From an uncultured Clostridia bacterium (GTDB lineage: Bacteria > Bacillota > Clostridia > Lachnospirales > Anaerotignaceae), in the NCBI GenBank assembly GCA_944383885.1, contig CALWRF010000040.1, positions 186,001 through 250,000 of the forward strand: a stretch of 64,000 nucleotides of DNA. Direction: 5' to 3'. Position numbers and translations under genes: made by a program. The notes under the pieces are model-generated. The model searched no databases, was not told the DNA's origin, and worked only from the letters and a program-made list of their open reading frames with translations. Positions within the stretch are counted from its first letter, which is position 1. The number at the start of each line of letters is the position of its first letter. Below, in pieces: positions 1 to 64,000 of the stretch.

Positions 1-1296
1 TACCTGTATATTCATATCATCACTTACGCCTATTTCAATGTCACGTCTTTCAATAACACCATCATCATTTACAACATATACATAGTGTCCGTCAGTTTCA
101 GTATCCGCCATTACAGCTGAAATAGGAATATAATCTGCATCCTGTAGGCTTACTGTTATAAATTCCATATCAAACTCCATGCCCGGTTTTATAAGCTCGT
201 CATTATCTGTTAAATGAACAAGCACCGGCACAACTGTTTCACTTCCGCTTATTGTGCTCTGGCTTTCGGCAGTAGGCTCTATTTTAGTTACTGTGCCGTG
301 ATAAATTTTATCTTCTATGCCGTCAGATGTAAGCTCAACATCCTGACCAACAGCAATTTTGGCTATGTCGTACTCGCTTACATAAGCCAGTACGTCAAGG
401 TTTGTTAAATCGGCTATTTTCATTATAGCTGTTGAGTCAGTAAGCATCTGACCTTCAACAGCGCTGCTTTCTATAATTGTGCCGCTTATTGGGCTGTATG
501 TGGATTCAGTAAGCTTTGATAAATTATCCTGTGCTTCGGATAAATTCATTTCAGCCGTTTCAACAGAATTGAGCTGTTTTTTATAGCTGTTCATTGTTGA
601 AGCGTCATTTAGCCTGTTCTGACCGTTTTCCAAATTAAGATTAGCCGTTTCAAGGGCAAGCTGGGCTGATTCAAGGTTATCCTCTAAAGTTTCTTTATTT
701 TTAACCAAATCGTTATATGTTTTTTCAGCTGTGTCGTACTCGCTTTGGCTTATGCCGCCCATTTCAAGCATTTGCTTGGAATAGTCCAAGTCTTCCTTAG
801 CATCTGTTATGTCTTTCTCATTGTCTTCAATGGCTTTTTGCGCCTCAGTCAATGTTTGCTGGGCATTTACAACTTTTGTTTTAAGGTCTAAAAGCTCTGT
901 GCCTTCAGCCGGTGTTACAATGCTTTCCAGTTCAAGGTTGGCATTATCAAGAGAAATCTGGGCTGATTTAACCTTATTTTGAAGCTCTTTTTTATCATCT
1001 TCAATATCGTATGTAACAAGAAGCTGCCCTTCCTCTACATAATCTCCCACTTCGGCAAACACTTCTTTTACTTCCTGCGAAAGCTCAATAAATATTGAGT
1101 ACTCATCAGCTGCCTGAACTGTTCCTGATGCCGTAACCCTCTGTTCAATATTTCCTTTCTGAACACCTGTTGTAGCCGGCATAACAGGAACTGGCGTTGC
1201 TTCCTTGCTCTTTTTATTTGCCGCCCACACAGCCGCTGCCGCTGCTATAACCACAGCTAATGCAATAATGGCTATTACTTTTTTTCGTCCTTTCAT
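1..1296 (-). CDS. HlyD/MacA-type efflux adaptor subunit, 3' end outside window
   Basis: Membrane-fusion (periplasmic adaptor-like) subunit of an export system; it bridges an inner-membrane transporter and the outside of the membrane. The reading frame is open for 432 codons from ATG 1296 to the window edge, so the C-terminus is missing. A single membrane anchor lies at residues about 5-26 behind a basic MKGRKK start. A biotinyl-lipoyl-like half (GTVQAADEYSI), a long Gln/Glu/Ala-rich coiled coil (about 115-270) and the second lipoyl half (YSPISGTIIE) follow in HlyD order. The Shine-Dalgarno AGGAGTGG precedes the ATG. Such adaptors usually sit upstream of MacB-type ABC genes, which would lie beyond position 1 (inference). 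It is a different protein from the lipoprotein adaptor at 46961. Confidence 0.88.
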   Translation of the reverse strand, partial: MKGRKKVIAIIALAVVIAAAAAVWAANKKSKEATPVPVMPATTGVQKGNIEQRVTASGTVQAADEYSIFIELSQEVKEVFAEVGDYVEEGQLLVTYDIEDDKKELQNKVKSAQISLDNANLELESIVTPAEGTELLDLKTKVVNAQQTLTEAQKAIEDNEKDITDAKEDLDYSKQMLEMGGISQSEYDTAEKTYNDLVKNKETLEDNLESAQLALETANLNLENGQNRLNDASTMNSYKKQLNSVETAEMNLSEAQDNLSKLTESTYSPISGTIIESSAVEGQMLTDSTAIMKIADLTNLDVLAYVSEYDIAKIAVGQDVELTSDGIEDKIYHGTVTKIEPTAESQSTISGSETVVPVLVHLTDNDELIKPGMEFDMEFITVSLQDADYIPISAVMADTETDGHYVYVVNDDGVIERRDIEIGVSDDMNIQV

Positions 1297-1375
1297 ATCA
1301 GGTACCACTCCTAAACACAAATAATTAACATACTATATCTATACCAAAACAGCTTACGCGCCGTCTTTTGATAAA

Positions 1376-1436
1376 ATTATAGAGTGCTTCTTTGATATAA
1401 GTATGACTGCAATGTGACGGTTGTGTGAAAAAATTT
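1376..1436 (-). promoter_or_regulatory. Efflux promoter with four phased 11-bp repeats
   Basis: On the minus strand a perfect -10 (TATAAT, 1381-1376) precedes the adaptor gene, but the -35 position reads ATACTT. Directly upstream are four head-to-tail 11-mers, each ending in TCA: 1436-1426, 1425-1415, 1414-1404 and 1403-1393. The last ends exactly 11 bases before the -10. Phased 11-bp direct repeats replacing a -35 are typical of OmpR/PhoB-family activation (family knowledge). No such regulator gene is in the window. Confidence 0.5.
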
Positions 1437-1500
1437 ATAAAATTGCATGTTTTTTTACACATTGTTTGTTAAAATAGCAGACAAATAAACAGGCAAAAAG

Positions 1501-1543
1501 AAAAAAGCCCTTTGGATATAAAATATCCAAAAAGCCTTTTTCT
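1501..1543 (-). terminator. Terminator of the 2-oxoacid oxidoreductase operon
   Basis: A hairpin with arms around TTGGATA and TATCCAA, loop TAAAA, is followed on the minus strand by a T-rich run. It lies 42 bases after the stop of the gene ending at 1585. Confidence 0.75.
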
Positions 1544-1584
1544 GTGTGTGTGTGTTTCTTTTGTGGTTTTATATGGTTGGTAAA

Positions 1585-2109
1585 TTACTTAACATAGTCA
1601 TAGCCAGCCTCAAGAGCTTTAATATTAGCATCTACGAGGGCAGGTTTCATTTTCATCTTGATAACCTCTCTTGCGTCATCAAGTGTAATAATATCAAGTG
1701 TTTTAACAACAGCGCCAAGAGCAACCATATTTGCTGATTTTGCTGTGGCAACTTTTGTTGCTATTTCTGTAAAAGGAATTTCTACAACTTTAATATCTGT
1801 TCTGTCAGCTTTTTTGTCAATCATTGAGCTGTTTATAATAAGAGTGCCGCCTGGTTTAACTTTGCCTTCATAATCAATAAGTGATTTTTCATCCATAACA
1901 AGTATAGTGTCAGCTTCAGAAATTATCATAGAGCCAATTTCTTCTGATATTACAACCTGACAGCTTGCGCGGCCGCCTCTTTTTTCCTGACCATAAGCAG
2001 GGGAAAGAGTTACATTATATCCCTTTTTTGATGCAGCAGTGCAGGCCATTTTTCCCATAAGGATAGTACCCTGTCCGCCGATACCTGAAAAAATAAGTTC
2101 ACTTTTCAT
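1585..2109 (-). CDS. vorC: 2-oxoacid:ferredoxin oxidoreductase, gamma subunit (VorC/KorC type)
   Basis: Gamma subunit (174 aa) of a CoA-dependent 2-oxoacid:ferredoxin oxidoreductase. The complex oxidatively decarboxylates a 2-oxoacid to an acyl-CoA and reduces ferredoxin in the cytoplasm. The family signature GIGGQG is at residues 9-14 and a YGQEKRGG segment at about 39-46; length is usual for the family. The ATG has AGGAGG inside the end of the beta-subunit gene, 2 bases away, so translation is probably coupled. It is the last gene of a four-gene operon. Substrate cannot be fixed from sequence; branched-chain 2-oxoacids (Vor) are favoured by the look of the alpha subunit, with 2-oxoglutarate (Kor) the alternative. 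Confidence 0.9.
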   Translation of the reverse strand: MKSELIFSGIGGQGTILMGKMACTAASKKGYNVTLSPAYGQEKRGGRASCQVVISEEIGSMIISEADTILVMDEKSLIDYEGKVKPGGTLIINSSMIDKKADRTDIKVVEIPFTEIATKVATAKSANMVALGAVVKTLDIITLDDAREVIKMKMKPALVDANIKALEAGYDYVK

Positions 2110-2111
2110 AA

Positions 2112-2861
2112 TTATTTCTCCTCCTGTCCGCGATCCTTGAATACGCCAAGTGGGAACTGTTTTGTAACTACATCATCAATCCACTTGATAGCCTGTACCG
2201 GTTTAACTTTCCAGCCTGTAGGACATGGGGAAAGAATTTCTACAAATGAAAGACCTTTGCCTTCCATCTGGTATTTGAAAGCTTTTTTAATAGCTGCTTT
2301 TGTCTTTCTTATGTTCGCAGGTGAATTTACAGTAACACGCTCGCTGTAATAGCACTCTGGAAGGTTGCCTATAATTTCAGCCATGTTAACAGGGTTACCT
2401 GTGTTAACTTCCGCACGACCGTAAGGTGTTGTTGTTGTAACCTGTTCCATAAGTGTTGTAGGAGCCATCTGACCGCCTGTCATACCGTAAATAGCGTTAT
2501 TAACGAAAATTACTGTAAATTTCTCGCCTCTTATTCCGGCATGCATAATCTCTGCCATACCTTCGGAAACCATGTCGCCGTCGCCCTGATATACAATAAC
2601 AAGGTCTTCTGGACAAGCTCTCTTAAGACCTGTTCCAACGGCTGGAGCACGACCATGAAGTGCGCAGATAGAGTCTGCCTTGTAATACTTGTCAGCATAA
2701 ACTGAACATCCGATAGGCCAGATAAAAACAGTTTTGTCAACAAGATTTTCTTCCTCAATAATTTCACCGATAAGTTTATTAATAATACCGTGACCACATC
2801 CGCCGCAGTATTTCATATATACGTCTGTAAAGACCTCAGGTCTTTTATATACTATACTCAT
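2112..2861 (-). CDS. vorA: 2-oxoacid:ferredoxin oxidoreductase, beta (TPP-binding) subunit
   Basis: Thiamine-diphosphate-binding subunit (249 aa). The CGGCGHG start motif is at 19-25. The TPP/Mg motif begins GDGD at 93-96 and continues to NN at 121-122 and YGMTGGQ at 125-131. This is the catalytic half that binds TPP and the 2-oxoacid together with the alpha subunit. The start ATG has a clear AGGAGGTG site. It sits between the alpha and gamma genes with short gaps (18 and 2 bases). Confidence 0.92.
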   Translation of the reverse strand: MSIVYKRPEVFTDVYMKYCGGCGHGIINKLIGEIIEEENLVDKTVFIWPIGCSVYADKYYKADSICALHGRAPAVGTGLKRACPEDLVIVYQGDGDMVSEGMAEIMHAGIRGEKFTVIFVNNAIYGMTGGQMAPTTLMEQVTTTTPYGRAEVNTGNPVNMAEIIGNLPECYYSERVTVNSPANIRKTKAAIKKAFKYQMEGKGLSFVEILSPCPTGWKVKPVQAIKWIDDVVTKQFPLGVFKDRGQEEK

Positions 2862-2879
2862 CTTATTGTCACCTCCTGA

Positions 2880-3932
2880 TTATTTGTAAAGCTCGCAAAG
2901 TTTGTTGTAGATTTCTACAGGTGACGGAATCATACCGCCGAGTCTGCCGTAGAACTCAACAGAAGCATTATCGTTTACAGCTATTTTAACATCGTTTACC
3001 ATCTGACCAGCATTAAGCTCTGTTACAAAGAACTTTTTGCCTTTTCCTATGTAGTTAGCAAAAGCTTTTTCTGGGAAAGGCCAAATTGTAATAGGTCTTA
3101 TCATGCCTACTTTTAAGCCGTCTTTTCTTGCGAGCCTGATAGCATCAAGGCAAACTCTTGCCATTGTGCCGAAAGCAACAATTATAATATCAGCATCAGC
3201 TGTATCAATCTCTTCCCATCTCTGCTCATTTTCTCTTATTTTAGCAAACTTAGCCTGAAGGTCAAGGTTGAATCTCTCCCACTGTTCCGGACCGTCGCCG
3301 CAAGTTGTAATGTCGTTGTGGTGACCTCTGCCGTTCATGCCGTCTACAGCCCAGTCAGCTCTGCCCTTAGGCTCTACTCTTTCAGGAAGGACAACATTTT
3401 CCATCATTTTGGCAATTGTACCGTCGCTGGCAATAACTACAGGATTTCTGTATTTTTCAGCAAGGTCAAAAGCAAGAGGTGCAAAGTCAGCATATTCCTG
3501 AACTGAATAAGGCGCAAGAACTATTGTATTGTAGTCACCATGTCCGCCGCCTTTTGTAAGCTGGTTGTAGTCACCCTGTGAGCCAAGGATTTCACCATCG
3601 GCAGGACCTGGACGCATACAGTCAACAATAACAGCCGGAAGGCTTGCTGCTGACATATAGCTCATAGCCTCGCAGCCAAGTGAAAAACCTGGACCTGCTG
3701 TAGCTGTCATGCCTCTTTTGCCTGTAGCAGCAACACCTGCTACCATGTTGAAAGCTGAAACCTCTGTTTCTGCCTGTATAAATGTAAGCCCTTCTGCAGG
3801 AGCTTTTTTTGCGTAATATTCTGGAATTTCACTTGATGGTGTTATAGGATAACCAAAGAAAAATTTACATCCTGAACGGATAGCCGCTTCAGCGAAGGCT
3901 TCGTTACCCTGCATAAAAACTTTATCTGCCAT
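2880..3932 (-). CDS. vorB: 2-oxoacid:ferredoxin oxidoreductase, alpha subunit (VorB-like)
   Basis: Alpha subunit (350 aa) carrying the pyrimidine-binding and C-terminal transketolase-like domains. Recognisable pieces are GNEAFAEAAIRSGCKFFFGY near the N-terminus, the YPITPSSEIPEY motif, GPGFSLGCEA and a C-terminal segment ending in the GMIPSPVEI pattern. Length and sequence match proteins named 3-methyl-2-oxobutanoate dehydrogenase subunit VorB (recalled, not searched). A likely role is oxidation of the 2-oxoacids of Val, Leu and Ile to branched acyl-CoAs during amino-acid fermentation (inference). GGGGAGGG precedes the ATG. Confidence 0.9.
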   Translation of the reverse strand: MADKVFMQGNEAFAEAAIRSGCKFFFGYPITPSSEIPEYYAKKAPAEGLTFIQAETEVSAFNMVAGVAATGKRGMTATAGPGFSLGCEAMSYMSAASLPAVIVDCMRPGPADGEILGSQGDYNQLTKGGGHGDYNTIVLAPYSVQEYADFAPLAFDLAEKYRNPVVIASDGTIAKMMENVVLPERVEPKGRADWAVDGMNGRGHHNDITTCGDGPEQWERFNLDLQAKFAKIRENEQRWEEIDTADADIIIVAFGTMARVCLDAIRLARKDGLKVGMIRPITIWPFPEKAFANYIGKGKKFFVTELNAGQMVNDVKIAVNDNASVEFYGRLGGMIPSPVEIYNKLCELYK

Positions 3933-3946
3933 TTTGAACCCTCCCC

Positions 3947-4159
3947 TTAAACATTCTTTTCTACTGTTATAGCGCCTTCAGGACAAACTGTAGCGCAGAT
4001 AGCGCAGGCGATACAATCAGTCATATCAACGGCTTCAACAGCATAATATCCCATTTTATTAACAGTTTCGCTTTTTTTAAGTATTGTCTTTTTTGGACAG
4101 AAATGGAGGCAGTACTCGCATTCCTTGCACATTTCCCGGTTTACTGTAACTCGGTTCAT
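3947..4159 (-). CDS. vorD: 2[4Fe-4S] ferredoxin, delta subunit of the oxidoreductase
   Basis: Small bacterial-type ferredoxin (70 aa) with two complete cluster motifs: Cys11, 14, 17, 21-Pro and Cys49, 52, 55, 59-Pro. It passes electrons from the TPP centre to free ferredoxin. It is the first gene of the operon, 14 bases before the alpha subunit, with GAGAGGAG as ribosome site. Its leader is about 130 bases long. Confidence 0.92.
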   Translation of the reverse strand: MNRVTVNREMCKECEYCLHFCPKKTILKKSETVNKMGYYAVEAVDMTDCIACAICATVCPEGAITVEKNV

Positions 4160-4297
4160 ATTAAAACTCCTCTCCAGTTATGTATTTCCGGCCATACCGG
4201 AATTGACGGATATTAAAGCGTGCCTAATACGGCTGCGCCAAAGTTCAAAGGCTATTGTTCCAAATATTAGAAAGCCTTTCTGTTTTCTTACAACATC

Positions 4298-4326
4298 ATT
4301 ATAATTATCATTTTAATTAATGTCAA
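4298..4326 (-). promoter_or_regulatory. Consensus promoter of the vor operon
   Basis: TTGACA (4326-4321), a 17-base spacer, then TATAAT (4303-4298) on the minus strand: a perfect sigma-A promoter. Predicted start is near 4291, giving a leader of about 130 bases. In the leader an inverted repeat TTCCGG/CCGGAA (4202-4186) and an AAGGCT/AGCCTT pair can form hairpins. Confidence 0.85.
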
Positions 4327-4359
4327 TGATATTTTAATAATAAAACGTAACAGATTTTC

Positions 4360-4388
4360 TTTACTTTTTTGACATAAATCTATATAAT
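4360..4388 (+). promoter_or_regulatory. Promoter of the IclR/tetrapyrrole genes
   Basis: TTTACT (4360-4365), 17 bases, TATAAT (4383-4388). A second -35-like TTGACA (4369-4374) overlaps but has no well-spaced -10. The promoter is back-to-back with the vor promoter, so one IclR-bound site could affect both. Confidence 0.65.
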
Positions 4389-4433
4389 AATTATATCATT
4401 CTATTATTCAGAACAAATGCGGAGGTAATTTTT

Positions 4434-5228
4434 ATGAGCGATTTTAAGCATGTACCTAAATATCCTGTTCAAACTTTAGGCAAAGCGCTGGACATTTTGG
4501 AATATATAAAAAACAACCCTTCAAGCGACGGCATATCGCTTACAGAAATAAGCTCAGCCCTTAATATAGGAAAAAGCGGAGTGCACAGGCTTCTTGACAC
4601 GCTTATGGCTTACGATTTTGTTGAGAAGATAAACGGTGTTTCGCCTGCCTACAGGCTGGGCTGGGGACTTTTTAACGCCGGAAACGCCGTACCTAAGCAG
4701 CATACTCTTAACGGGGCGAATTATATGCCTGTTATAGAAAAACTATGCAATACTTTTTTTGAAACAACAAATTTAGGGATACTGAATAATTATGAAGCAA
4801 TTATTATTTGCAAAATGGAGCCGGCAAGAATGCTCCGCACAAATACGCAGGTAGGTGAAAGGGAGCCTATCTATTCCACAGCGTTAGGCAAACTTTTTAT
4901 GAGCGACATGTCTGAAAAAGATATTGACAATTATTTGGAGCGCACAACACTTAAAAAATTATCTTCCAACACAATTACCGACCGCAGCAAGCTTTTGGAA
5001 GCTTTAGATAAAGTACGGCAGCAGGATTTTGCAGTAGATAACGAGGAATTTGTAGATGGAATGATTTGTCTTGCCATGCCCATACGCGACTTTACAGGTC
5101 ATATTGTAGCCGGCATAAGCATAAGCGGACCTTCAAAAAGAATGACAAAAGAAAAATTAGGCGAGATTTCTCCCGTTTTAAGGCAGGCATGTCTTTCAAT
5201 TTCCCAGTTCTTAGGTTATACTAAGTAA
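4434..5228 (+). CDS. IclR-family transcriptional regulator
   Basis: DNA-binding regulator (264 aa). A winged helix-turn-helix fills residues about 12-75 (LTEISSALNIGKSGVHRLLD), followed by an IclR effector domain from about 90 to the end, with the typical FVDGMICLAMPIRD and GISISGP segments. GGAGG lies 8 bases before the ATG. It is divergent from the vor operon and 38 bases upstream of hemA with no terminator between, so it may regulate vor, lead the tetrapyrrole operon, or both. The ligand is unknown. Confidence 0.9.
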   Translation: MSDFKHVPKYPVQTLGKALDILEYIKNNPSSDGISLTEISSALNIGKSGVHRLLDTLMAYDFVEKINGVSPAYRLGWGLFNAGNAVPKQHTLNGANYMPVIEKLCNTFFETTNLGILNNYEAIIICKMEPARMLRTNTQVGEREPIYSTALGKLFMSDMSEKDIDNYLERTTLKKLSSNTITDRSKLLEALDKVRQQDFAVDNEEFVDGMICLAMPIRDFTGHIVAGISISGPSKRMTKEKLGEISPVLRQACLSISQFLGYTK

Positions 5229-5266
5229 TTATAGTTAATTACTGCTGCAAACGGAGAAATAACCTT

Positions 5267-6418
5267 ATGAACATTATAAGCGTAAGCTTTAAATCGGCGC
5301 CTATAGGAATACGCGCCAGATTTGCTTTTACAAAAGAGGAACAGGAAATATTTTTTAACCAAATTAAAAACAATATGACTTTTATCTCACAGTGCGTTAT
5401 AATAAGCACCTGCAACCGCTGTGAGATTTATTTTGACGGAGAAAAAAGCGCCATACGGAAAATGGAGCTTTTTATTTGTTCTTTTAAAGGCTTGGATATA
5501 GAAAAAGCATTGAAATATTTCAATATATACACATCACAAACGGCGGTAAGCCATCTTTTAAAAGTAGCCTGCGGCATAGATTCCATGGTTTTAGGGGAAG
5601 ACGAAATACTGCGCCAGGTTAAGGAAGGCTATTATACTGCCCTTAAATCAAATATCACATCTTTAGAATTTAACACCATATTCAAAATGGCGATAACCGC
5701 CGCCAAAGAAATTAAAACACTTACCGGGCTTTCAAAAACACCGGTCTCAATAGGCACTCTTGCGGCAAACGAAGTCTTTAATTTCCCAAAAGACAGCAAG
5801 AATGTATTAATAATAGGCATTACAGGCAAAATAGGCTCTATTACAGCTAAAAATATAGCTTCTCACGGCAATATCAAAATAACAGGCACGTCGCGAAGCC
5901 ACAATGCCGGCAACTTTTTTCCGTCTTATCCTCAGATTGAAATTAAGGACTTTTCATCGCGTTATGAATTAATAAATAACGCCGACATTATAATAAGCGC
6001 CACATCAAGCCCTCACTATATAATTACAAAAGAGGAGCTTAAAAAAAGCCTTACAGTAAAAAAACAGCGGCTCTTTATAGACTTAGCCGTTCCAAATGAC
6101 ATAGACACTGAGGTAGGGCAAATGGATTTATGCTCTCTTTATGACATAGACTATTTTAAAAAGCTTTCGGAAAACAACAATAACATAAAAATTAAAGAAG
6201 CGCGTTTTGCCGAAGAATACATTGAAAAATGGACAGACGAAATTTTAAAAGAGCTTTCATTCAGGCAGATAATACCGCTTTTGCCAAAAGTTAATAAATT
6301 AATTGAAAAACGAAGCTTAAATCATTTAATTTATTCTCTCAGAAAGCTGTCAGACCGCAATGAAACAGAATGTGTTTTAAACTGGCTTGAAAAATATGTT
6401 AACGAATGGGGGAAATAA
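5267..6418 (+). CDS. hemA: Glutamyl-tRNA reductase
   Basis: First enzyme of C5 tetrapyrrole synthesis: reduces glutamyl-tRNA(Glu) to glutamate-1-semialdehyde with NADPH. The active-site motif STCNRCEIY places the catalytic cysteine at residue 49. The GIDSMVLGEDEILRQVK family signature follows near 105-121, then a Rossmann domain (about 180-290). At 383 aa it is on the short side; the C-terminal dimerisation region is present but compact. A GGAG site precedes ATG 5267. First biosynthetic gene of a tightly packed operon; the next ATG begins 2 bases after the stop. Confidence 0.95.
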   Translation: MNIISVSFKSAPIGIRARFAFTKEEQEIFFNQIKNNMTFISQCVIISTCNRCEIYFDGEKSAIRKMELFICSFKGLDIEKALKYFNIYTSQTAVSHLLKVACGIDSMVLGEDEILRQVKEGYYTALKSNITSLEFNTIFKMAITAAKEIKTLTGLSKTPVSIGTLAANEVFNFPKDSKNVLIIGITGKIGSITAKNIASHGNIKITGTSRSHNAGNFFPSYPQIEIKDFSSRYELINNADIIISATSSPHYIITKEELKKSLTVKKQRLFIDLAVPNDIDTEVGQMDLCSLYDIDYFKKLSENNNNIKIKEARFAEEYIEKWTDEILKELSFRQIIPLLPKVNKLIEKRSLNHLIYSLRKLSDRNETECVLNWLEKYVNEWGK

Positions 6419-6420
6419 AA

Positions 6421-7062
6421 ATGGCGTATTTTCCTTTTTTTACAGATATAGCAGACAAAAAAGCCGTAATTGCCGGCGGAGGCGAAACAGCCCTCAGGAA
6501 AGCTGAAATACTGCTGTCTTTTGGGGCGCATGTAACAGTCGTTTCGCCAAAATTTGTGTCAGGCTTTGAAAGCCTTGTTAAAAATAATGAAAACTTAATT
6601 CTTATAAAGCGCAAATTTGTTATCGGCGATATAGACAAAGCTTTTATGGCTGTTGCCGCCACAAACGACAATAATCTTAATGAACAAATAAGCAGAACTT
6701 GCTTTGAACTAAAAATACCCGTAAATGTAGTAGACAACACTCCCCTCTGCTCTTTTATATTCCCTTCAATAGTAAAACAGCAGGACATAGTATGCGGCAT
6801 TTCAAGCGGCGGTAAAAGTCCTGTTGTTACCCAGTATGTAAAAGAAGAAATAATAAAATTCATGCCTGTTTTTTTAGGAGATATTAACAGCCGCATGGGA
6901 GAAATGCGTGAGACCGTAAAGCATAAAATAAAAAGCCAGAAACTGCGGGCGCAGGCAATGCGGCAGATATTCAAAACTCTTTTAAAAAGCCGCAATTTAA
7001 GCAGCAGCGAAGATATAAACGAAATAATAAACAGTATAGGTGGTAAAAATGACATCAATTAA
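6421..7062 (+). CDS. Precorrin-2 dehydrogenase / sirohydrochlorin ferrochelatase-like (CysG N-domain)
   Basis: NAD-dependent enzyme turning precorrin-2 into sirohydrochlorin, the branch to sirohaem and cobalamin; some members also insert iron. From ATG 6421 it is 213 aa; an in-frame ATG at 6406 lies inside hemA and lacks a site, whereas a GGGGGAAA site precedes 6421. The dinucleotide motif is AGGGETALRK at about 18-27; the FIFPSIV and GISSGGKSP pieces are typical of the Met8/SirC fold. Its place directly between hemA and hemC ties it to the same pathway. Confidence 0.88.
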   Translation: MAYFPFFTDIADKKAVIAGGGETALRKAEILLSFGAHVTVVSPKFVSGFESLVKNNENLILIKRKFVIGDIDKAFMAVAATNDNNLNEQISRTCFELKIPVNVVDNTPLCSFIFPSIVKQQDIVCGISSGGKSPVVTQYVKEEIIKFMPVFLGDINSRMGEMRETVKHKIKSQKLRAQAMRQIFKTLLKSRNLSSSEDINEIINSIGGKNDIN

Positions 7063-7924
7063 AATAGGAACCCGCGGCAGCGCCCTTGCCCTTAAACAAA
7101 CGGAAATGGTTATAAACGAGATAAAAAAAGCCTTTCCTGATATAAAAACCGAAACTGTTATAATTAAAACAACAGGCGATAAAATAACCGACAGACCTCT
7201 TTATGCCATAGGCGGCAAAGGTCTTTTTGTAAATGAGTTTGAGGACGCGCTGCTGAAAGGCAAAATTGACATGGCAGTACACAGCGGAAAAGACATGCCT
7301 TCAAAAACAGAAGAACCTTTTTGCATACCGGCTGTTTTAAAGCGCGGCAGTCCTTTTGACGCAGTTATAACGCTTAAAAACAAAAGTCTTTCTTTTCAAA
7401 AGCCGCATATTTTCGGCACATCAAGCCCAAGACGCCAAATAATGATAAAACGCCTTTATCCAAACTGCATAACAGAAAATTTAAGGGGAAACGTGCCTAC
7501 ACGCCTTAACGCGCTTAAAAGCGGCAAATTCGACGCCGTTATACTTGCTTTAGCCGGTATTGAACGTTTAAATATTGATACATCGGAATTTAATATAATT
7601 AAATTAGATAATGAAAAATTTGTTCCGGCTTCATGTCAGGGAATTATAGCTTTGCAGTGCATTAAAGGCACAGAAACGGAAGAAATTTTAAAACAAATTA
7701 ACCACAGCGGCACAAAGACAGTTTTCGGCATTGAAAGAAAACTTATGTGCCTTTTAGGCGCTGACTGCCGCGACGCAGCCGGCGTTTACGCCGTAAAAGA
7801 CAAAAATAAAATCTCAGTAACGGCTTTTTATAAAACATCTCCTGTTTTAAAAGCGGATATTGACATAAACAACTTAGAAAACGAATTAATTAACATGGCA
7901 GGTGACTTAAAAAATGGAATTTAA
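7049..7924 (+). CDS. hemC: Hydroxymethylbilane synthase (porphobilinogen deaminase)
   Basis: Condenses four porphobilinogen units to hydroxymethylbilane. N-terminal IGTRGSALALKQ, the GGKGLFVNEFE segment, and FGTSSPRRQ with NLRGNVPTRL are classic family motifs. The cysteine for the dipyrromethane cofactor is in LGADCRDAAG, about residue 240. I prefer ATG 7049 (291 aa) because a TAGGTGG site sits just before it; a GTG at 7040 overlaps that site. The start overlaps the previous gene by 14 bases. Confidence 0.94.
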   Translation: MTSIKIGTRGSALALKQTEMVINEIKKAFPDIKTETVIIKTTGDKITDRPLYAIGGKGLFVNEFEDALLKGKIDMAVHSGKDMPSKTEEPFCIPAVLKRGSPFDAVITLKNKSLSFQKPHIFGTSSPRRQIMIKRLYPNCITENLRGNVPTRLNALKSGKFDAVILALAGIERLNIDTSEFNIIKLDNEKFVPASCQGIIALQCIKGTETEEILKQINHSGTKTVFGIERKLMCLLGADCRDAAGVYAVKDKNKISVTAFYKTSPVLKADIDINNLENELINMAGDLKNGI

Positions 7925-9416
7925 GCCTTTTGTTTATATAGCCGGAGCCGGACCGTCTAACCCGGATTATATAACTATTAAAACAGCGCGTATTATTAAA
8001 ACATGCGATGTTGTAATATATGATAACCTTATTGATAATTCAATATTAAACAAATGTAAAAGCGGCTGTATTAAACTTTATGCCGGTAAATCCGCCGGCA
8101 GCCATTACATGAAGCAGGAAGAAATAAACAATCTTATAATTGAATACGCTTTAAAGGGAAATACCGTTCTGCGCCTTAAAGGCGGCGACCCTTTTGTTTT
8201 CGGCCGCGGCGGAGAAGAATGCGAGGCTTTAAAAAAAGCCGGTATCCCCTACGAGGTTATACCGGCAGTTACTTCTGCCACTGCCGTTCCCATGTCAGCC
8301 GGCATACCCGTTACCCACAGAATGCTCAGCCGTTCTTTTACAGTTGTAACAGGCCACACTGCGGACGGAAATTTAAAAGAAAGCATTAATTTTAGCTCTT
8401 TAGCTAAAACAGGCGGAACTCTTGTGTTTTTAATGTGTCTTAACTCCATTAACACAATATGCTCAGAGCTTATAAATAACGGCATGGAAGAAAGCACGCC
8501 TTGCGCCGTAATATCCAACGGCACAAGGGAAAATGAGCATTCCATAAGGGGCACGCTTAAAAACATATCTGAAACAGCAAAAAATGATGAAAAAATTGTA
8601 TCCCCTTCCATAATAGTCGTTGGCAAATGCGCATCTCTTGACATGCGCTCTGATATACGCCTTCCCCTTTCCGGCACAAAAACCGTAATATGCGGAACGG
8701 AAAGCTTCTGCCAAAAGCTTTCTGACAAAATAATATCCTTAGGCGGCTTAACAGAAGTTTTAGGCTATGTAAAAATAGTGCCTCTTACTCCAGAGCCGCT
8801 TATGGAAGAATTTAAAAACATAAAAGACTACAGTGTTGTTGTTTTTACAGGACCAAACTCAATTAAGCTGTTTTTTGAGCGTTTGAATAATTCTGAAATT
8901 GACATACGCGCACTAAGCCACATGCGTTTTGCCGCAATAGGCGAAAGCACAAAGGAATTTTTGAAAAATTACGGAATTAAAGCCGATATTATGCCGAAAA
9001 CATATACTTCCGACGCTTTAGCCAAAGAACTTATTGAAAACTGCCAAAAAAGAGATAGAATACTTATACCAAGAGCTTTAAAGGGAAACAAAGTTTTAGG
9101 TGAAAGCCTTAAAAATGCCGGCTTTAAATTTAAAGAAATTCCGCTTTACGATACCGTATGCCAGAATATAGAAAACATGCCGTTAAACGCGGATTTTATT
9201 ACATTTGCCAGCTCTGCCGGCGTCCGCGGATTTTTTGAAAACGGCGGAAAAATACCAAAAGGCACAAAAGCCGTATGTATAGGCATATACACAGCCGAAG
9301 AATTAAAAAAACACGGATTTTACAATTACTCAGTCGCAAAAGAAGCCTGTGCCGACGGCATAGCCGAAACAATATTAAACGAGGTGAAAAATAAATGTTC
9401 AGATTTAGAAGGTTAA
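7914..9416 (+). CDS. cobA: Uroporphyrinogen-III C-methyltransferase / uroporphyrinogen-III synthase fusion
   Basis: Bifunctional protein of 500 aa (CobA-HemD). Residues about 1-245 form the SAM-dependent methyltransferase making precorrin-2: AGAGPSNPDY at the start, RLKGGDPFVFGRGGEE at 87-102 and PAVTSATAVP. Residues about 248-500 match uroporphyrinogen-III synthase, which closes and inverts ring D of hydroxymethylbilane; conserved pieces are VFTGPNSI, AAIGEST and FASSAGVRGF. The fusion lets the product of one half be the substrate of the next. It overlaps hemC by 11 bases and hemB by 22. Confidence 0.93.
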   Translation: MEFKPFVYIAGAGPSNPDYITIKTARIIKTCDVVIYDNLIDNSILNKCKSGCIKLYAGKSAGSHYMKQEEINNLIIEYALKGNTVLRLKGGDPFVFGRGGEECEALKKAGIPYEVIPAVTSATAVPMSAGIPVTHRMLSRSFTVVTGHTADGNLKESINFSSLAKTGGTLVFLMCLNSINTICSELINNGMEESTPCAVISNGTRENEHSIRGTLKNISETAKNDEKIVSPSIIVVGKCASLDMRSDIRLPLSGTKTVICGTESFCQKLSDKIISLGGLTEVLGYVKIVPLTPEPLMEEFKNIKDYSVVVFTGPNSIKLFFERLNNSEIDIRALSHMRFAAIGESTKEFLKNYGIKADIMPKTYTSDALAKELIENCQKRDRILIPRALKGNKVLGESLKNAGFKFKEIPLYDTVCQNIENMPLNADFITFASSAGVRGFFENGGKIPKGTKAVCIGIYTAEELKKHGFYNYSVAKEACADGIAETILNEVKNKCSDLEG

Positions 9417-10369
9417 GGCAAAGCGGCGCTATGCGCAACATGGTATGTGAAACACAGCTTTACCCAGATGATTTTATATACCCTCTTTTTATAATTGAAG
9501 GTGAAAACATAAAAGAAAGCATTGAGTCCATGCCTGGAGTTTACAGATACTCAATAGACTTAATGGACGAGATACTTGAAAAAATAGATAAAAGCGGCAT
9601 ATCCGGCGTGCTTCTTTTCGGCGTGCCTGAACACAAAGACCCTATGGGCACTGAAGCGTATAACGAAAACGGCATTGTGCAAAGAGCAATAAGGCATATC
9701 AAACAAAAATACCCAAACATGATTGTTATAGCCGATATATGCCTTTGTGAATACACCAGCCACGGTCACTGCGGAGTTATTGAGGGAGAACATATTTTAA
9801 ACGACGAAACGCTGCCACTTCTTGCCAAAATGGCTGTTACAACAGCAAAAGCCGGAGCCGATATTGTTGCTCCTTCAGACATGATGGACGGCGATGTTGC
9901 CGCAATACGAAAAGCATTAGACGAAAACGGGTTTATTAATACCCCTATAATGGGCTACAGCGCAAAATATTCGTCGGCTTACTATTCTCCTTTCAGGGAC
10001 GCAGCTGGCTCAGCTCCCGGTTTTGGCGACAGAAAATCATATCAAATGGATTTCCGCAACGGCAAAGAAGGTCTTAGGGAAATAGAAAACGACATTAACC
10101 AGGGAGCCGATATAGTTATGGTTAAGCCGGCTTTGGCATACCTTGATGTTTTAAAGGCTGCCTCTGATAAATTCGACTATCCTTTAGCTGTTTACAACGT
10201 AAGCGGTGAGTATTCTATGGTTAAAGCTGCCGCGTTAAACGGCTGGATTGACGAAAGAAAAATTGTAACGGAAAACTTAACTGCAATGAAGCGTGCAGGA
10301 GCTAAAATAATAATTACTTACCATGCCCTTGATATGGCGCAGTGGCTTAAAGAGGAGTATTTAAAATGA
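9395..10369 (+). CDS. hemB: Delta-aminolevulinic acid dehydratase (porphobilinogen synthase)
   Basis: Joins two 5-aminolevulinate molecules into porphobilinogen (324 aa). The zinc-site cysteines are Cys116, Cys118 and Cys126 in ICLCEYTSHGHCG, so this is a zinc-type enzyme. Schiff-base lysines are Lys191 (YSAKYSSAYYSPFRDA) and Lys244 (MVKPALAYLD). A GAGGTGAAA site precedes ATG 9395 inside the end of the cobA-hemD gene. It shares a 4-base ATGA overlap with hemL. Confidence 0.96.
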   Translation: MFRFRRLRQSGAMRNMVCETQLYPDDFIYPLFIIEGENIKESIESMPGVYRYSIDLMDEILEKIDKSGISGVLLFGVPEHKDPMGTEAYNENGIVQRAIRHIKQKYPNMIVIADICLCEYTSHGHCGVIEGEHILNDETLPLLAKMAVTTAKAGADIVAPSDMMDGDVAAIRKALDENGFINTPIMGYSAKYSSAYYSPFRDAAGSAPGFGDRKSYQMDFRNGKEGLREIENDINQGADIVMVKPALAYLDVLKAASDKFDYPLAVYNVSGEYSMVKAAALNGWIDERKIVTENLTAMKRAGAKIIITYHALDMAQWLKEEYLK

Positions 10370-11628
10370 AAACAGAAAATTCAGAAAGACTTTATAAAAA
10401 AGCCGTAAATCTTATGCCCGGCGGAGTAAACTCTCCTGTACGGGCATTTAACGCCGTTGGCAGAACACCGCTTTTTATAAAAAGCGCCAAAGGCTCCAAA
10501 ATAACAGATGTTGACGGAAATAATTTTATAGACTATGTATGCTCTTGGGGTCCGGGAATACTTGGGCATGCAAGAGAAGAAGTAATATCCGCTGTTCAGG
10601 AAGCATGCAATTACGGCTTAACATACGGCGCGCCTACCGAAAAAGAGTCAGTACTTGCCGAAATGGTAATGAGCCTTATGCCGCATATAGAAATGCTCCG
10701 CCTTGTATCCAGCGGCACAGAGGCTGTAATGAGCGCCGTTAGGGCTGCAAGGGGATATACAGGCAGGGACCTTATAATTAAATTTACAGGCTGTTACCAT
10801 GGTCACAGCGACGGGCTTCTTGTTAAGTCCGGTTCAGGCTTAATTACAAATGCTGTTGCCGACAGCGCCGGGGTGCCTAAGGCGTATACCCAGTGCACAC
10901 TTGTAGCGGAATACAACAATAAAAAATCCGTTGAGGAACTATTTGATAAATACCCTAACCAGATAGCATGCCTTGTTGTAGAGCCTGTTGCGGCAAACAT
11001 GGGTGTTGTGCCGCCTGAAGACGGCTTTCTTGAATTTTTAAGGGATATAACAGCTAAAAACAATACAGTTTTGATATTTGATGAGGTAATAACAGGCTTC
11101 CGTCTTGCCCTTGGCGGTGCTTCTGAGTATTACGGTGTTAAGCCGGATATGGTAACTCTTGGCAAAATAATCGGCGGCGGCATGCCTGTAGGCGCTTACG
11201 GCGGCAGAAAAGAAATTATGCAGACAGTATCCCCTGTAGGCAGGGTTTATCAGGCTGGTACGCTTTCGGGAAACCCTATAGCCGTTACAGCCGGAATAGA
11301 AACACTTAAAATACTTATGAACGATACGGATATTTACAAACGTATAGACAAAGAAGCTGAGAAAATAGAAAAAGCCTTTTTATCAACCGGCAAAGTAACA
11401 GTTAACCGGGTAGGCTCATTAATGAGCGCTTTTTTCACTAAAGAACCGGTTGTTGATTACAAAAGCGCTATGGCTTCCGATACAAAAGAGTACGCAAAAT
11501 ATTTTTCTCACATGCTGGAAAACGGGATTTATGTGGCTCCGTCGCAGTTTGAAGCCATGTTTGTTTCAGATGCTCACAGTGATGAAGATATTCAAAAAAC
11601 CATTGATTCCATATTAAGCTTTAAATAA
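10366..11628 (+). CDS. hemL: Glutamate-1-semialdehyde 2,1-aminomutase
   Basis: PLP enzyme (420 aa) converting glutamate-1-semialdehyde, the HemA product, to 5-aminolevulinate. The GGVNSPVRAF start, the GTEAVMSAVRAARG cofactor loop and the PLP lysine Lys267 in TLGKIIGGGMPVGAYGG identify it clearly. Last gene of the operon, translationally coupled to hemB and followed by a strong terminator. With hemA, hemC, hemD and hemB it completes the route from glutamyl-tRNA to uroporphyrinogen III. Confidence 0.96.
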   Translation: MKTENSERLYKKAVNLMPGGVNSPVRAFNAVGRTPLFIKSAKGSKITDVDGNNFIDYVCSWGPGILGHAREEVISAVQEACNYGLTYGAPTEKESVLAEMVMSLMPHIEMLRLVSSGTEAVMSAVRAARGYTGRDLIIKFTGCYHGHSDGLLVKSGSGLITNAVADSAGVPKAYTQCTLVAEYNNKKSVEELFDKYPNQIACLVVEPVAANMGVVPPEDGFLEFLRDITAKNNTVLIFDEVITGFRLALGGASEYYGVKPDMVTLGKIIGGGMPVGAYGGRKEIMQTVSPVGRVYQAGTLSGNPIAVTAGIETLKILMNDTDIYKRIDKEAEKIEKAFLSTGKVTVNRVGSLMSAFFTKEPVVDYKSAMASDTKEYAKYFSHMLENGIYVAPSQFEAMFVSDAHSDEDIQKTIDSILSFK

Positions 11629-11659
11629 AATACAAAATTTGCAACTGTAATATTACATC

Positions 11660-11691
11660 ATCCGGCTGCTTAAAACAGCCGGATTTTTTTA
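11660..11691 (+). terminator. Terminator of the tetrapyrrole operon
   Basis: Perfect 9-bp stem ATCCGGCTG/CAGCCGGAT (11660-11668 and 11676-11684), then a T run, 32 bases after the hemL stop. Confidence 0.92.
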
Positions 11692-11721
11692 TATATATTA
11701 TTTTACAACTTTTCTTTACAG

Positions 11722-11769
11722 CCTTTCTTTATAACCTTTCTTTATAACCTTTCTTTATAACCTTTCTTT
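11722..11769. repeat. 13-bp tandem repeat, about 3.7 copies
   Basis: The unit CCTTTCTTTATAA repeats exactly at 11722, 11735 and 11748, with a partial fourth copy at 11761; degenerate copies precede it. It lies between two convergent terminators, is non-coding and looks like slippage-prone filler. Confidence 0.9.
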
Positions 11770-11817
11770 TTATATGTTTCAGGCATATTTCTAAAACCAC
11801 GGGCAATTATCAAAAGC

Positions 11818-11855
11818 AAAAAAATTAAGACTATAGTTTTACCTATAGCCTTAAT
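11818..11855 (-). terminator. Terminator of the alanine symporter gene
   Basis: A 13-bp stem with one mismatch (11824-11836 with 11843-11855, core CTATAG) is followed by seven T on the minus strand. It lies about 85 bases beyond the symporter stop. Confidence 0.8.
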
Positions 11856-11940
11856 CTTTATAAAAATAGATGTAAGAATAGTTATAAGAATTTTTTCTGC
11901 TTACTCGGTTATTTGCAGTTTTAACCGATATTGCTTTTTA

Positions 11941-13458
11941 TTATTTACCATTTGTGCCATAAGCATCTGCTACTTCTTTACGAAGTTCAGCTCTTATAGC
12001 CTCTTCTTTTGCAGCTACCTGAGGGTCATCCTCATAGAATACATAGAAGTTAGGATCAACTTTGCCCTGTCCAAGGTAACGAGCCTTATAATCCTTGAAT
12101 ATCTGGAAGAACTTATTTCTAAGCAAGAACAAAGCTATAAGGTTAAAGAATACAGGTCCGGCTGTAACTATACTTACTATTGTCCAGAACAATGTAGCGT
12201 CCTGACCTGACAAAACTATGAATGATGTAACAACTACATTCATAAGAGGGAAATAAATCTTGAATATAGTTATTAATCTGTCCCTTAATACAGGTTTGTG
12301 ACGGAATATGTATCTGATAATAGTTACATAGTAAACATAGTATCCTGTTGTTGTTGTAAGACCAAACATAATAGCCATTATAGCTATGTAGTATGATGCG
12401 AAGTGACCGAACATTGTCTCATAAGCAGCTATTGTAAGAGTTGCTCCTGTAAGTCCTGTATCAAGAACGCCTGAGCAAGCTACTGAAAGAGCTGTTATTG
12501 AGCATATAATCAATGTATCAACGAAAACTTCAAATGAGCCCCAAAGACCCTGACGCATAGGATGTTCGCAGTCTGCTGAACCATGAACAAGAGGTGAGGA
12601 ACCCATACCAGCCTCGTTAGAGTTCATTGAACGGGAAACGCCTGAGTTCATAGCCTGAATTACGCTGGCTCCAAGGAAACCGCCGAAAGCAGCTGTGCCT
12701 GTAAACGCGTCATGGAAAATGCTTACAATTGCTGATGGAAGATTCTGAATATTTAATATAATTAATACAATTCCGGCTACAAGATAAATTACGCACATAA
12801 AAGGAACGCATTTTGTAGCAAAGTTTACGGCACCCTGTCTGCCGCTCCATATAAGATAAAGAACTATAGCGCTGTATACAGCAACTACAACTATCATGTT
12901 CCAGCCAAATGTAGCATTAAAAATCTCGGCTATTGTAAAGCCCTGTGAACCCTGAATTGACTGGAAAACGAAGAAGAATGAGAATAAAACAGCTAAAGGA
13001 CCTCCAATTTTAAGACCCATTTCACGGAGAATACCTTTTTCCATGTAGTACATTGGTCCGCCGTAAAAGTTTTCATTCTCGTCTTTACTACGGTAATAAC
13101 AGCCTAAAGTAACTTCTACTATTTTAACCATCATACCGAAGAAAGCCCAGAGCCATAACCAGAACACGGCACCATATCCGCCTGTAGCCATAGCTGTTGC
13201 AACACCGGCTATATTAGCTGTACCAACACAACCGCCGATAGCAACACAAACGGCTTCAAAAGGAGAAACTGACTTATCGTCTTTTTTCCTTGCTTCCTTA
13301 CTTGTAAGGCTGCCAAGAGTACTCTTCATTACATGACCAAAGCGTACAAATGTAAACAAACCGCTTCTTAATGTAAAATAGAGACCGATAAGCATAACAA
13401 AAAGTATGAACGGTGCTCCCCAAATAAAGTTATTGAGGTTGTTCAAAAAATCAACCAT
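11941..13458 (-). CDS. Na+:alanine/glycine symporter (AGCS family, AlsT-like)
   Basis: Polytopic carrier (505 aa) importing alanine or glycine with Na+. Family signatures include the N-terminal FILFVMLIGLYFTLRSG helix, the GGCVGTANIAGVATA loop, FYGGPMYYMEKG and the SGVSRSMNSNEAGMGSSP substrate region. About 10-11 hydrophobic segments can be counted; the tail after about residue 465 is charged and cytoplasmic. A GGGGGAG site precedes the ATG. Monocistronic by its terminator and the long upstream gap. It fits an organism that ferments amino acids. Confidence 0.93.
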   Translation of the reverse strand: MVDFLNNLNNFIWGAPFILFVMLIGLYFTLRSGLFTFVRFGHVMKSTLGSLTSKEARKKDDKSVSPFEAVCVAIGGCVGTANIAGVATAMATGGYGAVFWLWLWAFFGMMVKIVEVTLGCYYRSKDENENFYGGPMYYMEKGILREMGLKIGGPLAVLFSFFFVFQSIQGSQGFTIAEIFNATFGWNMIVVVAVYSAIVLYLIWSGRQGAVNFATKCVPFMCVIYLVAGIVLIILNIQNLPSAIVSIFHDAFTGTAAFGGFLGASVIQAMNSGVSRSMNSNEAGMGSSPLVHGSADCEHPMRQGLWGSFEVFVDTLIICSITALSVACSGVLDTGLTGATLTIAAYETMFGHFASYYIAIMAIMFGLTTTTGYYVYYVTIIRYIFRHKPVLRDRLITIFKIYFPLMNVVVTSFIVLSGQDATLFWTIVSIVTAGPVFFNLIALFLLRNKFFQIFKDYKARYLGQGKVDPNFYVFYEDDPQVAAKEEAIRAELRKEVADAYGTNGK

Positions 13459-14012
13459 TAAAAAACTCCCCCTCTTTCTCTCTTTCTTATAACTTTCTTA
13501 TTATAAAACATATATATGCTTTATGGTTTTATTATACTTTTATTTACTAACATTCGGGTCAATTGTTAATATTATAATATATTAAGTACACATATTCGTT
13601 TATTTTTTACCCTTGATTATTTAAAATTTAGTATAAATATTTAATTTACTTGTATTTATTTTGTATATAAAAAATTAAAAGTTCGTAATTTACATAAATC
13701 AAAAAGATTTTAACTGAAATAACACATTATTTTTAATAAAATTTTTTCATTCTACAGCTTATATAGATTTTTTTATATTTAAGCTTTTATACATGATTTT
13801 TCCCGTATATATGAATATATTTCAGTATTTTAATATTATTTAGGCTATATTAATAATATTTTTTATAGTAATTTACATAAAATAATTTGAGCTGTTTAAT
13901 ATAAAATATGCATTTTATTAAGAAAAAATTAAAACACTTTTTAAACTCTACTCCCGATACAGAGTTATAAATAAGATTTTTTAATAAGCCATTAGATAAA
14001 CTGCTTAACTAT
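13459..14012. other. AT-rich non-coding stretch
   Basis: 554 bases between the symporter start and the stop of the ACT-domain gene. No open frame with a ribosome site and no RNA gene seen. On the minus strand TTGACC (13562-13557) and TATAAT (13536-13531) could serve the symporter but are 20 bases apart, too wide to be confident. A short AACTCT/AGAGTT hairpin near 13945-13970 is the only other structure. Confidence 0.6.
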
Positions 14013-14387
14013 TTAATCCAAATAACTTATATTTATTCCATTTTCTTCAAAAGCCTTAACTGCCTTATCCAAATTTTCGGATTTAACAAGTATATAATCT
14101 GTATTATAGGTAGATACAGCAAATATTCCTATTTTATTTTCCGCAAGTATTTTTGAAACATTATAGAGTATCCCTGTAAGTGAAAAATCAAGCACTCCCG
14201 CTATCCTAAAACAGCGCCAGCCTTTATCCTCGCATATAACATTTTCAGGGACACTGCTGCATAAACAGACAAGGGATATTTCCTCATCAGTTTTGCTTAT
14301 AAAAGCAAAATCATCATTTATATTTACTTTTGATAAATCATTTACTTTGCATATAGAAAACAATCCTTTTATAACTTCAATATCCAT
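14013..14387 (-). CDS. ACT-domain (CASTOR-type) protein
   Basis: Small protein of 124 aa with a C-terminal ACT fold (about 60-124; GVLDFSLTGILYNVSKILAE, then STYNTDYILVKSENLDKAVKAF). Such stand-alone proteins probably bind an amino acid or similar small ligand and regulate something; no catalytic residues are seen. AAAGGAG precedes the ATG. It lies alone between non-coding stretches near an alanine carrier. Target unknown. Confidence 0.78.
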   Translation of the reverse strand: MDIEVIKGLFSICKVNDLSKVNINDDFAFISKTDEEISLVCLCSSVPENVICEDKGWRCFRIAGVLDFSLTGILYNVSKILAENKIGIFAVSTYNTDYILVKSENLDKAVKAFEENGINISYLD

Positions 14388-14453
14388 ATTATATAGACTC
14401 CTTTGAAAACTGTTTTACATAATTCTTACTGCCTTTAATAATTACTGATTATA

Positions 14454-14487
14454 CAAAAAAACGGCTTGTAATACAAGCCGTTTTTTT
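14454..14487. terminator. Bidirectional terminator
   Basis: Ten-base arms ACGGCTTGTA/TACAAGCCGT (14461-14470, 14472-14481) flanked by A7 and T7, so it can stop transcription both ways; it lies downstream of the HAD gene. Confidence 0.9.
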
Positions 14488-14538
14488 ATAACATTTTTAT
14501 AACGTTTTTTATAACGCTTTTATAATTATATTTTAAAA

Positions 14539-15273
14539 TTAAGCTTCACCGTTTTCAATATCTGTCTGGTGCATGCCTTTTATTATGTAAGCAAGTGTTT
14601 TAAGGTCGCCGCACATAATATCTTCTTTGCAGTATTTAAGCATTTCGCCGCTGTAACCATCAATAGGTCTAACAATACCCTGACGGTTTACCCAGATTGT
14701 TCTGTATCCAAGCTCGTTGCCAGGAACTATGTCATATTTGAAACCAAAACCAGCATGCATCATTTCATCTACTGTAAGACCAAGTTTTTTCTGTGAAAGA
14801 AGGAAACCGCCGTGAGCTGGTTTGTAGCAGTGTGCGTCTTCAGCTGTGATAATGTCATCTACTTCGATGCCAGCGTTTGAAAGTGTAGCTCTGATAATGT
14901 CGTTATCTGTATTTGTAAGCATTACGCATTTTGTGTATTTTCTAAGTTCTTTGATAGCATCAACTGTATCAGGGAATGCTCTCCAGTGAGCCATTGACTC
15001 TGAGAAATCAATAGCATCCTGCTCGTCAAAATCAAAACCAAAGTAATTGCATGTGATACCAAGTGTGTCCTTTAATACCTGACGATATGGTCTGTATGTT
15101 TTGATGTAGTCAAACTGAAGTTCTTCCCATTTCTGCTGTACCTGATAAGGTGATGCAGATGTTATGCCTTTTTTGTCAAGGAATTTTTTGAAGAAGTCCT
15201 GGATTTCGCCTTCCCAGTCAATAAGTGTTCCGTATACGTCGAATGTAATTGCCTTTGGTACTAATCTTGCCAT
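14539..15273 (-). CDS. HAD-superfamily hydrolase, haloacid dehalogenase type II-like
   Basis: Soluble hydrolase (244 aa) of the haloacid dehalogenase superfamily. The nucleophile is Asp12 in TFDVYGTLID; motif II is the LTNTD segment near residue 114; the motif III lysine is in CYKPAHGG. The helical cap after residue 20 resembles type II L-2-haloacid dehalogenases rather than sugar phosphatases. True substrate is unknown; dehalogenation should not be assumed. It is divergent from a LysR regulator over a 222-base gap that holds a palindrome. Confidence 0.85.
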   Translation of the reverse strand: MARLVPKAITFDVYGTLIDWEGEIQDFFKKFLDKKGITSASPYQVQQKWEELQFDYIKTYRPYRQVLKDTLGITCNYFGFDFDEQDAIDFSESMAHWRAFPDTVDAIKELRKYTKCVMLTNTDNDIIRATLSNAGIEVDDIITAEDAHCYKPAHGGFLLSQKKLGLTVDEMMHAGFGFKYDIVPGNELGYRTIWVNRQGIVRPIDGYSGEMLKYCKEDIMCGDLKTLAYIIKGMHQTDIENGEA

Positions 15274-15409
15274 TTTAAATACACTCCTTATTAAATAGTA
15301 TTTTTATTATATTATCTTCTCTTTGTGTTTTAAGTTCTCTTGAACTTATTTACAATAACCATTATAATTAAATTTATCCATAAGTAAAGCGCCATTTTTT
15401 AATGCTTAT

Positions 15410-15426
15410 CATGTCATTTAGACATG
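15410..15426. promoter_or_regulatory. Candidate LysR operator
   Basis: Palindrome CATGTC-ATTTA-GACATG between the divergent HAD and LysR genes. Size and position fit the T-N11-A dyads bound by LysR regulators, so it may control the HAD gene and autoregulate (inference). Confidence 0.5.
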
Positions 15427-15495
15427 TATAAATCCGGAATAATTACATCAGAAGTTTTCAAAAAAATGCTATCTTAAAGCGGAAAGGAGACCTAA

Positions 15496-16374
15496 ATGGA
15501 TTCTAACTTTTCAAAAATATTTATAGAAATAGTGTCATGCAGCAATATAACTAAAGCAGCCGAAAACTTAGGCTATACCCAAAGCGGTTTAAGCCATACC
15601 CTCAACAGGGCTGAGGACGAGCTTGGATTTAAGCTTTTTTACAGAGCCAAAAGAGGCGTTACCCTTACACCCGAAGGGCGTATCCTTCTGCCTGCCGCCA
15701 AAGAACTGGAAAGAAGCGTTGAAAAATTATACGAAACTATTTCCTCCATACAGGGTATTACAAAAGGTCTTGTTACAATCGGAACTTTCCAAAGCATTTC
15801 AATTAATATGCTCTCATCTGTATTAAAGGCGTTTCAGCAGGACTTTCCGCAGATAAAAATCGACCTTAAAGAAGGCAGTATTGAAGAGATACACGACTGG
15901 ATAATGGACCACACTGTGGATTTAGGCATTACAAGCATTCAGGAAAACGATGAATTTGATTACATACCAATCCATAAAGACCCAATGGTTGCTGTTGTGC
16001 CTTATGGTTACAATTTAAAAAATAAAAACTATATTGATGTAAGCGAGTTTGAAAATCAGCCGTTCATTATGGCTTCAATGGACAAGCAGAATGACAATGA
16101 CGTAGATAAAGTGCTTAAAAAAGCCGGCATAGACGTTAATGTAACATTTTCCTCAAAAGACGATGTGGCTATTATGAGCATGGTTGAAAACGGATTAGGC
16201 GTAAGCATACTGCCGGAACTTATAACGCTGCGGCACTTCCAAAAAGTGCATGTGCTGCCGCTTAACCCGCCTTTTTACCGCACCCTTGGCATAGGTCTTT
16301 ATTCGCTGGAAAACGTATCCCCGGCTGCGGCAAAATTTATTGAATATGCCGTAAAGATACTGTCTAAAAAATAA
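15496..16374 (+). CDS. LysR-family transcriptional regulator
   Basis: Regulator of 292 aa. The N-terminal helix-turn-helix spans residues about 10-60 (ITKAAENLGYTQSGLSHTLN), followed by a linker helix and a LysR substrate-binding domain from about 90 (GLVTIGTFQSISINML) to the end. AAAGGAG precedes the ATG. Divergent from the HAD hydrolase, its most likely target; convergent with the racemase-like gene downstream. The inducer is unknown. Confidence 0.92.
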   Translation: MDSNFSKIFIEIVSCSNITKAAENLGYTQSGLSHTLNRAEDELGFKLFYRAKRGVTLTPEGRILLPAAKELERSVEKLYETISSIQGITKGLVTIGTFQSISINMLSSVLKAFQQDFPQIKIDLKEGSIEEIHDWIMDHTVDLGITSIQENDEFDYIPIHKDPMVAVVPYGYNLKNKNYIDVSEFENQPFIMASMDKQNDNDVDKVLKKAGIDVNVTFSSKDDVAIMSMVENGLGVSILPELITLRHFQKVHVLPLNPPFYRTLGIGLYSLENVSPAAAKFIEYAVKILSKK

Positions 16375-16436
16375 GCGTATTAAAAACCAATAACATTAAA
16401 GTTACGCAACTGCCGGAAACCGTTTTATTTTTAAAT

Positions 16437-16479
16437 AAAAAGCTCCGTTCTGCCTCTGTATAGCAAAGCGGAGCTTTTT
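16437..16479. terminator. Bidirectional terminator between convergent genes
   Basis: Arms AAAAAGCTCCG (16437-16447) and CGGAGCTTTTT (16469-16479) enclose a 21-base loop; A and T runs on the two sides serve both LysR (+) and the racemase-like gene (-). Confidence 0.85.
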
Positions 16480-16503
16480 ATATTATGCCAAAGCTTTTTT
16501 ATT

Positions 16504-17640
16504 TCATCGGTTTATATATATTCTTTTAACCCTGTCGTTTAAATATCCAGTAATTGATGTAGGACTGTGGTCAACAAACTTTGATATATACTCTGTTGTA
16601 ATGTTGTTGCCCATGCGGTCTTTTCCGAATATAGTAACTTCATCGCCTATATCGCATTCAATACCAGTTACGTCAATAAATAACTGATCCATGCAAACCG
16701 AAAGATACCTTGCCCTTTTGCCGTTTACAAGAAGCGGCGCTTTGCTGCTGGCAAGAGGCTTAAAAAAGCCATCGCATACGCCCACACTTACAGTTGCCGT
16801 TGTCATTTCCCTGTCAGCCACACATGAATAACCGTATCCTGCCCTTTCCCCGGGCTTTAAATGGCATATATTGGTTATAAACGCTCTCCATGACGCGGCT
16901 GTTTCAACACCGAAGGGATTCCTGCCGTCATCAAGCCCGGAAAATCCTGTAAACATACATCCAAGCCTTGCATGAGTAGATATTGTATCTTTTACCCACA
17001 TGGCTCCGCCGCTACAGCATATATGAACATATTTCGGGTCTATGCCAAGACCGCGCACCTGCCAAACCGCGTCTTCAAATATTTTATACTGGTTAATCGT
17101 AAACTCGTCATTAAACTCATAAGCATTGCCGAAATGCGAGTATATGCCTGCAATCCTTAAATTTTTTAGGCTTTTTATGTATGCAATAAGTCCGTTTAGG
17201 TCTTTTTCCGGGTTTACGCCTAACCTGTGGAGTCCTGTCTCCACTTTTATCTGTATGTCCTGATATTTTTTGCCTGAAAGCATAACGGCGTCACTTAAAA
17301 TCTTAGCCGTTTTTTTATCAAAAACAGGCGCAATCAGGTTATATTCAACAACATAAGGCAAAGCGTGGTACGGCACAGCGCTTAAAAGCATAAGCTCTGT
17401 ATCCTTATATCCGGCATCTCTTATTTTTTTGCTTTCTATTATCTGTGCGTTTGCAATAAGGTTTATGCCCAAGTCCTCAATAAGCATAGCCGCAACAGGC
17501 ACAGTGCCGTTTCCGTGTGAATTTCCTTTTACAACCGGTATAAACTTTTTTGGCTTAATGGCAGAGATTATCTTTTCCGCATTGGAACGCAGTATGCCCA
17601 AATCAACTTCTAAGTACGAACTGTAATACTCTAAATCCAT
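16504..17640 (-). CDS. Alanine racemase-family PLP enzyme
   Basis: Fold-type III PLP racemase (378 aa). The PLP lysine is Lys38 in PVVKGNSHGNG, a diverged form of the usual KANAYGHG. Second catalytic tyrosine Tyr269 sits in RAGYGYS; KVETGLHRLGV and SVCMDQLFIDVTG match alanine racemase. Both domains are complete. The altered lysine loop (Asn-Ser-His for Asn-Ala-Tyr) suggests a substrate other than the cell-wall D-alanine supply, for example a catabolic or broad-range amino-acid racemase (inference). Single gene with its own promoter and a shared terminator. Confidence 0.85.
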   Translation of the reverse strand: MDLEYYSSYLEVDLGILRSNAEKIISAIKPKKFIPVVKGNSHGNGTVPVAAMLIEDLGINLIANAQIIESKKIRDAGYKDTELMLLSAVPYHALPYVVEYNLIAPVFDKKTAKILSDAVMLSGKKYQDIQIKVETGLHRLGVNPEKDLNGLIAYIKSLKNLRIAGIYSHFGNAYEFNDEFTINQYKIFEDAVWQVRGLGIDPKYVHICCSGGAMWVKDTISTHARLGCMFTGFSGLDDGRNPFGVETAASWRAFITNICHLKPGERAGYGYSCVADREMTTATVSVGVCDGFFKPLASSKAPLLVNGKRARYLSVCMDQLFIDVTGIECDIGDEVTIFGKDRMGNNITTEYISKFVDHSPTSITGYLNDRVKRIYINR

Positions 17641-18146
17641 AGCCAGACCTTCTTTCAGTTAAAATCAGATTTTAACAGCAGTTTAATTATTTTTTACACA
17701 TTTTATATATAATGTGCTTTTATACCGCTGTTTTTATTTATTTTTACAATTTACAAAAAGCTGATATATAAATAATTGTAAAGCATAAAGCGGCTATATT
17801 GTCAAATTTTTGCATTTTATTTATAAAATAACACTTAAACGCCTGCTTATTAGATGTTAATATCAATAAATTTTATTATAAATATAGCTTAATTTTAGAA
17901 CTTTAGTACAAATAATGTATATTTGAACATTAATACTTATACTCTCAAGCAAATTAATAAATATTTACGCATAAGCAGATACCACATTACAGAAATAAAT
18001 TAAAGCTACAGTTTCAATTAATGGCAAAAAATCATCAATTATGCGCAGCCTTATTATAAAATCTATCCTTACAATACAGTTGCTGAATATATAAAACGAG
18101 GATATATAATTAAATTTAATACTGTTTAATATATTTACGCCGGCAG
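17641..18146. other. AT-rich non-coding stretch
   Basis: About 500 bases between the racemase-like gene start and the terminator of the Pot-type operon. Apart from the racemase promoter (17775-17805) I see no gene, RNA or clear repeat; open frames here lack ribosome sites. Confidence 0.6.
17775..17805 (-). promoter_or_regulatory. Probable promoter of the racemase-like gene
   Basis: TTGACA (17805-17800) and TACAAT (17780-17775) on the minus strand, with a long 19-base spacer; leader about 125 bases. Confidence 0.5.
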
Positions 18147-18181
18147 AAAAAAACAAGCCTTCCCGTTCTATAGGAAAGCTT
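18147..18181 (-). terminator. Terminator of the Pot-type/PfkB/glycohydrolase operon
   Basis: Imperfect stem AAGCTTTCC with GGGAAGGCTT (18181-18173 and 18064-type partner at 18155-18164 on the plus strand) followed by T7 on the minus strand, just after the last stop at 18191. Confidence 0.8.
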
Positions 18182-18190
18182 ATTTTATAT

Positions 18191-19183
18191 TTAAAAACCC
18201 AGAAGTTTTTCAGCCGTATCCAAAAAGTTAATGCTGCTTGTTTTCTGCACCCTTTCCTTCCATTTATCAGGCAGTACAGACGCGCCTGAATAAGCGCCGC
18301 ATATATTGCCGCATATAGAACCGTTTGTATCGGCGTCATCACCCGTATTAACAGCGCCTAATATCCCGTCTTTTGCGTTTCCATTTACCGCATAGAATAT
18401 GGCAAGGGCTGTTGGAACAGACTCGTAAGCAAACATGCTCGCGCCAAATATGCCGGCTATCTCATCAAGTATGTCGTTAATATGGCACTCGCCGCAGCTA
18501 TCAACTATGTTCTCAATAATATTTATTCTTTTTGAAACGCATGGCGACGTTATATCAAATCCCTTGCTTTCACCATATACGGCGGCGTCAGCAGCTATTC
18601 TGAGCACTTCACAAGGGGAATATCCGCCTTTTACCCCTGCCGCCACAGCAGCAGCTACGGCACAGGCTGCGGCTACAGCAGGCTTGCTGCCATGGCTTGG
18701 AAGAGACGACCTGCACGCTGATTCTATGCATTTATCAATATCGTAATAATATTTAATGCCAATAGGAGCAACCCTCATAGCTGAGCCGTTTGTGTTTCCC
18801 ATGCCTGAAGTTTCTTTTGGGTCGCGGTTTTCTATAAGAGCAGTAAGATATCGCCTTGTAGAAGGTCCTATAACTGTGCTTTCAAGCATTTTCTGCTCAA
18901 CTGCCCATTTTTTCATAGCCTCATTAAAAGCCTTTTCCGAAAAACCGTTGTTTTCAATAAGAACATTGCTTATTATAACGCTTTCCATTGTATCATCGGT
19001 TATATCTCCGGCTTCAAGTGAGCCATGATATTTTTGCACATCACCGTCCGGCTTTAAAAAATCCTCTATATATCCGTAAGTATTTTTAATCTGTTCCCTT
19101 GTTAAAAAAGACGCCGGCATACCCATGGCATCGCCTATTGCACCGCCTGCAAGGGCGCCGTAAGCCCTGTCTTTTATGTCCAT
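18191..19183 (-). CDS. ADP-ribosylglycohydrolase family protein
   Basis: Binuclear-Mg hydrolase (330 aa) of the DraG/ARH fold that cleaves N- or O-glycosidic bonds to ADP-ribose or related ribosides. Metal ligands are visible: GDITDDTMES with Asp/Thr at 62-65, and the C-terminal NTGDDADTNGSICG. The N-terminal GALAGGAIGDAMG motif is typical. Five bases after the PfkB kinase stop, AGGAGG upstream. Co-location with a sugar kinase and an importer argues for small-molecule riboside salvage rather than protein de-ADP-ribosylation (inference). Confidence 0.9.
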   Translation of the reverse strand: MDIKDRAYGALAGGAIGDAMGMPASFLTREQIKNTYGYIEDFLKPDGDVQKYHGSLEAGDITDDTMESVIISNVLIENNGFSEKAFNEAMKKWAVEQKMLESTVIGPSTRRYLTALIENRDPKETSGMGNTNGSAMRVAPIGIKYYYDIDKCIESACRSSLPSHGSKPAVAAACAVAAAVAAGVKGGYSPCEVLRIAADAAVYGESKGFDITSPCVSKRINIIENIVDSCGECHINDILDEIAGIFGASMFAYESVPTALAIFYAVNGNAKDGILGAVNTGDDADTNGSICGNICGAYSGASVLPDKWKERVQKTSSINFLDTAEKLLGF

Positions 19184-19188
19184 TTATT

Positions 19189-20073
19189 TTATACCTCCTT
19201 TATTTTCCAAAATCCGTGCGGAGCATTTATCTGCACTGTTTTTGCGGCGCAAAGCGCAGCCAAATCCACAGCATTTTTAATATCAACCCCTGAACCCAAA
19301 GCATAGCAAAGGGCGCCTGTAAAACTGTCGCCGGCGCCTGTTGTGTCTACAGCGTTTACTTTAACACTGCTGTAGTCGAATATTCCATGCCTTGTATAGC
19401 ACCTTCCGCCCAAAGCACCTTTTTTAAGCACTACAATACCCCTTGAACGGATATAGCTTTCTATAAAACCAGGCTGCACATTTTCAAATATCTCAAGCTC
19501 TTTTTCGTTTGGAGTAACAACACAAGAAGCCTTTATCATTCTTTTAAGTATGTCTTCTTTAATACTTCCTGCAAGAGGACCCGGGTCAAATATAAACTTT
19601 GTGCCCGAAACACGCATAACTTCTATACAGTCCATTATAACAGGCGCAGCCTCATTAAGAAGGTAATACCCTGTTACTGCTGCGATAGGCAGCTTCATGC
19701 TGTCTATATTTTCCAAAAGCTCAGGGTTAAACTTTCCCTCAACGCCTTTTTTTGTAAGAAATGTCCTTTCACCGTCAGGCTCTTTAAATACAAGGCAGTA
19801 GCCGCTTATACCGTCGGTCTTTTTAACAAATTCGTCTGAAAACCCGTTTGTTTTTAAATAATTAAGTATCTGCTCACCTGTTCTGTCATTTCCTACATAA
19901 GAAACAACATGGGCTCTGCCGCCTAAGTTATTTATTGTAGCCGCTATATTTATCGCGCAGCCCCCTACGTATGCCGCCTCGCTTGTAATAAAACCGTCCT
20001 GCCCCCTGTCCGGGTAGCCTTCTATATTAAAATACTTGTCCACTACAAGTCCGCCGAATATAATACAATCCAT
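19189..20073 (-). CDS. PfkB-family carbohydrate/nucleoside kinase
   Basis: Ribokinase-like kinase (294 aa) phosphorylating a sugar or nucleoside with ATP. N-terminal GGxxxD-type start (IFGGLVVDKYF), the GGCAINIAATINNLGG substrate loop near 37-52, and the C-terminal DTTGAGDSFTGAL signature with catalytic Asp249. The AGGTGG site lies within the end of the ATPase gene, which stops immediately before the start. Likely acts on the product or substrate of the neighbouring glycohydrolase. Confidence 0.9.
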   Translation of the reverse strand: MDCIIFGGLVVDKYFNIEGYPDRGQDGFITSEAAYVGGCAINIAATINNLGGRAHVVSYVGNDRTGEQILNYLKTNGFSDEFVKKTDGISGYCLVFKEPDGERTFLTKKGVEGKFNPELLENIDSMKLPIAAVTGYYLLNEAAPVIMDCIEVMRVSGTKFIFDPGPLAGSIKEDILKRMIKASCVVTPNEKELEIFENVQPGFIESYIRSRGIVVLKKGALGGRCYTRHGIFDYSSVKVNAVDTTGAGDSFTGALCYALGSGVDIKNAVDLAALCAAKTVQINAPHGFWKIKEV

Positions 20074-21138
20074 TTAATTAACACCACCTGTAATCTCAAT
20101 GCTTCCTGCGCTGTCCCAGTCAAGAGCGACGTTTTGTCCCTTCTGCGGTCTTTGGCATGAAACATTGTTTTGCACTTCACATATAATTTCCTTACCAGAA
20201 CAATTAACAGCGCATGTTGATATATTGCCGGAATACGACACATGCTCAACAGTGCCTTTAATTCCGTTTTTTCCATCAGGCACAAACCGTATTTTCTCAG
20301 GGCGCACCGCATAAAGCATTTTCTGCCCCACAACGGCATTTTGCGCAGGTATTGTAATGCTGCCGTTTTCAGTTTCAAGCTTAACTTTATTATTTTCAAA
20401 AGATAAAGCTTTGCCCTCAAAAAAATTGGCTTTGCCCAAAAATCCGGCAGTAAAGCGCGTTGCCGGTTTTTCGTAAATTTCAAAAGGAGTTCCTGTCTGC
20501 TCAATTTTACCGGCATTCATAACAACTATTTTATCAGAAAGAGTCATAGCCTCTTCTTGGTCGTGAGTTACAAAAAATGTTGTAACGCCTGTCTGTTCCA
20601 ATATACGCCTAAGCTCCACCTGCATTTCCACCCTGAGCTTTTTGTCAAGAGCGCTTAAACACTCGTCTAAAAGCAGAACATCTGGTTTTATTACAATGGC
20701 ACGGGCAAGGGCAACCCTCTGCTGCTGTCCGCCGGAGAGCTGTTTCGGCTTTCTTTTGGCGTATTCTTCCATGTGCACCATATTAAGGGCTTCCGCTGTC
20801 CTTTCCTTAATTTCAGCAGGCGGAATTTTTCTCTGTTCCAAGCCGTAAGATACATTCTGCTCAACTGTCATGTGCGGAAAAAGAGCGTAGCTTTGGAAAA
20901 CCATGCCTATATTTCTTTTATTAACAGGTATTGAGCCGACTTTGTTGCCGTCAAAAAATATTTCGCCGCTGTCTGGCTTTTCAAAACCGGCAATCATCCT
21001 CAGTGTTGTTGTTTTTCCGCAGCCTGAAGGACCCAGTATTGATATAAGCTTTCCGTTTTCCGCAGTTAAATCTATATTGTTTACTACGGTATTATTGCCG
21101 TATTTTTTTGTAATTCCCTTTAAAACCACTTTACTCAT
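20074..21138 (-). CDS. ABC importer ATPase, PotA-like
   Basis: ATP-binding subunit (354 aa) of a spermidine/putrescine/iron-type importer. Walker A GPSGCGKTT at 36-44, signature LSGGQQQRVALARA near 134-147, Walker B LLLDECLSALD and the H-loop VTHDQEEAM. A C-terminal TOBE domain (from about 240) is typical of PotA/FbpC/MalK ATPases. It overlaps the permease gene by 4 bases. Substrate not determinable from the ATPase. Confidence 0.92.
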   Translation of the reverse strand: MSKVVLKGITKKYGNNTVVNNIDLTAENGKLISILGPSGCGKTTTLRMIAGFEKPDSGEIFFDGNKVGSIPVNKRNIGMVFQSYALFPHMTVEQNVSYGLEQRKIPPAEIKERTAEALNMVHMEEYAKRKPKQLSGGQQQRVALARAIVIKPDVLLLDECLSALDKKLRVEMQVELRRILEQTGVTTFFVTHDQEEAMTLSDKIVVMNAGKIEQTGTPFEIYEKPATRFTAGFLGKANFFEGKALSFENNKVKLETENGSITIPAQNAVVGQKMLYAVRPEKIRFVPDGKNGIKGTVEHVSYSGNISTCAVNCSGKEIICEVQNNVSCQRPQKGQNVALDWDSAGSIEITGGVN

Positions 21139-21935
21139 TTGTTTTCGCTCCTTCCAACCATTGTTTTAAGGCTTGAACCCATTATTAAGCCTACCACAGC
21201 AAGGCATAAAAGCGAAACGCCAATAATTACTGTAGAAACGGCGTTAATCTCCGGTGTAAAGCCAAACTTTATGGAGGACTGAATTTCTATAGGCAGTGTT
21301 GAAACTCCCGCCGGCATAAGAAAATAGCTTATTGCAAAATTGTCAAAGCTTATCATAAATGACAAAAATCCGCCGGCTACCATTGCCGGAGCAATAGCCG
21401 GCAGAGTTATCCTTCTGAATGTTGTTAATTGGCTTGCCCCAAGGGACGCGCTCATCTCTTCCAAAGACTTGTCCATTGACTGTACTCTCGCCTTTAAAAC
21501 AAGCAGCGAGTACGGCAGAGATATAACAACATGTCCGGCTGATACAAAAAACATTGATTTGTCAAAATTAAAAAATCTTATTAAAAGCAGAAGCGAAAGA
21601 CCCATTATAAGCCACGGAATACTCATAGGCATCATTGAAATGCTGTTAAAAAGGCTTTTTGCCCTGTTTGAAAGGTATCTTTCGCCAAGTATAAAAAGTG
21701 TAGCGAGCATAACACATATAATCCCTGTTACAAGCGCCAGCAGAACAGAATTAAGGGCGGCTTTCTGCAAAACCGTATCCCCTATAAGCTCTTTATACCA
21801 CTCAAGCGAAAACTCAAACGGCATTGAGTTATACCGTGATTTATTAAAACCCATTAACATAAGCACTATTATAGGCACATAGAGGTAAAGCATAATTAAA
21901 AACACATATAATTTTGAAACAATACCCTTTTTCAT
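21135..21935 (-). CDS. ABC importer permease, PotC-like
   Basis: Inner-membrane permease (266 aa) with six predicted helices and an EAA loop (EEMSASLGASQLTTFRRITL, about 157-176) that docks the ATPase. Length and sequence resemble PotC-type second permeases. Overlaps PotA- and PotB-like genes by 4 bases each, so the three are translationally coupled. Confidence 0.9.
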   Translation of the reverse strand: MKKGIVSKLYVFLIMLYLYVPIIVLMLMGFNKSRYNSMPFEFSLEWYKELIGDTVLQKAALNSVLLALVTGIICVMLATLFILGERYLSNRAKSLFNSISMMPMSIPWLIMGLSLLLLIRFFNFDKSMFFVSAGHVVISLPYSLLVLKARVQSMDKSLEEMSASLGASQLTTFRRITLPAIAPAMVAGGFLSFMISFDNFAISYFLMPAGVSTLPIEIQSSIKFGFTPEINAVSTVIIGVSLLCLAVVGLIMGSSLKTMVGRSENK

Positions 21936-22759
21936 ATATCATACCTCTTTCCCCACTTGCTTATAGCCGCCATGCTTATAAGCACCATAGCAAGAAGTAT
22001 AAACGCTATAGCCGCACCGAAATTCCAGCCGTAAATCTCAAAAAACTGGTCTTCTATAACCGTTCCTATAACCGTTCCATTTACGCCGCCAAGTATCCTC
22101 GGTTCAACAAATGTCCCAAGGCATGGAACAAAAACAATCATTATTCCTGATACAACGCCCGGCATTGACATTGGGAATATAACTTTTCTAAATGTCGTAA
22201 ACGCTGAAGCGCCCAAAGACGAGCTTGCTTCAAGTATTGAATTATCCATTCTTTCAAGAGCCATATAAATAGTAATTACCATATACGGGAAAAAGGCATG
22301 GACAAGACCTATTATAACCGCAGCTTTTGTATACATAATTCCTAAAGACCCATCTATAATCCCTATTGAGTTAAGCAGGCTTTCAAGCAGCCCCCCGTCC
22401 TGCAAAAATATAAGCCAGCTGTAAACACGCACCAGCTGATTAGTGAAAAACGGAATTATAATAAGCACCATTACTATGTTTTTAAGACCTTTAAGCTTTT
22501 TTGCCATTATGTATGATAACGGGTAGGAAATTATAAGGCTTATTACAGTCACCATTACACTGTTGAATATAGTGCGTCCCGTAAGCTTAAGATACGTGCT
22601 CTTTGAAAAAAATCTTATATAATTTGACAAAACAAAACTGCCTGTTCCGTCATCGCTTTGGAAACTGTTAAAAAGCATAATTAAAAGCGGAAAAACAGCA
22701 AATATAAAAAGCGCAGCCATAGCCGGCCAAGTCATAATCTGTCTTCTGTCACCCTTCAA
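21932..22759 (-). CDS. ABC importer permease, PotB-like (TTG start)
   Basis: First permease of the importer (275 aa), six predicted helices and an EAA loop (EASSSLGASAFTTFRKVIFP). I place the start at TTG 22759 because GGAGGGAG lies 5 bases upstream; the longer frame from ATG 22801 has no ribosome site and would add 14 residues. No periplasmic/lipoprotein binding protein gene accompanies the operon, which is unusual for this family. Confidence 0.88.
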   Translation of the reverse strand: MKGDRRQIMTWPAMAALFIFAVFPLLIMLFNSFQSDDGTGSFVLSNYIRFFSKSTYLKLTGRTIFNSVMVTVISLIISYPLSYIMAKKLKGLKNIVMVLIIIPFFTNQLVRVYSWLIFLQDGGLLESLLNSIGIIDGSLGIMYTKAAVIIGLVHAFFPYMVITIYMALERMDNSILEASSSLGASAFTTFRKVIFPMSMPGVVSGIMIVFVPCLGTFVEPRILGGVNGTVIGTVIEDQFFEIYGWNFGAAIAFILLAMVLISMAAISKWGKRYDI

Positions 22760-22857
22760 TAGCACTCCCTCCAAACCTGAAAATTTTAGTATATAAAACA
22801 TTTTACAACATTTTTACGCCAATAACCACAAAAAATAATACTACGGCGATATTAACA

Positions 22858-23001
22858 TCATCGTTTTTTTGCTACTGGTTTTGGCTCGGCGTTATTTTCA
22901 CCCTTTTTATTAATATTCAGTCTGAAAAGCCTTATTATCTCCTTTAAGTTTTCAGTACGCGTTCTGTCGCTTCGGCTTTTAAATGTTCTTTCAATATCCA
23001 T
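22858..23001 (-). CDS. Small basic protein, 47 aa, unknown
   Basis: Not recognised. ATG 23001 follows an excellent site (AAAGGAG, 7 bases) and the frame runs 47 codons to TGA at 22858. The protein is very basic: MDIERTFKSRSDRT at the start, an EIIRLFRLNI amphipathic stretch in the middle, and an Asn/Lys/Pro-rich tail ending VAKKR. No signal peptide or membrane helix. It is the first gene before the PotB-like permease (98 bases between), so it belongs to the same transcript; a regulatory or RNA/membrane-binding role is possible but unsupported. Confidence 0.6.
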   Translation of the reverse strand: MDIERTFKSRSDRTRTENLKEIIRLFRLNINKKGENNAEPKPVAKKR

Positions 23002-23018
23002 AGTTTTTATCTCCTTTA

Positions 23019-23048
23019 TTTACAGCGCTTATAAATTTATCGTATAAT
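23019..23048 (+). promoter_or_regulatory. Promoter of the M20 amidohydrolase gene
   Basis: TTTACA (23019-23024), 18 bases, TATAAT (23043-23048). It lies in the 74-base gap to the divergent small gene. Confidence 0.7.
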
Positions 23049-23075
23049 TAGATTTATGAAAAGGGGAATTTTTGT

Positions 23076-24224
23076 ATGATTGACTACACCAAATTTCAAA
23101 AAGAATTAGTACAGCTCCGCAGACATTTCCACATGTATCCCGAAACGGCATTTAAGGAGTCTGCCACTACTGATTTTATAGCGGATTATATTCAAAACGC
23201 CGGTTACAGCGTTAAAAGAACAAATCCAACAGGCTGCTATGCTTTTTTAAACGCAAATGAAAACGCGCCTACTGTAATTGTCCGCGCCGAAATCGACGCT
23301 GTGCCAATAGAAGAAAAAACAGGTCTTTCTTTTGCTTCCAAAAACAAAGGCGCCATGCATGCCTGCGGACACGACGCCAATATGGCAGTTGCCCTTGTGT
23401 TAGCCAAACTGTGCCAAAATACAAAGGACTCTTTAAGCTGCAATGTAAAATTTGTATTTGAGCCGGCAGAAGAAACAGGAAGCGGAGCCAAAGTTATGCT
23501 TAAAAGCGGTGTTTTGGAAAATCCGAAAGCTGACTCTTTAATTATGTTCCACTTTGTAAATAAATCTTCCGGCGGAATGGAAGTAAACAAAGACATTGCC
23601 TCAGCTGCTATAGGACGTATAGAAATGGAGTTTAACGGCGTTTCGTCCCACTGGGCGGCAATGCAGAAAGGGCGCGACGCCATAAACGCCGCATGCCTTA
23701 CATCTGTTGAGCTTAATAAGCTGAATCAGAGCTACAAATCCAAATATCCATTTTGCATAGGCATAGGTCAGATACAAGGCGGCACATCAGCTAATGTAAT
23801 GAGCGGTTACGCCAAAATAAACGGCAATTTAAGGGCAAGCTCCATAAAAGACTATTTAAGGCTTTCAGATATTATAAAAGATATAATTAAAAAAATACAA
23901 ACCCAGACAGGCGTTAATATAAAATACGGCATATCTGAATATCCAATTACGCCTATTATAAACAATCCATACATGGTAAAAAAAGCCGCCCAGACAGGCA
24001 GGGAAGTTTTCGGCAGCGAATTTTACATTATGGATAAGCTTTATTTAGCCGGTGATAATGCATGCGTTTATTTTGAAAAAATACCGGGAATACTTATGGT
24101 TTTCCGCTCAAAGTCCCAAACCGCCGTTCCCCTGCACAACCCAAAATTTATATTAAACGAGGACTGTTTTTACAAGGCTCTTGAAATGCTGCATAAGTAT
24201 ATAATAAACCTATACAAAAAATAG
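23076..24224 (+). CDS. M20-family metallo-amidohydrolase
   Basis: Zinc-dependent peptidase/amidohydrolase (382 aa) of the aminoacylase / N-acyl amino acid hydrolase group. Metal ligands are seen in MHACGHDANMAVAL (about 90-103) and FEPAEETGSGAKVML (about 129-143); the lid domain follows (IEMEFNGVSSHWA). LRRHFHMYPETAF at the start is the family hallmark. AAGGGGA precedes the ATG. Acts in the cytoplasm on an N-acylated amino acid or dipeptide; exact substrate unknown. Divergent from the Pot-type operon. Confidence 0.9.
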   Translation: MIDYTKFQKELVQLRRHFHMYPETAFKESATTDFIADYIQNAGYSVKRTNPTGCYAFLNANENAPTVIVRAEIDAVPIEEKTGLSFASKNKGAMHACGHDANMAVALVLAKLCQNTKDSLSCNVKFVFEPAEETGSGAKVMLKSGVLENPKADSLIMFHFVNKSSGGMEVNKDIASAAIGRIEMEFNGVSSHWAAMQKGRDAINAACLTSVELNKLNQSYKSKYPFCIGIGQIQGGTSANVMSGYAKINGNLRASSIKDYLRLSDIIKDIIKKIQTQTGVNIKYGISEYPITPIINNPYMVKKAAQTGREVFGSEFYIMDKLYLAGDNACVYFEKIPGILMVFRSKSQTAVPLHNPKFILNEDCFYKALEMLHKYIINLYKK

Positions 24225-24263
24225 ATTTTTGCCTTATTTTTTGCCTCATTTATTGCAAAAAGC

Positions 24264-24302
24264 AAAATACCCGTAAACAAAACTTCTGTTTTCGGGTATT
24301 TT
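24264..24302. terminator. Bidirectional terminator
   Basis: AAAATACCCG (24264-24273) pairs with CGGGTATTTT (24293-24302), continued by T, between the convergent M20 gene and the Gld-like operon. Confidence 0.85.
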
Positions 24303-24327
24303 TCTCTTTAAGCATATAATATTTTTA

Positions 24328-25686
24328 TTATTCAGTAAGTGCCTTAACGGCTTCTATTATCTGATTAAAGCTTCTCTTAGCTGTTATAAATTCACATGCG
24401 CCGTTTCGCTCAACAGCATAATAGTTATCATCATACTGCATAAACCTTAATGTAAGCACATCTCCGCTGCGGTATGTCAATACAAGCTCTCCTGCATAAT
24501 CTCCCGGCTCCAATTTCATTTCACCGTCCATTGTAACAGCGGCTATGCTCTTATAAATTTCCGTAAATGCAGACATATCCGCCTGCCTTCCGTTGAGAGT
24601 TACACTGCTGTTTTCAGCATCAATGCTGTATGTGCCTGTAAATTCACTATCTTTAACTGTTATCTCACTGAAAGCCTCTGCGCTGTCGTTTATAAAATAT
24701 TTGCCTATAATGTCAAAAGGCTTTGTGTTTTTGATTTTGTCTGTTTTTTCTTTTAAAACAGTGCACATGTAGTCTTTTCCGCTGAACTGGGCGTAAACCT
24801 TTGTGCTGTCGTCAGAACATGTATTGCCTACTTTTATTGTGCATTCGTTTCCCTTATTGTCAAATGCCGATAAAACCATAGCCGGATTATCAAGACCATA
24901 ATCAACGCCTTCTTCAGGTGTGTCAATAAAGTCAACAGCCGTTATCTCATAAAACGGTCCGCCTACATTTTCTGCCAATTCATCTGAAAGCACAGGCGCG
25001 TCAAAGCTGTAAACGCCTGTAAGAAGGTACTCGCCGTAGCCTTCTGTTATCTCTCCGTCCGGGTTAGGCACAATGCTGTAGCTTATGCCGTCTCGTATGC
25101 TTACATTTAGTGACTTAATGTCGCTGTAGTCTACATACGCCGGATATATGTCTCTAAAATTATTCGGGCTGCGGGAGAGCGGTTTTCCGGTTTCAGCGCT
25201 TATTATGTATACATTATTGTCGCCTTCAAGGCATGCATAATAACCTGTCTGGTCAACTGTATTGCTGCCTACGGTAATTTTATAAACAAGGTTTCCGCTC
25301 TCATCATACGCCTCATCAGTTACGCCTTTATCAAGACCATATTCAGACGATTTTTCCATGCCGTTTTCTATTATTTGGGTATACTCAAGGTTTTTAAGGC
25401 ATGCAATAGCCTGGTCTATTGAAATCTGGGTAAGGTCAGCGTTTTCCAAGCCTTCTAAAGCCCAGTTGGTATCTTCCTGCTTATTAAATGTAACACTGAC
25501 ATCACCTTGAGTTACCACATATTTTTTTATTACTGCATCGCTTTGGTCAAAAAGTTTTTTTGTTTCTTCCGCCTGAAGTGTCTGCTGTTCTTTCTTAGCG
25601 TTATATGCCTTACTTAAGCCGAAAGCGCCTAAAAGCACTGCAACAGCCGCTAAGCCTATTATAAGCCTTGTTTTTTGACTGCTCAT
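24328..25686 (-). CDS. DUF4340-domain membrane-anchored protein of a Gld-like ABC system
   Basis: One N-terminal membrane helix (about 7-27) followed by a large extracytoplasmic region of about 420 aa with repeated beta-rich modules (KYVVTQGDVSVTFNK, EITVKDSEFTGTYSID), matching DUF4340. Such proteins are encoded with GldF/GldG-like ABC-2 systems and have no proven biochemical role. AGGAGGAGG precedes the ATG and the start overlaps the GldG-like stop by 4 bases. Last gene of the operon. Confidence 0.85.
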   Translation of the reverse strand: MSSQKTRLIIGLAAVAVLLGAFGLSKAYNAKKEQQTLQAEETKKLFDQSDAVIKKYVVTQGDVSVTFNKQEDTNWALEGLENADLTQISIDQAIACLKNLEYTQIIENGMEKSSEYGLDKGVTDEAYDESGNLVYKITVGSNTVDQTGYYACLEGDNNVYIISAETGKPLSRSPNNFRDIYPAYVDYSDIKSLNVSIRDGISYSIVPNPDGEITEGYGEYLLTGVYSFDAPVLSDELAENVGGPFYEITAVDFIDTPEEGVDYGLDNPAMVLSAFDNKGNECTIKVGNTCSDDSTKVYAQFSGKDYMCTVLKEKTDKIKNTKPFDIIGKYFINDSAEAFSEITVKDSEFTGTYSIDAENSSVTLNGRQADMSAFTEIYKSIAAVTMDGEMKLEPGDYAGELVLTYRSGDVLTLRFMQYDDNYYAVERNGACEFITAKRSFNQIIEAVKALTE

Positions 25687-27116
25687 TTGTTCCTCCTCCT
25701 GATAAATACAGTAAAGCCCGCTAAAAGTATAACAAGCGGTATTACTACAACTGATACAAGCATTATAACTACAGCCTTGCTCTGCGTAATATTAAGATAC
25801 TCATCTGCTCCTATGCTCTTTGTTCTTCCTGTGCTTTCTGTGCCGTTAAGGAAATCAAATGCATTCATTACAAGACCAAAATTTCCGCCGTTTACAATAT
25901 TGTTAACGCTGTCTTCAAGAAGCATTGAAGTACCTGAAACAACAAGCTTTGTGCCGTTTTCAGTGCCGTTATTGTCAGTATCTGTAACCGAAACGACAAT
26001 ATCCAAAGGTCCTGTGGGGTCGCTTTCAGTCATCTGAGCGATATTGGAGCTTATATCCTGCAAAGTTTTGGCGTATGAATACACAGATGATGATGCAAGA
26101 GTTTCAATATTGACTGTAGAACGCTTTGTATCAAGTCTTTCAACATACACAGCCGCCGGGGTAAGTATATTTGTTCCGGCATTTACAAGACTTTCGCATA
26201 CGCTGCTCTCAGCGTTAAGGTCAGGTATAATATAGAGCGGATTATTGTCTATTACATAATTGGCGCTGCCTTCAACTATAAGCCTTCCGCTGTCCGCTAT
26301 GCCGTAAGAAGCCAAAAGCGAATCAAAGTTCGGCATTTCCTGTGTAGTAAGAGTTAAAGTTATAAACGCCTTTCCGCCGTTTTCCAAATAATTTTTAATA
26401 GTATCGGCTTCATATTTGCTTAAATCCACGGCAGGTCCGTTTATAACAAGTATCTCGCAGTCATCAGGTATTTCAGGCTGTGTAAGTAAATCAAGTGTCT
26501 GCACATCAAAACCGCTGTATCCCATTTCCTTTTTAAGCTCATCACCAAGAGGTGTTTCGCTATGACCCGTAAGCTCATAAACAGCCTCAGCGGCGCCGTT
26601 AGTAAGCTGGCGTATTGTGCCTGTCAGTACGCCTTCAACCTTAATGCCTCTTAAATACGCCGTCTGTGAAGCGCTGTCTACACTTATGTCAGCTATATCA
26701 TTTTGCGGTATAATAGCAAAATCACTGTCTGTTTCAACCACAATATCGCCTATTGTAGGCTGCTGCCCGTTTTTTGTGTGCTCTACGGCAAAAGCCGGGT
26801 CTGTGTACGGGTCAATATTGGATACAGATATATGCCCTGAGTGTGAGGCATACCTGTCAAGTATTTCAGTAACCATAGTTATCTCTTGACCTTCTGCATA
26901 CAATGTGTATATTTCCACATCCTGATTTAAGTTTTCAACCAAGGAGACTGTATCTTCCGAAAGTGTATAAAGCCCGTTTCTTGTAAGGTCGAATTTTATA
27001 TCAAAACTGCTTACAGCCAAGTTTAAAACTATTACGGCAACTACAACTATCGCTGTCATTATCGAAGCGTATCCGCCGTATTTAATAAGCGGATCGTTTT
27101 TGTCTATTTTCTTCAA
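25683..27116 (-). CDS. GldG-like ABC auxiliary protein
   Basis: Protein of 477 aa: an N-terminal helix (about 14-36), an extracytoplasmic GldG-type domain (DLTRNGLYTLSEDT start; LYAEGQEITMVTEILDRYAS; LINGP/ PAVDLSKYE segment) and a C-terminal helix (about 448-470) with a basic tail. The family is the accessory subunit of ABC-2 exporters. Start is TTG 27116 with AGGAGG 7 bases before. Its substrate is unknown. Confidence 0.87.
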   Translation of the reverse strand: MKKIDKNDPLIKYGGYASIMTAIVVVAVIVLNLAVSSFDIKFDLTRNGLYTLSEDTVSLVENLNQDVEIYTLYAEGQEITMVTEILDRYASHSGHISVSNIDPYTDPAFAVEHTKNGQQPTIGDIVVETDSDFAIIPQNDIADISVDSASQTAYLRGIKVEGVLTGTIRQLTNGAAEAVYELTGHSETPLGDELKKEMGYSGFDVQTLDLLTQPEIPDDCEILVINGPAVDLSKYEADTIKNYLENGGKAFITLTLTTQEMPNFDSLLASYGIADSGRLIVEGSANYVIDNNPLYIIPDLNAESSVCESLVNAGTNILTPAAVYVERLDTKRSTVNIETLASSSVYSYAKTLQDISSNIAQMTESDPTGPLDIVVSVTDTDNNGTENGTKLVVSGTSMLLEDSVNNIVNGGNFGLVMNAFDFLNGTESTGRTKSIGADEYLNITQSKAVVIMLVSVVVIPLVILLAGFTVFIRRRNK

Positions 27117-27131
27117 ATTAAGCGCCTCCTT

Positions 27132-27995
27132 TTAAGACCATCTTCTTTTTTCAATCACGCGTACTGTAAAATATAAAAATACGGCAATGAATGAAATAAA
27201 GTAAACAATAGAAGATACATCAAGAAGCCCCATAGCAAAACTGTTAAACCGTGTAAGTACAGCAAACATCATGGCGAATTTTCCAGCAAGACCGGTAAAT
27301 ATGCTTCTTTTAACAAAGTAAAGCACAAGAAGCACCGCTGCCTCTATAATAAACACGGTTATTGAAACTTCAGAATTCTTTGTATTGTAATAAACATAAA
27401 GAGCTATGAGAAGCGCTATAACACCGGCAAACATAAGCGAAAAGCCCTCTGAGCCGGAAGCTGCCGAAACAATTGTTTCTACCATAAGCAGGAGAAATAC
27501 AGCCACAAATGTGGCTACAGCCGAGACTATCTGGTTATCAGTTATAGACGAAATCCAAAGCCCCACAGCTATAAAAGCGCTGCCCAAAAGGAAAAAGCCT
27601 ATATAGGAGCCTAAAATCTGCGCTACGGCAACTGTTCCGAAAAATGAAAGTATTACAGGAAATATGCCTGTTATGGCAAGCGAAATTAAAAACACAGTTA
27701 CTGCCGCAAGGTATTTGCCTAAAACAATAGATGGTATGCTTACAGGATATGTTAAAAGCATCTGGTCTGTCCTCTGCTTTTTTTCCTCAGACAAAAGCCT
27801 CATTGTAAGCATAGGCGCAAGTATAAGGAACATCATTATAACTGAACTGAAAACATACTGAAAGTCAGGGCTTAAAGACAATATGTTCTGTATAGAAAAG
27901 TAAACTGCTGTAATAAGCACAAAAAACGCTATAAATACATATCCTATCATAGATGAAAAATACATCTTTATCTCTCTTTTATAAATGGCTTTCAT
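27132..27995 (-). CDS. ABC-2 type permease (GldF-like)
   Basis: Integral membrane subunit (287 aa), six predicted helices. The N-terminal AIYKREIKMYFSSMIGYVF start and the MRLLSEEKKQRTDQMLLTYP segment are typical of GldF/NosY-like permeases, in which the second marks the ATPase coupling region. Overlaps the ATPase gene by 4 bases; precedes the GldG-like gene by 15. Confidence 0.9.
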   Translation of the reverse strand: MKAIYKREIKMYFSSMIGYVFIAFFVLITAVYFSIQNILSLSPDFQYVFSSVIMMFLILAPMLTMRLLSEEKKQRTDQMLLTYPVSIPSIVLGKYLAAVTVFLISLAITGIFPVILSFFGTVAVAQILGSYIGFFLLGSAFIAVGLWISSITDNQIVSAVATFVAVFLLLMVETIVSAASGSEGFSLMFAGVIALLIALYVYYNTKNSEVSITVFIIEAAVLLVLYFVKRSIFTGLAGKFAMMFAVLTRFNSFAMGLLDVSSIVYFISFIAVFLYFTVRVIEKRRWS

Positions 27996-29095
27996 TTTTC
28001 ATCACTCTCCCGGTTCATTTCGTTAATATCTTTATCCGGCTCTGTATTTTCAAGCACCCGGTCAATCTCCTCAGCTGTATTTTCAGCGCTTTTCTGAATA
28101 TTATTAATATTATCTGAAGAAATGTTCTCTGTCTTGTCTTTTGACAAATCATCTAAACTGAAATTCTCATTTTCAGTAACCTGAAGGAATACTTCCTCAA
28201 GAGAAAGCTTTTCAGATTTAAGCATAAGCAGTTTAAAACCGTTTTTAACGGCATTGTCAAATACCGCTTCCCTCGCGTCAACGCCTGATGCGCCCTCAAC
28301 AACAAGGTCTGTTGTGCCCTCTTCCGTTGTCTGGCTTTCTTCAACAAAACCAAAAGAGCTGTCGTTTTTAAAGGCGTTAATAATATCTTCCCTCACGCCC
28401 TTGAGCTTAATTTTAAACCTGTCCTGACTGAGGCTTTCGGAAAGCCTGTCAGGTGTTCCGGAAGCCACAATGCGCCCTTTATTAATTATAATTACTCTGT
28501 TGCATACAGCGCTGACTTCCGAAAGTATATGGGAACTTAAAATTATTGTGTGGCTCTTTGAAAGCTCTTTAATAACATCCCTGATTTCTATTATCTGCTT
28601 TGGGTCAAGACCTACTGTAGGCTCATCAAGAATAAGCACTTCCGGATACCCTACAAGAGCCTGCGCAAGACCCACTCTCTGCCTGTAGCCTTTTGAAAGA
28701 TTTTTAATTACCTTATGTGAAACATGAGTTATTTTGATTTTTTCCATTATGTCGTCCAGCATAGGCTTAATTTCGGCTTTTTTAACACCTTTTAAATCAG
28801 AAGCGAAATTAAGGTACTCCGTTACTGTCATATCCATGTATAAAGGCGGAATTTCCGGAAGATAGCCTATACGTTTTTTAGCTTCTTTCGGGTTTTTGAG
28901 TATATCAAAACCGTCAATAGAAACTTCTCCGCTGCTGGCGGATATGTAGCCTGTAATAATATTCATTGTGGTTGATTTTCCGGCTCCGTTAGGACCTAAA
29001 AAGCCAACAACCTCACCAGTATCAACTTTAAACGAAATATCCTTTAAGGCTTCATACTTGCCGTAATTTTTAACAAGGTTTTTAACTTCTATCAA
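27992..29095 (-). CDS. ABC exporter ATPase with acidic C-terminal tail (GldA-like)
   Basis: ATP-binding subunit (367 aa). Walker A GPNGAGKSTT (about 35-44), signature LSKGYRQRVGLAQAL, Walker B VLILDEPTVGLDP. The nucleotide domain ends near residue 230; a C-terminal domain follows and then about 65 residues rich in Asp, Glu, Asn and Ser from about 303. That disordered acidic tail is not usual in the family. Start is TTG 29095 behind GGAGGG. First gene of a four-gene operon. Confidence 0.9.
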   Translation of the reverse strand: MIEVKNLVKNYGKYEALKDISFKVDTGEVVGFLGPNGAGKSTTMNIITGYISASSGEVSIDGFDILKNPKEAKKRIGYLPEIPPLYMDMTVTEYLNFASDLKGVKKAEIKPMLDDIMEKIKITHVSHKVIKNLSKGYRQRVGLAQALVGYPEVLILDEPTVGLDPKQIIEIRDVIKELSKSHTIILSSHILSEVSAVCNRVIIINKGRIVASGTPDRLSESLSQDRFKIKLKGVREDIINAFKNDSSFGFVEESQTTEEGTTDLVVEGASGVDAREAVFDNAVKNGFKLLMLKSEKLSLEEVFLQVTENENFSLDDLSKDKTENISSDNINNIQKSAENTAEEIDRVLENTEPDKDINEMNRESDEK

Positions 29096-29155
29096 ACCCT
29101 ATCCCTCCATATACGCCGTATAAACGGCTTTATTAAAGAAAATTTTGCCCTAACT

Positions 29156-29170
29156 TAAGTATTATACTTA
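29156..29170. promoter_or_regulatory. Palindrome over the -10 of the Gld-like operon
   Basis: TAAGTAT-T-ATACTTA is a perfect 15-bp palindrome. A minus-strand TATAAT (29166-29161) lies within it, about 65 bases before the TTG start; no good -35 is present. This is the expected arrangement of a repressor operator, but no regulator gene is next to the operon. Confidence 0.45.
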
Positions 29171-29280
29171 ATATCTTAAAATTTTACTATATCTATGTGA
29201 ACAAAATATGAATTTTCGGCACATTTACGCCGCTTTAAGGCAATAAGTCATAAAATAAATATAAAAAAATATACAAAAAA

Positions 29281-29308
29281 CGGAAACGGCTTTTTAATAC
29301 CGTTCCCG
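29281..29308 (-). terminator. Terminator of the TPP-controlled ABC operon
   Basis: CGGGAACGG pairs with CCGTTTCCG (29308-29300 and 29289-29281), then T6 on the minus strand, 6 bases after the permease stop. Confidence 0.85.
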
Positions 29309-29313
29309 TCTTT

Positions 29314-30057
29314 TTAAATTTCTTTTCTCCATTTAATAAGTTTATCTTCTATGGCGCCTACAACGGCAACGGAAATCATAGCGGTTATGGAAAGTATAAC
29401 TATAGGAGCAAAAACCCCGGCTCCGTCAAGCTGTGTCATCATTCGTTTGCTGAAGTACCCCAAACCGCTTTGCGCCCCAAGCCATTCGGCTATAGCTGCG
29501 CCTATAACGCTTAAAGGTATAGCCATTTTAACTGCCGAAAAAAAGTACGGAAGCGCCGAAGGTATTTTAAGTTTAAAAAATATATCCCATTTGGAAGCGC
29601 CGTATGTTATAAGAAGCTCCTCCATTTCCCTTTTTGTCGCCCTGAAGCCGTCGTAAACAGTAATTGTAATAGGAAAAAACGTAATAAGTATAGTAACAAG
29701 GACCTTTGCCCAAATGCTGTAGCCGAACCACAGCACAAAAAGCGGCGCAATAGCTGTTGTAGGTATTGTCTGCGAGGCAATTACAATAGGATAAAGGGCG
29801 TCGGCAATTTTTTTATTCATATCCATCGCTACAGCCAACGTTAGACCGAAAACTATTGAAATTAAAAGTCCTATTACTGTAACAGACATAGTTGCCGGAA
29901 GCTGGACAAGAAACAGCGTGCGGCGCAGTTCCCAAATTTTTGCCAATATCTCCGTAGGCGAAGGCAGTATATACGGCGCGTCAATTAAAAACGCTGCAAA
30001 CTGCCACAAAATCAAAACTATAATTATAAGTATAATAGAAGGCAGCCTGTTTTTCAT
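29314..30057 (-). CDS. ABC permease for a thiamine-related substrate (ThiX/SsuC-like)
   Basis: Six-helix permease (247 aa) of the SsuC/TauC/ThiX group; the ATPase-docking EAA loop is around AEWLGAQSGLGYF and EELLITYGASKWDIFFKLKI. The TPP riboswitch at the head of the operon points to import of thiamine or its pyrimidine precursor (HMP/formylaminopyrimidine), as in ThiXYZ (inference). AGGAGG precedes the ATG; 4-base overlap with the ATPase gene. Confidence 0.88.
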   Translation of the reverse strand: MKNRLPSIILIIIVLILWQFAAFLIDAPYILPSPTEILAKIWELRRTLFLVQLPATMSVTVIGLLISIVFGLTLAVAMDMNKKIADALYPIVIASQTIPTTAIAPLFVLWFGYSIWAKVLVTILITFFPITITVYDGFRATKREMEELLITYGASKWDIFFKLKIPSALPYFFSAVKMAIPLSVIGAAIAEWLGAQSGLGYFSKRMMTQLDGAGVFAPIVILSITAMISVAVVGAIEDKLIKWRKEI

Positions 30058-30806
30058 TTTACTTCCTCCTGTCTTAATTTTTTTATAAGCTCCTCTTTTA
30101 GTCCCATAATATCGCTTCTTTTCATGTCTTCCCTTTTTCTTGGATAATCCAAAGGCACAGCATATTCCTCAAAATGAGTTATTGGTCTGTCGGTAATTAC
30201 AAAAACCTTTTGAGAAAGGAATATGGCTTCCTCTACATCATGTGTTACAAAAAGTATTGTGTTTTTCCGCTTTTCCCACTCAGTTAAAAGCCATTCCTGA
30301 AGACCTATCCTTGTAAGGGAGTCAAGGGCTGAAAAAGGCTCATCAAGCAAAAGCAGGTCAGCTCCTGCAAGAAGCGCCCGTGCAAAAGACGCTCTTTGAC
30401 GCATACCGCCTGATAAATCCCTTGGATATTTATTTCTGTAGTCCAAAAGACCTACTTCTTCCAGAATTTCTTCTGAAGCCCTTTTCATTTTTTCTTTGCT
30501 TTCCTTCCTAAGCTCCATAGGCAGGCAAACATTTTTTTCTATAGTGCGCCACGGGTAAAGCAAATCTTTCTGCGGCATATATGAGCTGTAGTTTTTAAGC
30601 TCTTTTATGGGAGTGCCGTTTATTGTTATGCTGCCGCACTGCGGCTTTTCCAAGCCGTTTATAAGCCTGAAAACAGTGCTTTTGCCGCAGCCGCTGGCTC
30701 CTATAAGCGATATAAACTCCATGTCTTTTATCTCAAAGGACAGGTCCTTAACCATTTGGTAATCATCTGATTCGTACTTAAATGTTACATTATCGAATTT
30801 TAACAC
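30054..30806 (-). CDS. ABC ATPase for a thiamine-related substrate (ThiZ/SsuB-like)
   Basis: ATPase of 250 aa. Walker A GASGCGKST, signature DLSGGMRQRASFARALLAG, Walker B LLLLDEPFSALD and VTHDVEEA. I place the start at GTG 30806, seven bases after GGAGG; the longer open frame from 30842 begins inside the riboswitch terminator and is not believable. First gene after the TPP riboswitch. A binding protein gene (ThiY) is absent from the operon. Confidence 0.88.
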   Translation of the reverse strand: MLKFDNVTFKYESDDYQMVKDLSFEIKDMEFISLIGASGCGKSTVFRLINGLEKPQCGSITINGTPIKELKNYSSYMPQKDLLYPWRTIEKNVCLPMELRKESKEKMKRASEEILEEVGLLDYRNKYPRDLSGGMRQRASFARALLAGADLLLLDEPFSALDSLTRIGLQEWLLTEWEKRKNTILFVTHDVEEAIFLSQKVFVITDRPITHFEEYAVPLDYPRKREDMKRSDIMGLKEELIKKLRQEEVK

Positions 30807-30829
30807 TGTGTTACCTCCAAATAAGCAAC

Positions 30830-30858
30830 AAAAAAAGGACACCGGCAGAATGTCCTTT
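30830..30858 (-). terminator. Expression-platform terminator of the TPP riboswitch
   Basis: Stem AAAGGACA/TGTCCTTT (30858-30851 with 30841-30834), 9-base loop, then T7 on the minus strand, between aptamer and the first gene. With TPP bound it should form and stop transcription. Confidence 0.85.
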
Positions 30859-30867
30859 CACTTTTTA

Positions 30868-30951
30868 CGCGCTCCCTACGGCGGAATTACCCGCATCAGG
30901 TTCAATGGGACTCTCTCAGCGCCGAGTTTAAAACCGGCACACCCCTGCCTG
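30868..30951 (-). promoter_or_regulatory. TPP riboswitch (THI element)
   Basis: On the minus strand the conserved parts appear in order: CAGGGGTG, GCTGAGAGAG, CCCATTGAACCTGATGCGGG, TAATTCCGCCGTAGGGA. These match the TPP aptamer. Together with the terminator just downstream it should repress the transporter genes when TPP is plentiful. Confidence 0.95.
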
Positions 30952-30957
30952 TATTTG

Positions 30958-30986
30958 ATTATAATACCAAAATATTATTATGTAAA
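30958..30986 (-). promoter_or_regulatory. Promoter of the TPP riboswitch transcript
   Basis: TTTACA (30986-30981), 17 bases, TATAAT (30963-30958) on the minus strand. The -10 overlaps the stop codon of the ybaN-like gene, so the start falls at about the first base of the aptamer. Confidence 0.8.
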
Positions 30987-31315
30987 GAAAAAGGCGCATT
31001 TAAAAAAGGCAGGCTTTTAAAACCGCCGTTTAAAGCTATAAATGTTACAGCAACAGCGCCTATAAGCACAGCGGCAGCAAAAAACATAAGCGTATACTTT
31101 ATATATTTATGGAATGAAAGCTCCTCAGTTATTTTTGAAACATACTTTTGATATATTTTTGTGCTTTTAAGCTTTTTTTCAAATCTCGGAGAGCCTTTTG
31201 AAAAAAGATACACGCTTAAAAGAAAAAAAGGCACCTGCGGCACAACTGGAATAACAAGACCTATAACACCCAGCATAAAAAACAGCACACCGCCGGAAAT
31301 ATAAAGTATTTTCAT
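30959..31315 (-). CDS. YbaN-family (DUF454) inner-membrane protein
   Basis: Small membrane protein (118 aa): two hydrophobic stretches near the N-terminus (about 5-40, LGVIGLVIPVVPQVPFFLLS) and one near 75-93, with a basic linker (FEKKLKSTKIYQKY). Length and the GxxGxxxPxxPxxPFxL pattern match DUF454/YbaN. Function unknown in the family. AGGAAGG precedes the ATG. Its last codons overlap the promoter of the riboswitch operon. Confidence 0.82.
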   Translation of the reverse strand: MKILYISGGVLFFMLGVIGLVIPVVPQVPFFLLSVYLFSKGSPRFEKKLKSTKIYQKYVSKITEELSFHKYIKYTLMFFAAAVLIGAVAVTFIALNGGFKSLPFLNAPFSLHNNILVL

Positions 31316-31415
31316 ATATCCGCACCTTCCTAAAAATTAAATGGACAAATATATTTTAACTATATTATAGTTTTACAATACAAAAAATCAACTTGTAAAT
31401 CAAATTTTTATTTAT

Positions 31416-31447
31416 AAAAAAATACCGCCTGTAAAAAGGCGGTATTT
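31416..31447 (-). terminator. Terminator of the AEC/hydratase operon
   Basis: AAATACCGCCT pairs with AGGCGGTATTT, followed by a T run on the minus strand, right after the hydratase stop. Confidence 0.9.
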
Positions 31448-31454
31448 TAATTTA

Positions 31455-33737
31455 TTAATGTCTGTAATAGTTAATAAGGCATCCGTCAAGTATAATCTGT
31501 TTTTCATCGTCTGTAAGGGAACCAAGTTTAATTTCAAACTCTTTAACAGAATTATCTTTTACAACGTAAGCTTTCATGCTGCTTGCGCCTTCGGCAACCG
31601 CTTTTTTAACATCAGGGATATAAATATAATCCCCGTTTTCAAAAGGCGTTTCATCAATTATAAACGGTATCATGCCCCAGTTAATAAGGTTTGAACGGTA
31701 GCGCTTTGTAGCGTATTCCTTAGCGATATTAGCCCAGCCGCCTAAAACTTTCTGACAGCTTGCAGCCTGCTCTCTTGCTGAGCCGTCGCCAGGTTTTACG
31801 GCGTAAATTGTGCTGCCGATACCGGTTTTATCAGCGTCAAAATCTTTAAAGTTGGCTTTTAAAACGTCATAAATGCCTTTAATCTCGCCAAAAGCCTCAG
31901 CTGGGTTTTCACCTGCCTGCCTTGCTTTTTCTGCCTTCTGTACTTCTTTTGCCCTGCCTACATAAGCCGGGTCTTTTCTTGAAAGAGCAAACTCTGCAAG
32001 TTTAAGAGGATTAGACCTGAATGAAGATGTTTCGCCGGAAGGTATAAGCTCGTCTGTTGTTGTAACAGGGTCCGTTATATAAGAAACAACTTTAAGCAGC
32101 ATATCGTCTGTAAGAGCGCACATCTGCGGCCAGTCTGTAATGTTAGGTCCGAATCTTAAAGGAGCATTTGGGTCTGCTTTGCCGTAACCGAAATAACACC
32201 TGTTTTCATAAACAGTCTTATCAAAGAAGTATGTCGGTTTTGTAAGCTCAAAATCAGCCTCGCTTGCAGCTGTAAGCACGCCTTTGTTTACCGCTGTAGC
32301 CGCAATGCTTCTTGCGTCCATAAGGGCAACTGTCGCAATCTGTCCGTTTGTAATTTTTGAGCCTTCACGGTTAGGGAAATTACGGGTTGAGTGCCTTATG
32401 CTGAGGCAGTTGTTAGCCGGAACATCGCCTGCACCAAAGCATGGACCGCAGAATGCAGAACGCACTGTCGCGCCTGAAAGCATAATATCGCTTATAGCGC
32501 CGTTATTTACAAGACCGAGGAATACCGGCTGGCTTGCTGGGTATACGCTTAAAGCAAACTCTCCGGAACCTATGGAGTGACCTTTTATAATATCCCTTGC
32601 GGCGCATATATTTTCGTATGTACCTCCGGCACAGCCCGCTATAACGCCCTGCTCAACTGTGAGCTTTCCATTTACAACTTTATCTCTTAAAGATACTTTT
32701 ACTGTATCGTTATCGAGCTGTTTAGCGCAGTTTTCTTCTATTTCTTTAAGTATATCGTCAAGGTTGGCGTTTAAATCGTCTATTGTAAATACATTGCTTG
32801 GGTGCATAGGCATAGCAATCATAGGCTTGATTTCAGAAAGGTCAATATAAATCATGCCGTTATAATAAGCTATATCATCAGGCGCCTGATATTTAAAGTC
32901 CTCGCTTCTGCCGTGTATGTCATACCACTGTTTAACATTGTCGTCTGTTATCCAAACAGATGAAAGGCATGTTGTTTCAGTTGTCATTACATCAATGCCG
33001 TTTCTGTAGTCGGCTGTAAGGTTAGCAATGCCGTCGCCTATAAACTCCATAACTTTGTTTTTAACATAGCCGTTTTTAAATACAGCGCCTATAATAGCAA
33101 GGGCTATGTCCTGAGGACCTACATAAGGAGCAGGCTTGCCTGTAAGGTAGACCGCTATCACTTCCGGCATGTCAATATCGTAAGTTTTGTTTAAAAGCTG
33201 TTTAACAAGCTCCGGTCCGCCTTCGCCCATAGCCATAGTGCCAAGGGCGCCGTAACGTGTATGGCTGTCTGAGCCGAGTATCATTTTGCCAACGCCGCTC
33301 ATCATTTCACGCATATACTGGTGGATAACCGCCTGATGGGCAGGCACATATATTCCGCCGTATTTTTTAGCGCAGCTTAAACCGAAAAGATGGTCGTCTT
33401 CGTTAATTGTTCCGCCTACTGCGCAAAGCGAGTTATGGCAGTTTGTAAGCACATAAGGAATAGGGAATTTTTCAAGACCGCTGGCACGTGCTGTCTGAAC
33501 AATACCTACATAAGTAATGTCATGGCTTGCCATAGCGTCAAACTTAATTTTAAGTTTGCTGTCGTTTCCGCTTGTGTTATGGCTTGTAAGTATTCTGTAA
33601 GCCATTGTGCCCTTTGCGGCGCTTTCTTTTGTAACATCTTTGCCTGTTTCGGCTTTTATGCGTTTAAGGGCTTCGCCATTGTCTTTTATAATTTCATTGC
33701 CCTTTAAAACATAAACTCCTGTGTCATAAAGTTTCAT
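31455..33737 (-). CDS. Aconitase-family hydratase (YbhJ-like)
   Basis: [4Fe-4S] dehydratase-type protein of 760 aa. Cluster cysteines are recognisable in [11 protein letters not shown] and [11 protein letters not shown], matching the one-plus-two pattern of aconitases; [12 protein letters not shown] matches the active-site DSHT loop. The C-terminal swivel domain ([15 protein letters not shown]) is present. The start is ATG 33737, with CGGAGG before it; the in-frame ATG at 33755 lies upstream of that site. Closest in appearance to E. coli YbhJ, whose substrate is unknown. Co-transcribed with two organic-acid-type carriers, so it probably (de)hydrates an imported di- or tricarboxylic acid (inference). 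Confidence 0.85.
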
Positions 33738-33758
33738 TTTAATCCTCCGTTTCATTTA

Positions 33759-34694
33759 TCAGATAATGCCTGTAAGCCAAATTACAAAAGGCATTGTTAC
33801 AAGGCATAAAACAGTTGATACCATGCAGCCGGCAGAAGAGTATTCCCCGTCAAGACCGGCTATTTTAGAAAGTATAGGCAGTGTCATTCCGGCAGGCGTA
33901 GCAAAAAGTATTATAAACATAACAAGCATGTCGCCTGTTATTAATCCTGTTTTGCCAAAGAGAAAGTATGCCAAAACAGGGAATATTACAAGCTTAAAAG
34001 GCGCAGCCAAAAACACGCGCATGTTGCTTAAAAGCCTTTTTAAACCCATTCTGCCCAGAGTCATTCCTATATAAATACTGGCAAAATATTTGCTTGTGCC
34101 GCCTACATCTGTCATTGTGTCCCACAAAACAGTGCCTTGGAAATCCAAATCCAGCAGGACTATAATAAGTCCTGCCAAAATAGATATTGTAAGGGGCGTT
34201 ATAAGCTTTTTCCAGTCTATGCCTTTCTTTTTTTCCCCGTTATTAATAAGGAGAGGACCTATTACCCAGTAATATGTGGACTCCACCAATGAAAAAGACG
34301 CAGCTGCAATACCTGCCGTTTTGGGAAACATACTGACTATAAGCGGTATGCCTATAAAGCCGGAATTGCCAAAGCACATTAAAAGGGCATGCATGCTTCT
34401 TTCAGGCTCTTTAGGTCCTAAAAAAACGGCTGAAAATTTGCTTATGGCTATAACTATAATATAGCACACCACAGAGCTTAAAAAGAATATCCATGATGAA
34501 AAAAGCTGCTCCCTTGATATGGAGCCTATAACAGTTAAAAGCATAAGCGGCAGTATAAGCCTTGAAATTACAGCTGAAAAAGAGTCTATAAGCTCGTTGC
34601 TGAAAAGCTTAACCTTCTGCTCAAAAAATCCTATAACCATAAGAGCGGCTATTATTTCCATCTGCCCTATAAGCAAGGCAACATTACTGTCCAT
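33759..34694 (-). CDS. AEC-family (auxin efflux carrier-like) transporter 2
   Basis: Membrane carrier (311 aa), about ten helices with a loop between two five-helix halves, typical of the AEC family that includes malate and malonate carriers. Family pieces: SRLILPLMLLTVIG, CFGNSGFIGIPL, IYIGMTLGRMGLKRL. A GTGGGGA site precedes the ATG. Second gene of the operon, 32 bases after its paralogue. Substrate likely an organic acid (inference). Confidence 0.88.
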   Translation of the reverse strand: MDSNVALLIGQMEIIAALMVIGFFEQKVKLFSNELIDSFSAVISRLILPLMLLTVIGSISREQLFSSWIFFLSSVVCYIIVIAISKFSAVFLGPKEPERSMHALLMCFGNSGFIGIPLIVSMFPKTAGIAAASFSLVESTYYWVIGPLLINNGEKKKGIDWKKLITPLTISILAGLIIVLLDLDFQGTVLWDTMTDVGGTSKYFASIYIGMTLGRMGLKRLLSNMRVFLAAPFKLVIFPVLAYFLFGKTGLITGDMLVMFIILFATPAGMTLPILSKIAGLDGEYSSAGCMVSTVLCLVTMPFVIWLTGII

Positions 34695-34726
34695 ATTTTA
34701 TCCCCACATAAATTAAAACTTATCCC

Positions 34727-35656
34727 CTAAAAAAACGAAATAATATAAAATACAAGCGGCATTGTAAAAAGACAGCTTACAGTAGTTGCAAGTATTGCTC
34801 CCGAACCATAGTCCGGCGCCACGTCATATTCCATAGTAAGTATTGTTATAACAAGCATTGTAGGAAGCATAGAAAAAACAGTTACAGCCATTTTCATATC
34901 CTCAGCAACACCTATTAAATTGTATATAAAAAATACAGCCAAAGGCGCAAGTATAAGCTTAACCGGCACAGTCAAAAACACCTTAGGCTTTGCAAAAAGC
35001 TTTTTAAATCCCCTGCGACCAATATCAGCTCCTATGTATATAAGCCCCAGATATTTCTGTGTTCCGCCTATGCCTGTAAGCGTATCCCAGACTATATTAT
35101 TTGGGTGAATATCCATCAGAACCATTATAATGCCTATTATAAGGGCTACAGTCATTGGCGTTATCATTTTCCTTGCATCAATGCGACCTTTGCCGTGAGC
35201 GCTGGATAATACAAGAACACCGGCTGTCCATGTAACAAAAGTTTCAACTACAAGAAAAGCCACTATAAAAAGCCCGGACTTTTCCGGAAACATTGCCATT
35301 ACAATAGGGTAGCCTATAAGAGCGCTGTTTACAAATGTGCACGAACAGACATGTGAGTTAATCTCCGGCTTTTTTAGCCCTGCCGCCTTTCCTGTAACAA
35401 AGCTTATTGTAAAGTGTATAATATACATTCCAACAGCGCAAAGGGCAAAGGGCCATACTGAAAAAAGCTCGCTTCTTGTGCCGCTGGAAGATGTAACGGT
35501 TAAAACCATTATAGGCACTACAACACGCATAATAAGCTTTGAGAGCGAAAGTATCATCTCGTCAGTTATAAAATTAACTCTCTGGGCTATAAACCCTACG
35601 GCAAGAGCTGTTGAAAAAAAACATACCTGCTGAAGTATAATATTAAAATACTCCAT
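34727..35656 (-). CDS. AEC-family (auxin efflux carrier-like) transporter 1
   Basis: Paralogue of the next gene (309 aa) with the same layout: SKLIMRVVVPIMVLTV, FVNSALIGYPIVMAMF, IYIGADIGRRGFKKL. The two are clearly related but far from identical, so they arose by an old duplication. First gene of the operon, with its own promoter and a GGGGGTGG site. Two carriers beside one hydratase may mean exchange of substrate and product, or a heteromeric carrier (inference). Confidence 0.88.
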   Translation of the reverse strand: MEYFNIILQQVCFFSTALAVGFIAQRVNFITDEMILSLSKLIMRVVVPIMVLTVTSSSGTRSELFSVWPFALCAVGMYIIHFTISFVTGKAAGLKKPEINSHVCSCTFVNSALIGYPIVMAMFPEKSGLFIVAFLVVETFVTWTAGVLVLSSAHGKGRIDARKMITPMTVALIIGIIMVLMDIHPNNIVWDTLTGIGGTQKYLGLIYIGADIGRRGFKKLFAKPKVFLTVPVKLILAPLAVFFIYNLIGVAEDMKMAVTVFSMLPTMLVITILTMEYDVAPDYGSGAILATTVSCLFTMPLVFYIISFF

Positions 35657-35697
35657 GCCGCCACCCCCAAAAACACACCTGTTTACAGCATAAACAC

Positions 35698-35726
35698 ATT
35701 ATATTCCATACTTAAAATAACCGCAA
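35698..35726 (-). promoter_or_regulatory. Promoter of the AEC/hydratase operon
   Basis: TTGCGG (35726-35721), 17 bases, TATAAT (35703-35698) on the minus strand, about 40 bases before the first carrier gene. Confidence 0.65.
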
Positions 35727-35773
35727 CAAAAAAATATTGTATATTCGCGTAAATTTAATATTTATACAAGTAC

Positions 35774-35810
35774 AAAAACAGTTCCTCCCGCTGTTTAAGG
35801 GAAGAACTGT
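35774..35810 (-). terminator. Terminator upstream of the AEC promoter
   Basis: ACAGTTC and TCCC arms pair with GGGA and GAACTGT (35810-35799 with 35789-35778), then T5 on the minus strand. It ends transcripts arriving from alaS or from the structured stretch before it. Confidence 0.75.
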
Positions 35811-36229
35811 AAGAGTGCCGAAAAATGCAGGCTCTCCTTTGCCAAAATATTATTTTATTCAGGCTGTTGAAAAGCAGCGTAAGCTAAAGCGCATTTATTT
35901 AAAAAAGTTAGCTTTGAAGCCATACGCTATTTTAATTTGCCAAGTTACGGACAGGAGCAAAAGGCATTTCAAAACAAACTAAAAATGAAACGCCTTTTGT
36001 TTTGCCGCAGGCATTACCCTATCTCTTAAAGCCTTTAAACTGCTCAGGCGTTTTGCTTTGACGCCTTAGTTTGTCAGGTGATTTTATTTCATTAAAAATA
36101 ATTTCCATCTGCGTATTACATAAGGAAATCAAAACAGCGCCAATACGTGCGTACAGATACCTACAGATGTATTTTGCTTATTAAAGCGGCTGACAATTTG
36201 CTACCAAAGCCTTCCGCAGCATTAAGATA
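35811..36229 (-). other. Structured non-coding stretch, possible decayed repeat element
   Basis: About 420 bases between alaS and the terminator at 35774. Several hairpins can form: CAAAAGGC/GCCTTTTG arms (35958-35999) and a GGCGT/ACGCC pair near 36045-36065. One minus-strand frame gives a 29-codon piece (36108-36019, starting MEIIFNEIKSPDKL, ending TAG) without a ribosome site, and the same frame continues in peptide-like pieces broken by stops. I do not call a gene here. Confidence 0.5.
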
Positions 36230-38869
36230 TTACAACTGTGACATTATTACTTCCTCAGCTTTTTTAAGCGCGTCGCCTATTTTTGAAGGGTCTTTGCCGC
36301 CTGCCTGAGCCATAGCCGGCTTGCCTCCTCCGCCGCCTCCGCAGACTGATGCGGCCTCTTTAATTATTTTTCCAGCATGTACGCCTTTATCAACAGCGCC
36401 TTTTGTTGCCATAGCCACAAGAGTAACTTTACCCTCAGCACTTGAGGCAAGAACAACTACTGCTTCGCCAAGCCTGTTTTTAAGCTCGTCGCCCATTGTT
36501 TTAAGGTCATCGGCGCCTGTGTTTTCAACCTGAGCGCATACTACATTAATTCCGTTTATTTCTTTGCTGTTTTTAAGTATCTCATCTGCCGCGCCGGAAG
36601 CCATCTCCGCTTTAAGTTTTTCTACTTCTTTAGCGAGGTCTTTTTGTTCTTTAATAATATCGCCAAGGCGTTTAACCATGTTATCCGGGTTTGTTTTAAG
36701 CATAGCGCAGATTTCTTTAAGCGCTGTTTCCTCTCTCTGGTAATGTTTAAGAGCGCCTTCGCCTGTAAGGGCTTCTATACGCCTTACACCGGAAGCGACG
36801 CCGTTTTCAGAAACAATCTTAAACGAGCCAATCTGAGCTGTGTTTGTAAGATGGGCGCCGCCGCAAAGCTCTATACTGTATCCTCCCATATTTACAACAC
36901 GAACAACGTCGCCGTATTTCTCGCCGAAAAGCGCCATAGCGCCCATTTTTCTTGCTTCATCAATGGATTTTTCGGAAATATCTATATTAAGACCCGAAAG
37001 TATCTTTTCGTTAACTATATCCTCAACTTTCTTTATCTCGCTTTCTGTCATCGGCTGGAAGTGGGTAAAGTCAAATCTCAGCCTGTCGGCTGATACATAA
37101 GAGCCTGCCTGCTCTACATGTGTGCCTAAAACTTCTCTTAACGCCTTTTGAAGAAGGTGTGTAGCCGAGTGGTTTCTTGATATAGAAAGCCTGTTTTTCT
37201 CATCAATTTTAGCTGTGGCTTTTTCTCCTACAGTAATAACGCCGTCTACAACTGTACCTATATGAGCTGTTTTTCCTCCTACAACGTGTATTGTGTCAGA
37301 AACCTCAACTGTACCCATATCAGTCTTTATAATACCGATATCGCCTACCTGACCGCCCATTTCAGCGTAAAACGGTGTTTTGTCAAGGAATACGGCAACA
37401 TCGCTGCCAACAGAAGCACTGTTTGCAACGGCATTGTCCGCTACAAGCTCTATAACCTTGCAGCCGTCAATTTCAGCTTTATCATATCCGTCGAATACTG
37501 TTAAAAGCGCAGGGTCAAGCTGGTTATAGACTGTTTCTGCCGCGCCCATATAGTTGGATACTGCTCTTGCGGCTCTCGCTCTTTCTTTCTGTTCTTTCAT
37601 TTCAGATGCAAATGCTTCTTTGTCAAGTGTAAGACCGCTTTCTTCAAGTATTTCTTCTGTAAGCTCAATAGGGAATCCGTATGTGTCATAAAGCCTGAAG
37701 CTCTTATCCGCCCCCATTACGCTCTGACCGGCTGCCTTCATTTCTTCTATGTCGTTTTTAAGTATTTCCATGCCTTTATCAAGAGTCTTGTAGAAGCTGT
37801 TTTCCTCTACTGTAAGAACTTTCTTGATATAGTCCTTTTTCTCTTTAAGCTCAGGGTAAGCATCGCCTGATGTGGCAATTACAACTTCGCAAAGGTCTGC
37901 AAGGAACTCTTTTTCTATACCAAGGCGTTTACCGTGGCGAGCGGCGCGTCTTAAAAGCCTCCTTAAAACATAGCCCCTGCCTTCATTTGAAGGAAGAACT
38001 CCGTCAGCTGTCATAAATGTTACAGAACGTATATGGTCTACAATAACGCGTACGCTTTCGTCTGTTTTGTGGTCTTTCATATACTCAACACCGGCAATGC
38101 CGCAAACAGCGTCCCTAAGAGCTTTAAGTGTGTCAACATCGAATATTGAGTCAACGCCCTGCATAATAGTAGCCATTCTTTCAAGACCCATGCCTGTGTC
38201 TATGTTTTTCTTTTCAAGCTCTGTATAAGTGCCGTCTTCATGGGCGTCAAACTGTGTAAATACAAGGTTCCAGAACTCCATGTACCTGTCGCAGTCGCAG
38301 CCTACAGTGCAGTCAGGCTTTCCGCAGCCGTATTCCTCGCCTCTGTCATAATAAATTTCAGAACATGGACCGCATGGACCTGTGCCGTGCTCCCAGAAAT
38401 TATCTTCCTTACCCATATAGAAAATTCTGTCTTTTGGAAGACCTACTTTTTCGTGCCAAATCTGAGCCGCTTCCTCATCGTCTTTGTAAACTGTTACATA
38501 AAGCCTGTCTTCAGGTATTTCAAGGACTTTTGTTACAAACTCCCAGCTCCAAGGTATAATCTCGTTTTTAAAATAATCGCCAAATGAAAAATCTCCCAGC
38601 ATTTCAAAAAATGTGCCGTGGCGCGCTGTTTTGCCTACGTTTTCAATATCGCCTGTCCTTATGCATTTCTGGCATGTAGTAACCCTTTTTCTCGGCGGAA
38701 TTTCCTGACCTGTAAAATACGGTTTAAGCGGCGCCATACCTGAGTTAATAAGAAGAAGGCTGTTGTCGTTATGCGGCACAAGCGACGCAGACGGCAGCCT
38801 TAAATGGTCCTTAGACTCAAAAAATGAAAGGAATTTTTCCCTTATCTCGTTTACACCCAATGGTTTCAT
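36230..38869 (-). CDS. alaS: Alanyl-tRNA synthetase
   Basis: Charges tRNA(Ala) with alanine (879 aa, normal length). Class II catalytic core at the N-terminus (RLPSASLVPHNDNSLLLINSG, GMAPLKPYFTG), the editing domain with the HSATH zinc motif near 568 and CGGAH in place of the usual CGGTH near 668, then the C-terminal coiled coil and Gly-rich GGGGGGKPAMAQAGG segment. The Thr-to-Ala change in the editing motif is the only oddity. AGGAGG precedes the ATG. Controlled by an upstream T-box. Confidence 0.97.
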   Translation of the reverse strand: MKPLGVNEIREKFLSFFESKDHLRLPSASLVPHNDNSLLLINSGMAPLKPYFTGQEIPPRKRVTTCQKCIRTGDIENVGKTARHGTFFEMLGDFSFGDYFKNEIIPWSWEFVTKVLEIPEDRLYVTVYKDDEEAAQIWHEKVGLPKDRIFYMGKEDNFWEHGTGPCGPCSEIYYDRGEEYGCGKPDCTVGCDCDRYMEFWNLVFTQFDAHEDGTYTELEKKNIDTGMGLERMATIMQGVDSIFDVDTLKALRDAVCGIAGVEYMKDHKTDESVRVIVDHIRSVTFMTADGVLPSNEGRGYVLRRLLRRAARHGKRLGIEKEFLADLCEVVIATSGDAYPELKEKKDYIKKVLTVEENSFYKTLDKGMEILKNDIEEMKAAGQSVMGADKSFRLYDTYGFPIELTEEILEESGLTLDKEAFASEMKEQKERARAARAVSNYMGAAETVYNQLDPALLTVFDGYDKAEIDGCKVIELVADNAVANSASVGSDVAVFLDKTPFYAEMGGQVGDIGIIKTDMGTVEVSDTIHVVGGKTAHIGTVVDGVITVGEKATAKIDEKNRLSISRNHSATHLLQKALREVLGTHVEQAGSYVSADRLRFDFTHFQPMTESEIKKVEDIVNEKILSGLNIDISEKSIDEARKMGAMALFGEKYGDVVRVVNMGGYSIELCGGAHLTNTAQIGSFKIVSENGVASGVRRIEALTGEGALKHYQREETALKEICAMLKTNPDNMVKRLGDIIKEQKDLAKEVEKLKAEMASGAADEILKNSKEINGINVVCAQVENTGADDLKTMGDELKNRLGEAVVVLASSAEGKVTLVAMATKGAVDKGVHAGKIIKEAASVCGGGGGGKPAMAQAGGKDPSKIGDALKKAEEVIMSQL

Positions 38870-38928
38870 TTTTTATATCCTCCTTAAAAAACATTTATAA
38901 ATTGTTTTATTTACTTAAAATTAAATAC

Positions 38929-39188
38929 AAAAAAGCCTTCAATCCCTGCTTTTAGGGACGAAGGCTCGCGGTACCACCCTATTTACACTAAAAAATCAGT
39001 GTCACTTTATACCCTGTAACGAAGGGCTTACGTCCGGAGATACTTTTTGTTCCCTCCGGCGGCTCAAAGACTGCTTCAGTTAAAAAACACACATAACGCG
39101 CCTTACAGCCCGGATAAATCCGTGGGCGTTTCTCTGGAAGGTATTTTAAAACCTACTTATTCTTTTCCCTGCCTTTTACAGCTTAACG
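38929..39188 (-). promoter_or_regulatory. T-box riboswitch of alaS
   Basis: Leader of about 260 bases. The T-box AGGGTGGTACCGCG is at 38980-38967. The terminator stem GCCTTCGTCCCT with its partner AGGGATTGAAGGC (38965-38935) ends in T6. The stem I distal features CCAGAGA and GGCTGTAAGG lie near 39135-39095. Uncharged tRNA(Ala) should stabilise the antiterminator and switch alaS on. The alanine specifier codon is probably in the GGCGCG region, not proven. Confidence 0.93.
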
Positions 39189-39194
39189 CAAACA

Positions 39195-39223
39195 ATTATA
39201 TTTTATATAAATTATATTGTCAA
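39195..39223 (-). promoter_or_regulatory. Consensus promoter of alaS
   Basis: TTGACA (39223-39218), 17 bases, TATAAT (39200-39195) on the minus strand: perfect sigma-A match just before the T-box leader. Confidence 0.88.
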
Positions 39224-39323
39224 CACAAAATACCGAAATTCTTAAATTTAAGCACTGGATATAAAAAACATTCCATGTAATAAAAACTTAATATTTAGGA
39301 GCTTTGTTTTCGTGTTATATCGG

Positions 39324-39352
39324 TTGTTAACGTGTGCAAAAAAATGTATAAT
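39324..39352 (+). promoter_or_regulatory. Promoter of the SLH protein gene
   Basis: TTGTTA (39324-39329), 17 bases, TATAAT (39347-39352), then AAGGAGG before ATG 39403. Confidence 0.75.
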
Positions 39353-39402
39353 TAAATCAGATATTACATAAAATTTATAACTTCAGCTAAGGAGGTATTG
39401 AA

Positions 39403-40743
39403 ATGAAAGCAGTTAAAAAATTAATAGGGATAGCCGCATCTTTGACATTAATACTGTCAGCAAGCGTGCCGTCCCTTGCAGCAAAAAATGTGGCGACAGT
39501 AAACGCATCCTGCGGTGAAGGCGGAAACATATCACCAAAATATAATGTGGAGGTGCCGGTTGGTGAGAACATTACATTTACAATAACACCTGACGAGGGT
39601 TATAAAATCGACTCAGTTACAGTTGACGGCGTAGATAAAGAAGACATATCCACATATACTTTTTACAACTTAACAGGCGACCATGTAATTAAAGCCGAAT
39701 TTAAGAAAATAACCAAATCATATACAAAAGAAGAAGAAAGCACAGGTTATACAAAATTAACAGCCAAAAGGACAGAAAAAGAAAAAGAAACTGCTGACCC
39801 TGCCTGGTCAACAAATCCAAACACAACAGCTGAACGCAATGAAGCCAACAAAGATAAAACATTTTATATAAAAGCAAGCGCCGGAACAGGCGGAACTATT
39901 TCCCCAAGCAACACAGTTACTGCAAAAGGCGGTCAAAGCGTTACTTTCGAGATTAAGCCGAGGGACGGGTATGTTGTTAAAGGAGTATATATCGATGATA
40001 TTTACGGCGGCAAGCTTACATCATACACATTCAGCGACTTAGCCAAAGACCATACAATAAGGGCTGAGTTTGAAACAGCCGCCAATGCCGAAATAGATGA
40101 AATGACAAAGAACAGTTCATCTAACAAAATTGAGTCAATAGATATAGGCTACAGCATATCAGGCGTTGAAAACCCTTACAGGGATATAACAAGCAGTGCT
40201 TCTTACTATAAGAGCGCGCTTAACCTTTATAATAACGATGTGCTTTTAGGAACATCGGCAAACGAGTTTTCACCAAACGAATACCTTACAAGGCAGGACG
40301 CGGCAAGGGCTTTCTACCGCATAGAGAGAATCATAAGCTCTAACTTCTCTAACCCATACACTGATGTATCAGACAGCAGCTCGTACCGCGACGCCATAGC
40401 GTGGTCATATCACAACGGAATAATAGACCCGCAGTCAGACGGCATATTTAATCCTGAAGGCGCAATTACAAAAGAAGAACTCTGCCAGATGATTTATAAC
40501 TACGCTAAGTATACAGGCGCAGCCCCTTCCGGCAGCTGGGCAATTAACCTTCCATATACAGACACAGACCAGCTTTCAAGCGATAAAATAGAAGCAGTTA
40601 TGTACTGCACTCTTAAAAGCATAGTAACTAAAAACAGCAACGGGACACTTTCTCCAAAGAGCTATGTAACAAGAGCTGAGGCTGCCGAAATACTTAATAA
40701 CGCTATGATAGTTACAAGACGTGACTCAGGCAAACAGCAATAA
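39403..40743 (+). CDS. Secreted S-layer-homology protein with two InlB-type repeats
   Basis: Exported cell-surface protein (446 aa). Signal peptide at residues 1-27 (basic KAVKK start, hydrophobic core, cut after SLAA). Two divergent InlB/Listeria-type beta repeats at about 30-102 and 150-225, each with a GGNISP/GGTISP start and DHVIKAEF/DHTIRAEF end. Three SLH domains fill about 262-440 (NPYRDITS, NPYTDVSD, LPYTDTDQ) and should bind the secondary cell-wall polymer. A structural or adhesive role is likely; partner unknown. Single gene with a strong terminator. Confidence 0.9.
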   Translation: MKAVKKLIGIAASLTLILSASVPSLAAKNVATVNASCGEGGNISPKYNVEVPVGENITFTITPDEGYKIDSVTVDGVDKEDISTYTFYNLTGDHVIKAEFKKITKSYTKEEESTGYTKLTAKRTEKEKETADPAWSTNPNTTAERNEANKDKTFYIKASAGTGGTISPSNTVTAKGGQSVTFEIKPRDGYVVKGVYIDDIYGGKLTSYTFSDLAKDHTIRAEFETAANAEIDEMTKNSSSNKIESIDIGYSISGVENPYRDITSSASYYKSALNLYNNDVLLGTSANEFSPNEYLTRQDAARAFYRIERIISSNFSNPYTDVSDSSSYRDAIAWSYHNGIIDPQSDGIFNPEGAITKEELCQMIYNYAKYTGAAPSGSWAINLPYTDTDQLSSDKIEAVMYCTLKSIVTKNSNGTLSPKSYVTRAEAAEILNNAMIVTRRDSGKQQ

Positions 40744-40757
40744 AATAAAAACATTAC

Positions 40758-40785
40758 GTGCCGGCTGCGCCGGCACTTTTTTTTT
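40758..40785 (+). terminator. Terminator of the SLH gene
   Basis: Perfect GTGCCGGC/GCCGGCAC stem (40758-40765, 40769-40776) with a 3-base loop and T9. Confidence 0.95.
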
Positions 40786-40846
40786 ATAATCCGCATAAAG
40801 AAGTTATATAAAAAGTTATAAAAAAGGAGTAAAAAAGGAGTAAAAT

Positions 40847-42268
40847 ATGGACTCTGTTTTTAATATAAAAATAAATAAAGACTCGGACATACCGCTTTAC
40901 CGCCAGATAGGCGATAATATATGCCGCCTTATAGAAGAAGGAACCCTAAAAGCTAATACACGCCTTCCGGCTATACGTTCTTTAGCCAAAAACCTTAATG
41001 TAAACAACGACACAATAGTATCTGCCTACAAATACCTTATAAATAAAAAAGCCGCATACTCCCAAGTAGGCAGCGGCACTTATGTATCCCCCATACTTCT
41101 TGACGAAATACCGCAGCCGGTAGCAAAAGAAAACATATCGCCTTTTACAAAGCATAAATCCGATATTAAATCACCGGGTTTTATAAATTTTGCCGACTCT
41201 TCCCTTCCCCAGTCACTTTTCCCTTCCGATGAATTTAAAAACGCGTTTAATGAGCTTTTGGACAGAGAAAAGGGCGGCGCTTTCTCGTCAGTTGACAGTC
41301 AGGGCTATATGCCTTTAAGGGAAAAAATATGCTCTTTCCTTACGGACTACAGTATAAACACATACCCGGAAAATATACAGATTTTATCTGGTGCACAGCA
41401 GGGCATTGATATTGTGTCAAAAGCCATGATAAGCTACGGCGATATTGTTTTTACTGAAAATCCAACATTTTACGGCGCCGCAGGGGCTTTTATATCCCGC
41501 GGATGCCGAATAATAGAAATACCTGTTGACGAAACAGGACCAGATGTTTCGGCTATAGAAAACCTCGCAAAGCTGTATAAGCCGAAGTTTTTTTATTCAA
41601 TGGCGTATTTTCAAACGCCTACCGGCTTTTCCTGCTCTCTTGCAAAAAAAAGGCGAATACTGGAATTAGCCGAAAAATTCAATTTTTATATCATAGAAGA
41701 CGACAACCTTTATGACTTTAACTATACAAAGTCATCTATTGTGCCGTATAAAGCCCTTGATTACCAGAACAGAGTTATATATATAAAAAGCTTTTCAAAA
41801 ATACTTATGCCTGGGCTTAGAATGGGCTTTGCCGTGCTGCCAAACAAAGTAACGCAAAGCATAATGAATGCAAAATACACAACGGATATTTCAACTTCCG
41901 GTGTGCTTCAAAAGGCGCTTGACATTTATTTTTCAAAAAACACATACAAAAACCATATTAAAGAAGTGGTTAAATATGCCGCTTATCAGTACCGACATAC
42001 AGTTAAATACTGCGACAGATTTCTGAAAGGCAAATGCTCTTACACAAAACCGAACGGCGGAATAAGCCTTTGGATAGATACCGGCGTTAAATACGACGCC
42101 CTCTATACTTCTCTTTACGATAAACATACTGCCGTTTCACCCGGAAGCCGGTTTATGATAAACGGAAGCGACACAAGCTATATACGCCTTTGCTTTACTG
42201 CCGTTTCCGTACCTAAAATAGAAACCGGCATACGCCGCATATCAGAATGCATAGACAGCCTTACATAA
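40847..42268 (+). CDS. MocR/GntR-type regulator with aminotransferase domain
   Basis: Chimeric protein of 473 aa: an N-terminal GntR winged helix (about 12-78, PLYRQIGDNICRLIEEGTL, then RLPAIRSLAKNLNVNNDTI) joined to a fold-type I aminotransferase-like domain, with the PLP lysine in KSFSKILMPGLRMGF. MocR proteins are mostly regulators using PLP or an amino-acid adduct as effector; some act in pyridoxal or GABA metabolism. Two copies of AAAAAGGAGT lie in tandem before the ATG, the second acting as ribosome site. The target is unknown. Confidence 0.9.
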   Translation: MDSVFNIKINKDSDIPLYRQIGDNICRLIEEGTLKANTRLPAIRSLAKNLNVNNDTIVSAYKYLINKKAAYSQVGSGTYVSPILLDEIPQPVAKENISPFTKHKSDIKSPGFINFADSSLPQSLFPSDEFKNAFNELLDREKGGAFSSVDSQGYMPLREKICSFLTDYSINTYPENIQILSGAQQGIDIVSKAMISYGDIVFTENPTFYGAAGAFISRGCRIIEIPVDETGPDVSAIENLAKLYKPKFFYSMAYFQTPTGFSCSLAKKRRILELAEKFNFYIIEDDNLYDFNYTKSSIVPYKALDYQNRVIYIKSFSKILMPGLRMGFAVLPNKVTQSIMNAKYTTDISTSGVLQKALDIYFSKNTYKNHIKEVVKYAAYQYRHTVKYCDRFLKGKCSYTKPNGGISLWIDTGVKYDALYTSLYDKHTAVSPGSRFMINGSDTSYIRLCFTAVSVPKIETGIRRISECIDSLT

Positions 42269-42271
42269 ACC

Positions 42272-42300
42272 TTTACAGTTCGGTTTAAAATATGTAAAAT
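42272..42300 (+). promoter_or_regulatory. Probable gltX promoter
   Basis: TTTACA (42272-42277), 17 bases, TAAAAT (42295-42300), about 50 bases before the gltX start. Confidence 0.6.
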
Positions 42301-42351
42301 ATAACTTAGCCATGCTTTTACAAGCGTTTAAAAAAGAAAGGAAGATAAGAA

Positions 42352-43806
42352 ATGGAAATAAGAACAAGGTTTGCTCCAAGCCCTACAGGCTATATGCATA
42401 TCGGCAACCTTAGGACAGCGCTTTACGAATACCTTATTGCCAAATCCCAAGGCGGCAAATTTATACTGCGCATAGAAGATACAGACCAGGAAAGGTACGT
42501 TGAAGGCGCTGTTGACATTATATACAACACACTTAAAATAACAGGTCTTGAGTATGACGAAGGTCCGGACAAAGACGGCGGCTGTGGTCCATACATTCAG
42601 AGTGAAAGAATGAAAACGGGCATTTATATGAAATATGCCCTTGAGTTAGTTGAAAAAGGCGAAGCATACTACTGCTTCTGCACAAAGGAACGCCTTGACA
42701 GCCTTAAAGAAAGCAATGCCGAAGGCGACGCTTTTGCCAAGTACGACAGGCACTGTCTTTCTCTATCGAAAGAAGAAATTGATGAAAACTTAAAAAGCGG
42801 CAAGCCTTTTGTTATCCGCCAGAAAATGCCTCAGGAAGGCACAACATCATTTACCGATGCGGTTTACGGCACAATAACAGTTGAAAACAGCGAGCTTGAT
42901 GACCAGATACTTATTAAATCCGACGGAATGCCTACCTATAACTTTGCCAACGTAGTAGATGACCATCTTATGAACATAACCCATGTTGTAAGAGGAAGCG
43001 AGTATCTTTCATCTACGCCTAAATACAACCTGCTTTATAATGCTTTCGGCTGGAACGCTCCGCAGTATGTCCACCTGCCGCCTGTTATGAAAGACGCGCA
43101 CCACAAGCTGTCAAAACGCAACGGCGACGCTTCTTTCGGCGACCTTATAGATAAAGGCTACCTTCCGGAAGCAGTCATTAATTATATCGCCCTTTTAGGC
43201 TGGAGTCCGTCTGACAACACAGAGATATTTACTCTTGATGAGCTTAAAGAAAAATTTAATATTTCCGGATTAAGCAAGTCGCCGGCAATATTTGATACAG
43301 CTAAGCTTACATGGATGAACGGCGAGTATATCAAAAATATGGATGAGGAAAAATATCTTTCTATTGTTACGCCGCGCCTTGAAAACATAATTAAAAACAA
43401 AAATCTGGACATAAAAAAAATAGCGCTTCTGCTGCAAAAAAGGCTTGAAACTCTTAACGACATACCTTCACTTGTGGACTTTTTCGATGAGCTTCCTGAG
43501 TACACAACAGACCTGTATGTCCATAAAAAAATGAAAACAACAGAAGAAATAGCCCTTTCCAGCCTTAAAGCCTGTGTGCCTGTGCTTGAAGGCATTACAG
43601 ACTGGAAAGAAAACATTATACATGACAAACTTATGAACCTTGTTACAGACCTTGGAATTAAAAACGGTCAGCTTTTATGGCCTGTAAGGACAGCTCTTTC
43701 CGGCAAGCCTACATCTCCTGGAGGCGCTATGGAACTTGCAGACATACTTGGAAAAGAAGAAACTTTAAAAAGAATTAAAAAAGGCATAGAGCTTTTGGAA
43801 AAATAA
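42352..43806 (+). CDS. gltX: Glutamyl-tRNA synthetase
   Basis: Class I synthetase (484 aa) making glutamyl-tRNA(Glu), which is also the substrate of HemA encoded at 5267. Catalytic motifs are visible: [20 protein letters not shown] near the N-terminus (HIGN at about 17-20) and KLSKRNGD (about 246-253). The C-terminal anticodon domain is complete. GGAAG site before the ATG. Single gene with its own promoter and terminator. Confidence 0.96.
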
Positions 43807-43819
43807 AACACAAAAAATA

Positions 43820-43843
43820 ACCCCTGAAAAGGGGTCATTTTTT
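43820..43843 (+). terminator. Terminator of gltX
   Basis: ACCCC-TGAAAA-GGGGT hairpin (43820-43835) followed by a T-rich run; also close to the convergent RND gene end. Confidence 0.8.
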
Positions 43844-46800
43844 TTATTTGGTTTCTTTTGTAGGCTCTGTTACATATTCAAAATGCCTGTCCTCAAAATT
43901 ACGTATAAACCGTATAACCCTGTTCCTTACTCCCGTTATGCCGGAATATAATACCGGTATAAACACAAGTGTTATAAGGGTTGAAAGTGTAAGACCGAAT
44001 ATTATAACTACAGCCAAAGGTCTTTGGGTTTCCATGCCTGAGTCTTGGGAAAAGAGCATAGGGAATATACCTATAACGGTTGTAAGTGTTGTCATAAGTA
44101 TAGGTCTAAGTCTTGCGGGACCTGCCTCAAGAAGCGCTTCATTGCAGCCCAGATTATTATTGCGCCGTAACTGATTTGTGTAGTCCACAAGAACTATGGC
44201 ATTATTTACAACCATGCCTATAAGCATTATAAAGCCCAGCATTGACATGGCTGTTATTGACTGGCGTGTTACAAAAAGTCCCAGCATACCGCCTGTTATG
44301 GCTATAGGCATTGAAAACATAATTATAAACGGATAAAGCAGTGATTCAAACTGCGACGCCATAATCATGTAAACAAGGAGTACCGAAACAATAAGGACTA
44401 TAGTAAGGGTCTTCATCATTTCATTCATTGTTTCAAGGTTTCCGCCAAATGAATAGCTACAGCCCTGAGGCATTATATAGTTATCCAGTTTTTCCTCTAC
44501 TGCTTTCTGGACTTCACTCATTTCAAGGTTATTAAACCTGCCTGTAATTGTAATATATCTTTGCAGGTTCTCACGTGAGATAGTTGTCGCGCTGTCGCCT
44601 ACAGCTATTTCGGCAATTTCAGTAAGCGGTATAAGCCTTCCGTCCTGTGCGGGTATTGTAATGCTCTGGACGTCATTCAAATACTTAGCGCTGTCGCCAT
44701 CATACTTAATTATAACGTCTGTTTCACTTCCGTCCGCTTTAATTGTAGTTGCCGTAACACCGCTTACAGCTGCAGAAACGGCGCTTGCCACTGATGAAGT
44801 CGTTATGCCGTATTTAGCGGCTTTTTCCCTGTTTATTATAATATTGCCTTCTGCTACGGCATCATCCATAGAACTTTTTATGTTTTCAGCTCCCGGTATG
44901 GTATTTAAAAGCTGTACTATGTCTTTCCCAGCCTGTCTTAATGTTTCGTTGTCGTTGCCTTTTACCGTAAGGTATAAATCCGAACCGGAACCCATAGAGC
45001 CCATAGCCATTCCGGAAGCGTATACATCAAGCTCAACCCCGGCTATATCTGAAAGCTTCAGTTTAATATCATCTGCTATCTGCCCTGTTGAGCGTGTTCT
45101 GTATTTTTTATCGCAGAACTGATACTCTAAGCTTACATAAGTTCCGTTTGCCATGGCAACAGATGTCTCTGTTTCCGGTATATCGCCTATAAGGTCAAGA
45201 GCCCTGTAAAGCATTTCCTCCGTCTTTTCAAACTTTGTTCCGTCAGGCATATAAATATAGACAGAGCATGTGCCTTCATCTGTTTCACTCATAAGTCCGC
45301 TTGTAAGAAATGGGTATGTGCATAAACTTGCTATAAATGCCGCTATAACAATAACTGTTGTTTTAACCCTGTGCCTTAAAGCTAAAGAAAGCACTTTTCT
45401 GTATGCATTGTCCAAACCATTAAGGAATTTAAGGCATATATCGCCTAAAAACGCAAATATGAAGCGTTTTTTCAGCCTTCTGCGCTTTTCCTGCCTTGAA
45501 AGCAGCTTTGAGCATGCCATTGGCACAAATGTAAGCGACACCACAAGGGAAGCTGTAAGGGCAAAGCAAATTGTTAAAGAAAGGTCTTTTACAATAGCTC
45601 CAACTGTGCCCGGTACAAACGCTATAGGTCCGAAAACAGCAACAGATGTTAAAGTTGATGCTGTTACAGCCATTGAAACCTCTTTTGTACCGTAGTACGC
45701 AGCATCTTCCGGCGTAAAACCGCGTTTGTAGTATGTATTTATGTTTTCAAGTACAACAACAGAGTTATCAACCAGCATGCCTATGCCTATAACTATACCG
45801 CCCATTGAAATGATATTCATTGTAACGCCGGTTAAATACATCAAACCGTATGTTGCCATTATAGAAGCGGGTATTGAAACGCCTATTATAAGCGATGACT
45901 TATAGTCCCTTAAAAACAGAAGAAGTATAAATACCGCCACAACGGCGCTTTCAAAAGCCGTGCTTGTAATGCCGCCTATTGCTGATTTTATGTAATCACT
46001 TGTTGAACTTAAAAGCTCAATATTTATATTGCCGAACTCAGATGAAAGAGAGTTTATCTCTTTTTGTATATTGTCGCTTACAGTAACTATATTTGCGTCG
46101 GACTGCTTTGAAATGGAAAGCACTATGCCTTCTTCGCCGTTTATAATAGTTTTAATATTCTGCTCTTTTTCTGCCTTTTTAACATCAGCAACATCGCTTA
46201 CATGGATAATATTGCCCTGTTTTGTTAATACAGGCACATTTTTTATATCCTCTTCCGATTTATACTGACCTAAAGCTCTAAGCTGCATGGAAGAGTCGCC
46301 CTGCGTTACACTTCCGGCTCCTGCGTTTGAGTTTTCCCTTGATATGGCGTTTGAAATATCATCTATTGTTATGCCGTAACCGCTTAACCTTACTGGGTCA
46401 ACAGTTACATCTATTTCGTACTGTCTTCCGCCCCATATTTCAACTGCCGATACGCCTTCTATGCTCTCAAAACGGCTTTTTATCCTGTCGTTTACAATGT
46501 TATAAAGGGAATATGCGTTATAATCAGCGCTTCTTACGCCTATAATCATTGTTCCTGTTTCCTGCTGTATGTCGTATTTATATATAGACGGCTTTTCAGC
46601 ATCATCAGGCAGATATGCCATTTCCAGCTTATCCCTTACGTCGTTTGTCTTTTTATCTATATCAACGCCGTCTTTAAACTCAAGTGTTACCTGTGAATAT
46701 CCCAAACTGGAATAAGACCGTATATTTTTTACCCCGGTAACAGTAGAAAGTACTTTTTCCAAAGGCTTTGTTACCATTTCCTCTACTTCTTCCGGTCCTG

Positions 46801-46957
46801 CTCCTTCATAAGATGTGCTTACGGCAATCATTGGATAGTCAATAGACGGCATAAAGGCTATTTCCAGATACTCATGGGCTACCAAACCGCCTAAAAATAC
46901 CATAAGTATTATCATAACTGTTGTTACAGGACGTTTTATTGATATTTTAGAGAGCAT
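43844..46957 (-). CDS. RND-family efflux permease (AcrB/HAE1-like)
   Basis: Proton-driven exporter (1037 aa) with 12 predicted helices and two large extracytoplasmic loops, the full RND layout. The start SIKRPVTTVMIILMVFLGG, the internal GIGMLVDNSVVVLENI segment (aspartate of the proton relay) and the second-half GMVVNNAIVLVDYTNQLRR are typical. In a Gram-positive cell it works with a lipoprotein adaptor and no outer-membrane channel. AGGGGAGG precedes the ATG. It follows the adaptor gene by 3 bases. Substrate unknown: drug, lipid or bile-acid-like compounds are possible. Confidence 0.94.
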   Translation of the reverse strand: MLSKISIKRPVTTVMIILMVFLGGLVAHEYLEIAFMPSIDYPMIAVSTSYEGAGPEEVEEMVTKPLEKVLSTVTGVKNIRSYSSLGYSQVTLEFKDGVDIDKKTNDVRDKLEMAYLPDDAEKPSIYKYDIQQETGTMIIGVRSADYNAYSLYNIVNDRIKSRFESIEGVSAVEIWGGRQYEIDVTVDPVRLSGYGITIDDISNAISRENSNAGAGSVTQGDSSMQLRALGQYKSEEDIKNVPVLTKQGNIIHVSDVADVKKAEKEQNIKTIINGEEGIVLSISKQSDANIVTVSDNIQKEINSLSSEFGNINIELLSSTSDYIKSAIGGITSTAFESAVVAVFILLLFLRDYKSSLIIGVSIPASIMATYGLMYLTGVTMNIISMGGIVIGIGMLVDNSVVVLENINTYYKRGFTPEDAAYYGTKEVSMAVTASTLTSVAVFGPIAFVPGTVGAIVKDLSLTICFALTASLVVSLTFVPMACSKLLSRQEKRRRLKKRFIFAFLGDICLKFLNGLDNAYRKVLSLALRHRVKTTVIVIAAFIASLCTYPFLTSGLMSETDEGTCSVYIYMPDGTKFEKTEEMLYRALDLIGDIPETETSVAMANGTYVSLEYQFCDKKYRTRSTGQIADDIKLKLSDIAGVELDVYASGMAMGSMGSGSDLYLTVKGNDNETLRQAGKDIVQLLNTIPGAENIKSSMDDAVAEGNIIINREKAAKYGITTSSVASAVSAAVSGVTATTIKADGSETDVIIKYDGDSAKYLNDVQSITIPAQDGRLIPLTEIAEIAVGDSATTISRENLQRYITITGRFNNLEMSEVQKAVEEKLDNYIMPQGCSYSFGGNLETMNEMMKTLTIVLIVSVLLVYMIMASQFESLLYPFIIMFSMPIAITGGMLGLFVTRQSITAMSMLGFIMLIGMVVNNAIVLVDYTNQLRRNNNLGCNEALLEAGPARLRPILMTTLTTVIGIFPMLFSQDSGMETQRPLAVVIIFGLTLSTLITLVFIPVLYSGITGVRNRVIRFIRNFEDRHFEYVTEPTKETK

Positions 46958-46960
46958 AAA

Positions 46961-48415
46961 TTATTCCTCCCCTTTTGCAATTTCAGCCGGCTCAGCGCTT
47001 TTTTGGTTATTGCTTTGCGCATCATTTGAATCCGGCTCGCTTATATCAGTATTGCCTTTGGATTCAGCGCTGCCGTTTACAATTCTTACTGTATCGCCGT
47101 TATTAAGGTATGAGCTGCCATTTACAACAACCTCATCGCCTTCATTTAATCCGCTTAAAATCTCAACGCAGGTGCCGTTATCAAGACCTGTTGTTACATC
47201 AACTCTTTGTGCCTTTGAATCTTTAACAACATATACATACTCGCTTAAACTGTCTATAAGCACTGCGTTCTTATCAAGCACTATATTGTCCGAGCTTTTG
47301 TTCTTTACAAACTTAACTTCAGCGAACATTCCGCTTTTAAGCTTCCCGTCAGGGTTATCAATTTCTATTGAAACGGGAAAAGTACCGTCTGTATTGGCTC
47401 CCGGCGCAATTGTGGAAATCCTGCCTTTAAAAGGCTCATTTGAATATGAATCGACAGTTATTTCCGCCGTATCGCCTACAGAAAGGGAATTAACTATATC
47501 CTCCGATACGTTAATCTCTATTTTTACTTTGCTTAAATCGACTATAACAAAAGGCATGTCCCCAGTTAAAACAGAGCCTGATACAGCATTACAGCTTAAA
47601 ACAGTGCCTGATATAGGGCTTTTAACATTTGAGTCCGCAATATCCTTTTTATAAGACTGCATTTGAGCCGCCTGAGCATTCTTTTGGGCTATGGCTGAGT
47701 CAAGGCTGTTCTGGGCGCGTTTCTTATTTTCAGCCAATGTCTCATTTACAAGCAAATCGTAGCTGTACTGAGCCGAGTCAAGAGCTTCTTTGGCATCTTT
47801 AGTGTTTCTCTCAGCTTCGTCATAGGCGTTTTTAAGATTTGTAAGCTCTGTCTGTGAAACAGCGCCGCTTGAAAACAGTGCGTTTGCCGAATCATAATCT
47901 CTTTTGGCTGTATCAAGCTGCGCCTTTGCCGTATCATAAGACCTTTGTGCCGATGAAACCGCCGTTTTGCTGTTTTCTATCTGCTGCTTCATTTGAGAGC
48001 CTTCCACCTGTTCCAGTTCTGTTTGGGCTGACTGTATATTGGCATCTGCTGAAGCAAGCGACGCGTTTAACACATTTATATTATTTTGAATGTCGGAAAT
48101 ATCCAGGCTGAAAAGCACATCTCCTGCTTTAACACTGTCCCCAACATCAAAGTTTACGTCTGTTACCTTTACACCTGTTCTTGGAGAAGCTACCTCTACG
48201 GTTTTAAATGGCTGCACCGTACCGGAAAACATTGATTTTTCCTCAATAGCCCCTTTTTTAACAATACTTGTTTCAACAGCTACGCTGTCAGGGTCGTAAT
48301 AAGCTGAATCGGCAGATGACACAGATGAAGATGCCGCCGGAGTACCGGATTGTCCGCAGCCGGATAAAACTGCTGCGCATAATATAAAAGCTATTGGCAA
48401 AGTCTTATGTTTCAC
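46961..48415 (-). CDS. RND efflux adaptor, lipoprotein
   Basis: Membrane-fusion subunit (484 aa). Lipoprotein signal with lipobox LSGC and lipidated Cys20; then a lipoyl half (GTVQPFKTVEVASPRTG), a long coiled coil (about 105-240), the second lipoyl half (VKSPISGTVLSC) and beta-barrel/membrane-proximal domains. The tail after about 440 is Ser/Asn/Asp-rich and probably disordered. Start is GTG 48415 with GGAGG upstream. First gene of the two-gene pump operon. Compare the transmembrane adaptor at 1-1296. Confidence 0.92.
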   Translation of the reverse strand: MKHKTLPIAFILCAAVLSGCGQSGTPAASSSVSSADSAYYDPDSVAVETSIVKKGAIEEKSMFSGTVQPFKTVEVASPRTGVKVTDVNFDVGDSVKAGDVLFSLDISDIQNNINVLNASLASADANIQSAQTELEQVEGSQMKQQIENSKTAVSSAQRSYDTAKAQLDTAKRDYDSANALFSSGAVSQTELTNLKNAYDEAERNTKDAKEALDSAQYSYDLLVNETLAENKKRAQNSLDSAIAQKNAQAAQMQSYKKDIADSNVKSPISGTVLSCNAVSGSVLTGDMPFVIVDLSKVKIEINVSEDIVNSLSVGDTAEITVDSYSNEPFKGRISTIAPGANTDGTFPVSIEIDNPDGKLKSGMFAEVKFVKNKSSDNIVLDKNAVLIDSLSEYVYVVKDSKAQRVDVTTGLDNGTCVEILSGLNEGDEVVVNGSSYLNNGDTVRIVNGSAESKGNTDISEPDSNDAQSNNQKSAEPAEIAKGEE

Positions 48416-48469
48416 TTTGTTATGCCTCCTTTAATTATTTTCATTAACTGAATTTTTCTTTTCAGTATA

Positions 48470-48525
48470 ATTATACATATATTGGGGCATGTTGTTTCTT
48501 AAGATTAGTTTAAATGATTCTTAAG
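48470..48525 (-). promoter_or_regulatory. RND-operon promoter with three phased 11-bp repeats
   Basis: On the minus strand TATAAT (48475-48470) has no -35: that position reads GAAACA. Upstream are three 11-mers with a TTAA core: CTTAAGAATCA (48525-48515), TTTAAACTAAT (48514-48504) and CTTAAGAAACA (48503-48493), the last overlapping the -35 position. This fits activation by an OmpR/PhoB-family regulator (inference). Confidence 0.5.
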
Positions 48526-48544
48526 TAAATATGAACATCTGAAA

Positions 48545-48589
48545 ATACAGTAAAAATCAATATTTTTCATATACAGTGTGATACTGTAT
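48545..48589. promoter_or_regulatory. ATACAGT half-site cluster
   Basis: ATACAGT occurs at 48545-48551 and 48571-48577, and its complement ACTGTAT at 48583-48589; the last two form a palindrome with a 5-base spacer. It lies upstream of the RND promoter and looks like a repressor site. Confidence 0.4.
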
Positions 48590-48604
48590 TATAAATTAAC
48601 GCAA

Positions 48605-48649
48605 ATAAAAAAGCGTTTATTAAACATATTTCTGCTTAAATAAACGCTT
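48605..48649 (-). terminator. Terminator of the yjbQ-like gene
   Basis: AAGCGTTTATT pairs with AATAAACGCTT (48611-48621, 48639-48649), then a T-rich run on the minus strand. Confidence 0.8.
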
Positions 48650-48667
48650 ATTTAGGTGCAATATTTT

Positions 48668-49072
48668 TCAGCCTTCAATTATTTTTACAAAAACCGTTCT
48701 GTTTCGCGGTCCGTCAAACTCGGCAAAATATATATCCTGCCACATGCCCAAAACCGGCTTTGAATCACTTATTATTACCGTTTGGCTAAAACCCATTAAA
48801 GACGCCTTGATATGCGATGCCGAGTTGCCTTCACAATGAAGATAATTGTCTTCTAAAGGCACTATTTTATCAAGCTCAGTAAGAATATCTTTTTTTACAT
48901 CGGGGTCGGCATTTTCGTTAATTGTAATACCGCCTGTTGTGTGGCTGGAAAATACAACGCAAATGCCGTTTTTAACGCCGCTTTTATATATAATCTCTTT
49001 AACTTGAGGAGTAATATCCACAAGCTGGTTTCTGAATGATGTTTTAACTTTAAAAGAACAAACTTCCGACAT
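48668..49072 (-). CDS. YjbQ/UPF0047 family protein
   Basis: Small soluble protein (134 aa). SSHTTGGITINENADPDV and HCEGNSASHIKASLMG carry the His/Glu residues conserved in the family; WQDIYFAEFDGPRNR is the end signature. Some homologues have weak thiamine-phosphate synthase activity, but the physiological role is unknown. AGGAGG precedes the ATG. No clear operon partner. Confidence 0.9.
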   Translation of the reverse strand: MSEVCSFKVKTSFRNQLVDITPQVKEIIYKSGVKNGICVVFSSHTTGGITINENADPDVKKDILTELDKIVPLEDNYLHCEGNSASHIKASLMGFSQTVIISDSKPVLGMWQDIYFAEFDGPRNRTVFVKIIEG

Positions 49073-49215
49073 AAAACTTCCTCCTTAATTTTTTAATATA
49101 TTAAATACAGTTTTTGCCATAAATTCTGTTTCAATAAACAATATTTTTTTCAAAATAAAAATGACTGCTGTGGCGCAGTTATAACAAATAGCTGCCGAAT
49201 GTAAAATATGCGCCT

Positions 49216-49641
49216 TTATTCTTTTTCAAATAAATCCTCTAAATAATAATAAGGGGTTTTTGAGCCGATTACAGTATAAAAAAACGGGTCTTTCCGTATA
49301 GTATCAGGGGAATTTATAATAAAGTTGTTGAAACCTTCGGCTTCCTCACCGGAATTCAGGTATATTGTTGTTTTATAACTGTAACCCGTATATCCAAAAG
49401 ATAAACCGCTTCTTTTTACTCTTAAACTGTTAAGGCTATCTATTACATAATCAATATCTTTTTGCTTTTCTATACGAATATCCTTTCCGGTATTCCCGTC
49501 AAAAACCACTATCTCTTTTACATCTTTTGGGTCTAAATCCGTTGCCCCCAAAGGCGCGTTATACCAAAGTATGCCTATTGCCGCCGCAACAATAAAAGCC
49601 CCCAATATTATTTTCAGTTTCCGTTTATTTCTGCCTTTCAA
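49216..49641 (-). CDS. Membrane-anchored protein of unknown function
   Basis: Not recognised (141 aa). One N-terminal helix (about 8-26) behind a strongly basic MKGRNKRKLK start; the remaining 110 residues should be outside the membrane. They hold a KEIVVFDGNTGKDIRIEKQ strand pattern, a FGYTGYSYKTTIYLNSG segment and an acidic end. Start is TTG 49641 with GGGGAG 9 bases before. It is divergent from the ABC-F gene with only 90 bases between. Confidence 0.7.
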   Translation of the reverse strand: MKGRNKRKLKIILGAFIVAAAIGILWYNAPLGATDLDPKDVKEIVVFDGNTGKDIRIEKQKDIDYVIDSLNSLRVKRSGLSFGYTGYSYKTTIYLNSGEEAEGFNNFIINSPDTIRKDPFFYTVIGSKTPYYYLEDLFEKE

Positions 49642-49660
49642 AACAGCCTCTCCCCTTTTC

Positions 49661-49689
49661 TTGACTTTTATTTTCTATTTTACTATATT
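49661..49689 (+). promoter_or_regulatory. Promoter of the ABC-F gene
   Basis: TTGACT (49661-49666), 17 bases, TATATT (49684-49689). Confidence 0.75.
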
Positions 49690-49731
49690 TATTAATAATA
49701 TTAAACTAATTTCAGAAACGGAGTTTTAAAT

Positions 49732-51543
49732 TTGAATATATTATCGGCAGAAAACATAACTTTATCATTTACTGATAAAACACTACTTAATGATATTTCT
49801 TTTTTCATACAGGAAAACGACAAAATAGGTGTTATAGGCATTAACGGAACGGGAAAGTCTACACTTTTAAAAATAATATCAGGTATTGAGCAGCCGCAAA
49901 AAGGCTCTGTTACAATGGCAAACGGCATAATCGTACGCTACCTTTCCCAGCACCCTGTATTTGAAAAAGATGAAACCGTTTTGGAATACGTGCTGGAAAA
50001 CAACCGAAAAAGCGACCATGCATGGGATATACAAACAGAGGCAAAGTCACTTTTAACACGCTTTGGACTTAATGATTACAATCAAAAGCTTTCATCTCTT
50101 TCCGGCGGACAAAAAAAGCGCGTATGCCTTATATCTGTCCTTGTTTCACCTGCGGACATACTTGTCCTTGATGAGCCTACAAACCATTTAGACAGTGAAA
50201 TGGCTGGCTATTTGGAAAATTATCTTAAAAAATTTAAAGGCGCCCTTGTAATGGTTACACACGACAGATATTTTCTTGACAGCGTAACAAATAAAATAGT
50301 TGAAATTGACAAAGGCTCACTTTATACTTACGACACAAACTATTCCGGTTTTTTAGCCCTTAAAGCCGAAAGGGAAGACATGGCAATAGCCAGTGACAGA
50401 AAAAGAAAATCCATACTGAAAACGGAATTAAAATGGATACAGCGCGGCGCCCTTGCCCGTTCCACAAAGCAGAAAGCCCGTATTGAGCGCTACGAGGAAA
50501 TGAAAAACAAGGAAGATTTCAAGCGTGACGAAACACTAAAAATAGGCTCTGTTGCCTCACGTCTTGGAAAAACAATAATAGAGCTTGAAAACGTGTCGAA
50601 ACAGTATAACGGCAAAACTCTTTTCAGCAATTTTTCGTATATATTCCTTAAAGGCGACCGTGTAGGCTTTATAGGCAAAAACGGCTGCGGAAAAACTACC
50701 CTTATGAAAATTATAGCCGGCATTGAACAGCCCGACACAGGCAAAGTTACAATAGGGCAGACAGTCAAAATAGGCTACTACACCCAAGAGATAGAAAACG
50801 AGGACACAGGGCGTATTTCATATATGGACCCGGAAAAAAAGGTAATAGATTACATTCGGGATACAGCAGAATATGTTAAAACTCCGGAAGGCACTGCTTC
50901 TGCTTCGCAAATGCTTGAAAAATTCCTTTTTCCTCCATACCTCCAGCACAGCCAGATAAAACGCCTTTCAGGCGGCGAAAAAAGGCGACTTAACCTTCTT
51001 CGGGTGCTTATGGAAGAGCCAAATGTGCTTATATTTGACGAGCCTACAAACGATTTAGACATAGCCACAATGACTATACTGGAAGAATTTCTGGACTCAT
51101 TTGAAGGCGTTGTTATTACAGTATCCCATGACAGGTATTTCCTTGACAGAACTGTAAAGCGTATATTTGCTTTTGAATCAGGCGGTGTTATAAAACAGTA
51201 TGAAGGCGGGTACACCGACTATTCGCTTAAAAAAACTGATGAATACGAAATTTCACAACAGAAAGAACAGAAAAAAGAATATAAAGCCTCACACGAAAAG
51301 AAACTGAAATTCACATTTAAGGAACAGAAAGAATATGAAACAATAGAAAGCGAAATAGCCGCCCTTGAGGAAAAGCTTGAAAACACAGAAAAAGAAATGG
51401 CTCTGAACGCAACGGATTTTGTAAAATTAGAGGAGCTTTCAAATATAAAAGAGGAAACGGAAAACGCGCTTAACGAAAAAATGGAACGCTGGGAATATCT
51501 TGAAGATTTAAACCAGAAAATACAGGAACAGAATAAAAAATAA
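49732..51543 (+). CDS. ABC-F family ATPase (ribosome-associated)
   Basis: Soluble protein (603 aa) with two ABC domains and no membrane segment. Walker A motifs GINGTGKST and GKNGCGKTT; signatures LSGGQKKRVCL and LSGGEKRRLNLL; Walker B DEPTNHLD and DEPTNDLD. A charged linker with GALARSTKQKARIERYE lies between the domains and a C-terminal coiled coil after about 520. ABC-F proteins act on the ribosome in translation quality control or antibiotic protection; the subgroup is not clear here. Start is TTG 49732 with CGGAG upstream. Confidence 0.92.
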   Translation: MNILSAENITLSFTDKTLLNDISFFIQENDKIGVIGINGTGKSTLLKIISGIEQPQKGSVTMANGIIVRYLSQHPVFEKDETVLEYVLENNRKSDHAWDIQTEAKSLLTRFGLNDYNQKLSSLSGGQKKRVCLISVLVSPADILVLDEPTNHLDSEMAGYLENYLKKFKGALVMVTHDRYFLDSVTNKIVEIDKGSLYTYDTNYSGFLALKAEREDMAIASDRKRKSILKTELKWIQRGALARSTKQKARIERYEEMKNKEDFKRDETLKIGSVASRLGKTIIELENVSKQYNGKTLFSNFSYIFLKGDRVGFIGKNGCGKTTLMKIIAGIEQPDTGKVTIGQTVKIGYYTQEIENEDTGRISYMDPEKKVIDYIRDTAEYVKTPEGTASASQMLEKFLFPPYLQHSQIKRLSGGEKRRLNLLRVLMEEPNVLIFDEPTNDLDIATMTILEEFLDSFEGVVITVSHDRYFLDRTVKRIFAFESGGVIKQYEGGYTDYSLKKTDEYEISQQKEQKKEYKASHEKKLKFTFKEQKEYETIESEIAALEEKLENTEKEMALNATDFVKLEELSNIKEETENALNEKMERWEYLEDLNQKIQEQNKK

Positions 51544-51547
51544 AATT

Positions 51548-51583
51548 ACAGGCTGTTTGAATTTAACCAAACAGCCTGTTTGT
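51548..51583. terminator. Terminator of the ABC-F gene
   Basis: ACAGGCTGTTT pairs with AAACAGCCTGT (51548-51558, 51569-51579), then T-rich. Confidence 0.85.
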
Positions 51584-51650
51584 TTTATAGATATAAGGCT
51601 TAAATATACCGCCGTTAAACATATTTTAACTTTAATAATAAGCACATTTG

Positions 51651-51681
51651 AAGGGGATATATTTTCTATTTAAGGGGATAT
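51651..51681. repeat. Direct repeat AAGGGGATAT, two copies
   Basis: AAGGGGATAT at 51651-51660 and again at 51672-51681, 21 bases apart, just behind the nifU-like stop. Too short to interpret. Confidence 0.6.
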
Positions 51682-52110
51682 TTAACCATGAAGCTCGTCG
51701 ATGTCGTTTACCGGCTTTTTAAGTCCTTCTATCTTTTTTCCATTTTTCTCGCAGTAGTCCCACAAAGCCGCATGTATTGCTTCTTCCGCAAGACATGAGC
51801 AGTGCACTTTAACCGGAGGAAGTCCGTCAAGGGCTTCCATAACAGCTTTATTTGTAACATCCATAGCCTCATCAACAGATTTGCCTTTTACAAGCTCTGT
51901 AGCCATACTGCTTGTTGCAACGGCGGCGCCGCAGCCGAATGTTTTAAACTTAGCGTCACGCACTATTCCGTTTTCATCAATATCAAGATATATTTTCATT
52001 ATATCGCCGCATTTGGCGTTACCTACTGTTCCAACGCCGTCAGCATCTTCTATCTGCCCCATATTCCTCGGGTTCATAAAATGGTCCATAACTTTAGCTG
52101 AGTATTCCAT
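51682..52110 (-). CDS. nifU: Fe-S cluster scaffold, NifU/IscU type
   Basis: Scaffold on which iron-sulfur clusters are built (142 aa). Conserved ligands: Cys34 with Asp36 in GNAKCGD, Cys60 in FGCGAAVATSS, Cys104 (with Cys106) in VHCSCLAEEA. The extra Cys106 fits the NifU-like group found in anaerobes without an isc operon. AGGAGG precedes the ATG, 18 bases after the desulfurase gene. Works directly with the NifS protein next door. Confidence 0.93.
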   Translation of the reverse strand: MEYSAKVMDHFMNPRNMGQIEDADGVGTVGNAKCGDIMKIYLDIDENGIVRDAKFKTFGCGAAVATSSMATELVKGKSVDEAMDVTNKAVMEALDGLPPVKVHCSCLAEEAIHAALWDYCEKNGKKIEGLKKPVNDIDELHG

Positions 52111-52128
52111 ATATAGCGCCTCCTTGAT

Positions 52129-53313
52129 TTATACAGCTTTTCCGCCTTTTAAATAATCCTCATATAAAGGCGACATTTCTCTTAATCTTTTTACTATAGG
52201 TATTAATTCTTTAATAAGGTAATCCACTTCCTCTGCCGTGTTTTCTTTTGAAAGTGTAATTCTAAGCGAGCCATGAGCCTTTTCATGTTCAAGACCAATG
52301 GCTAAAAGCACATGCGACGGGTCAAGGGAACCTGATGTGCAGGCACTTCCGCTTGAAGCGCATATCCCTTTGCTGTTAAGAAGCAGAAGCAGGCTTTCGC
52401 CTTCTATAAACTCAAATGAAATATTTACATTTCCGGGAAGTCTTTTTTCCCTGTGTCCGTTTAACCGGCAGAAATCAATGTTTTCCGTTATTCCCTTAAT
52501 AACTCTTTCTCTGAGCATTGTAAGGTATTTGCTTGTTTCATCAATTTCCGCCGCAGCAAGCTCTATAGCTTTGCCCATTCCAACAATACCGGCTGTGTTT
52601 TCCGTTCCGGCTCTTTTGCCTTTTTCCTGTCCGCCGCCGTGAATAAGGTTTGAAATTGTAATGCCTTTTCTAATATAAAGCACGCCAACGCCTTTCGGCG
52701 CCCCAAGCTTATGACCGCTCATTGAAAGCATATCTATATTCATTTCGTTTACATCAATTTTAACATGACCAACTGCCTGAACAGCGTCTGTATGGAAATA
52801 AATACCATTTTCTCTGGCTATTTTGCCTATTTCGGCTATAGGCTCTATAGTACCTATTTCGTTATTGGCAAACATTACGGATATAAGTACAGTATCCGCT
52901 CTTATGGCATTTTTTAAGTCTTCAGGGGATATAAGCCCGTATTTGTCAACAGGAAGATATGTAATATCCCAGCCATGTTTTTCAAGAAACTCGCATGTAT
53001 GCAGTACGGCATGATGTTCAATCTGAGTTGTTATAATATGTTTTCCCTTTTTGCTTAAAGCATCTGCCGTACCTTTAATAGCCCAGTTGTCGCTTTCGCT
53101 TCCGCCGGCTGTAAAATAAATTTCGTCTTTTTGAGCGCCTATTGCCTTTGCCACCTGCTCTCTTGCCTTTTCAACAGCCTTGCGGCTTTGGGCAGCTATA
53201 TCATACACACTTGAAGCATTAGCGTAAATGTCGCTGAAATACGGCATTATTTCGGTTAAAACTTCTTTTCTTACAGGTGTTGTTGCAGCGTTGTCAAAAT
53301 ATATTGTTTTCAT
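52129..53313 (-). CDS. nifS: Cysteine desulfurase NifS
   Basis: PLP enzyme (394 aa) removing sulfur from cysteine for Fe-S assembly. [12 protein letters not shown] at the start, [12 protein letters not shown] lysine Lys202 in [11 protein letters not shown], and catalytic Cys325 in [17 protein letters not shown], the short-loop group I form. First gene of nifS-nifU; no IscR-type regulator is adjacent, which suggests different control from the usual clostridial iscR-iscS-iscU set. Confidence 0.95.
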
Positions 53314-53376
53314 AAAAGCACCAGCCTGCTATAGTAAATATCAGTTTTCCTATCTTTTTAATATGTTTACATGTAT

Positions 53377-53405
53377 ATACTACTATTCAGATATGATTTT
53401 GTCAA
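53377..53405 (-). promoter_or_regulatory. Promoter of nifS-nifU
   Basis: TTGACA (53405-53400), 17 bases, TAGTAT (53382-53377) on the minus strand, in the gap to the divergent LysR gene. Confidence 0.65.
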
Positions 53406-53531
53406 TATCTATTTTTAAATTTTTTTCTAATTGTACTTAGCAATATAAAATAATAGTTGCTATTAAGTAATTAACTATGACATATACGCATATTTTTATG
53501 CTATAATTTTATTATCAAGGAGGCGGTATAT

Positions 53532-54437
53532 GTGGAACTTAAACATCTGGAATTTTTTATAGCCTGCGCCGAAGCCAAAAGCCTCAGCAAAGCGTCGGAC
53601 AGGCTGTATACATCTCAGCCTAATGTAAGCAAGGTAATAAGACAGCTGGAAGACGAGCTTGGCGCTGAGCTTTTTGAGCGCACAAGCAAAGGGCTGCGCC
53701 TTACGTCGTTTGGAAAATCTATATACGAATACGCTTTAAACACAGTTAAAAACGCAGAAATAATATACAACATGAGCAAAAACGAAAAACGCGCCGCGTT
53801 CTATATTTCAACTTATCAAAGCAATGTTTTTTCCAAACTTATTGTAAGGCTTTACAAAAACAACCCCGATATAATAATTGAGCACCGTCAGGGAACAGTT
53901 GAGGAAATAATAAACCATGTGGAAAAAGGCATATCCGAAATAGGTTTTTTATACGTTTCTCAAAAACATATAACTGCTTTTTTAAATGTTATTAAACGCA
54001 AAAAACTCGTTTTCACGCCTATGGGCAAATTTAAGGCGTGCCTTTTTGCCGGACCTGAAAATCCGCTTTATAAAATGGACACCGTATCAATAGATGAACT
54101 GGTTAATCTTAAATTTGTACGTAATTTAAGCGATTTCTTTTCTGTAGACGACGGGCTTGAGAAAGTAAGCCTTGGATTTGTAAACTCCGACAGCCTGCAT
54201 AACTCCGTATACACTAACAGCGAACATTTGTCTACAAATCTTCTTTTGGAAACAGACCTTGCAGATATTGGAATTAATTTCAGGTATCCCGGGAAAAACC
54301 AATACGACATAAAAGAACTTTACATTCAAGACGAAGCCTCTGCCCTTACTTTGGGGTATGTTACAGATGAAGGGCACAATATTTCAAATTATGCCAAACA
54401 ATTAGTCCAATACGCTCAGGAATTAATAAAGCCATAA
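53532..54437 (+). CDS. LysR-family transcriptional regulator (GTG start)
   Basis: Regulator of 301 aa. Helix-turn-helix at about 15-60 (KSLSKASDRLYTSQPNVSKV), effector domain from about 90. Start is GTG 53532 behind AAGGAGG; the nearby ATG at 53530 is in another frame. It lies between nifS (divergent) and the ornithine-cyclodeaminase-family gene (same strand, 299 bases on). The latter is the more likely target because regulator and enzyme-transporter genes face the same way as a catabolic unit (inference). Confidence 0.9.
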   Translation: MELKHLEFFIACAEAKSLSKASDRLYTSQPNVSKVIRQLEDELGAELFERTSKGLRLTSFGKSIYEYALNTVKNAEIIYNMSKNEKRAAFYISTYQSNVFSKLIVRLYKNNPDIIIEHRQGTVEEIINHVEKGISEIGFLYVSQKHITAFLNVIKRKKLVFTPMGKFKACLFAGPENPLYKMDTVSIDELVNLKFVRNLSDFFSVDDGLEKVSLGFVNSDSLHNSVYTNSEHLSTNLLLETDLADIGINFRYPGKNQYDIKELYIQDEASALTLGYVTDEGHNISNYAKQLVQYAQELIKP

Positions 54438-54453
54438 CATAATGTTATGGCTT
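54431..54453 (+). terminator. Hairpin at the end of the LysR gene
   Basis: Perfect palindrome AGCCATAACAT-A-ATGTTATGGCT overlaps the stop codon; the following T run is short, so termination may be partial. Confidence 0.55.
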
Positions 54454-54473
54454 TCTGCGTACATTCCGATAAT

Positions 54474-54502
54474 TGTTACTTTTAAGCAATAAGGATATAA
54501 TG
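54474..54502 (+). promoter_or_regulatory. Promoter of the cyclodeaminase-family gene
   Basis: TTGTTA (54474-54479), 17 bases, TATAAT (54497-54502). Predicted start near 54509 leaves a 228-base leader. Confidence 0.7.
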
Positions 54503-54590
54503 TATTTAAAAACAAAGGCGCATCTTTTTGCTATTATTCAGCAGGGCATTTAATATAGCTAAAATTAATCCATCTCAATCCTCAGCTGCT

Positions 54591-54672
54591 TTTTATGCCG
54601 GATAAAACAACAGATGTTTTGGAATTTTAACATAAACAATCCAAGGTGTTTATTGGCTAATCCGGCATAAAA
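54591..54672 (+). ncRNA. Candidate three-way-junction leader RNA
   Basis: Within the long leader of the cyclodeaminase-family gene. Outer stem of 13 perfect pairs: 54591-54603 with 54660-54672 (core ATGCCGGAT/ATCCGGCAT). Inside are two perfect hairpins: AAAACA-ACAGA-TGTTTT (54604-54620) and ATAAACA-ATCCAAGG-TGTTTAT (54632-54653). A T-rich run follows the outer stem, and a second CCGGC (54683-54687) could compete for its 5' arm. No known riboswitch class recognised; could also be a DNA-level operator. Confidence 0.45.
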
Positions 54673-54736
54673 TAATTTTTCCCCGGCTAATATAACAAAA
54701 AGCAATACTATTTAAAACAGAAGGAGGCAATATTTT

Positions 54737-55729
54737 ATGGAAACTTTACTTTTAAATAAAACCGAAGTTGGAAGCCTTATTGATTTAGACGATGTATATA
54801 AGGCAGTTGAAAACGGTTACCGCTCATTTGCAAAAGGTCATGTAGTACAGCCTGATTTTATGACAATAGTAAAACCGGGTACACATACAGGATTTGACTT
54901 TAAAGGCGGTCTTGATTTAGAGGGCGGATACATAACAATAAAATCTTCTTCCGGCGGGTACCCTGATAATCCAAAATTAGGTCTGCCTACAGGCATAAAC
55001 ACTGTATTTTTATATGAAGCCGACACAAGCGCTTTAAAATGCGTTATGGACGGAACTTGGATAACAGGCTGCCGCACAGCTGCCGCAGGCGCTATTTCAG
55101 TAGAGTATCTCGCAAAAAAAGACGCGCATAAAATTGCGTTAATCGGCGCCGGCAACCAGGCACGCAGGCAGTTAAGGGCCATCTCAAGAGTACGTAAATT
55201 TACCGATGTTTACGTATGGGGCTACAGCGAAGAGGAGATTGAAAACTACATCAGCGATATGTCAAAAGAATTGGACGCGAAATTCCACCCGTGCAAGAGC
55301 GCAGAAGATGCCGTTAGAAACGCCGAAGTTATTGTTACGGCAACAATAGGCCGCAGGGGTCCGGTTGTTAAAAGGCAGTGGCTCAATCCAGGCACCCACA
55401 TTGTCGCAATGGGCGCAGATATGCCGGATAAACAAGAGCTTTTTACAGATATATTTAAAGACGCCAAAGCCGTAACAGATTCAACAGCGCTTTGCGCTAA
55501 AAATGGTGAAACACACCACGCAATTGAGGAAGGCGTTATTACAGCAGACGATATTTATGCCGAAATAGGTCAGATTATACTTGGTGAAAAACCCGGCCGT
55601 GAAAATGATACAGAAATTACCCTTTTTGATACTGTCGGCATGGCTATCCAGGATAATGTAATGGCAGTTTCAATATACAACAACGCCGTTAAAAAAGGAC
55701 TTGGCTCAAAATTCGATTTCTTAAAATAA
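54737..55729 (+). CDS. Ornithine cyclodeaminase / mu-crystallin family protein
   Basis: NAD(P)-dependent enzyme (330 aa) of the family that includes ornithine cyclodeaminase, L-alanine dehydrogenase (archaeal type) and ketimine reductases. Rossmann motif IALIGAGNQARRQLRAI (about 134-150), substrate segment GTWITGCRTAAAGAISVEYL, and GAVGADMPDK-like MGADMPDKQEL. AGAAGGAGG precedes the ATG. Its long structured leader, the LysR upstream and the amino-acid transporter downstream suggest use of an imported amino acid. Exact reaction undetermined. Confidence 0.88.
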   Translation: METLLLNKTEVGSLIDLDDVYKAVENGYRSFAKGHVVQPDFMTIVKPGTHTGFDFKGGLDLEGGYITIKSSSGGYPDNPKLGLPTGINTVFLYEADTSALKCVMDGTWITGCRTAAAGAISVEYLAKKDAHKIALIGAGNQARRQLRAISRVRKFTDVYVWGYSEEEIENYISDMSKELDAKFHPCKSAEDAVRNAEVIVTATIGRRGPVVKRQWLNPGTHIVAMGADMPDKQELFTDIFKDAKAVTDSTALCAKNGETHHAIEEGVITADDIYAEIGQIILGEKPGRENDTEITLFDTVGMAIQDNVMAVSIYNNAVKKGLGSKFDFLK

Positions 55730-55798
55730 AAAATGTCAAAAAGTAATTAATATCCCCTCTTCTCTCTCATTAATTCTTTTTGGCTATAAAAATATATA

Positions 55799-55840
55799 AA
55801 AACCACCGCAGAAAAATTATATTTTACGGTGGTTTTTTTA
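55799..55840 (+). terminator. Terminator of the cyclodeaminase-family gene
   Basis: AACCACCG pairs with CGGTGGTT (55801-55808, 55827-55834), then T7. Confidence 0.88.
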
Positions 55841-55957
55841 ATTCAGACTGGTTTTATTGCTCTTATTTATTGCTTTATTTACTATAATGTATTAAAATAA
55901 TTGCTGTATTATTTGTATTTGGGGTGTTGGAAAAGCTTATTAACGGTATAGTTTTAG

Positions 55958-55985
55958 CCGGCAGGATTGTAAAAATGCCTGTCGG
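55958..55985 (+). other. Hairpin in the leader region of the NSS gene
   Basis: CCGGCAGG (55958-55965) pairs with CCTGTCGG (55978-55985) over a 12-base loop, 70 bases before the transporter start. No T run follows; could be an operator or leader structure. The rest of 55841-56058 holds no gene. Confidence 0.4.
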
Positions 55986-56058
55986 TTATTTTGATATGCC
56001 TTAAATTTTCCAAAACAAATAAAAGTATCTTATTTTAAACAAAGGAGAGGTTTTATCT

Positions 56059-57420
56059 ATGGAAAGGGAAAAACTCGGTTCAAGGCTTGGGTTCCTGCTT
56101 TTAAGCGCCGGATGCGCCATAGGTATAGGAAATGTATGGCGTTTTCCTTACATTACAGGAGTATACGGCGGAGGCGCGTTTGTTTTGATTTATTTATTCT
56201 TTCTTGTTATTATGGGCATGCCTATAATGACTATGGAATTTGCCGTAGGCCGCGCAAGCCAAAAAAGCATAGCAAAATCTTATGTTGCCCTTGAAAAGCC
56301 GGGGCAGAAATGGCATTACCACAGTATTTTTGCCATAGCAGGAAATTACCTGCTTATGATGTTTTACACAACAGTAACAGGCTGGATGCTGCATTATTTT
56401 TATTTAACGCTGAAAGGCAATTTTACAGGTCAGAGCACGGAACAGGTTTCGTCAGCTTTTTCCACAATGCTTTCGCAGCCCGGCGTTATGGCTTTTTGGA
56501 TGATACTTGTTGTTATAGTAGGCTTTACAATATGCTCTGTCGGGCTTCAAAGCGGAGTTGAGCGCATTACAAAAATAATGATGCTTTCCCTTATTGTTAT
56601 TATGATTATACTTGCGGTACACAGCATAATCATACCGGGAAGCATAGAGGGTCTTAAATTTTACATAATACCGGACTTTAACAGAATGGTTGAGGTTGGT
56701 ATATGGCCAACTATAGTAGCCGCCATGAATCAGTCATTCTTTACATTAAGCCTTGGCATAGGCGCCATGGCTATATTCGGAAGCTATATAGGCAAAGAAC
56801 ATGCGCTTTTAGGCGAGTCACTGAGGATTGGGGTTCTTGACACATTTGTTGCATTTGTTGCCGGTCTTATTATATTCCCGGCTTGCTCAGCTTACGGCAT
56901 AAGTCCTGACCAAGGTCCAAGCCTTATATTTATAACACTGCCTAATGTATTTAACTCAATGGCAGGTGGCAGAATCTGGGGCGCTTTGTTTTTCCTGTTT
57001 ATGGCTTTTGCCGCTTTTTCAACTGTTCTTGCTGTATTCGAGAATATAATATCATTCGGCATAGACCTTTTTGGCTGGAGCCGCAAAAAGACTGCTATTA
57101 TCAATACGGCAGTTGTTATAATATTAAGTCTTCCTTGTGTTTTAGGCTATAACTTATGGTCCTCATTCCAGCCTTTGGGTCCTGGAACTTCCGTGCTTGA
57201 TTTGGAAGACTTTCTTGTAAGCAATATACTTCTGCCTTTAGGCTCGCTTATATACCTTTTATTCTGCGTAAGCCGTTACGGCTGGGGCTGGGATAACTAT
57301 ATTAAGGAAGTTAATACAGGCACAGGCATTAAAGTGCCAAAATGCCTTAGATTTTATTTTACATATATAATTCCTATACTTATACTTGTAGTGTTCCTTC
57401 AGGGAATATTTAAGTTCTGA
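56059..57420 (+). CDS. Neurotransmitter:sodium symporter family amino-acid transporter
   Basis: Na+-coupled carrier (453 aa) with 11-12 predicted helices. The first helix GCAIGIGNVWRFPYITGVYGG carries the unwound NVWRFPY segment that binds Na+ and substrate in LeuT-like proteins. FFTLSLGIGAMAIFGSY is the conserved helix 6 region. AAAGGAGAGG before the ATG. Substrate is probably an amino acid (tryptophan, tyrosine, branched-chain or other). Own terminator downstream. Confidence 0.93.
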   Translation: MEREKLGSRLGFLLLSAGCAIGIGNVWRFPYITGVYGGGAFVLIYLFFLVIMGMPIMTMEFAVGRASQKSIAKSYVALEKPGQKWHYHSIFAIAGNYLLMMFYTTVTGWMLHYFYLTLKGNFTGQSTEQVSSAFSTMLSQPGVMAFWMILVVIVGFTICSVGLQSGVERITKIMMLSLIVIMIILAVHSIIIPGSIEGLKFYIIPDFNRMVEVGIWPTIVAAMNQSFFTLSLGIGAMAIFGSYIGKEHALLGESLRIGVLDTFVAFVAGLIIFPACSAYGISPDQGPSLIFITLPNVFNSMAGGRIWGALFFLFMAFAAFSTVLAVFENIISFGIDLFGWSRKKTAIINTAVVIILSLPCVLGYNLWSSFQPLGPGTSVLDLEDFLVSNILLPLGSLIYLLFCVSRYGWGWDNYIKEVNTGTGIKVPKCLRFYFTYIIPILILVVFLQGIFKF

Positions 57421-57427
57421 AAAATAT

Positions 57428-57452
57428 AAAACCGCCAGATTTTGGCGGTTTT
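57428..57452. terminator. Bidirectional terminator
   Basis: AAAACCGCCA pairs with TGGCGGTTTT (57428-57437, 57443-57452), between the NSS gene and the convergent P-type ATPase gene. Confidence 0.88.
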
Positions 57453-57497
57453 ATTACTTCATTTTATTTTAATTTTTACTGTAACTTAAAAGCTTTA

Positions 57498-59954
57498 TTA
57501 AGAAATTTCATCACTGTTTTTTTCTGTTTTACTATTGTTTTTCCTGCTTCTTATTTTTTCCGCCATACGCGAAAAAAACTCAAACAGCTTTGTAATATAT
57601 CTGAAAACTGACTCAGTGGCTATTGTAAATATGCATAACAGCATTGCCGTCCTTGATGATATTGTCTGTATATCAAATATATCATTCATGTAAGTGCCGC
57701 ATATTACAAAAGCCGCTATCATTGATATTAAAACCGCGGCGCGTATTTTATTCATTGGCTGGCTTATTTTATAAAGTATCAAAAAGCCTACCATTGCCAG
57801 TAAAAGAGTGCTTACAACAGAAACATCCTCACTTTTAAGCTCAAAAACCTGACTGTATATCATAAAAGCCAGTACAACCAAAAAGTCCGTAAGTCCTCCC
57901 GGAAGCGCTTTATAGAGCACATTACGCACAAAGCCGCCTTTTATAATATCAAAATTGCTTTCAAGAGCAAGCAGAAATGCCGGTATGCCTATAGTGAACA
58001 TACTTATAAGCGAAATCTGTGACGGCGTAATAGGATAGTCTAAAAGCAAAACTATTGTGCTTATTGAAAGCAGTAGAGAAAATATGTTTTTAACAAGAAA
58101 CAAACTTGAGGAACGCTGTATATTGTTTACAACACGCCTGCCTTCATATACAACAGACGGCAGTTTTGAAAAGTCAGAATCCAAAAGCACTATCTGCGCC
58201 GCCTGGCTTGCGGCGTCACTGCCGGAAGCCATAGCTATTGAGCAGTCCGCGTCTTTAAGGGCTAAAACATCGTTTACGCCGTCGCCTGTCATAGCAACAG
58301 TATTGCCGTTGTTTTTAATCGCGTTTATAATTATGCGTTTTTGCTTAGGCGTTACCCTGCCGAAAACAGTATAGTCGTTTACGCAGTTTTCCAGCTCTTC
58401 ATCAGTTAAAGATGAGGTATCTATATATTTATCGGTATTATCAATATCAGCCTCTTTAGCCACAAAGGCAGCAGTAATTGGGTTATCGCCGGATATAACT
58501 TTAATTTCAACACCCTGCTCCTTAAAATATTTGAATGTTTCAACAGCTTCTTTTCTGACGGGATTAGAAAACACCACAAGACACAGCGGTTCAACACCGC
58601 CAGTTATCCGGTTTCCGTCAGCAGTCCCATTATATGTGCCGAACAGAAGCACTCTTTTGCCGTTTTGACCTAAAGATGCAGCTTTTAAAGAATATTTTTC
58701 ATATTTTTCATCTAAAAGTAATTCAGGCGCTCCTAAAACATAGCTTATGCCTTCCGGCGTATTGACAGCACTGTATTTATAAGCCGATGAAAAAGGCACG
58801 CTTACGCCTTTCATTGCTTCACCGGTATTGTTAAAATAATCAAGCACAGCCTGTGCTGTTTCATTAATTGTATCCTGCGCTTTTACAAAAGACGAAAGCC
58901 TGTTTTTAATTTCTTCTTCATTTAATGTACTTTCTAAAACAACAATGCCCTCCATTTGTATATCAGGCATTGTAATTGTTCCCGTTTTATCAAGGCACAA
59001 TACGTTAACCCTCGCAAGGGTTTCTATGCACTTCATGTCATGGAGCATAACTTTTTTAACCGCGAGCCTTCCGGCGCTTACGGCAAGGGCAACGCTTGTT
59101 AAAAGATACATGCCCTCAGGTATCATGCCTATTACGGCAGCTACTGTAGTTGAAATGCTATCGCCAAAGCCATAGCCTTTAATCACAAACTGCTGCACAA
59201 ACAGAATTATGCCTATAGGTATTATAGCTATGCCTAAAAATATAAGTATGCGGTTCATGGAGCGTATCATCTGTGACTGTTCTTTGTTGTTTATTTTTTT
59301 CGCTTCCAAAGTCAGCTTTGCGGCATAGGAGTTAATGCCAACTCTTTCAGCCATAGCACGGCATGTACCTGTTACAACAAAACTGCCGGAAAGCAGCTTG
59401 TCCCCTTCGCCTTTATAAACCTCATCGCTTTCTCCTGTTATAAGGGACTCATTTACAGTTACATAACCGCTTTTTACAACACAGTCGGCACAAATCTGAT
59501 CCCCCGATGTAAACTCGCATATATCATTTAACAGCACATCATCGGCATTAACCTTTTCACTAACGCCCTGGCGTATAACTGTGGCTTTTGCGGCATTAAG
59601 CACGCTCAATTTATCAAGCACTCTTTTGGAATGTATTTCCTGAAAAATACCTATACATGTGTTGGCTATAATAATTGGCAGGAAAAGCAAATCATTCAGC
59701 TTGCCCGAAATTATAACAAGCACAGTAATAACGGCAAAAACCATATTAAAATACGTTAAACAGTTTTCCTTTATTATATCGCCAACTGTTTTAGACGACA
59801 TATCTCCATGACAGTTATTAAGTCCGCTTTCCGTTCTTTCTTTTACCTGCTCATAAGTAAGACCCTTGTCGGGGTCTGGGTTATACAGTTCGTACTCTAT
59901 TTTCTCCATTTTACCTTTTTTAACCATTTCTTCAAAATTAGATTTATCCGGCAT
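57498..59954 (-). CDS. Cation-transporting P-type ATPase (CtpE/Ca2+-type)
   Basis: ATP-driven cation pump (818 aa). Phosphorylated Asp322 in CLDKTGTIT, actuator-domain TGES (about 173-176), hinge GDGVNDVLALKDADCSIAM. Helix 4 carries IPEGMYLL, the cation-site PEG motif as in Ca2+/CtpE-like pumps, not the CPC of copper pumps. N-terminal cytoplasmic part is short; C-terminus basic. Substrate likely Ca2+ or another hard cation (inference). Single gene with its own promoter. Confidence 0.92.
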   Translation of the reverse strand: MPDKSNFEEMVKKGKMEKIEYELYNPDPDKGLTYEQVKERTESGLNNCHGDMSSKTVGDIIKENCLTYFNMVFAVITVLVIISGKLNDLLFLPIIIANTCIGIFQEIHSKRVLDKLSVLNAAKATVIRQGVSEKVNADDVLLNDICEFTSGDQICADCVVKSGYVTVNESLITGESDEVYKGEGDKLLSGSFVVTGTCRAMAERVGINSYAAKLTLEAKKINNKEQSQMIRSMNRILIFLGIAIIPIGIILFVQQFVIKGYGFGDSISTTVAAVIGMIPEGMYLLTSVALAVSAGRLAVKKVMLHDMKCIETLARVNVLCLDKTGTITMPDIQMEGIVVLESTLNEEEIKNRLSSFVKAQDTINETAQAVLDYFNNTGEAMKGVSVPFSSAYKYSAVNTPEGISYVLGAPELLLDEKYEKYSLKAASLGQNGKRVLLFGTYNGTADGNRITGGVEPLCLVVFSNPVRKEAVETFKYFKEQGVEIKVISGDNPITAAFVAKEADIDNTDKYIDTSSLTDEELENCVNDYTVFGRVTPKQKRIIINAIKNNGNTVAMTGDGVNDVLALKDADCSIAMASGSDAASQAAQIVLLDSDFSKLPSVVYEGRRVVNNIQRSSSLFLVKNIFSLLLSISTIVLLLDYPITPSQISLISMFTIGIPAFLLALESNFDIIKGGFVRNVLYKALPGGLTDFLVVLAFMIYSQVFELKSEDVSVVSTLLLAMVGFLILYKISQPMNKIRAAVLISMIAAFVICGTYMNDIFDIQTISSRTAMLLCIFTIATESVFRYITKLFEFFSRMAEKIRSRKNNSKTEKNSDEIS

Positions 59955-60013
59955 ACTAATCAGTCCTTATTATTATTACCATAAATTCAACAACGCAACA
60001 AATATTTAAAAGA

Positions 60014-60042
60014 ATTGTATCATCTTTTTTCACTCTGTTCAA
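60014..60042 (-). promoter_or_regulatory. Promoter of the P-type ATPase gene
   Basis: TTGAAC (60042-60037), 17 bases, TACAAT (60019-60014) on the minus strand. Confidence 0.65.
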
Positions 60043-60065
60043 TTAAGTAAATGTTAATCTTAATA

Positions 60066-60091
60066 TAAAAAAGTCCGCAATAAAAGCGGAC
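60066..60091 (-). terminator. Terminator of the Mrp/Nuo-like operon
   Basis: GTCCGC-TTTTATT-GCGGAC (60091-60073) followed by T6 on the minus strand, 7 bases after the operon's last stop. Confidence 0.92.
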
Positions 60092-60097
60092 AGATTA

Positions 60098-62275
60098 CTA
60101 AATTATAAGATATAAAAGCGCTAAAACAACACCTATGCCAAACAGCATAAGAGATATGGAAAGATTTTCCCTCATTCCGCGTTCTTCACCATATTTATCA
60201 ACAGAAAACCGTGAAAAATACGCGTCTTTCCTGAAATTGCGCTTACCTTCGTATGAAATTTCTTCATAATTGAAAAACAAATACAGCACAACCTGAAGCA
60301 TGTAATCGTACATGCCCTTAAAAAACCTTATTACAATTACACCGGCTATAAGCAGCCAAAGGAAAATGTTTTCCATAAGTCCGCTTACAAACTCAACCGC
60401 TCTTGACATTATGAAATACAACGCCTTGTATAAATCCTCAAAAGACGGATTTAAAACATTTTCACATACTATCCCGGCAGCCGGCACAGTTTTTGAACAA
60501 ATAAACTCAAACGAGGCATTCATAATATTAGCGCAGGCGCCGCCTATTGACGGCAGAAGGCTTAAAAGCACGGGACGGTATATTTTTTTCTCAATGCTGA
60601 GCCATTTAGGCCATAAATCGATGTAAGTATTATGCCCGTTCCGGCTTTTAGCCATAAGAAAAACACGTATAAAGCCAAAATACACCACAGCGCCTATAAT
60701 CACCGATATAACAGCGCCCTTTAAATTAACCCATGCGAAATAATGCACCGCATGTTCCATGCCATGGCTGTTCATAAAGCTTCCTGCCATATCTGCTATA
60801 TTTCCCATTACGGCGTTAGGGAAAAGACCGAAAACAGAAATTAAAGCTCCGCAGCATATTAAAACAAAAGCCGATGTACCGCTTAAATATTTATTATGCT
60901 GATTTTTATTTCCATTGGATATGCTGTCGGCTTTCTCAACAAACACAGCTGTAAAAATCTTAGCCATATATGCTAATGTAAGACCGCCGGAAATAAGGAA
61001 TATCCATTCTACAGCCTTAAACAAAAAGGCGCTTTGCCCTGCTTCGTTTAATACAGCAATATACTCCACTATGCTCTCATGCAGAAGTGTTTTGCTTATA
61101 TATCCGCCCCAAAGCGGTATGCCGCCTATTCCCAGCAAACCTTGCAGAAACACAATTTTTAAAAGAAGTTTATCCCTGCCCCAGCCGCGGATTTTGTTTA
61201 AGTCCAGTTCGTGTATATTCATATATACTGTTCCGGCACACAAAAACAGAGTCATTTTAATTATGGAATGGTTTACTATATGAAGTGCTGTACCACATGC
61301 AGCAATGGCGTTATGCTCCCCTAAAATGCCCTGCATGCCTACGCCTATAAGTATAAAACCTATCTGAGATAATGACGAGCAGGCAAGCGTGCGCTTTAAA
61401 TTAATTGAAAACAGAGCCAAAAAAGCCCCCAAAAACATTGTTATTGTGCCTGTAACAAGTATAAAAAGCCCCCACTTGGCATCGTACATGAATATTTGGG
61501 TGCTTAAAACAATAACGCCGAATATGCCGGTTTTTGTAAGAACACAGCTTAAAAGCGCACTTGCAGGCGCCGGAGCTGCGGGGTGCGCTTCAGGAAGCCA
61601 TATATGAAGCGGAAAAGCGCCGGCTTTAGCACCAAAGCCTGTAAGCACCATTATGCCGTATATATAATACGGCGTTTTATCCTCAACGCCCGACATAAAA
61701 ACAGACAGCTCATCAAAGCGCATTGTGCCTGACGCTTTATATAAAAAGAACATTCCTGTTAATGTTACAAGTCCGCCTATTACCGCTACTGTAATATATG
61801 TCATACCGGCTTTTATGGCATTTTCCGTTTCGTCATGCATTACAAGCACCCATGATGTAAACGACATAATCTCAAAAAATATAAGTGTTGTAAAAAAATC
61901 AGCTGAAAGAAATACTCCCATTGTAGCGCCCAATGTAGAGAGCATAAAAAAGTAGTACCTGTTGCGGTTGCGGTAATGGGCAAAATACTCATTTGAAAAA
62001 AGCGTCGTCATAAGCCATACAAAAGAAGCCAAAACCATAAGTATGCTTCTTAAAGAGCCGCTTTGGAAATTTATGCCTAAAGCGAATATGCCGTTTATAC
62101 TAAACTCAGCTGTGCCAAAGCATGCCATACATGCGCTTAAAAACTCAACAGATACAACAATACAGGCAAAACGGTTCCTTGCTGTTTTATTTTTTCTGCC
62201 TATTAAGTAGCTTACAAATGCCGAAAGTACAGGGAAAAATACTATAAATGCCAGCAGCATGCTGTTTTCTTTCAA
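60098..62275 (-). CDS. Proton-conducting membrane subunit, MrpA/NuoL-like
   Basis: Large antiporter-like membrane protein (about 725 aa) with some 14-16 helices plus an extra C-terminal membrane part. GAKAGAFPLHIWLPEAHPAAPAPASALLS is the hallmark loop of NuoL/M/N and MrpA/D subunits; the conserved lysines and glutamate of the proton path are in that region and in MHDETENAIKAG. Start is uncertain: TTG 62275 has AAGGTGG at good distance, GTG 62284 and ATG 62260 are the alternatives. Part of a multi-subunit ion pump or hydrogenase/oxidoreductase complex. Confidence 0.87.
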   Translation of the reverse strand: MKENSMLLAFIVFFPVLSAFVSYLIGRKNKTARNRFACIVVSVEFLSACMACFGTAEFSINGIFALGINFQSGSLRSILMVLASFVWLMTTLFSNEYFAHYRNRNRYYFFMLSTLGATMGVFLSADFFTTLIFFEIMSFTSWVLVMHDETENAIKAGMTYITVAVIGGLVTLTGMFFLYKASGTMRFDELSVFMSGVEDKTPYYIYGIMVLTGFGAKAGAFPLHIWLPEAHPAAPAPASALLSCVLTKTGIFGVIVLSTQIFMYDAKWGLFILVTGTITMFLGAFLALFSINLKRTLACSSLSQIGFILIGVGMQGILGEHNAIAACGTALHIVNHSIIKMTLFLCAGTVYMNIHELDLNKIRGWGRDKLLLKIVFLQGLLGIGGIPLWGGYISKTLLHESIVEYIAVLNEAGQSAFLFKAVEWIFLISGGLTLAYMAKIFTAVFVEKADSISNGNKNQHNKYLSGTSAFVLICCGALISVFGLFPNAVMGNIADMAGSFMNSHGMEHAVHYFAWVNLKGAVISVIIGAVVYFGFIRVFLMAKSRNGHNTYIDLWPKWLSIEKKIYRPVLLSLLPSIGGACANIMNASFEFICSKTVPAAGIVCENVLNPSFEDLYKALYFIMSRAVEFVSGLMENIFLWLLIAGVIVIRFFKGMYDYMLQVVLYLFFNYEEISYEGKRNFRKDAYFSRFSVDKYGEERGMRENLSISLMLFGIGVVLALLYLII

Positions 62276-62293
62276 ATAAACCACCTTACCTTA

Positions 62294-63769
62294 TTAAATG
62301 CTCGAGGCTATTGAGTTAAACATATACAAAAGCGGTGTAGGGAAAAATCCCAATATAACCGAAGTTATTGTTAACGAAATAATTGTAACTGTCATAAGCG
62401 GTCCCGGGTCTTTTACATTGCTGTCATCTCTGCCTGCTACTGCCTCTCTTTTAGGAAAATATGCCGCTATAAGTATTGTAAATATGTAAAGAGCCGTAAG
62501 GAGCGCGGAAATTATAAGCACATAAATACCAGCGTAAGCCAATGGGTTATGCGCCCTTACTGCCGAAACGGCTATGTTCCATTTGCTGTGAAATCCCGCA
62601 AAAGGCGGCACGCCTACCAGACCAAAACCGCAGACAGTAAAGCACCCGAATATAACAGGCATTTTCATGCCTATGCCTTCTATTTCTTTTATGTACTGCC
62701 TTCCGGTCTGCACCAGTATGGCGCCGGTACAGAAAAAGAGAGTAATTTTAATTACGGCATGATATACCATGTGCAAAAGCCCACTGGCAAGACCTTCCTG
62801 CGTCATAAGTGAAACACTGAAAAGTATGTATGAAAGATTGCTTATTGTGGAATATGCCAGCCTGCGTTTTATATGGCTTGTTTTAAGCGCCATTGTAGAG
62901 CCTATAAGTATTGTAATAAGCGCCGTTGCCATAATTATATACTGTGCCCACGTGCCCTTTAGCAGATACGTTCCGTAAGAAAAATACGTAAGGCGTATTA
63001 TGGCAAAAGCGCCTGATTTAACAACGGCTACAGCGTGCAGCAGCGCCGTAACAGGCGTAGGGGCTACCGAAGCTGTTGGCAGCCACATAAAAAGCGGAAA
63101 TACAGCCGCCTTAACGCCAAAACCAAAAAACGTAAGCACATATACCAGCCTTAGTATGTTTTCGTTATCCCTTACAGCAATATAATTAAGTGTTCCGCCA
63201 AAATAAAAGTCTGTTGTGTCACTGTAACATATAATTATTACAAGACCTATAAAAGCCAGCGCGGCTCCGCTCATCATAAATATTATATACATCTTGCCTG
63301 CATGGAAAGCCTTTGCGTCCATCTCATGTATTACAAGGGGAAGCGTTGCCAGTGTCAGCAGCTCATAAAACAGATACATTGTAAACATATTCGCAGCAAA
63401 GGCTATACCCATAGTAACGCCGAAAGACATTACAAAAAAAGTAAAAAACCTCTGTTCATCTCTTTCATGGCTCATATACTCAAATGCGTACAAAGTAGTA
63501 GGCGGCCACAAAAGCGCGACCATAGTGCCGAATACCTTTGAAAGCCCGTCTATTTTAAGCGCTATTTTTATATGATCCGAAAACTGAATAATGTTAACAT
63601 ACGTATGCTGATAATTAAGTATGGCAAATATAGACAGCACTGTATTTATAACAACTATGGTTATTACAAAATACCGCATTTTTGTCCTGTTTTCAAAAGG
63701 CTTGGCAAGTATAAAAAAACAGGTTATAAATGGAAATATAACTGGTAGCAATGTCAAATAAGAACTCAT
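62294..63769 (-). CDS. Proton-conducting membrane subunit, MrpD/NuoN-like
   Basis: Antiporter-like subunit (491 aa from ATG 63769, chosen because GGGGGA lies 6 bases before it; TTG 63775 abuts that site). About 14 helices; hallmark GVKAAVFPLFMWLPTASVAPTPVTALLHAVAVVKSG. The conserved glutamate is in the FYELLTLATLPLVIHE segment. Lies between two related genes, spacing 18 and 37 bases. Confidence 0.9.
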   Translation of the reverse strand: MSSYLTLLPVIFPFITCFFILAKPFENRTKMRYFVITIVVINTVLSIFAILNYQHTYVNIIQFSDHIKIALKIDGLSKVFGTMVALLWPPTTLYAFEYMSHERDEQRFFTFFVMSFGVTMGIAFAANMFTMYLFYELLTLATLPLVIHEMDAKAFHAGKMYIIFMMSGAALAFIGLVIIICYSDTTDFYFGGTLNYIAVRDNENILRLVYVLTFFGFGVKAAVFPLFMWLPTASVAPTPVTALLHAVAVVKSGAFAIIRLTYFSYGTYLLKGTWAQYIIMATALITILIGSTMALKTSHIKRRLAYSTISNLSYILFSVSLMTQEGLASGLLHMVYHAVIKITLFFCTGAILVQTGRQYIKEIEGIGMKMPVIFGCFTVCGFGLVGVPPFAGFHSKWNIAVSAVRAHNPLAYAGIYVLIISALLTALYIFTILIAAYFPKREAVAGRDDSNVKDPGPLMTVTIISLTITSVILGFFPTPLLYMFNSIASSI

Positions 63770-63806
63770 AATCAATCCCCCGCAGCCGAAATGCTGCCGT
63801 TATTAA

Positions 63807-64000
63807 CTAAAATATATCCTGGGTAATACCTGAAAAAACATCTATAAGCCCGGAAGGGAATATACCTACAGCCAAAACGCCTGCGGCTAAAGCCATTAAA
63901 GGCACAAGCATTAAATAATTAGGCTCTTTATTCTCAAGCTTTGAGTAATCAAAACCTTTGCCCGGGAAAAAAGCATCTGACACAATAGTTAAAAGATAGC
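63807..64000 (-). CDS. Third antiporter-like subunit, 5' end outside window
   Basis: Only the last 63 codons are present, ending in TAG at 63807-63809. The piece VSDAFFPGKGFDYSK, then a hydrophobic helix with MALAAGVLAVGIFPSG, matches the C-terminus of MrpD/NuoN-type subunits. It is the upstream neighbour of the two complete antiporter-like genes, so the cluster has at least three. Confidence 0.75.
   Translation of the reverse strand, partial: YLLTIVSDAFFPGKGFDYSKLENKEPNYLMLVPLMALAAGVLAVGIFPSGLIDVFSGITQDIF

Follow-up and report, generated by a model that had tools for sequence, protein, structure and literature searches.

We uncovered a conserved array of direct repeats at the promoter of an RND efflux operon in the window, i.e., the whole 64,000-nucleotide stretch analyzed here, together with a candidate for the protein that reads it. 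Probably the array is bound by an OmpR/PhoB-family regulator, for which the likeliest candidate is the VanR-like protein L054 of the same genome (G000); this protein would activate the RND operon. Since the boxes at the pump are conserved and similar boxes precede the gene of this regulator, the sensor–regulator pair to which it belongs probably controls the pump. From comparison across genomes, it appears well supported that the pump promoter holds a regulatory site of an ordinary kind, one to which a candidate regulator can now be assigned. An efflux pump of the little-studied gut Clostridia—one member of the genus is recorded as Candidatus Neoanaerotignum tabaqchaliae—thereby gains a testable candidate regulator, and the comparison suggests that an intrinsic VanR-like system is linked to efflux and, possibly, to the synthesis of teichoic acids. 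The case also indicates that comparison alone can pair a promoter array spotted by eye with a candidate regulator.

The array and promoter of the RND efflux operon

Genes for an adaptor and a permease, the two that define an RND efflux operon, are both present at 43844-48415 (Table 1), this pair sitting in a genome of the Clostridia. Read 5′ to 3′ on the minus strand from 48525 to 48470, the region upstream of them consists of CTTAAGAATCA TTTAAACTAAT CTTAAGAAACA, then 17 bases and then TATAAT. A sequence-only reading of this DNA had described three 11-mers with TTAA cores at exact 11-base steps, which is what the sequence holds; its further statement that they overlap a missing -35 is true of the full third 11-mer, CTTAAGAAACA, which covers the -35 position, whereas the core CTTAAG of that unit touches the position by 1 base only. 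A TTGACA-like -35 is absent from the pump promoter, the hexamer at the 17-bp spacing being GAAACA, and the consensus promoter scan listed no minus-strand promoter. The third core lies 22 bp from TATAAT in the own genome. The site displays two features of an OmpR/PhoB-family array, namely tandem repeats at steps of about 11 bp, the register of which is kept in all six genus genomes examined, and an adjoining promoter that combines a good -10 with a poor -35. In the own species, 22 of the 28 positions of the array are also symmetric, making it a near-palindrome.

The pattern TTAA-N7-TTAA-N7-TTAA occurs nowhere else in the window; in dinucleotide shuffles of the window it has a mean of 0.07 and appears at least once in 6 of 100, so that the pattern by itself is uncommon but could arise by chance. 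Spelled out in full, the array is found, at 0 mismatches, once in the genome, with the next sites having 3 mismatches. Given that the pattern was picked after it had been seen, the case for the array rests on its conservation.

The RND operon probably has its own promoter at the array, since an inverted repeat followed by T-rich DNA comes after the upstream UPF0047-family gene; the terminator scan, with a loop-length limit of 8, reported none at this place. A separate inverted repeat, ATACAGT...ACTGTAT, lies at 48570-48590 of the window, about 100 bp ahead of the pump promoter, and none was seen in the aligned upstream region of the nearest relative.

Table 1. Window coordinates of the RND operon, its promoter array and the promoter array of the other pump
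Feature	Position	Strand	Basis or remark
Three-box array CTTAAG-N5-TTTAAA-N5-CTTAAG	48498..48525	-	exact 11-bp steps; recognizable in 6/6 genus genomes
11-mer units of the pump array	48515-48525, 48504-48514, 48493-48503	-	
6-bp cores of the pump array	48520-48525, 48509-48514, 48498-48503	-	
-10 box TATAAT, inside conserved TATGTATAAT	48470..48475	-	direct reading and alignment
Non-consensus -35 position GAAACA	48493..48498	-	17-bp spacing to -10; under the third 11-mer
RND efflux periplasmic adaptor (MFP), GTG start at 48415	46961..48415	-	TIGR01730 above cut-off
RND permease (ACR_tran)	43844..46957	-	above Pfam cut-off; best NCBIfam model below its cut-off
Ribosome-binding site AGGAGG	48425..48430	-	direct reading
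UPF0047-family gene, upstream of the pump promoter	48668-49072	-	
Inverted repeat then T-rich DNA, probable terminator of the UPF0047 gene	48611..48649	-	by eye
Comparison array at the other pump, plus-strand TTTGA/TATGA/TGTGA/TGTGA starting at 1391, 1402, 1413, 1424	1376..1428	-	reading and alignment
TATAAT of the other pump	1376-1381	-	

Conservation of the array

Relatives of the adaptor are encoded in five other genomes of the genus, with identities of 85, 83, 70, 63 and 57%. Across the six aligned upstream regions the mean column conservation is 0.84 for the array and 0.98 for the -10 stretch, as against 0.69 for the spacer, 0.71 for the leader and 0.58 for the 120 bp upstream; accordingly, the array and the -10 are recognizable in all six genomes while the flanks drift. 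The distance from the third core to the -10 is 22 bp in five of them and 21 bp in the sixth. Free variation of the repeats among close relatives, which the sequence-only reading had named as the outcome that would speak against it, is not what the alignment displays: single bases drift and the first and middle boxes vary, with altered cores such as CTTCAT in G004 (first box) and ATTAAT in G005, while neither the 11-bp register nor the -10 is lost in any of the six genomes. G004 even has two extra boxes at the 11-bp step farther upstream of the array.

Beyond the genus, the adaptor nearest to that of the pump (53% identity, in G017, where the regulator match is only 44%) has no clear array in its upstream region (best pair 7.7), where TTAAG repeats at a 10-bp step are discernible by eye; this single case counts in favor of the pairing of array and regulator. 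Among 20 farther adaptor upstreams from outside the genus, which probably do not belong to orthologues, only that of G020 scored high (19.8). Within the own genome the two-box pattern was found 88 times, versus 42 for a reversed control, among the matches listed, and is too frequent to be used alone.

The candidate regulator and the rival readings

The own genome has 13 genes with the PF00486 domain, and the six genomes together have 63 such places, 58 of which were clustered into orthologues, the 5 left out being among the weakest matches. One of these groups, cluster 2, has a member in every one of the six genomes, that of the own genome being L054, and its upstream regions carry CTTAAA-N5-CTTAAG or near variants in all six. 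L054 (at G000:C18) belongs to the OmpR family, and its gene overlaps one for a HisKA-domain sensor kinase of 643 aa. Among the NCBIfam models L054 matches vanR_ACDEGLN best, reaching 272 bits versus a cut-off of 350, and hence we call it VanR-like, not VanR; it is also the best match to VanR-A among the 13 PF00486 genes (46%, 213 bits; the next reaches 184). Relatives at an E-value of 1e-60 or better were found in 44 of 59 genomes. Tandem boxes, counted in the exact form CTTAA-N6-YTTAA, lie upstream of 11 of the 13 regulator orthologues whose upstreams were read—in 6/6 genomes of the genus, in 4/6 from other genera of the family and in G030 from another family—and the remaining two (L160 and L161) have a looser series of TTAA. 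Of the 17 upstreams in the remoter group B, 4 were viewed, and some of these show, by eye, TAAG repeats at an 11-bp step. In the promoter of L054 the first box stands 52 bp from the -10, compared with 50 bp at the pump, and its third element is out of the 11-bp register with the first two.

The likeness between the two kinds of promoters was scored in both directions. With a matrix built from the pump promoters alone and scored, by best pair, on the upstreams of the regulator clusters (L047, at a contig end, being left out), cluster 2 attained the highest mean, 14.7 over six genomes (10.6-17.0); the other scored clusters gave 1.9-11.0, the value of 11.0 coming from a cluster in 2 genomes and 9.2 from one in 5. 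On 255 tiles of the window the same matrix reaches 13.9 at the 99th percentile and 15.9 at most; the 10.6 of the G004 regulator promoter is only at about the 95th percentile of the tiles. The converse matrix was built from regulator promoters alone (22 units from 11 of the 13, L160 and L161 being left out as they are without the exact pattern). With it, the pump site ranked first among the window triples at 11-bp steps, at 23.4 versus 15.5 for the next place, a score that belongs to the strand opposite the pump gene, the gene strand giving 12.5, which is below the 15.5 elsewhere and near the shuffle mean. In 100 shuffles the maxima of the triple scores averaged 11.8, with a highest of 21.0. 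The better-scoring strand is the opposite one in G000, G003 and G001 and the gene strand in G004, G005 and G002; the pump array of G005 is weak (9.4). When the step was varied, triples at 15 bp reached 21.4 at an unrelated place (51583), and those at steps of 8-10 and 12-14 stayed at or below 16.7. The two-box score of the pump site, 19.2, is not above the shuffles, whose maxima average 16.0 and go up to 22.3.

The other pump in the window provides a parallel. Its promoter at 1376-1436 had been said to be mirrored by the one studied here: the 11-bp step is indeed common to both and the sequences differ, but the array of the other pump ends 9 bp before TATAAT in the own genome, versus 22 bp at the RND operon. 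Its six aligned upstreams have boxes of the TTCACA, GTCACA, GTCATA and ATCAAA types at 11-bp steps, with the strict pattern in five of the six genomes and TACAAT in G002. By eye, this array looks like the promoter of another response regulator, L055 of cluster 3, which has TCATA-N6-TCACA-N9-TATAAT exactly in 4/6 genomes and variants in G002 and G004. With these two likenesses, each pump appears to resemble the promoter of a different regulator, and the earlier proposal of a second response regulator in control of the second pump gains support from the comparison.

If L054 is indeed the regulator, its phosphorylated form would sit on the repeats along a single side of the helix, as set by the 11-bp steps, and from there, next to a promoter whose -10 is good but whose -35 is poor, it would help RNA polymerase to transcribe the adaptor and permease genes. 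We infer activation rather than repression from the poor -35 and the position of the array. Besides the pump promoter, the regulator would occupy its own and, probably, the one ahead of an LTA-synthase-like gene, with envelope or antibiotic stress as the presumed signal; the binding and its dependence on phosphorylation are presumed likewise. Tandem boxes precede the LTA-synthase-like gene (Sulfatase domain) in G000, G003, G005, G001 and G004, and in G000 these stand 22 bp before TAAAAT. The upstreams of this gene score 11.2, 11.2, 1.8, 11.8 and 23.0 with the regulator-only matrix, an unevenness that makes it only a probable target of the VanR-like regulator. The boxes at these loci (L072, L074, L078, L191 and L192, from the five genomes examined, G002 being left out) are of the CTTAAATAAAC/TTTAATAAAAA type, and a divergent GntR/FCD regulator gene sits beside the LTA-synthase-like gene in G000. 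Upstream of the paralogous RND pump (G000:C40:22336, adaptor L185) we found no comparable array (best 6.7). By eye, a MarR-like gene precedes this adaptor, and TCATTAAAAATATTTAATGA-like palindromes lie nearby in relatives.

It is conceivable, though we consider it rather unlikely, that another OmpR-family regulator (e.g., of clusters 0, 1 or 3) binds the array and perhaps controls the L054 gene as well. These three clusters are likewise represented in 6/6 genomes, as is cluster 4, whose short protein lacks the usual receiver motif at the start of its reading, and a matching promoter alone is no proof that L054 regulates itself. The upstream means of clusters 0, 1 and 3 with the pump-only matrix are, however, just 6.9, 5.2 and 8.3, and cluster 3 carries a different array in its own promoter. 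The low values of clusters 0 and 1 have to be read with the coding sequence that by eye lies upstream of both, on account of which their operon promoters may fall outside the scored DNA; the whole 3.2-kb loci L044 and L045 have best pairs of 10.2 and 10.5, compared with 14.6 for L054, with a matrix that included the LTA-gene boxes. Clusters 5, 6 and 7 are each absent from one array-bearing genome, a weak point against them as some of the genomes are drafts and 5/63 places were left out.

A different kind of reader, a dimeric repressor of the TetR or MarR type that takes the 28 bp as its operator, is improbable: the symmetry of 22/28 in the own species and G003, to which one may add the MarR-like gene ahead of the paralogous pump, drops to 16-20/28 in the other four species while the 11-bp register stays unchanged, and G004 has two further boxes upstream at the 11-bp step. 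We regard a mere chance repeat in AT-rich intergenic DNA as very improbable, for despite the 6 shuffles in 100 with a TTAA triple, the array recurs in every one of the six genomes at a near-fixed distance from the -10. Binding by an OmpR/PhoB-family protein, with L054 as the foremost candidate, stays our preferred reading.

Relationship to known systems

Tandem boxes of the PhoB/OmpR type are repeats of about 11 bp beside a poor -35, an arrangement seen also at the pump, although the box sequence there differs from that of PhoB/OmpR-type boxes in general. Our searches of the open-licence literature returned nothing on the pump promoter itself. The VanR boxes of enterococcal van operons (vanA PR/PH and vanG PYG) parallel the pump array in their direct repeats, in a poor -35 at PYG and, as proposed for the pump, in an OmpR-family regulator. 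At the vanG PYG promoter VanRG has three sites, each a direct repeat of the form (T/C)CGTANGAAA(T/A)T, and downstream of them come the non-conserved -35 hexamer AAAACA and the -10 TACAAT (PMC4405338). The enterococcal VanR box differs in having G as its third base, where the pump-type box has T, and the targets proposed here, the RND pump and, as a probable one, the LTA-synthase-like gene, are unlike the van operons of enterococci. Scored with TCGTANGAAATT, the three pump boxes fit the VanR consensus at 9, 7 and 5 of 12 positions, and the vanR promoter's own box at 11/12. Conversely, the vanR promoter of an Enterococcus plasmid, TCTTAAGAAATTCTTAGTCATTT, scores 20.0 with our regulator-only matrix. 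It has TCTTAAGAAATT 50 bp before TATAAT (first box to -10), and an extra CTTA element at +34 is shared by the enterococcal vanR and L054 promoters. These likenesses allow the speculative proposal, which we hold only tentatively and consider rather unlikely, that an intrinsic VanR-like system of these gut Clostridia runs a small envelope-defense regulon comprising itself, the RND pump and the LTA-synthase-like gene, and that the acquired VanR of enterococci has kept the ancestral box and promoter geometry.

A second line of similarity leads to the streptococcal CiaR, which reads the direct repeat NTTAAG-N5-TTTAAG (PMC3091779). The pump site departs from it in the last base (TTTAAA), and the exact CiaR form occurs, on the strand opposite the gene, in four of the six regulator promoters (G000, G003, G004 and G001). 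The pump also differs from the CiaR systems in having three boxes, of which TTTAAA is the middle one, and the two are likened by box sequence alone. A CiaR-like regulator of Bacillus anthracis, BAS0540, comes still nearer: its phosphorylated form gel-shifts the DNA upstream of its own gene and that upstream of the RND adaptor gene BAS5106, where the site TTTAAGN5TTTAAG lies upstream of a predicted -35 and the authors infer positive regulation (PMC4938410). BAS0540 at an RND adaptor gene is the closest published parallel to the pump array, which would be a new example, at an RND efflux promoter, of a known kind of control.

Follow-up and report, generated by a model that had tools for sequence, protein, structure and literature searches.

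Promoters controlled by LysR-type transcriptional regulators (LTTRs) share a recognizable architecture, in which an adjacent regulator gene is combined with a palindromic T-N11-A site near position -65, a second element at about -35, and a fixed spacing to the -10 box. In the usual arrangement, the regulator gene is divergent from its target. Two described RNA motifs also bear on the locus studied here. The msiK motif is a 5' leader of unknown role with a long hairpin, and the ribosome site lies in its basal helix (PMC2864571). The Gd4v motif, a guanidine-IV variant riboswitch candidate, has two hairpins linked through a pseudoknot, one hairpin being a terminator with a U run, and its operons can include genes of the ornithine cyclodeaminase family (PMC9788692).

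We analyzed a window of 64 kb from a Clostridia genome; all coordinates below are positions in this window. Here, a LysR-type transcriptional regulator gene (53532-54437) is followed by a 330-aa gene of the ornithine cyclodeaminase/mu-crystallin family (54737-55729; Pfam PF02423), both open reading frames being located on the plus strand. The regulator was assigned from its Pfam HTH_1 domain (6.9e-21), with a partial LysR_substrate match slightly below the cut-off. A sodium:neurotransmitter symporter family transporter gene (56059-57420, plus strand) lies 3' of the cyclodeaminase-family gene and has its own intergenic region of 329 bases. A preliminary description of this stretch had proposed a structured leader between a promoter and the cyclodeaminase-family gene, and our data support this part of it. 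The likeness of the leader to the msiK motif is one of general form only: in both, a metabolic gene is preceded by a 5' leader whose long hairpin carries an asymmetric bulge. Unlike in msiK, the ribosome binding site (AAGGAGG, 54721-54727, plus strand) is outside the structure, and the distribution of the leader is far narrower. The likeness to Gd4v is limited to the gene family association; no terminator was found in the leader, and a search of Rfam 15 returned no family at the gathering threshold, with hits at E values up to 10 being at chance level. The latter result agrees with the preliminary description, which had recognized no known riboswitch class.

The promoter itself is laid out like an LTTR promoter. 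A promoter scan found TTGTTA-17-TATAAT at 54473-54501, one base off the coordinates given for the same promoter in the preliminary description (54474-54502). The -35 box (TTGTTA) occupies 54473-54478 and the -10 box (TATAAT) 54496-54501; together with the GATAATTG element, which corresponds to the second LTTR element at about -35, the promoter spans 54468-54501 on the plus strand. An inverted-repeat scan also revealed a palindrome, AAAGCCATAACATaATGTTATGGCTTT, at 54428-54454, which overlaps the LysR stop codon. Its core, operator O1 (CATAACATAATGTTATG; CATAAC-N5-GTTATG, 54433-54449), is centered about 67 bases 5' of the probable transcription start. The center of the recognition site of LysR-type regulators is expected at about this distance before the start. 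Thus, orthologous promoters conserve a palindromic T-N11-A site near -65, and a LysR-type HTH gene lies next to the promoter, the difference from the norm being that this gene is co-directional with its putative target.

The exact O1 core occurred in one or two copies per genome in five of the six genomes of the genus, as opposed to none for the reversed control. Ten promoters were compared, and all of them contained a GATAATTG-like element 3' of the operator, with the -10 box located 20 bases further on (19 in one). Both the operator and the promoter spacing were kept across genera. The LysR operator, which the preliminary description had missed, is sufficient ordinary control for the gene, with the adjacent regulator as its putative ligand. 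The palindrome at 54428-54454 also resembles a short hairpin and may double as the end of the LysR transcript and the operator for the gene that follows. Elsewhere in the genome of the window, the LysR palindrome has one more exact copy (locus L113, G000:C26:10987-11003), which marks a possible extra target.

Two features of the locus and its relatives go beyond the LTTR architecture. In some genomes, a second palindrome lies just past the -10 box; in this clade only, the promoter is followed by a long structured leader. Two other genomes of the same genus have this leader (73-75% identical) in the same place, flanked by the LysR and cyclodeaminase genes, and the comparisons below are of three sequences, those of the window species and these two siblings. 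Folding and a match of 191 bits to a covariance model (R2, see below) placed the whole structured region at 54524-54702 on the plus strand. It is built from a closing helix (CUUUUUG-UAU/AUA-CAAAAAG), a helix of 3-5 bp, an asymmetric bubble whose 5' side has about 45 bases, and a long hairpin. The perfect 13-bp outer stem of this hairpin is exactly where it had been reported, its 5' arm TTTTATGCCGGAT (54591-54603) pairing with its 3' arm ATCCGGCATAAAA (54660-54672), both on the plus strand. Of the 31 inverted-repeat pairs detected in the window, the longest, with 38-nt arms that are 71% complementary, contains this stem. A lone copy of ATCCGGCATAAAA, without its partner arm, was found in AT-rich intergenic DNA at locus L015, ~1501-1513 (G000:C38:45326-45338).

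The folding energy of the 96-nt core was -27.7 kcal/mol (z = -4.4), a value that none of 200 shuffled sequences equaled. Across the three species, the folding z-scores were -3.3, -5.4, and -6.0; for the window species, a better fold was obtained with the minus strand (-52.6) than with the plus strand (-41.0). Inside the outer stem, the preliminary description had drawn two small hairpins, at 54604-54609/54615-54620 and 54632-54638/54647-54653, and had read the whole as a three-way junction. Both hairpins exist exactly as given, and drawing the junction is possible, but its energy of -21.8 kcal/mol compares unfavorably with -27.0 kcal/mol for a single long imperfect hairpin (54591-54672). The latter contains an inner helix of 16 pairs (54608-54623 with 54640-54655, plus strand) that had been overlooked, and it is also found within the minimum-energy form of both siblings. 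The first hairpin of the junction is still drawable in the siblings through G-U pairs; the second loses four of its seven pairs in both. The three-way junction was thus rejected on both fold energy and sibling conservation. The switch that had been suggested met a similar end: the GGCTAAT repeat does occur at 54655 and 54685, but both this repeat and the second CCGGC, the two elements proposed to mediate switching, are absent from both siblings.

The long hairpin is better preserved. Eleven consecutive pairs of the outer stem were unchanged in all three species. In the inner helix, 47 of 48 cells (98%) were paired; three pairs displayed two-sided and six displayed one-sided changes that preserve pairing, with a single break. 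Compensatory changes in relatives, on which the preliminary description had staked its structure, are therefore present, although in the long hairpin rather than in the three-way junction. When the fold predicted from the window species only was tested on each sibling, 6 of 56 pairs broke, as opposed to the 12.5 and 13.3 breaks expected if the same substitutions were placed randomly (p = 0.002 and 0.001). The excess of kept pairs was modest (p = 0.0016 to 0.27) when substitutions were confined to paired columns, and, in a shuffle control performed on the hairpin alone, 34 of 500 shuffles did as well. Overall, compensatory changes maintained the helices of the sense strand, as is expected of a cis-acting leader, in a comparison of three sequences only; on these three sequences, the predicted structure is probable.

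We evaluated the distribution of the leader with two covariance models, R1 for the hairpin, which was run on 98 relatives, and R2 for the whole 181-base structure, which was run on 392 genomes of the order and 398 genomes of the phylum. Such a search over genomes had been put forward in the preliminary description as a check on its proposal, and only the three sibling species scored well. The R2 scores were 191-216 bits in these species and about 30 bits for the next matches in other genomes, and no leader was found beyond the three species among the 392 order and 398 phylum genomes. The weak R1 matches elsewhere that were inspected turned out to be terminators, coding sequence, or other unrelated DNA. 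Within the genus, the leader was present in three of the six genomes, with one copy in each. It is probably a lineage-specific mRNA leader and not a new riboswitch.

Gene order points to the probable origin of this arrangement. In other genomes with a close ortholog of the cyclodeaminase gene, the gene is usually found directly behind a threonine/serine-dehydratase-like gene. A LysR gene precedes the dehydratase/cyclodeaminase pair in several such genomes and is likewise located upstream of the dehydratase in genome G014. In the three leader species, the orthologous dehydratase (loci L051, L052, and L053), which is 95-100% identical among them, is located elsewhere. The relocated gene has its own copy of the same LysR operator and promoter, visible in two of the leader species; in the window genome, the start of the gene is cut off by the contig end. 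The dehydratase/cyclodeaminase operon behind a LysR operator is probably ancestral, the dehydratase having left the locus in the leader clade. Since the dehydratase adjoins the cyclodeaminase gene in other species but not in the leader clade, the leader probably occupies its former place. We rejected the idea that the leader is what is left of the lost dehydratase, or of a different gene, as neither DNA nor translated similarity was above chance. Pairs of dehydratase and cyclodeaminase-family enzymes could form a hydroxyamino-acid pathway, with weak BhcB/BhcD-like scores.

The explanation that we favor, tentatively and as one falling somewhat short of probable, is an mRNA that is under LTTR activation and whose double-stranded leader, specific to the lineage, acts in cis on processing or stability. 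According to this model, the adjacent LysR-type regulator would bind the palindrome at 54433-54449 and thereby switch on the cyclodeaminase-family gene. The transcript would start near 54508 and carry a leader of about 229 bases, most of which is predicted to fold into a closed elongated double-stranded structure that ends in the long hairpin at 54591-54672 and leaves the ribosome site outside. In none of the three species was the ribosome site predicted to pair with the structured leader; it paired instead with the following coding sequence or nearby bases, and its pairing with the bubble was dismissed for its negligible probability. Given that there is no terminator and that the ribosome site is unpaired with the leader, three possibilities are left: the leader affects mRNA processing or stability, it shields the ribosome site from sequence further 5', or it has no function. 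The leader may work as a processing or stabilizing element, for example, by serving as a substrate of RNase III or by protecting the 5' end, and would have arrived between the promoter and the gene after the departure of the ancestral dehydratase. A plausible call of a three-way-junction riboswitch would then be replaced by a simpler picture of a cross-genus LysR operator, an operon split, and a young gap-filling leader. If functional, the leader offers an example of a new mRNA leader that arose after the loss of a gene from an operon, and the sister species that lack it allow comparison.

The foremost alternative, which we consider doubtful, is that the leader is the fossil of an inserted palindromic element, MITE-like or terminator-like, which came in as a perfect inverted repeat in the shared ancestor of the three species and is now decaying without function. 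Such an origin fits the nested inverted repeats, their confinement to one clade and one place, and the lack of an ortholog elsewhere in the order. It also fits the identity of the whole leader to its sibling counterparts (73-75%), a level that does not exceed the 77-78% measured for the ordinary intergenic DNA 3' of the gene (four-fold degenerate sites, 60-62%). However, the three genomes contained no second copy, no target-site duplication of the kind expected of a MITE was seen, no plasmid matched, and viral contigs gave just two unrelated pattern matches. The substitutions themselves are also hard to reconcile with a decaying palindrome, given the invariance of the outer 11 pairs. A G-U pair corresponds to a C-A mismatch on the complementary strand, and neutral decay predicts the two in equal numbers. 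The non-Watson-Crick cells of the inner helix comprised 18 G-U and only 1 A-C. Thus, the G-U excess points to selection on the sense-strand RNA and argues against neutral decay.

Control at the DNA level only, with O1, a second operator O2, and a third half site accounting for the conservation and with the RNA structure being incidental, is unlikely. The case for it comes from O2. A palindrome of this type (CATAAC-N5-GTTAT) was found 18-19 bases 3' of the -10 box in 4 of the 10 promoters, matching 11 of 12 bases, with a chance of about 1.5e-4 each. These near-perfect copies belong to both siblings and two other genomes and are at equal distance from the -10 box; the loci with a second LysR-type palindrome are L018, L019, L055, and L057. 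On this reading, the closing helix would arise because its 5' arm is one half of O2 and its 3' arm another CATAAC half site. Because the right half of O2 in the siblings doubles as the 5' arm of the closing helix, DNA binding may be the reason why this helix is conserved. However, O2 is degenerate in the window species (CGCATCTTTTTGCTATT, 54519-54535), where its 7 of 12 consensus bases are at chance level within the window. Furthermore, the long hairpin holds no operator sequence and would be left unexplained. As a downstream operator, the second palindrome 3' of the -10 box may serve in looping or repression.

It is similarly unlikely that the leader is an undescribed genus-restricted regulatory RNA, characterized by the long hairpin and the large asymmetric bubble, which arose when the LysR-controlled operon split and which tunes the stranded enzyme gene relative to the relocated dehydratase. 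We consider it very unlikely that the leader, once cut off, is a stable small RNA with a role elsewhere, or that it includes one. Its compact, closed fold of about 180 bases and its free tail would suit such an RNA, but it has no terminator of its own, no independent copies, and no Rfam match.

Even less likely is a riboswitch that senses a metabolite, either one that the cyclodeaminase-family enzyme uses or makes or one that the transporter carries. A structured leader with an asymmetric bubble does precede a gene of amino acid metabolism, and a sodium symporter family transporter is encoded downstream. However, a conserved riboswitch aptamer is expected ahead of related genes in a broad set of species, whereas this leader was limited to three sibling species and orthologs of the gene had no such leader. 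Neither a terminator nor sequestration of the ribosome site by the leader was found that could serve as an expression platform, the repeats proposed for switching were unconserved, and Rfam gave no match.

Least credible of all is leader-peptide attenuation, in which translation of an 11-codon frame would open the hairpin: the frame (MPDKTTDVLEF, MPDKTAGVLEY, and MPAETAGVLEF in the three species) keeps its ATG and TAA in all three, but it has no ribosome site 5' of the ATG, its changes show no bias toward third codon positions, its lack of indels is uninformative because the whole hairpin is without them, and there is no terminator to attenuate.

Two other RNA elements were identified in the window, both on the minus strand: a T-box leader at 38951-39178 (Rfam RF00230, 104 bits) and a TPP riboswitch at 30856-30956 (Rfam RF00059, 64 bits).
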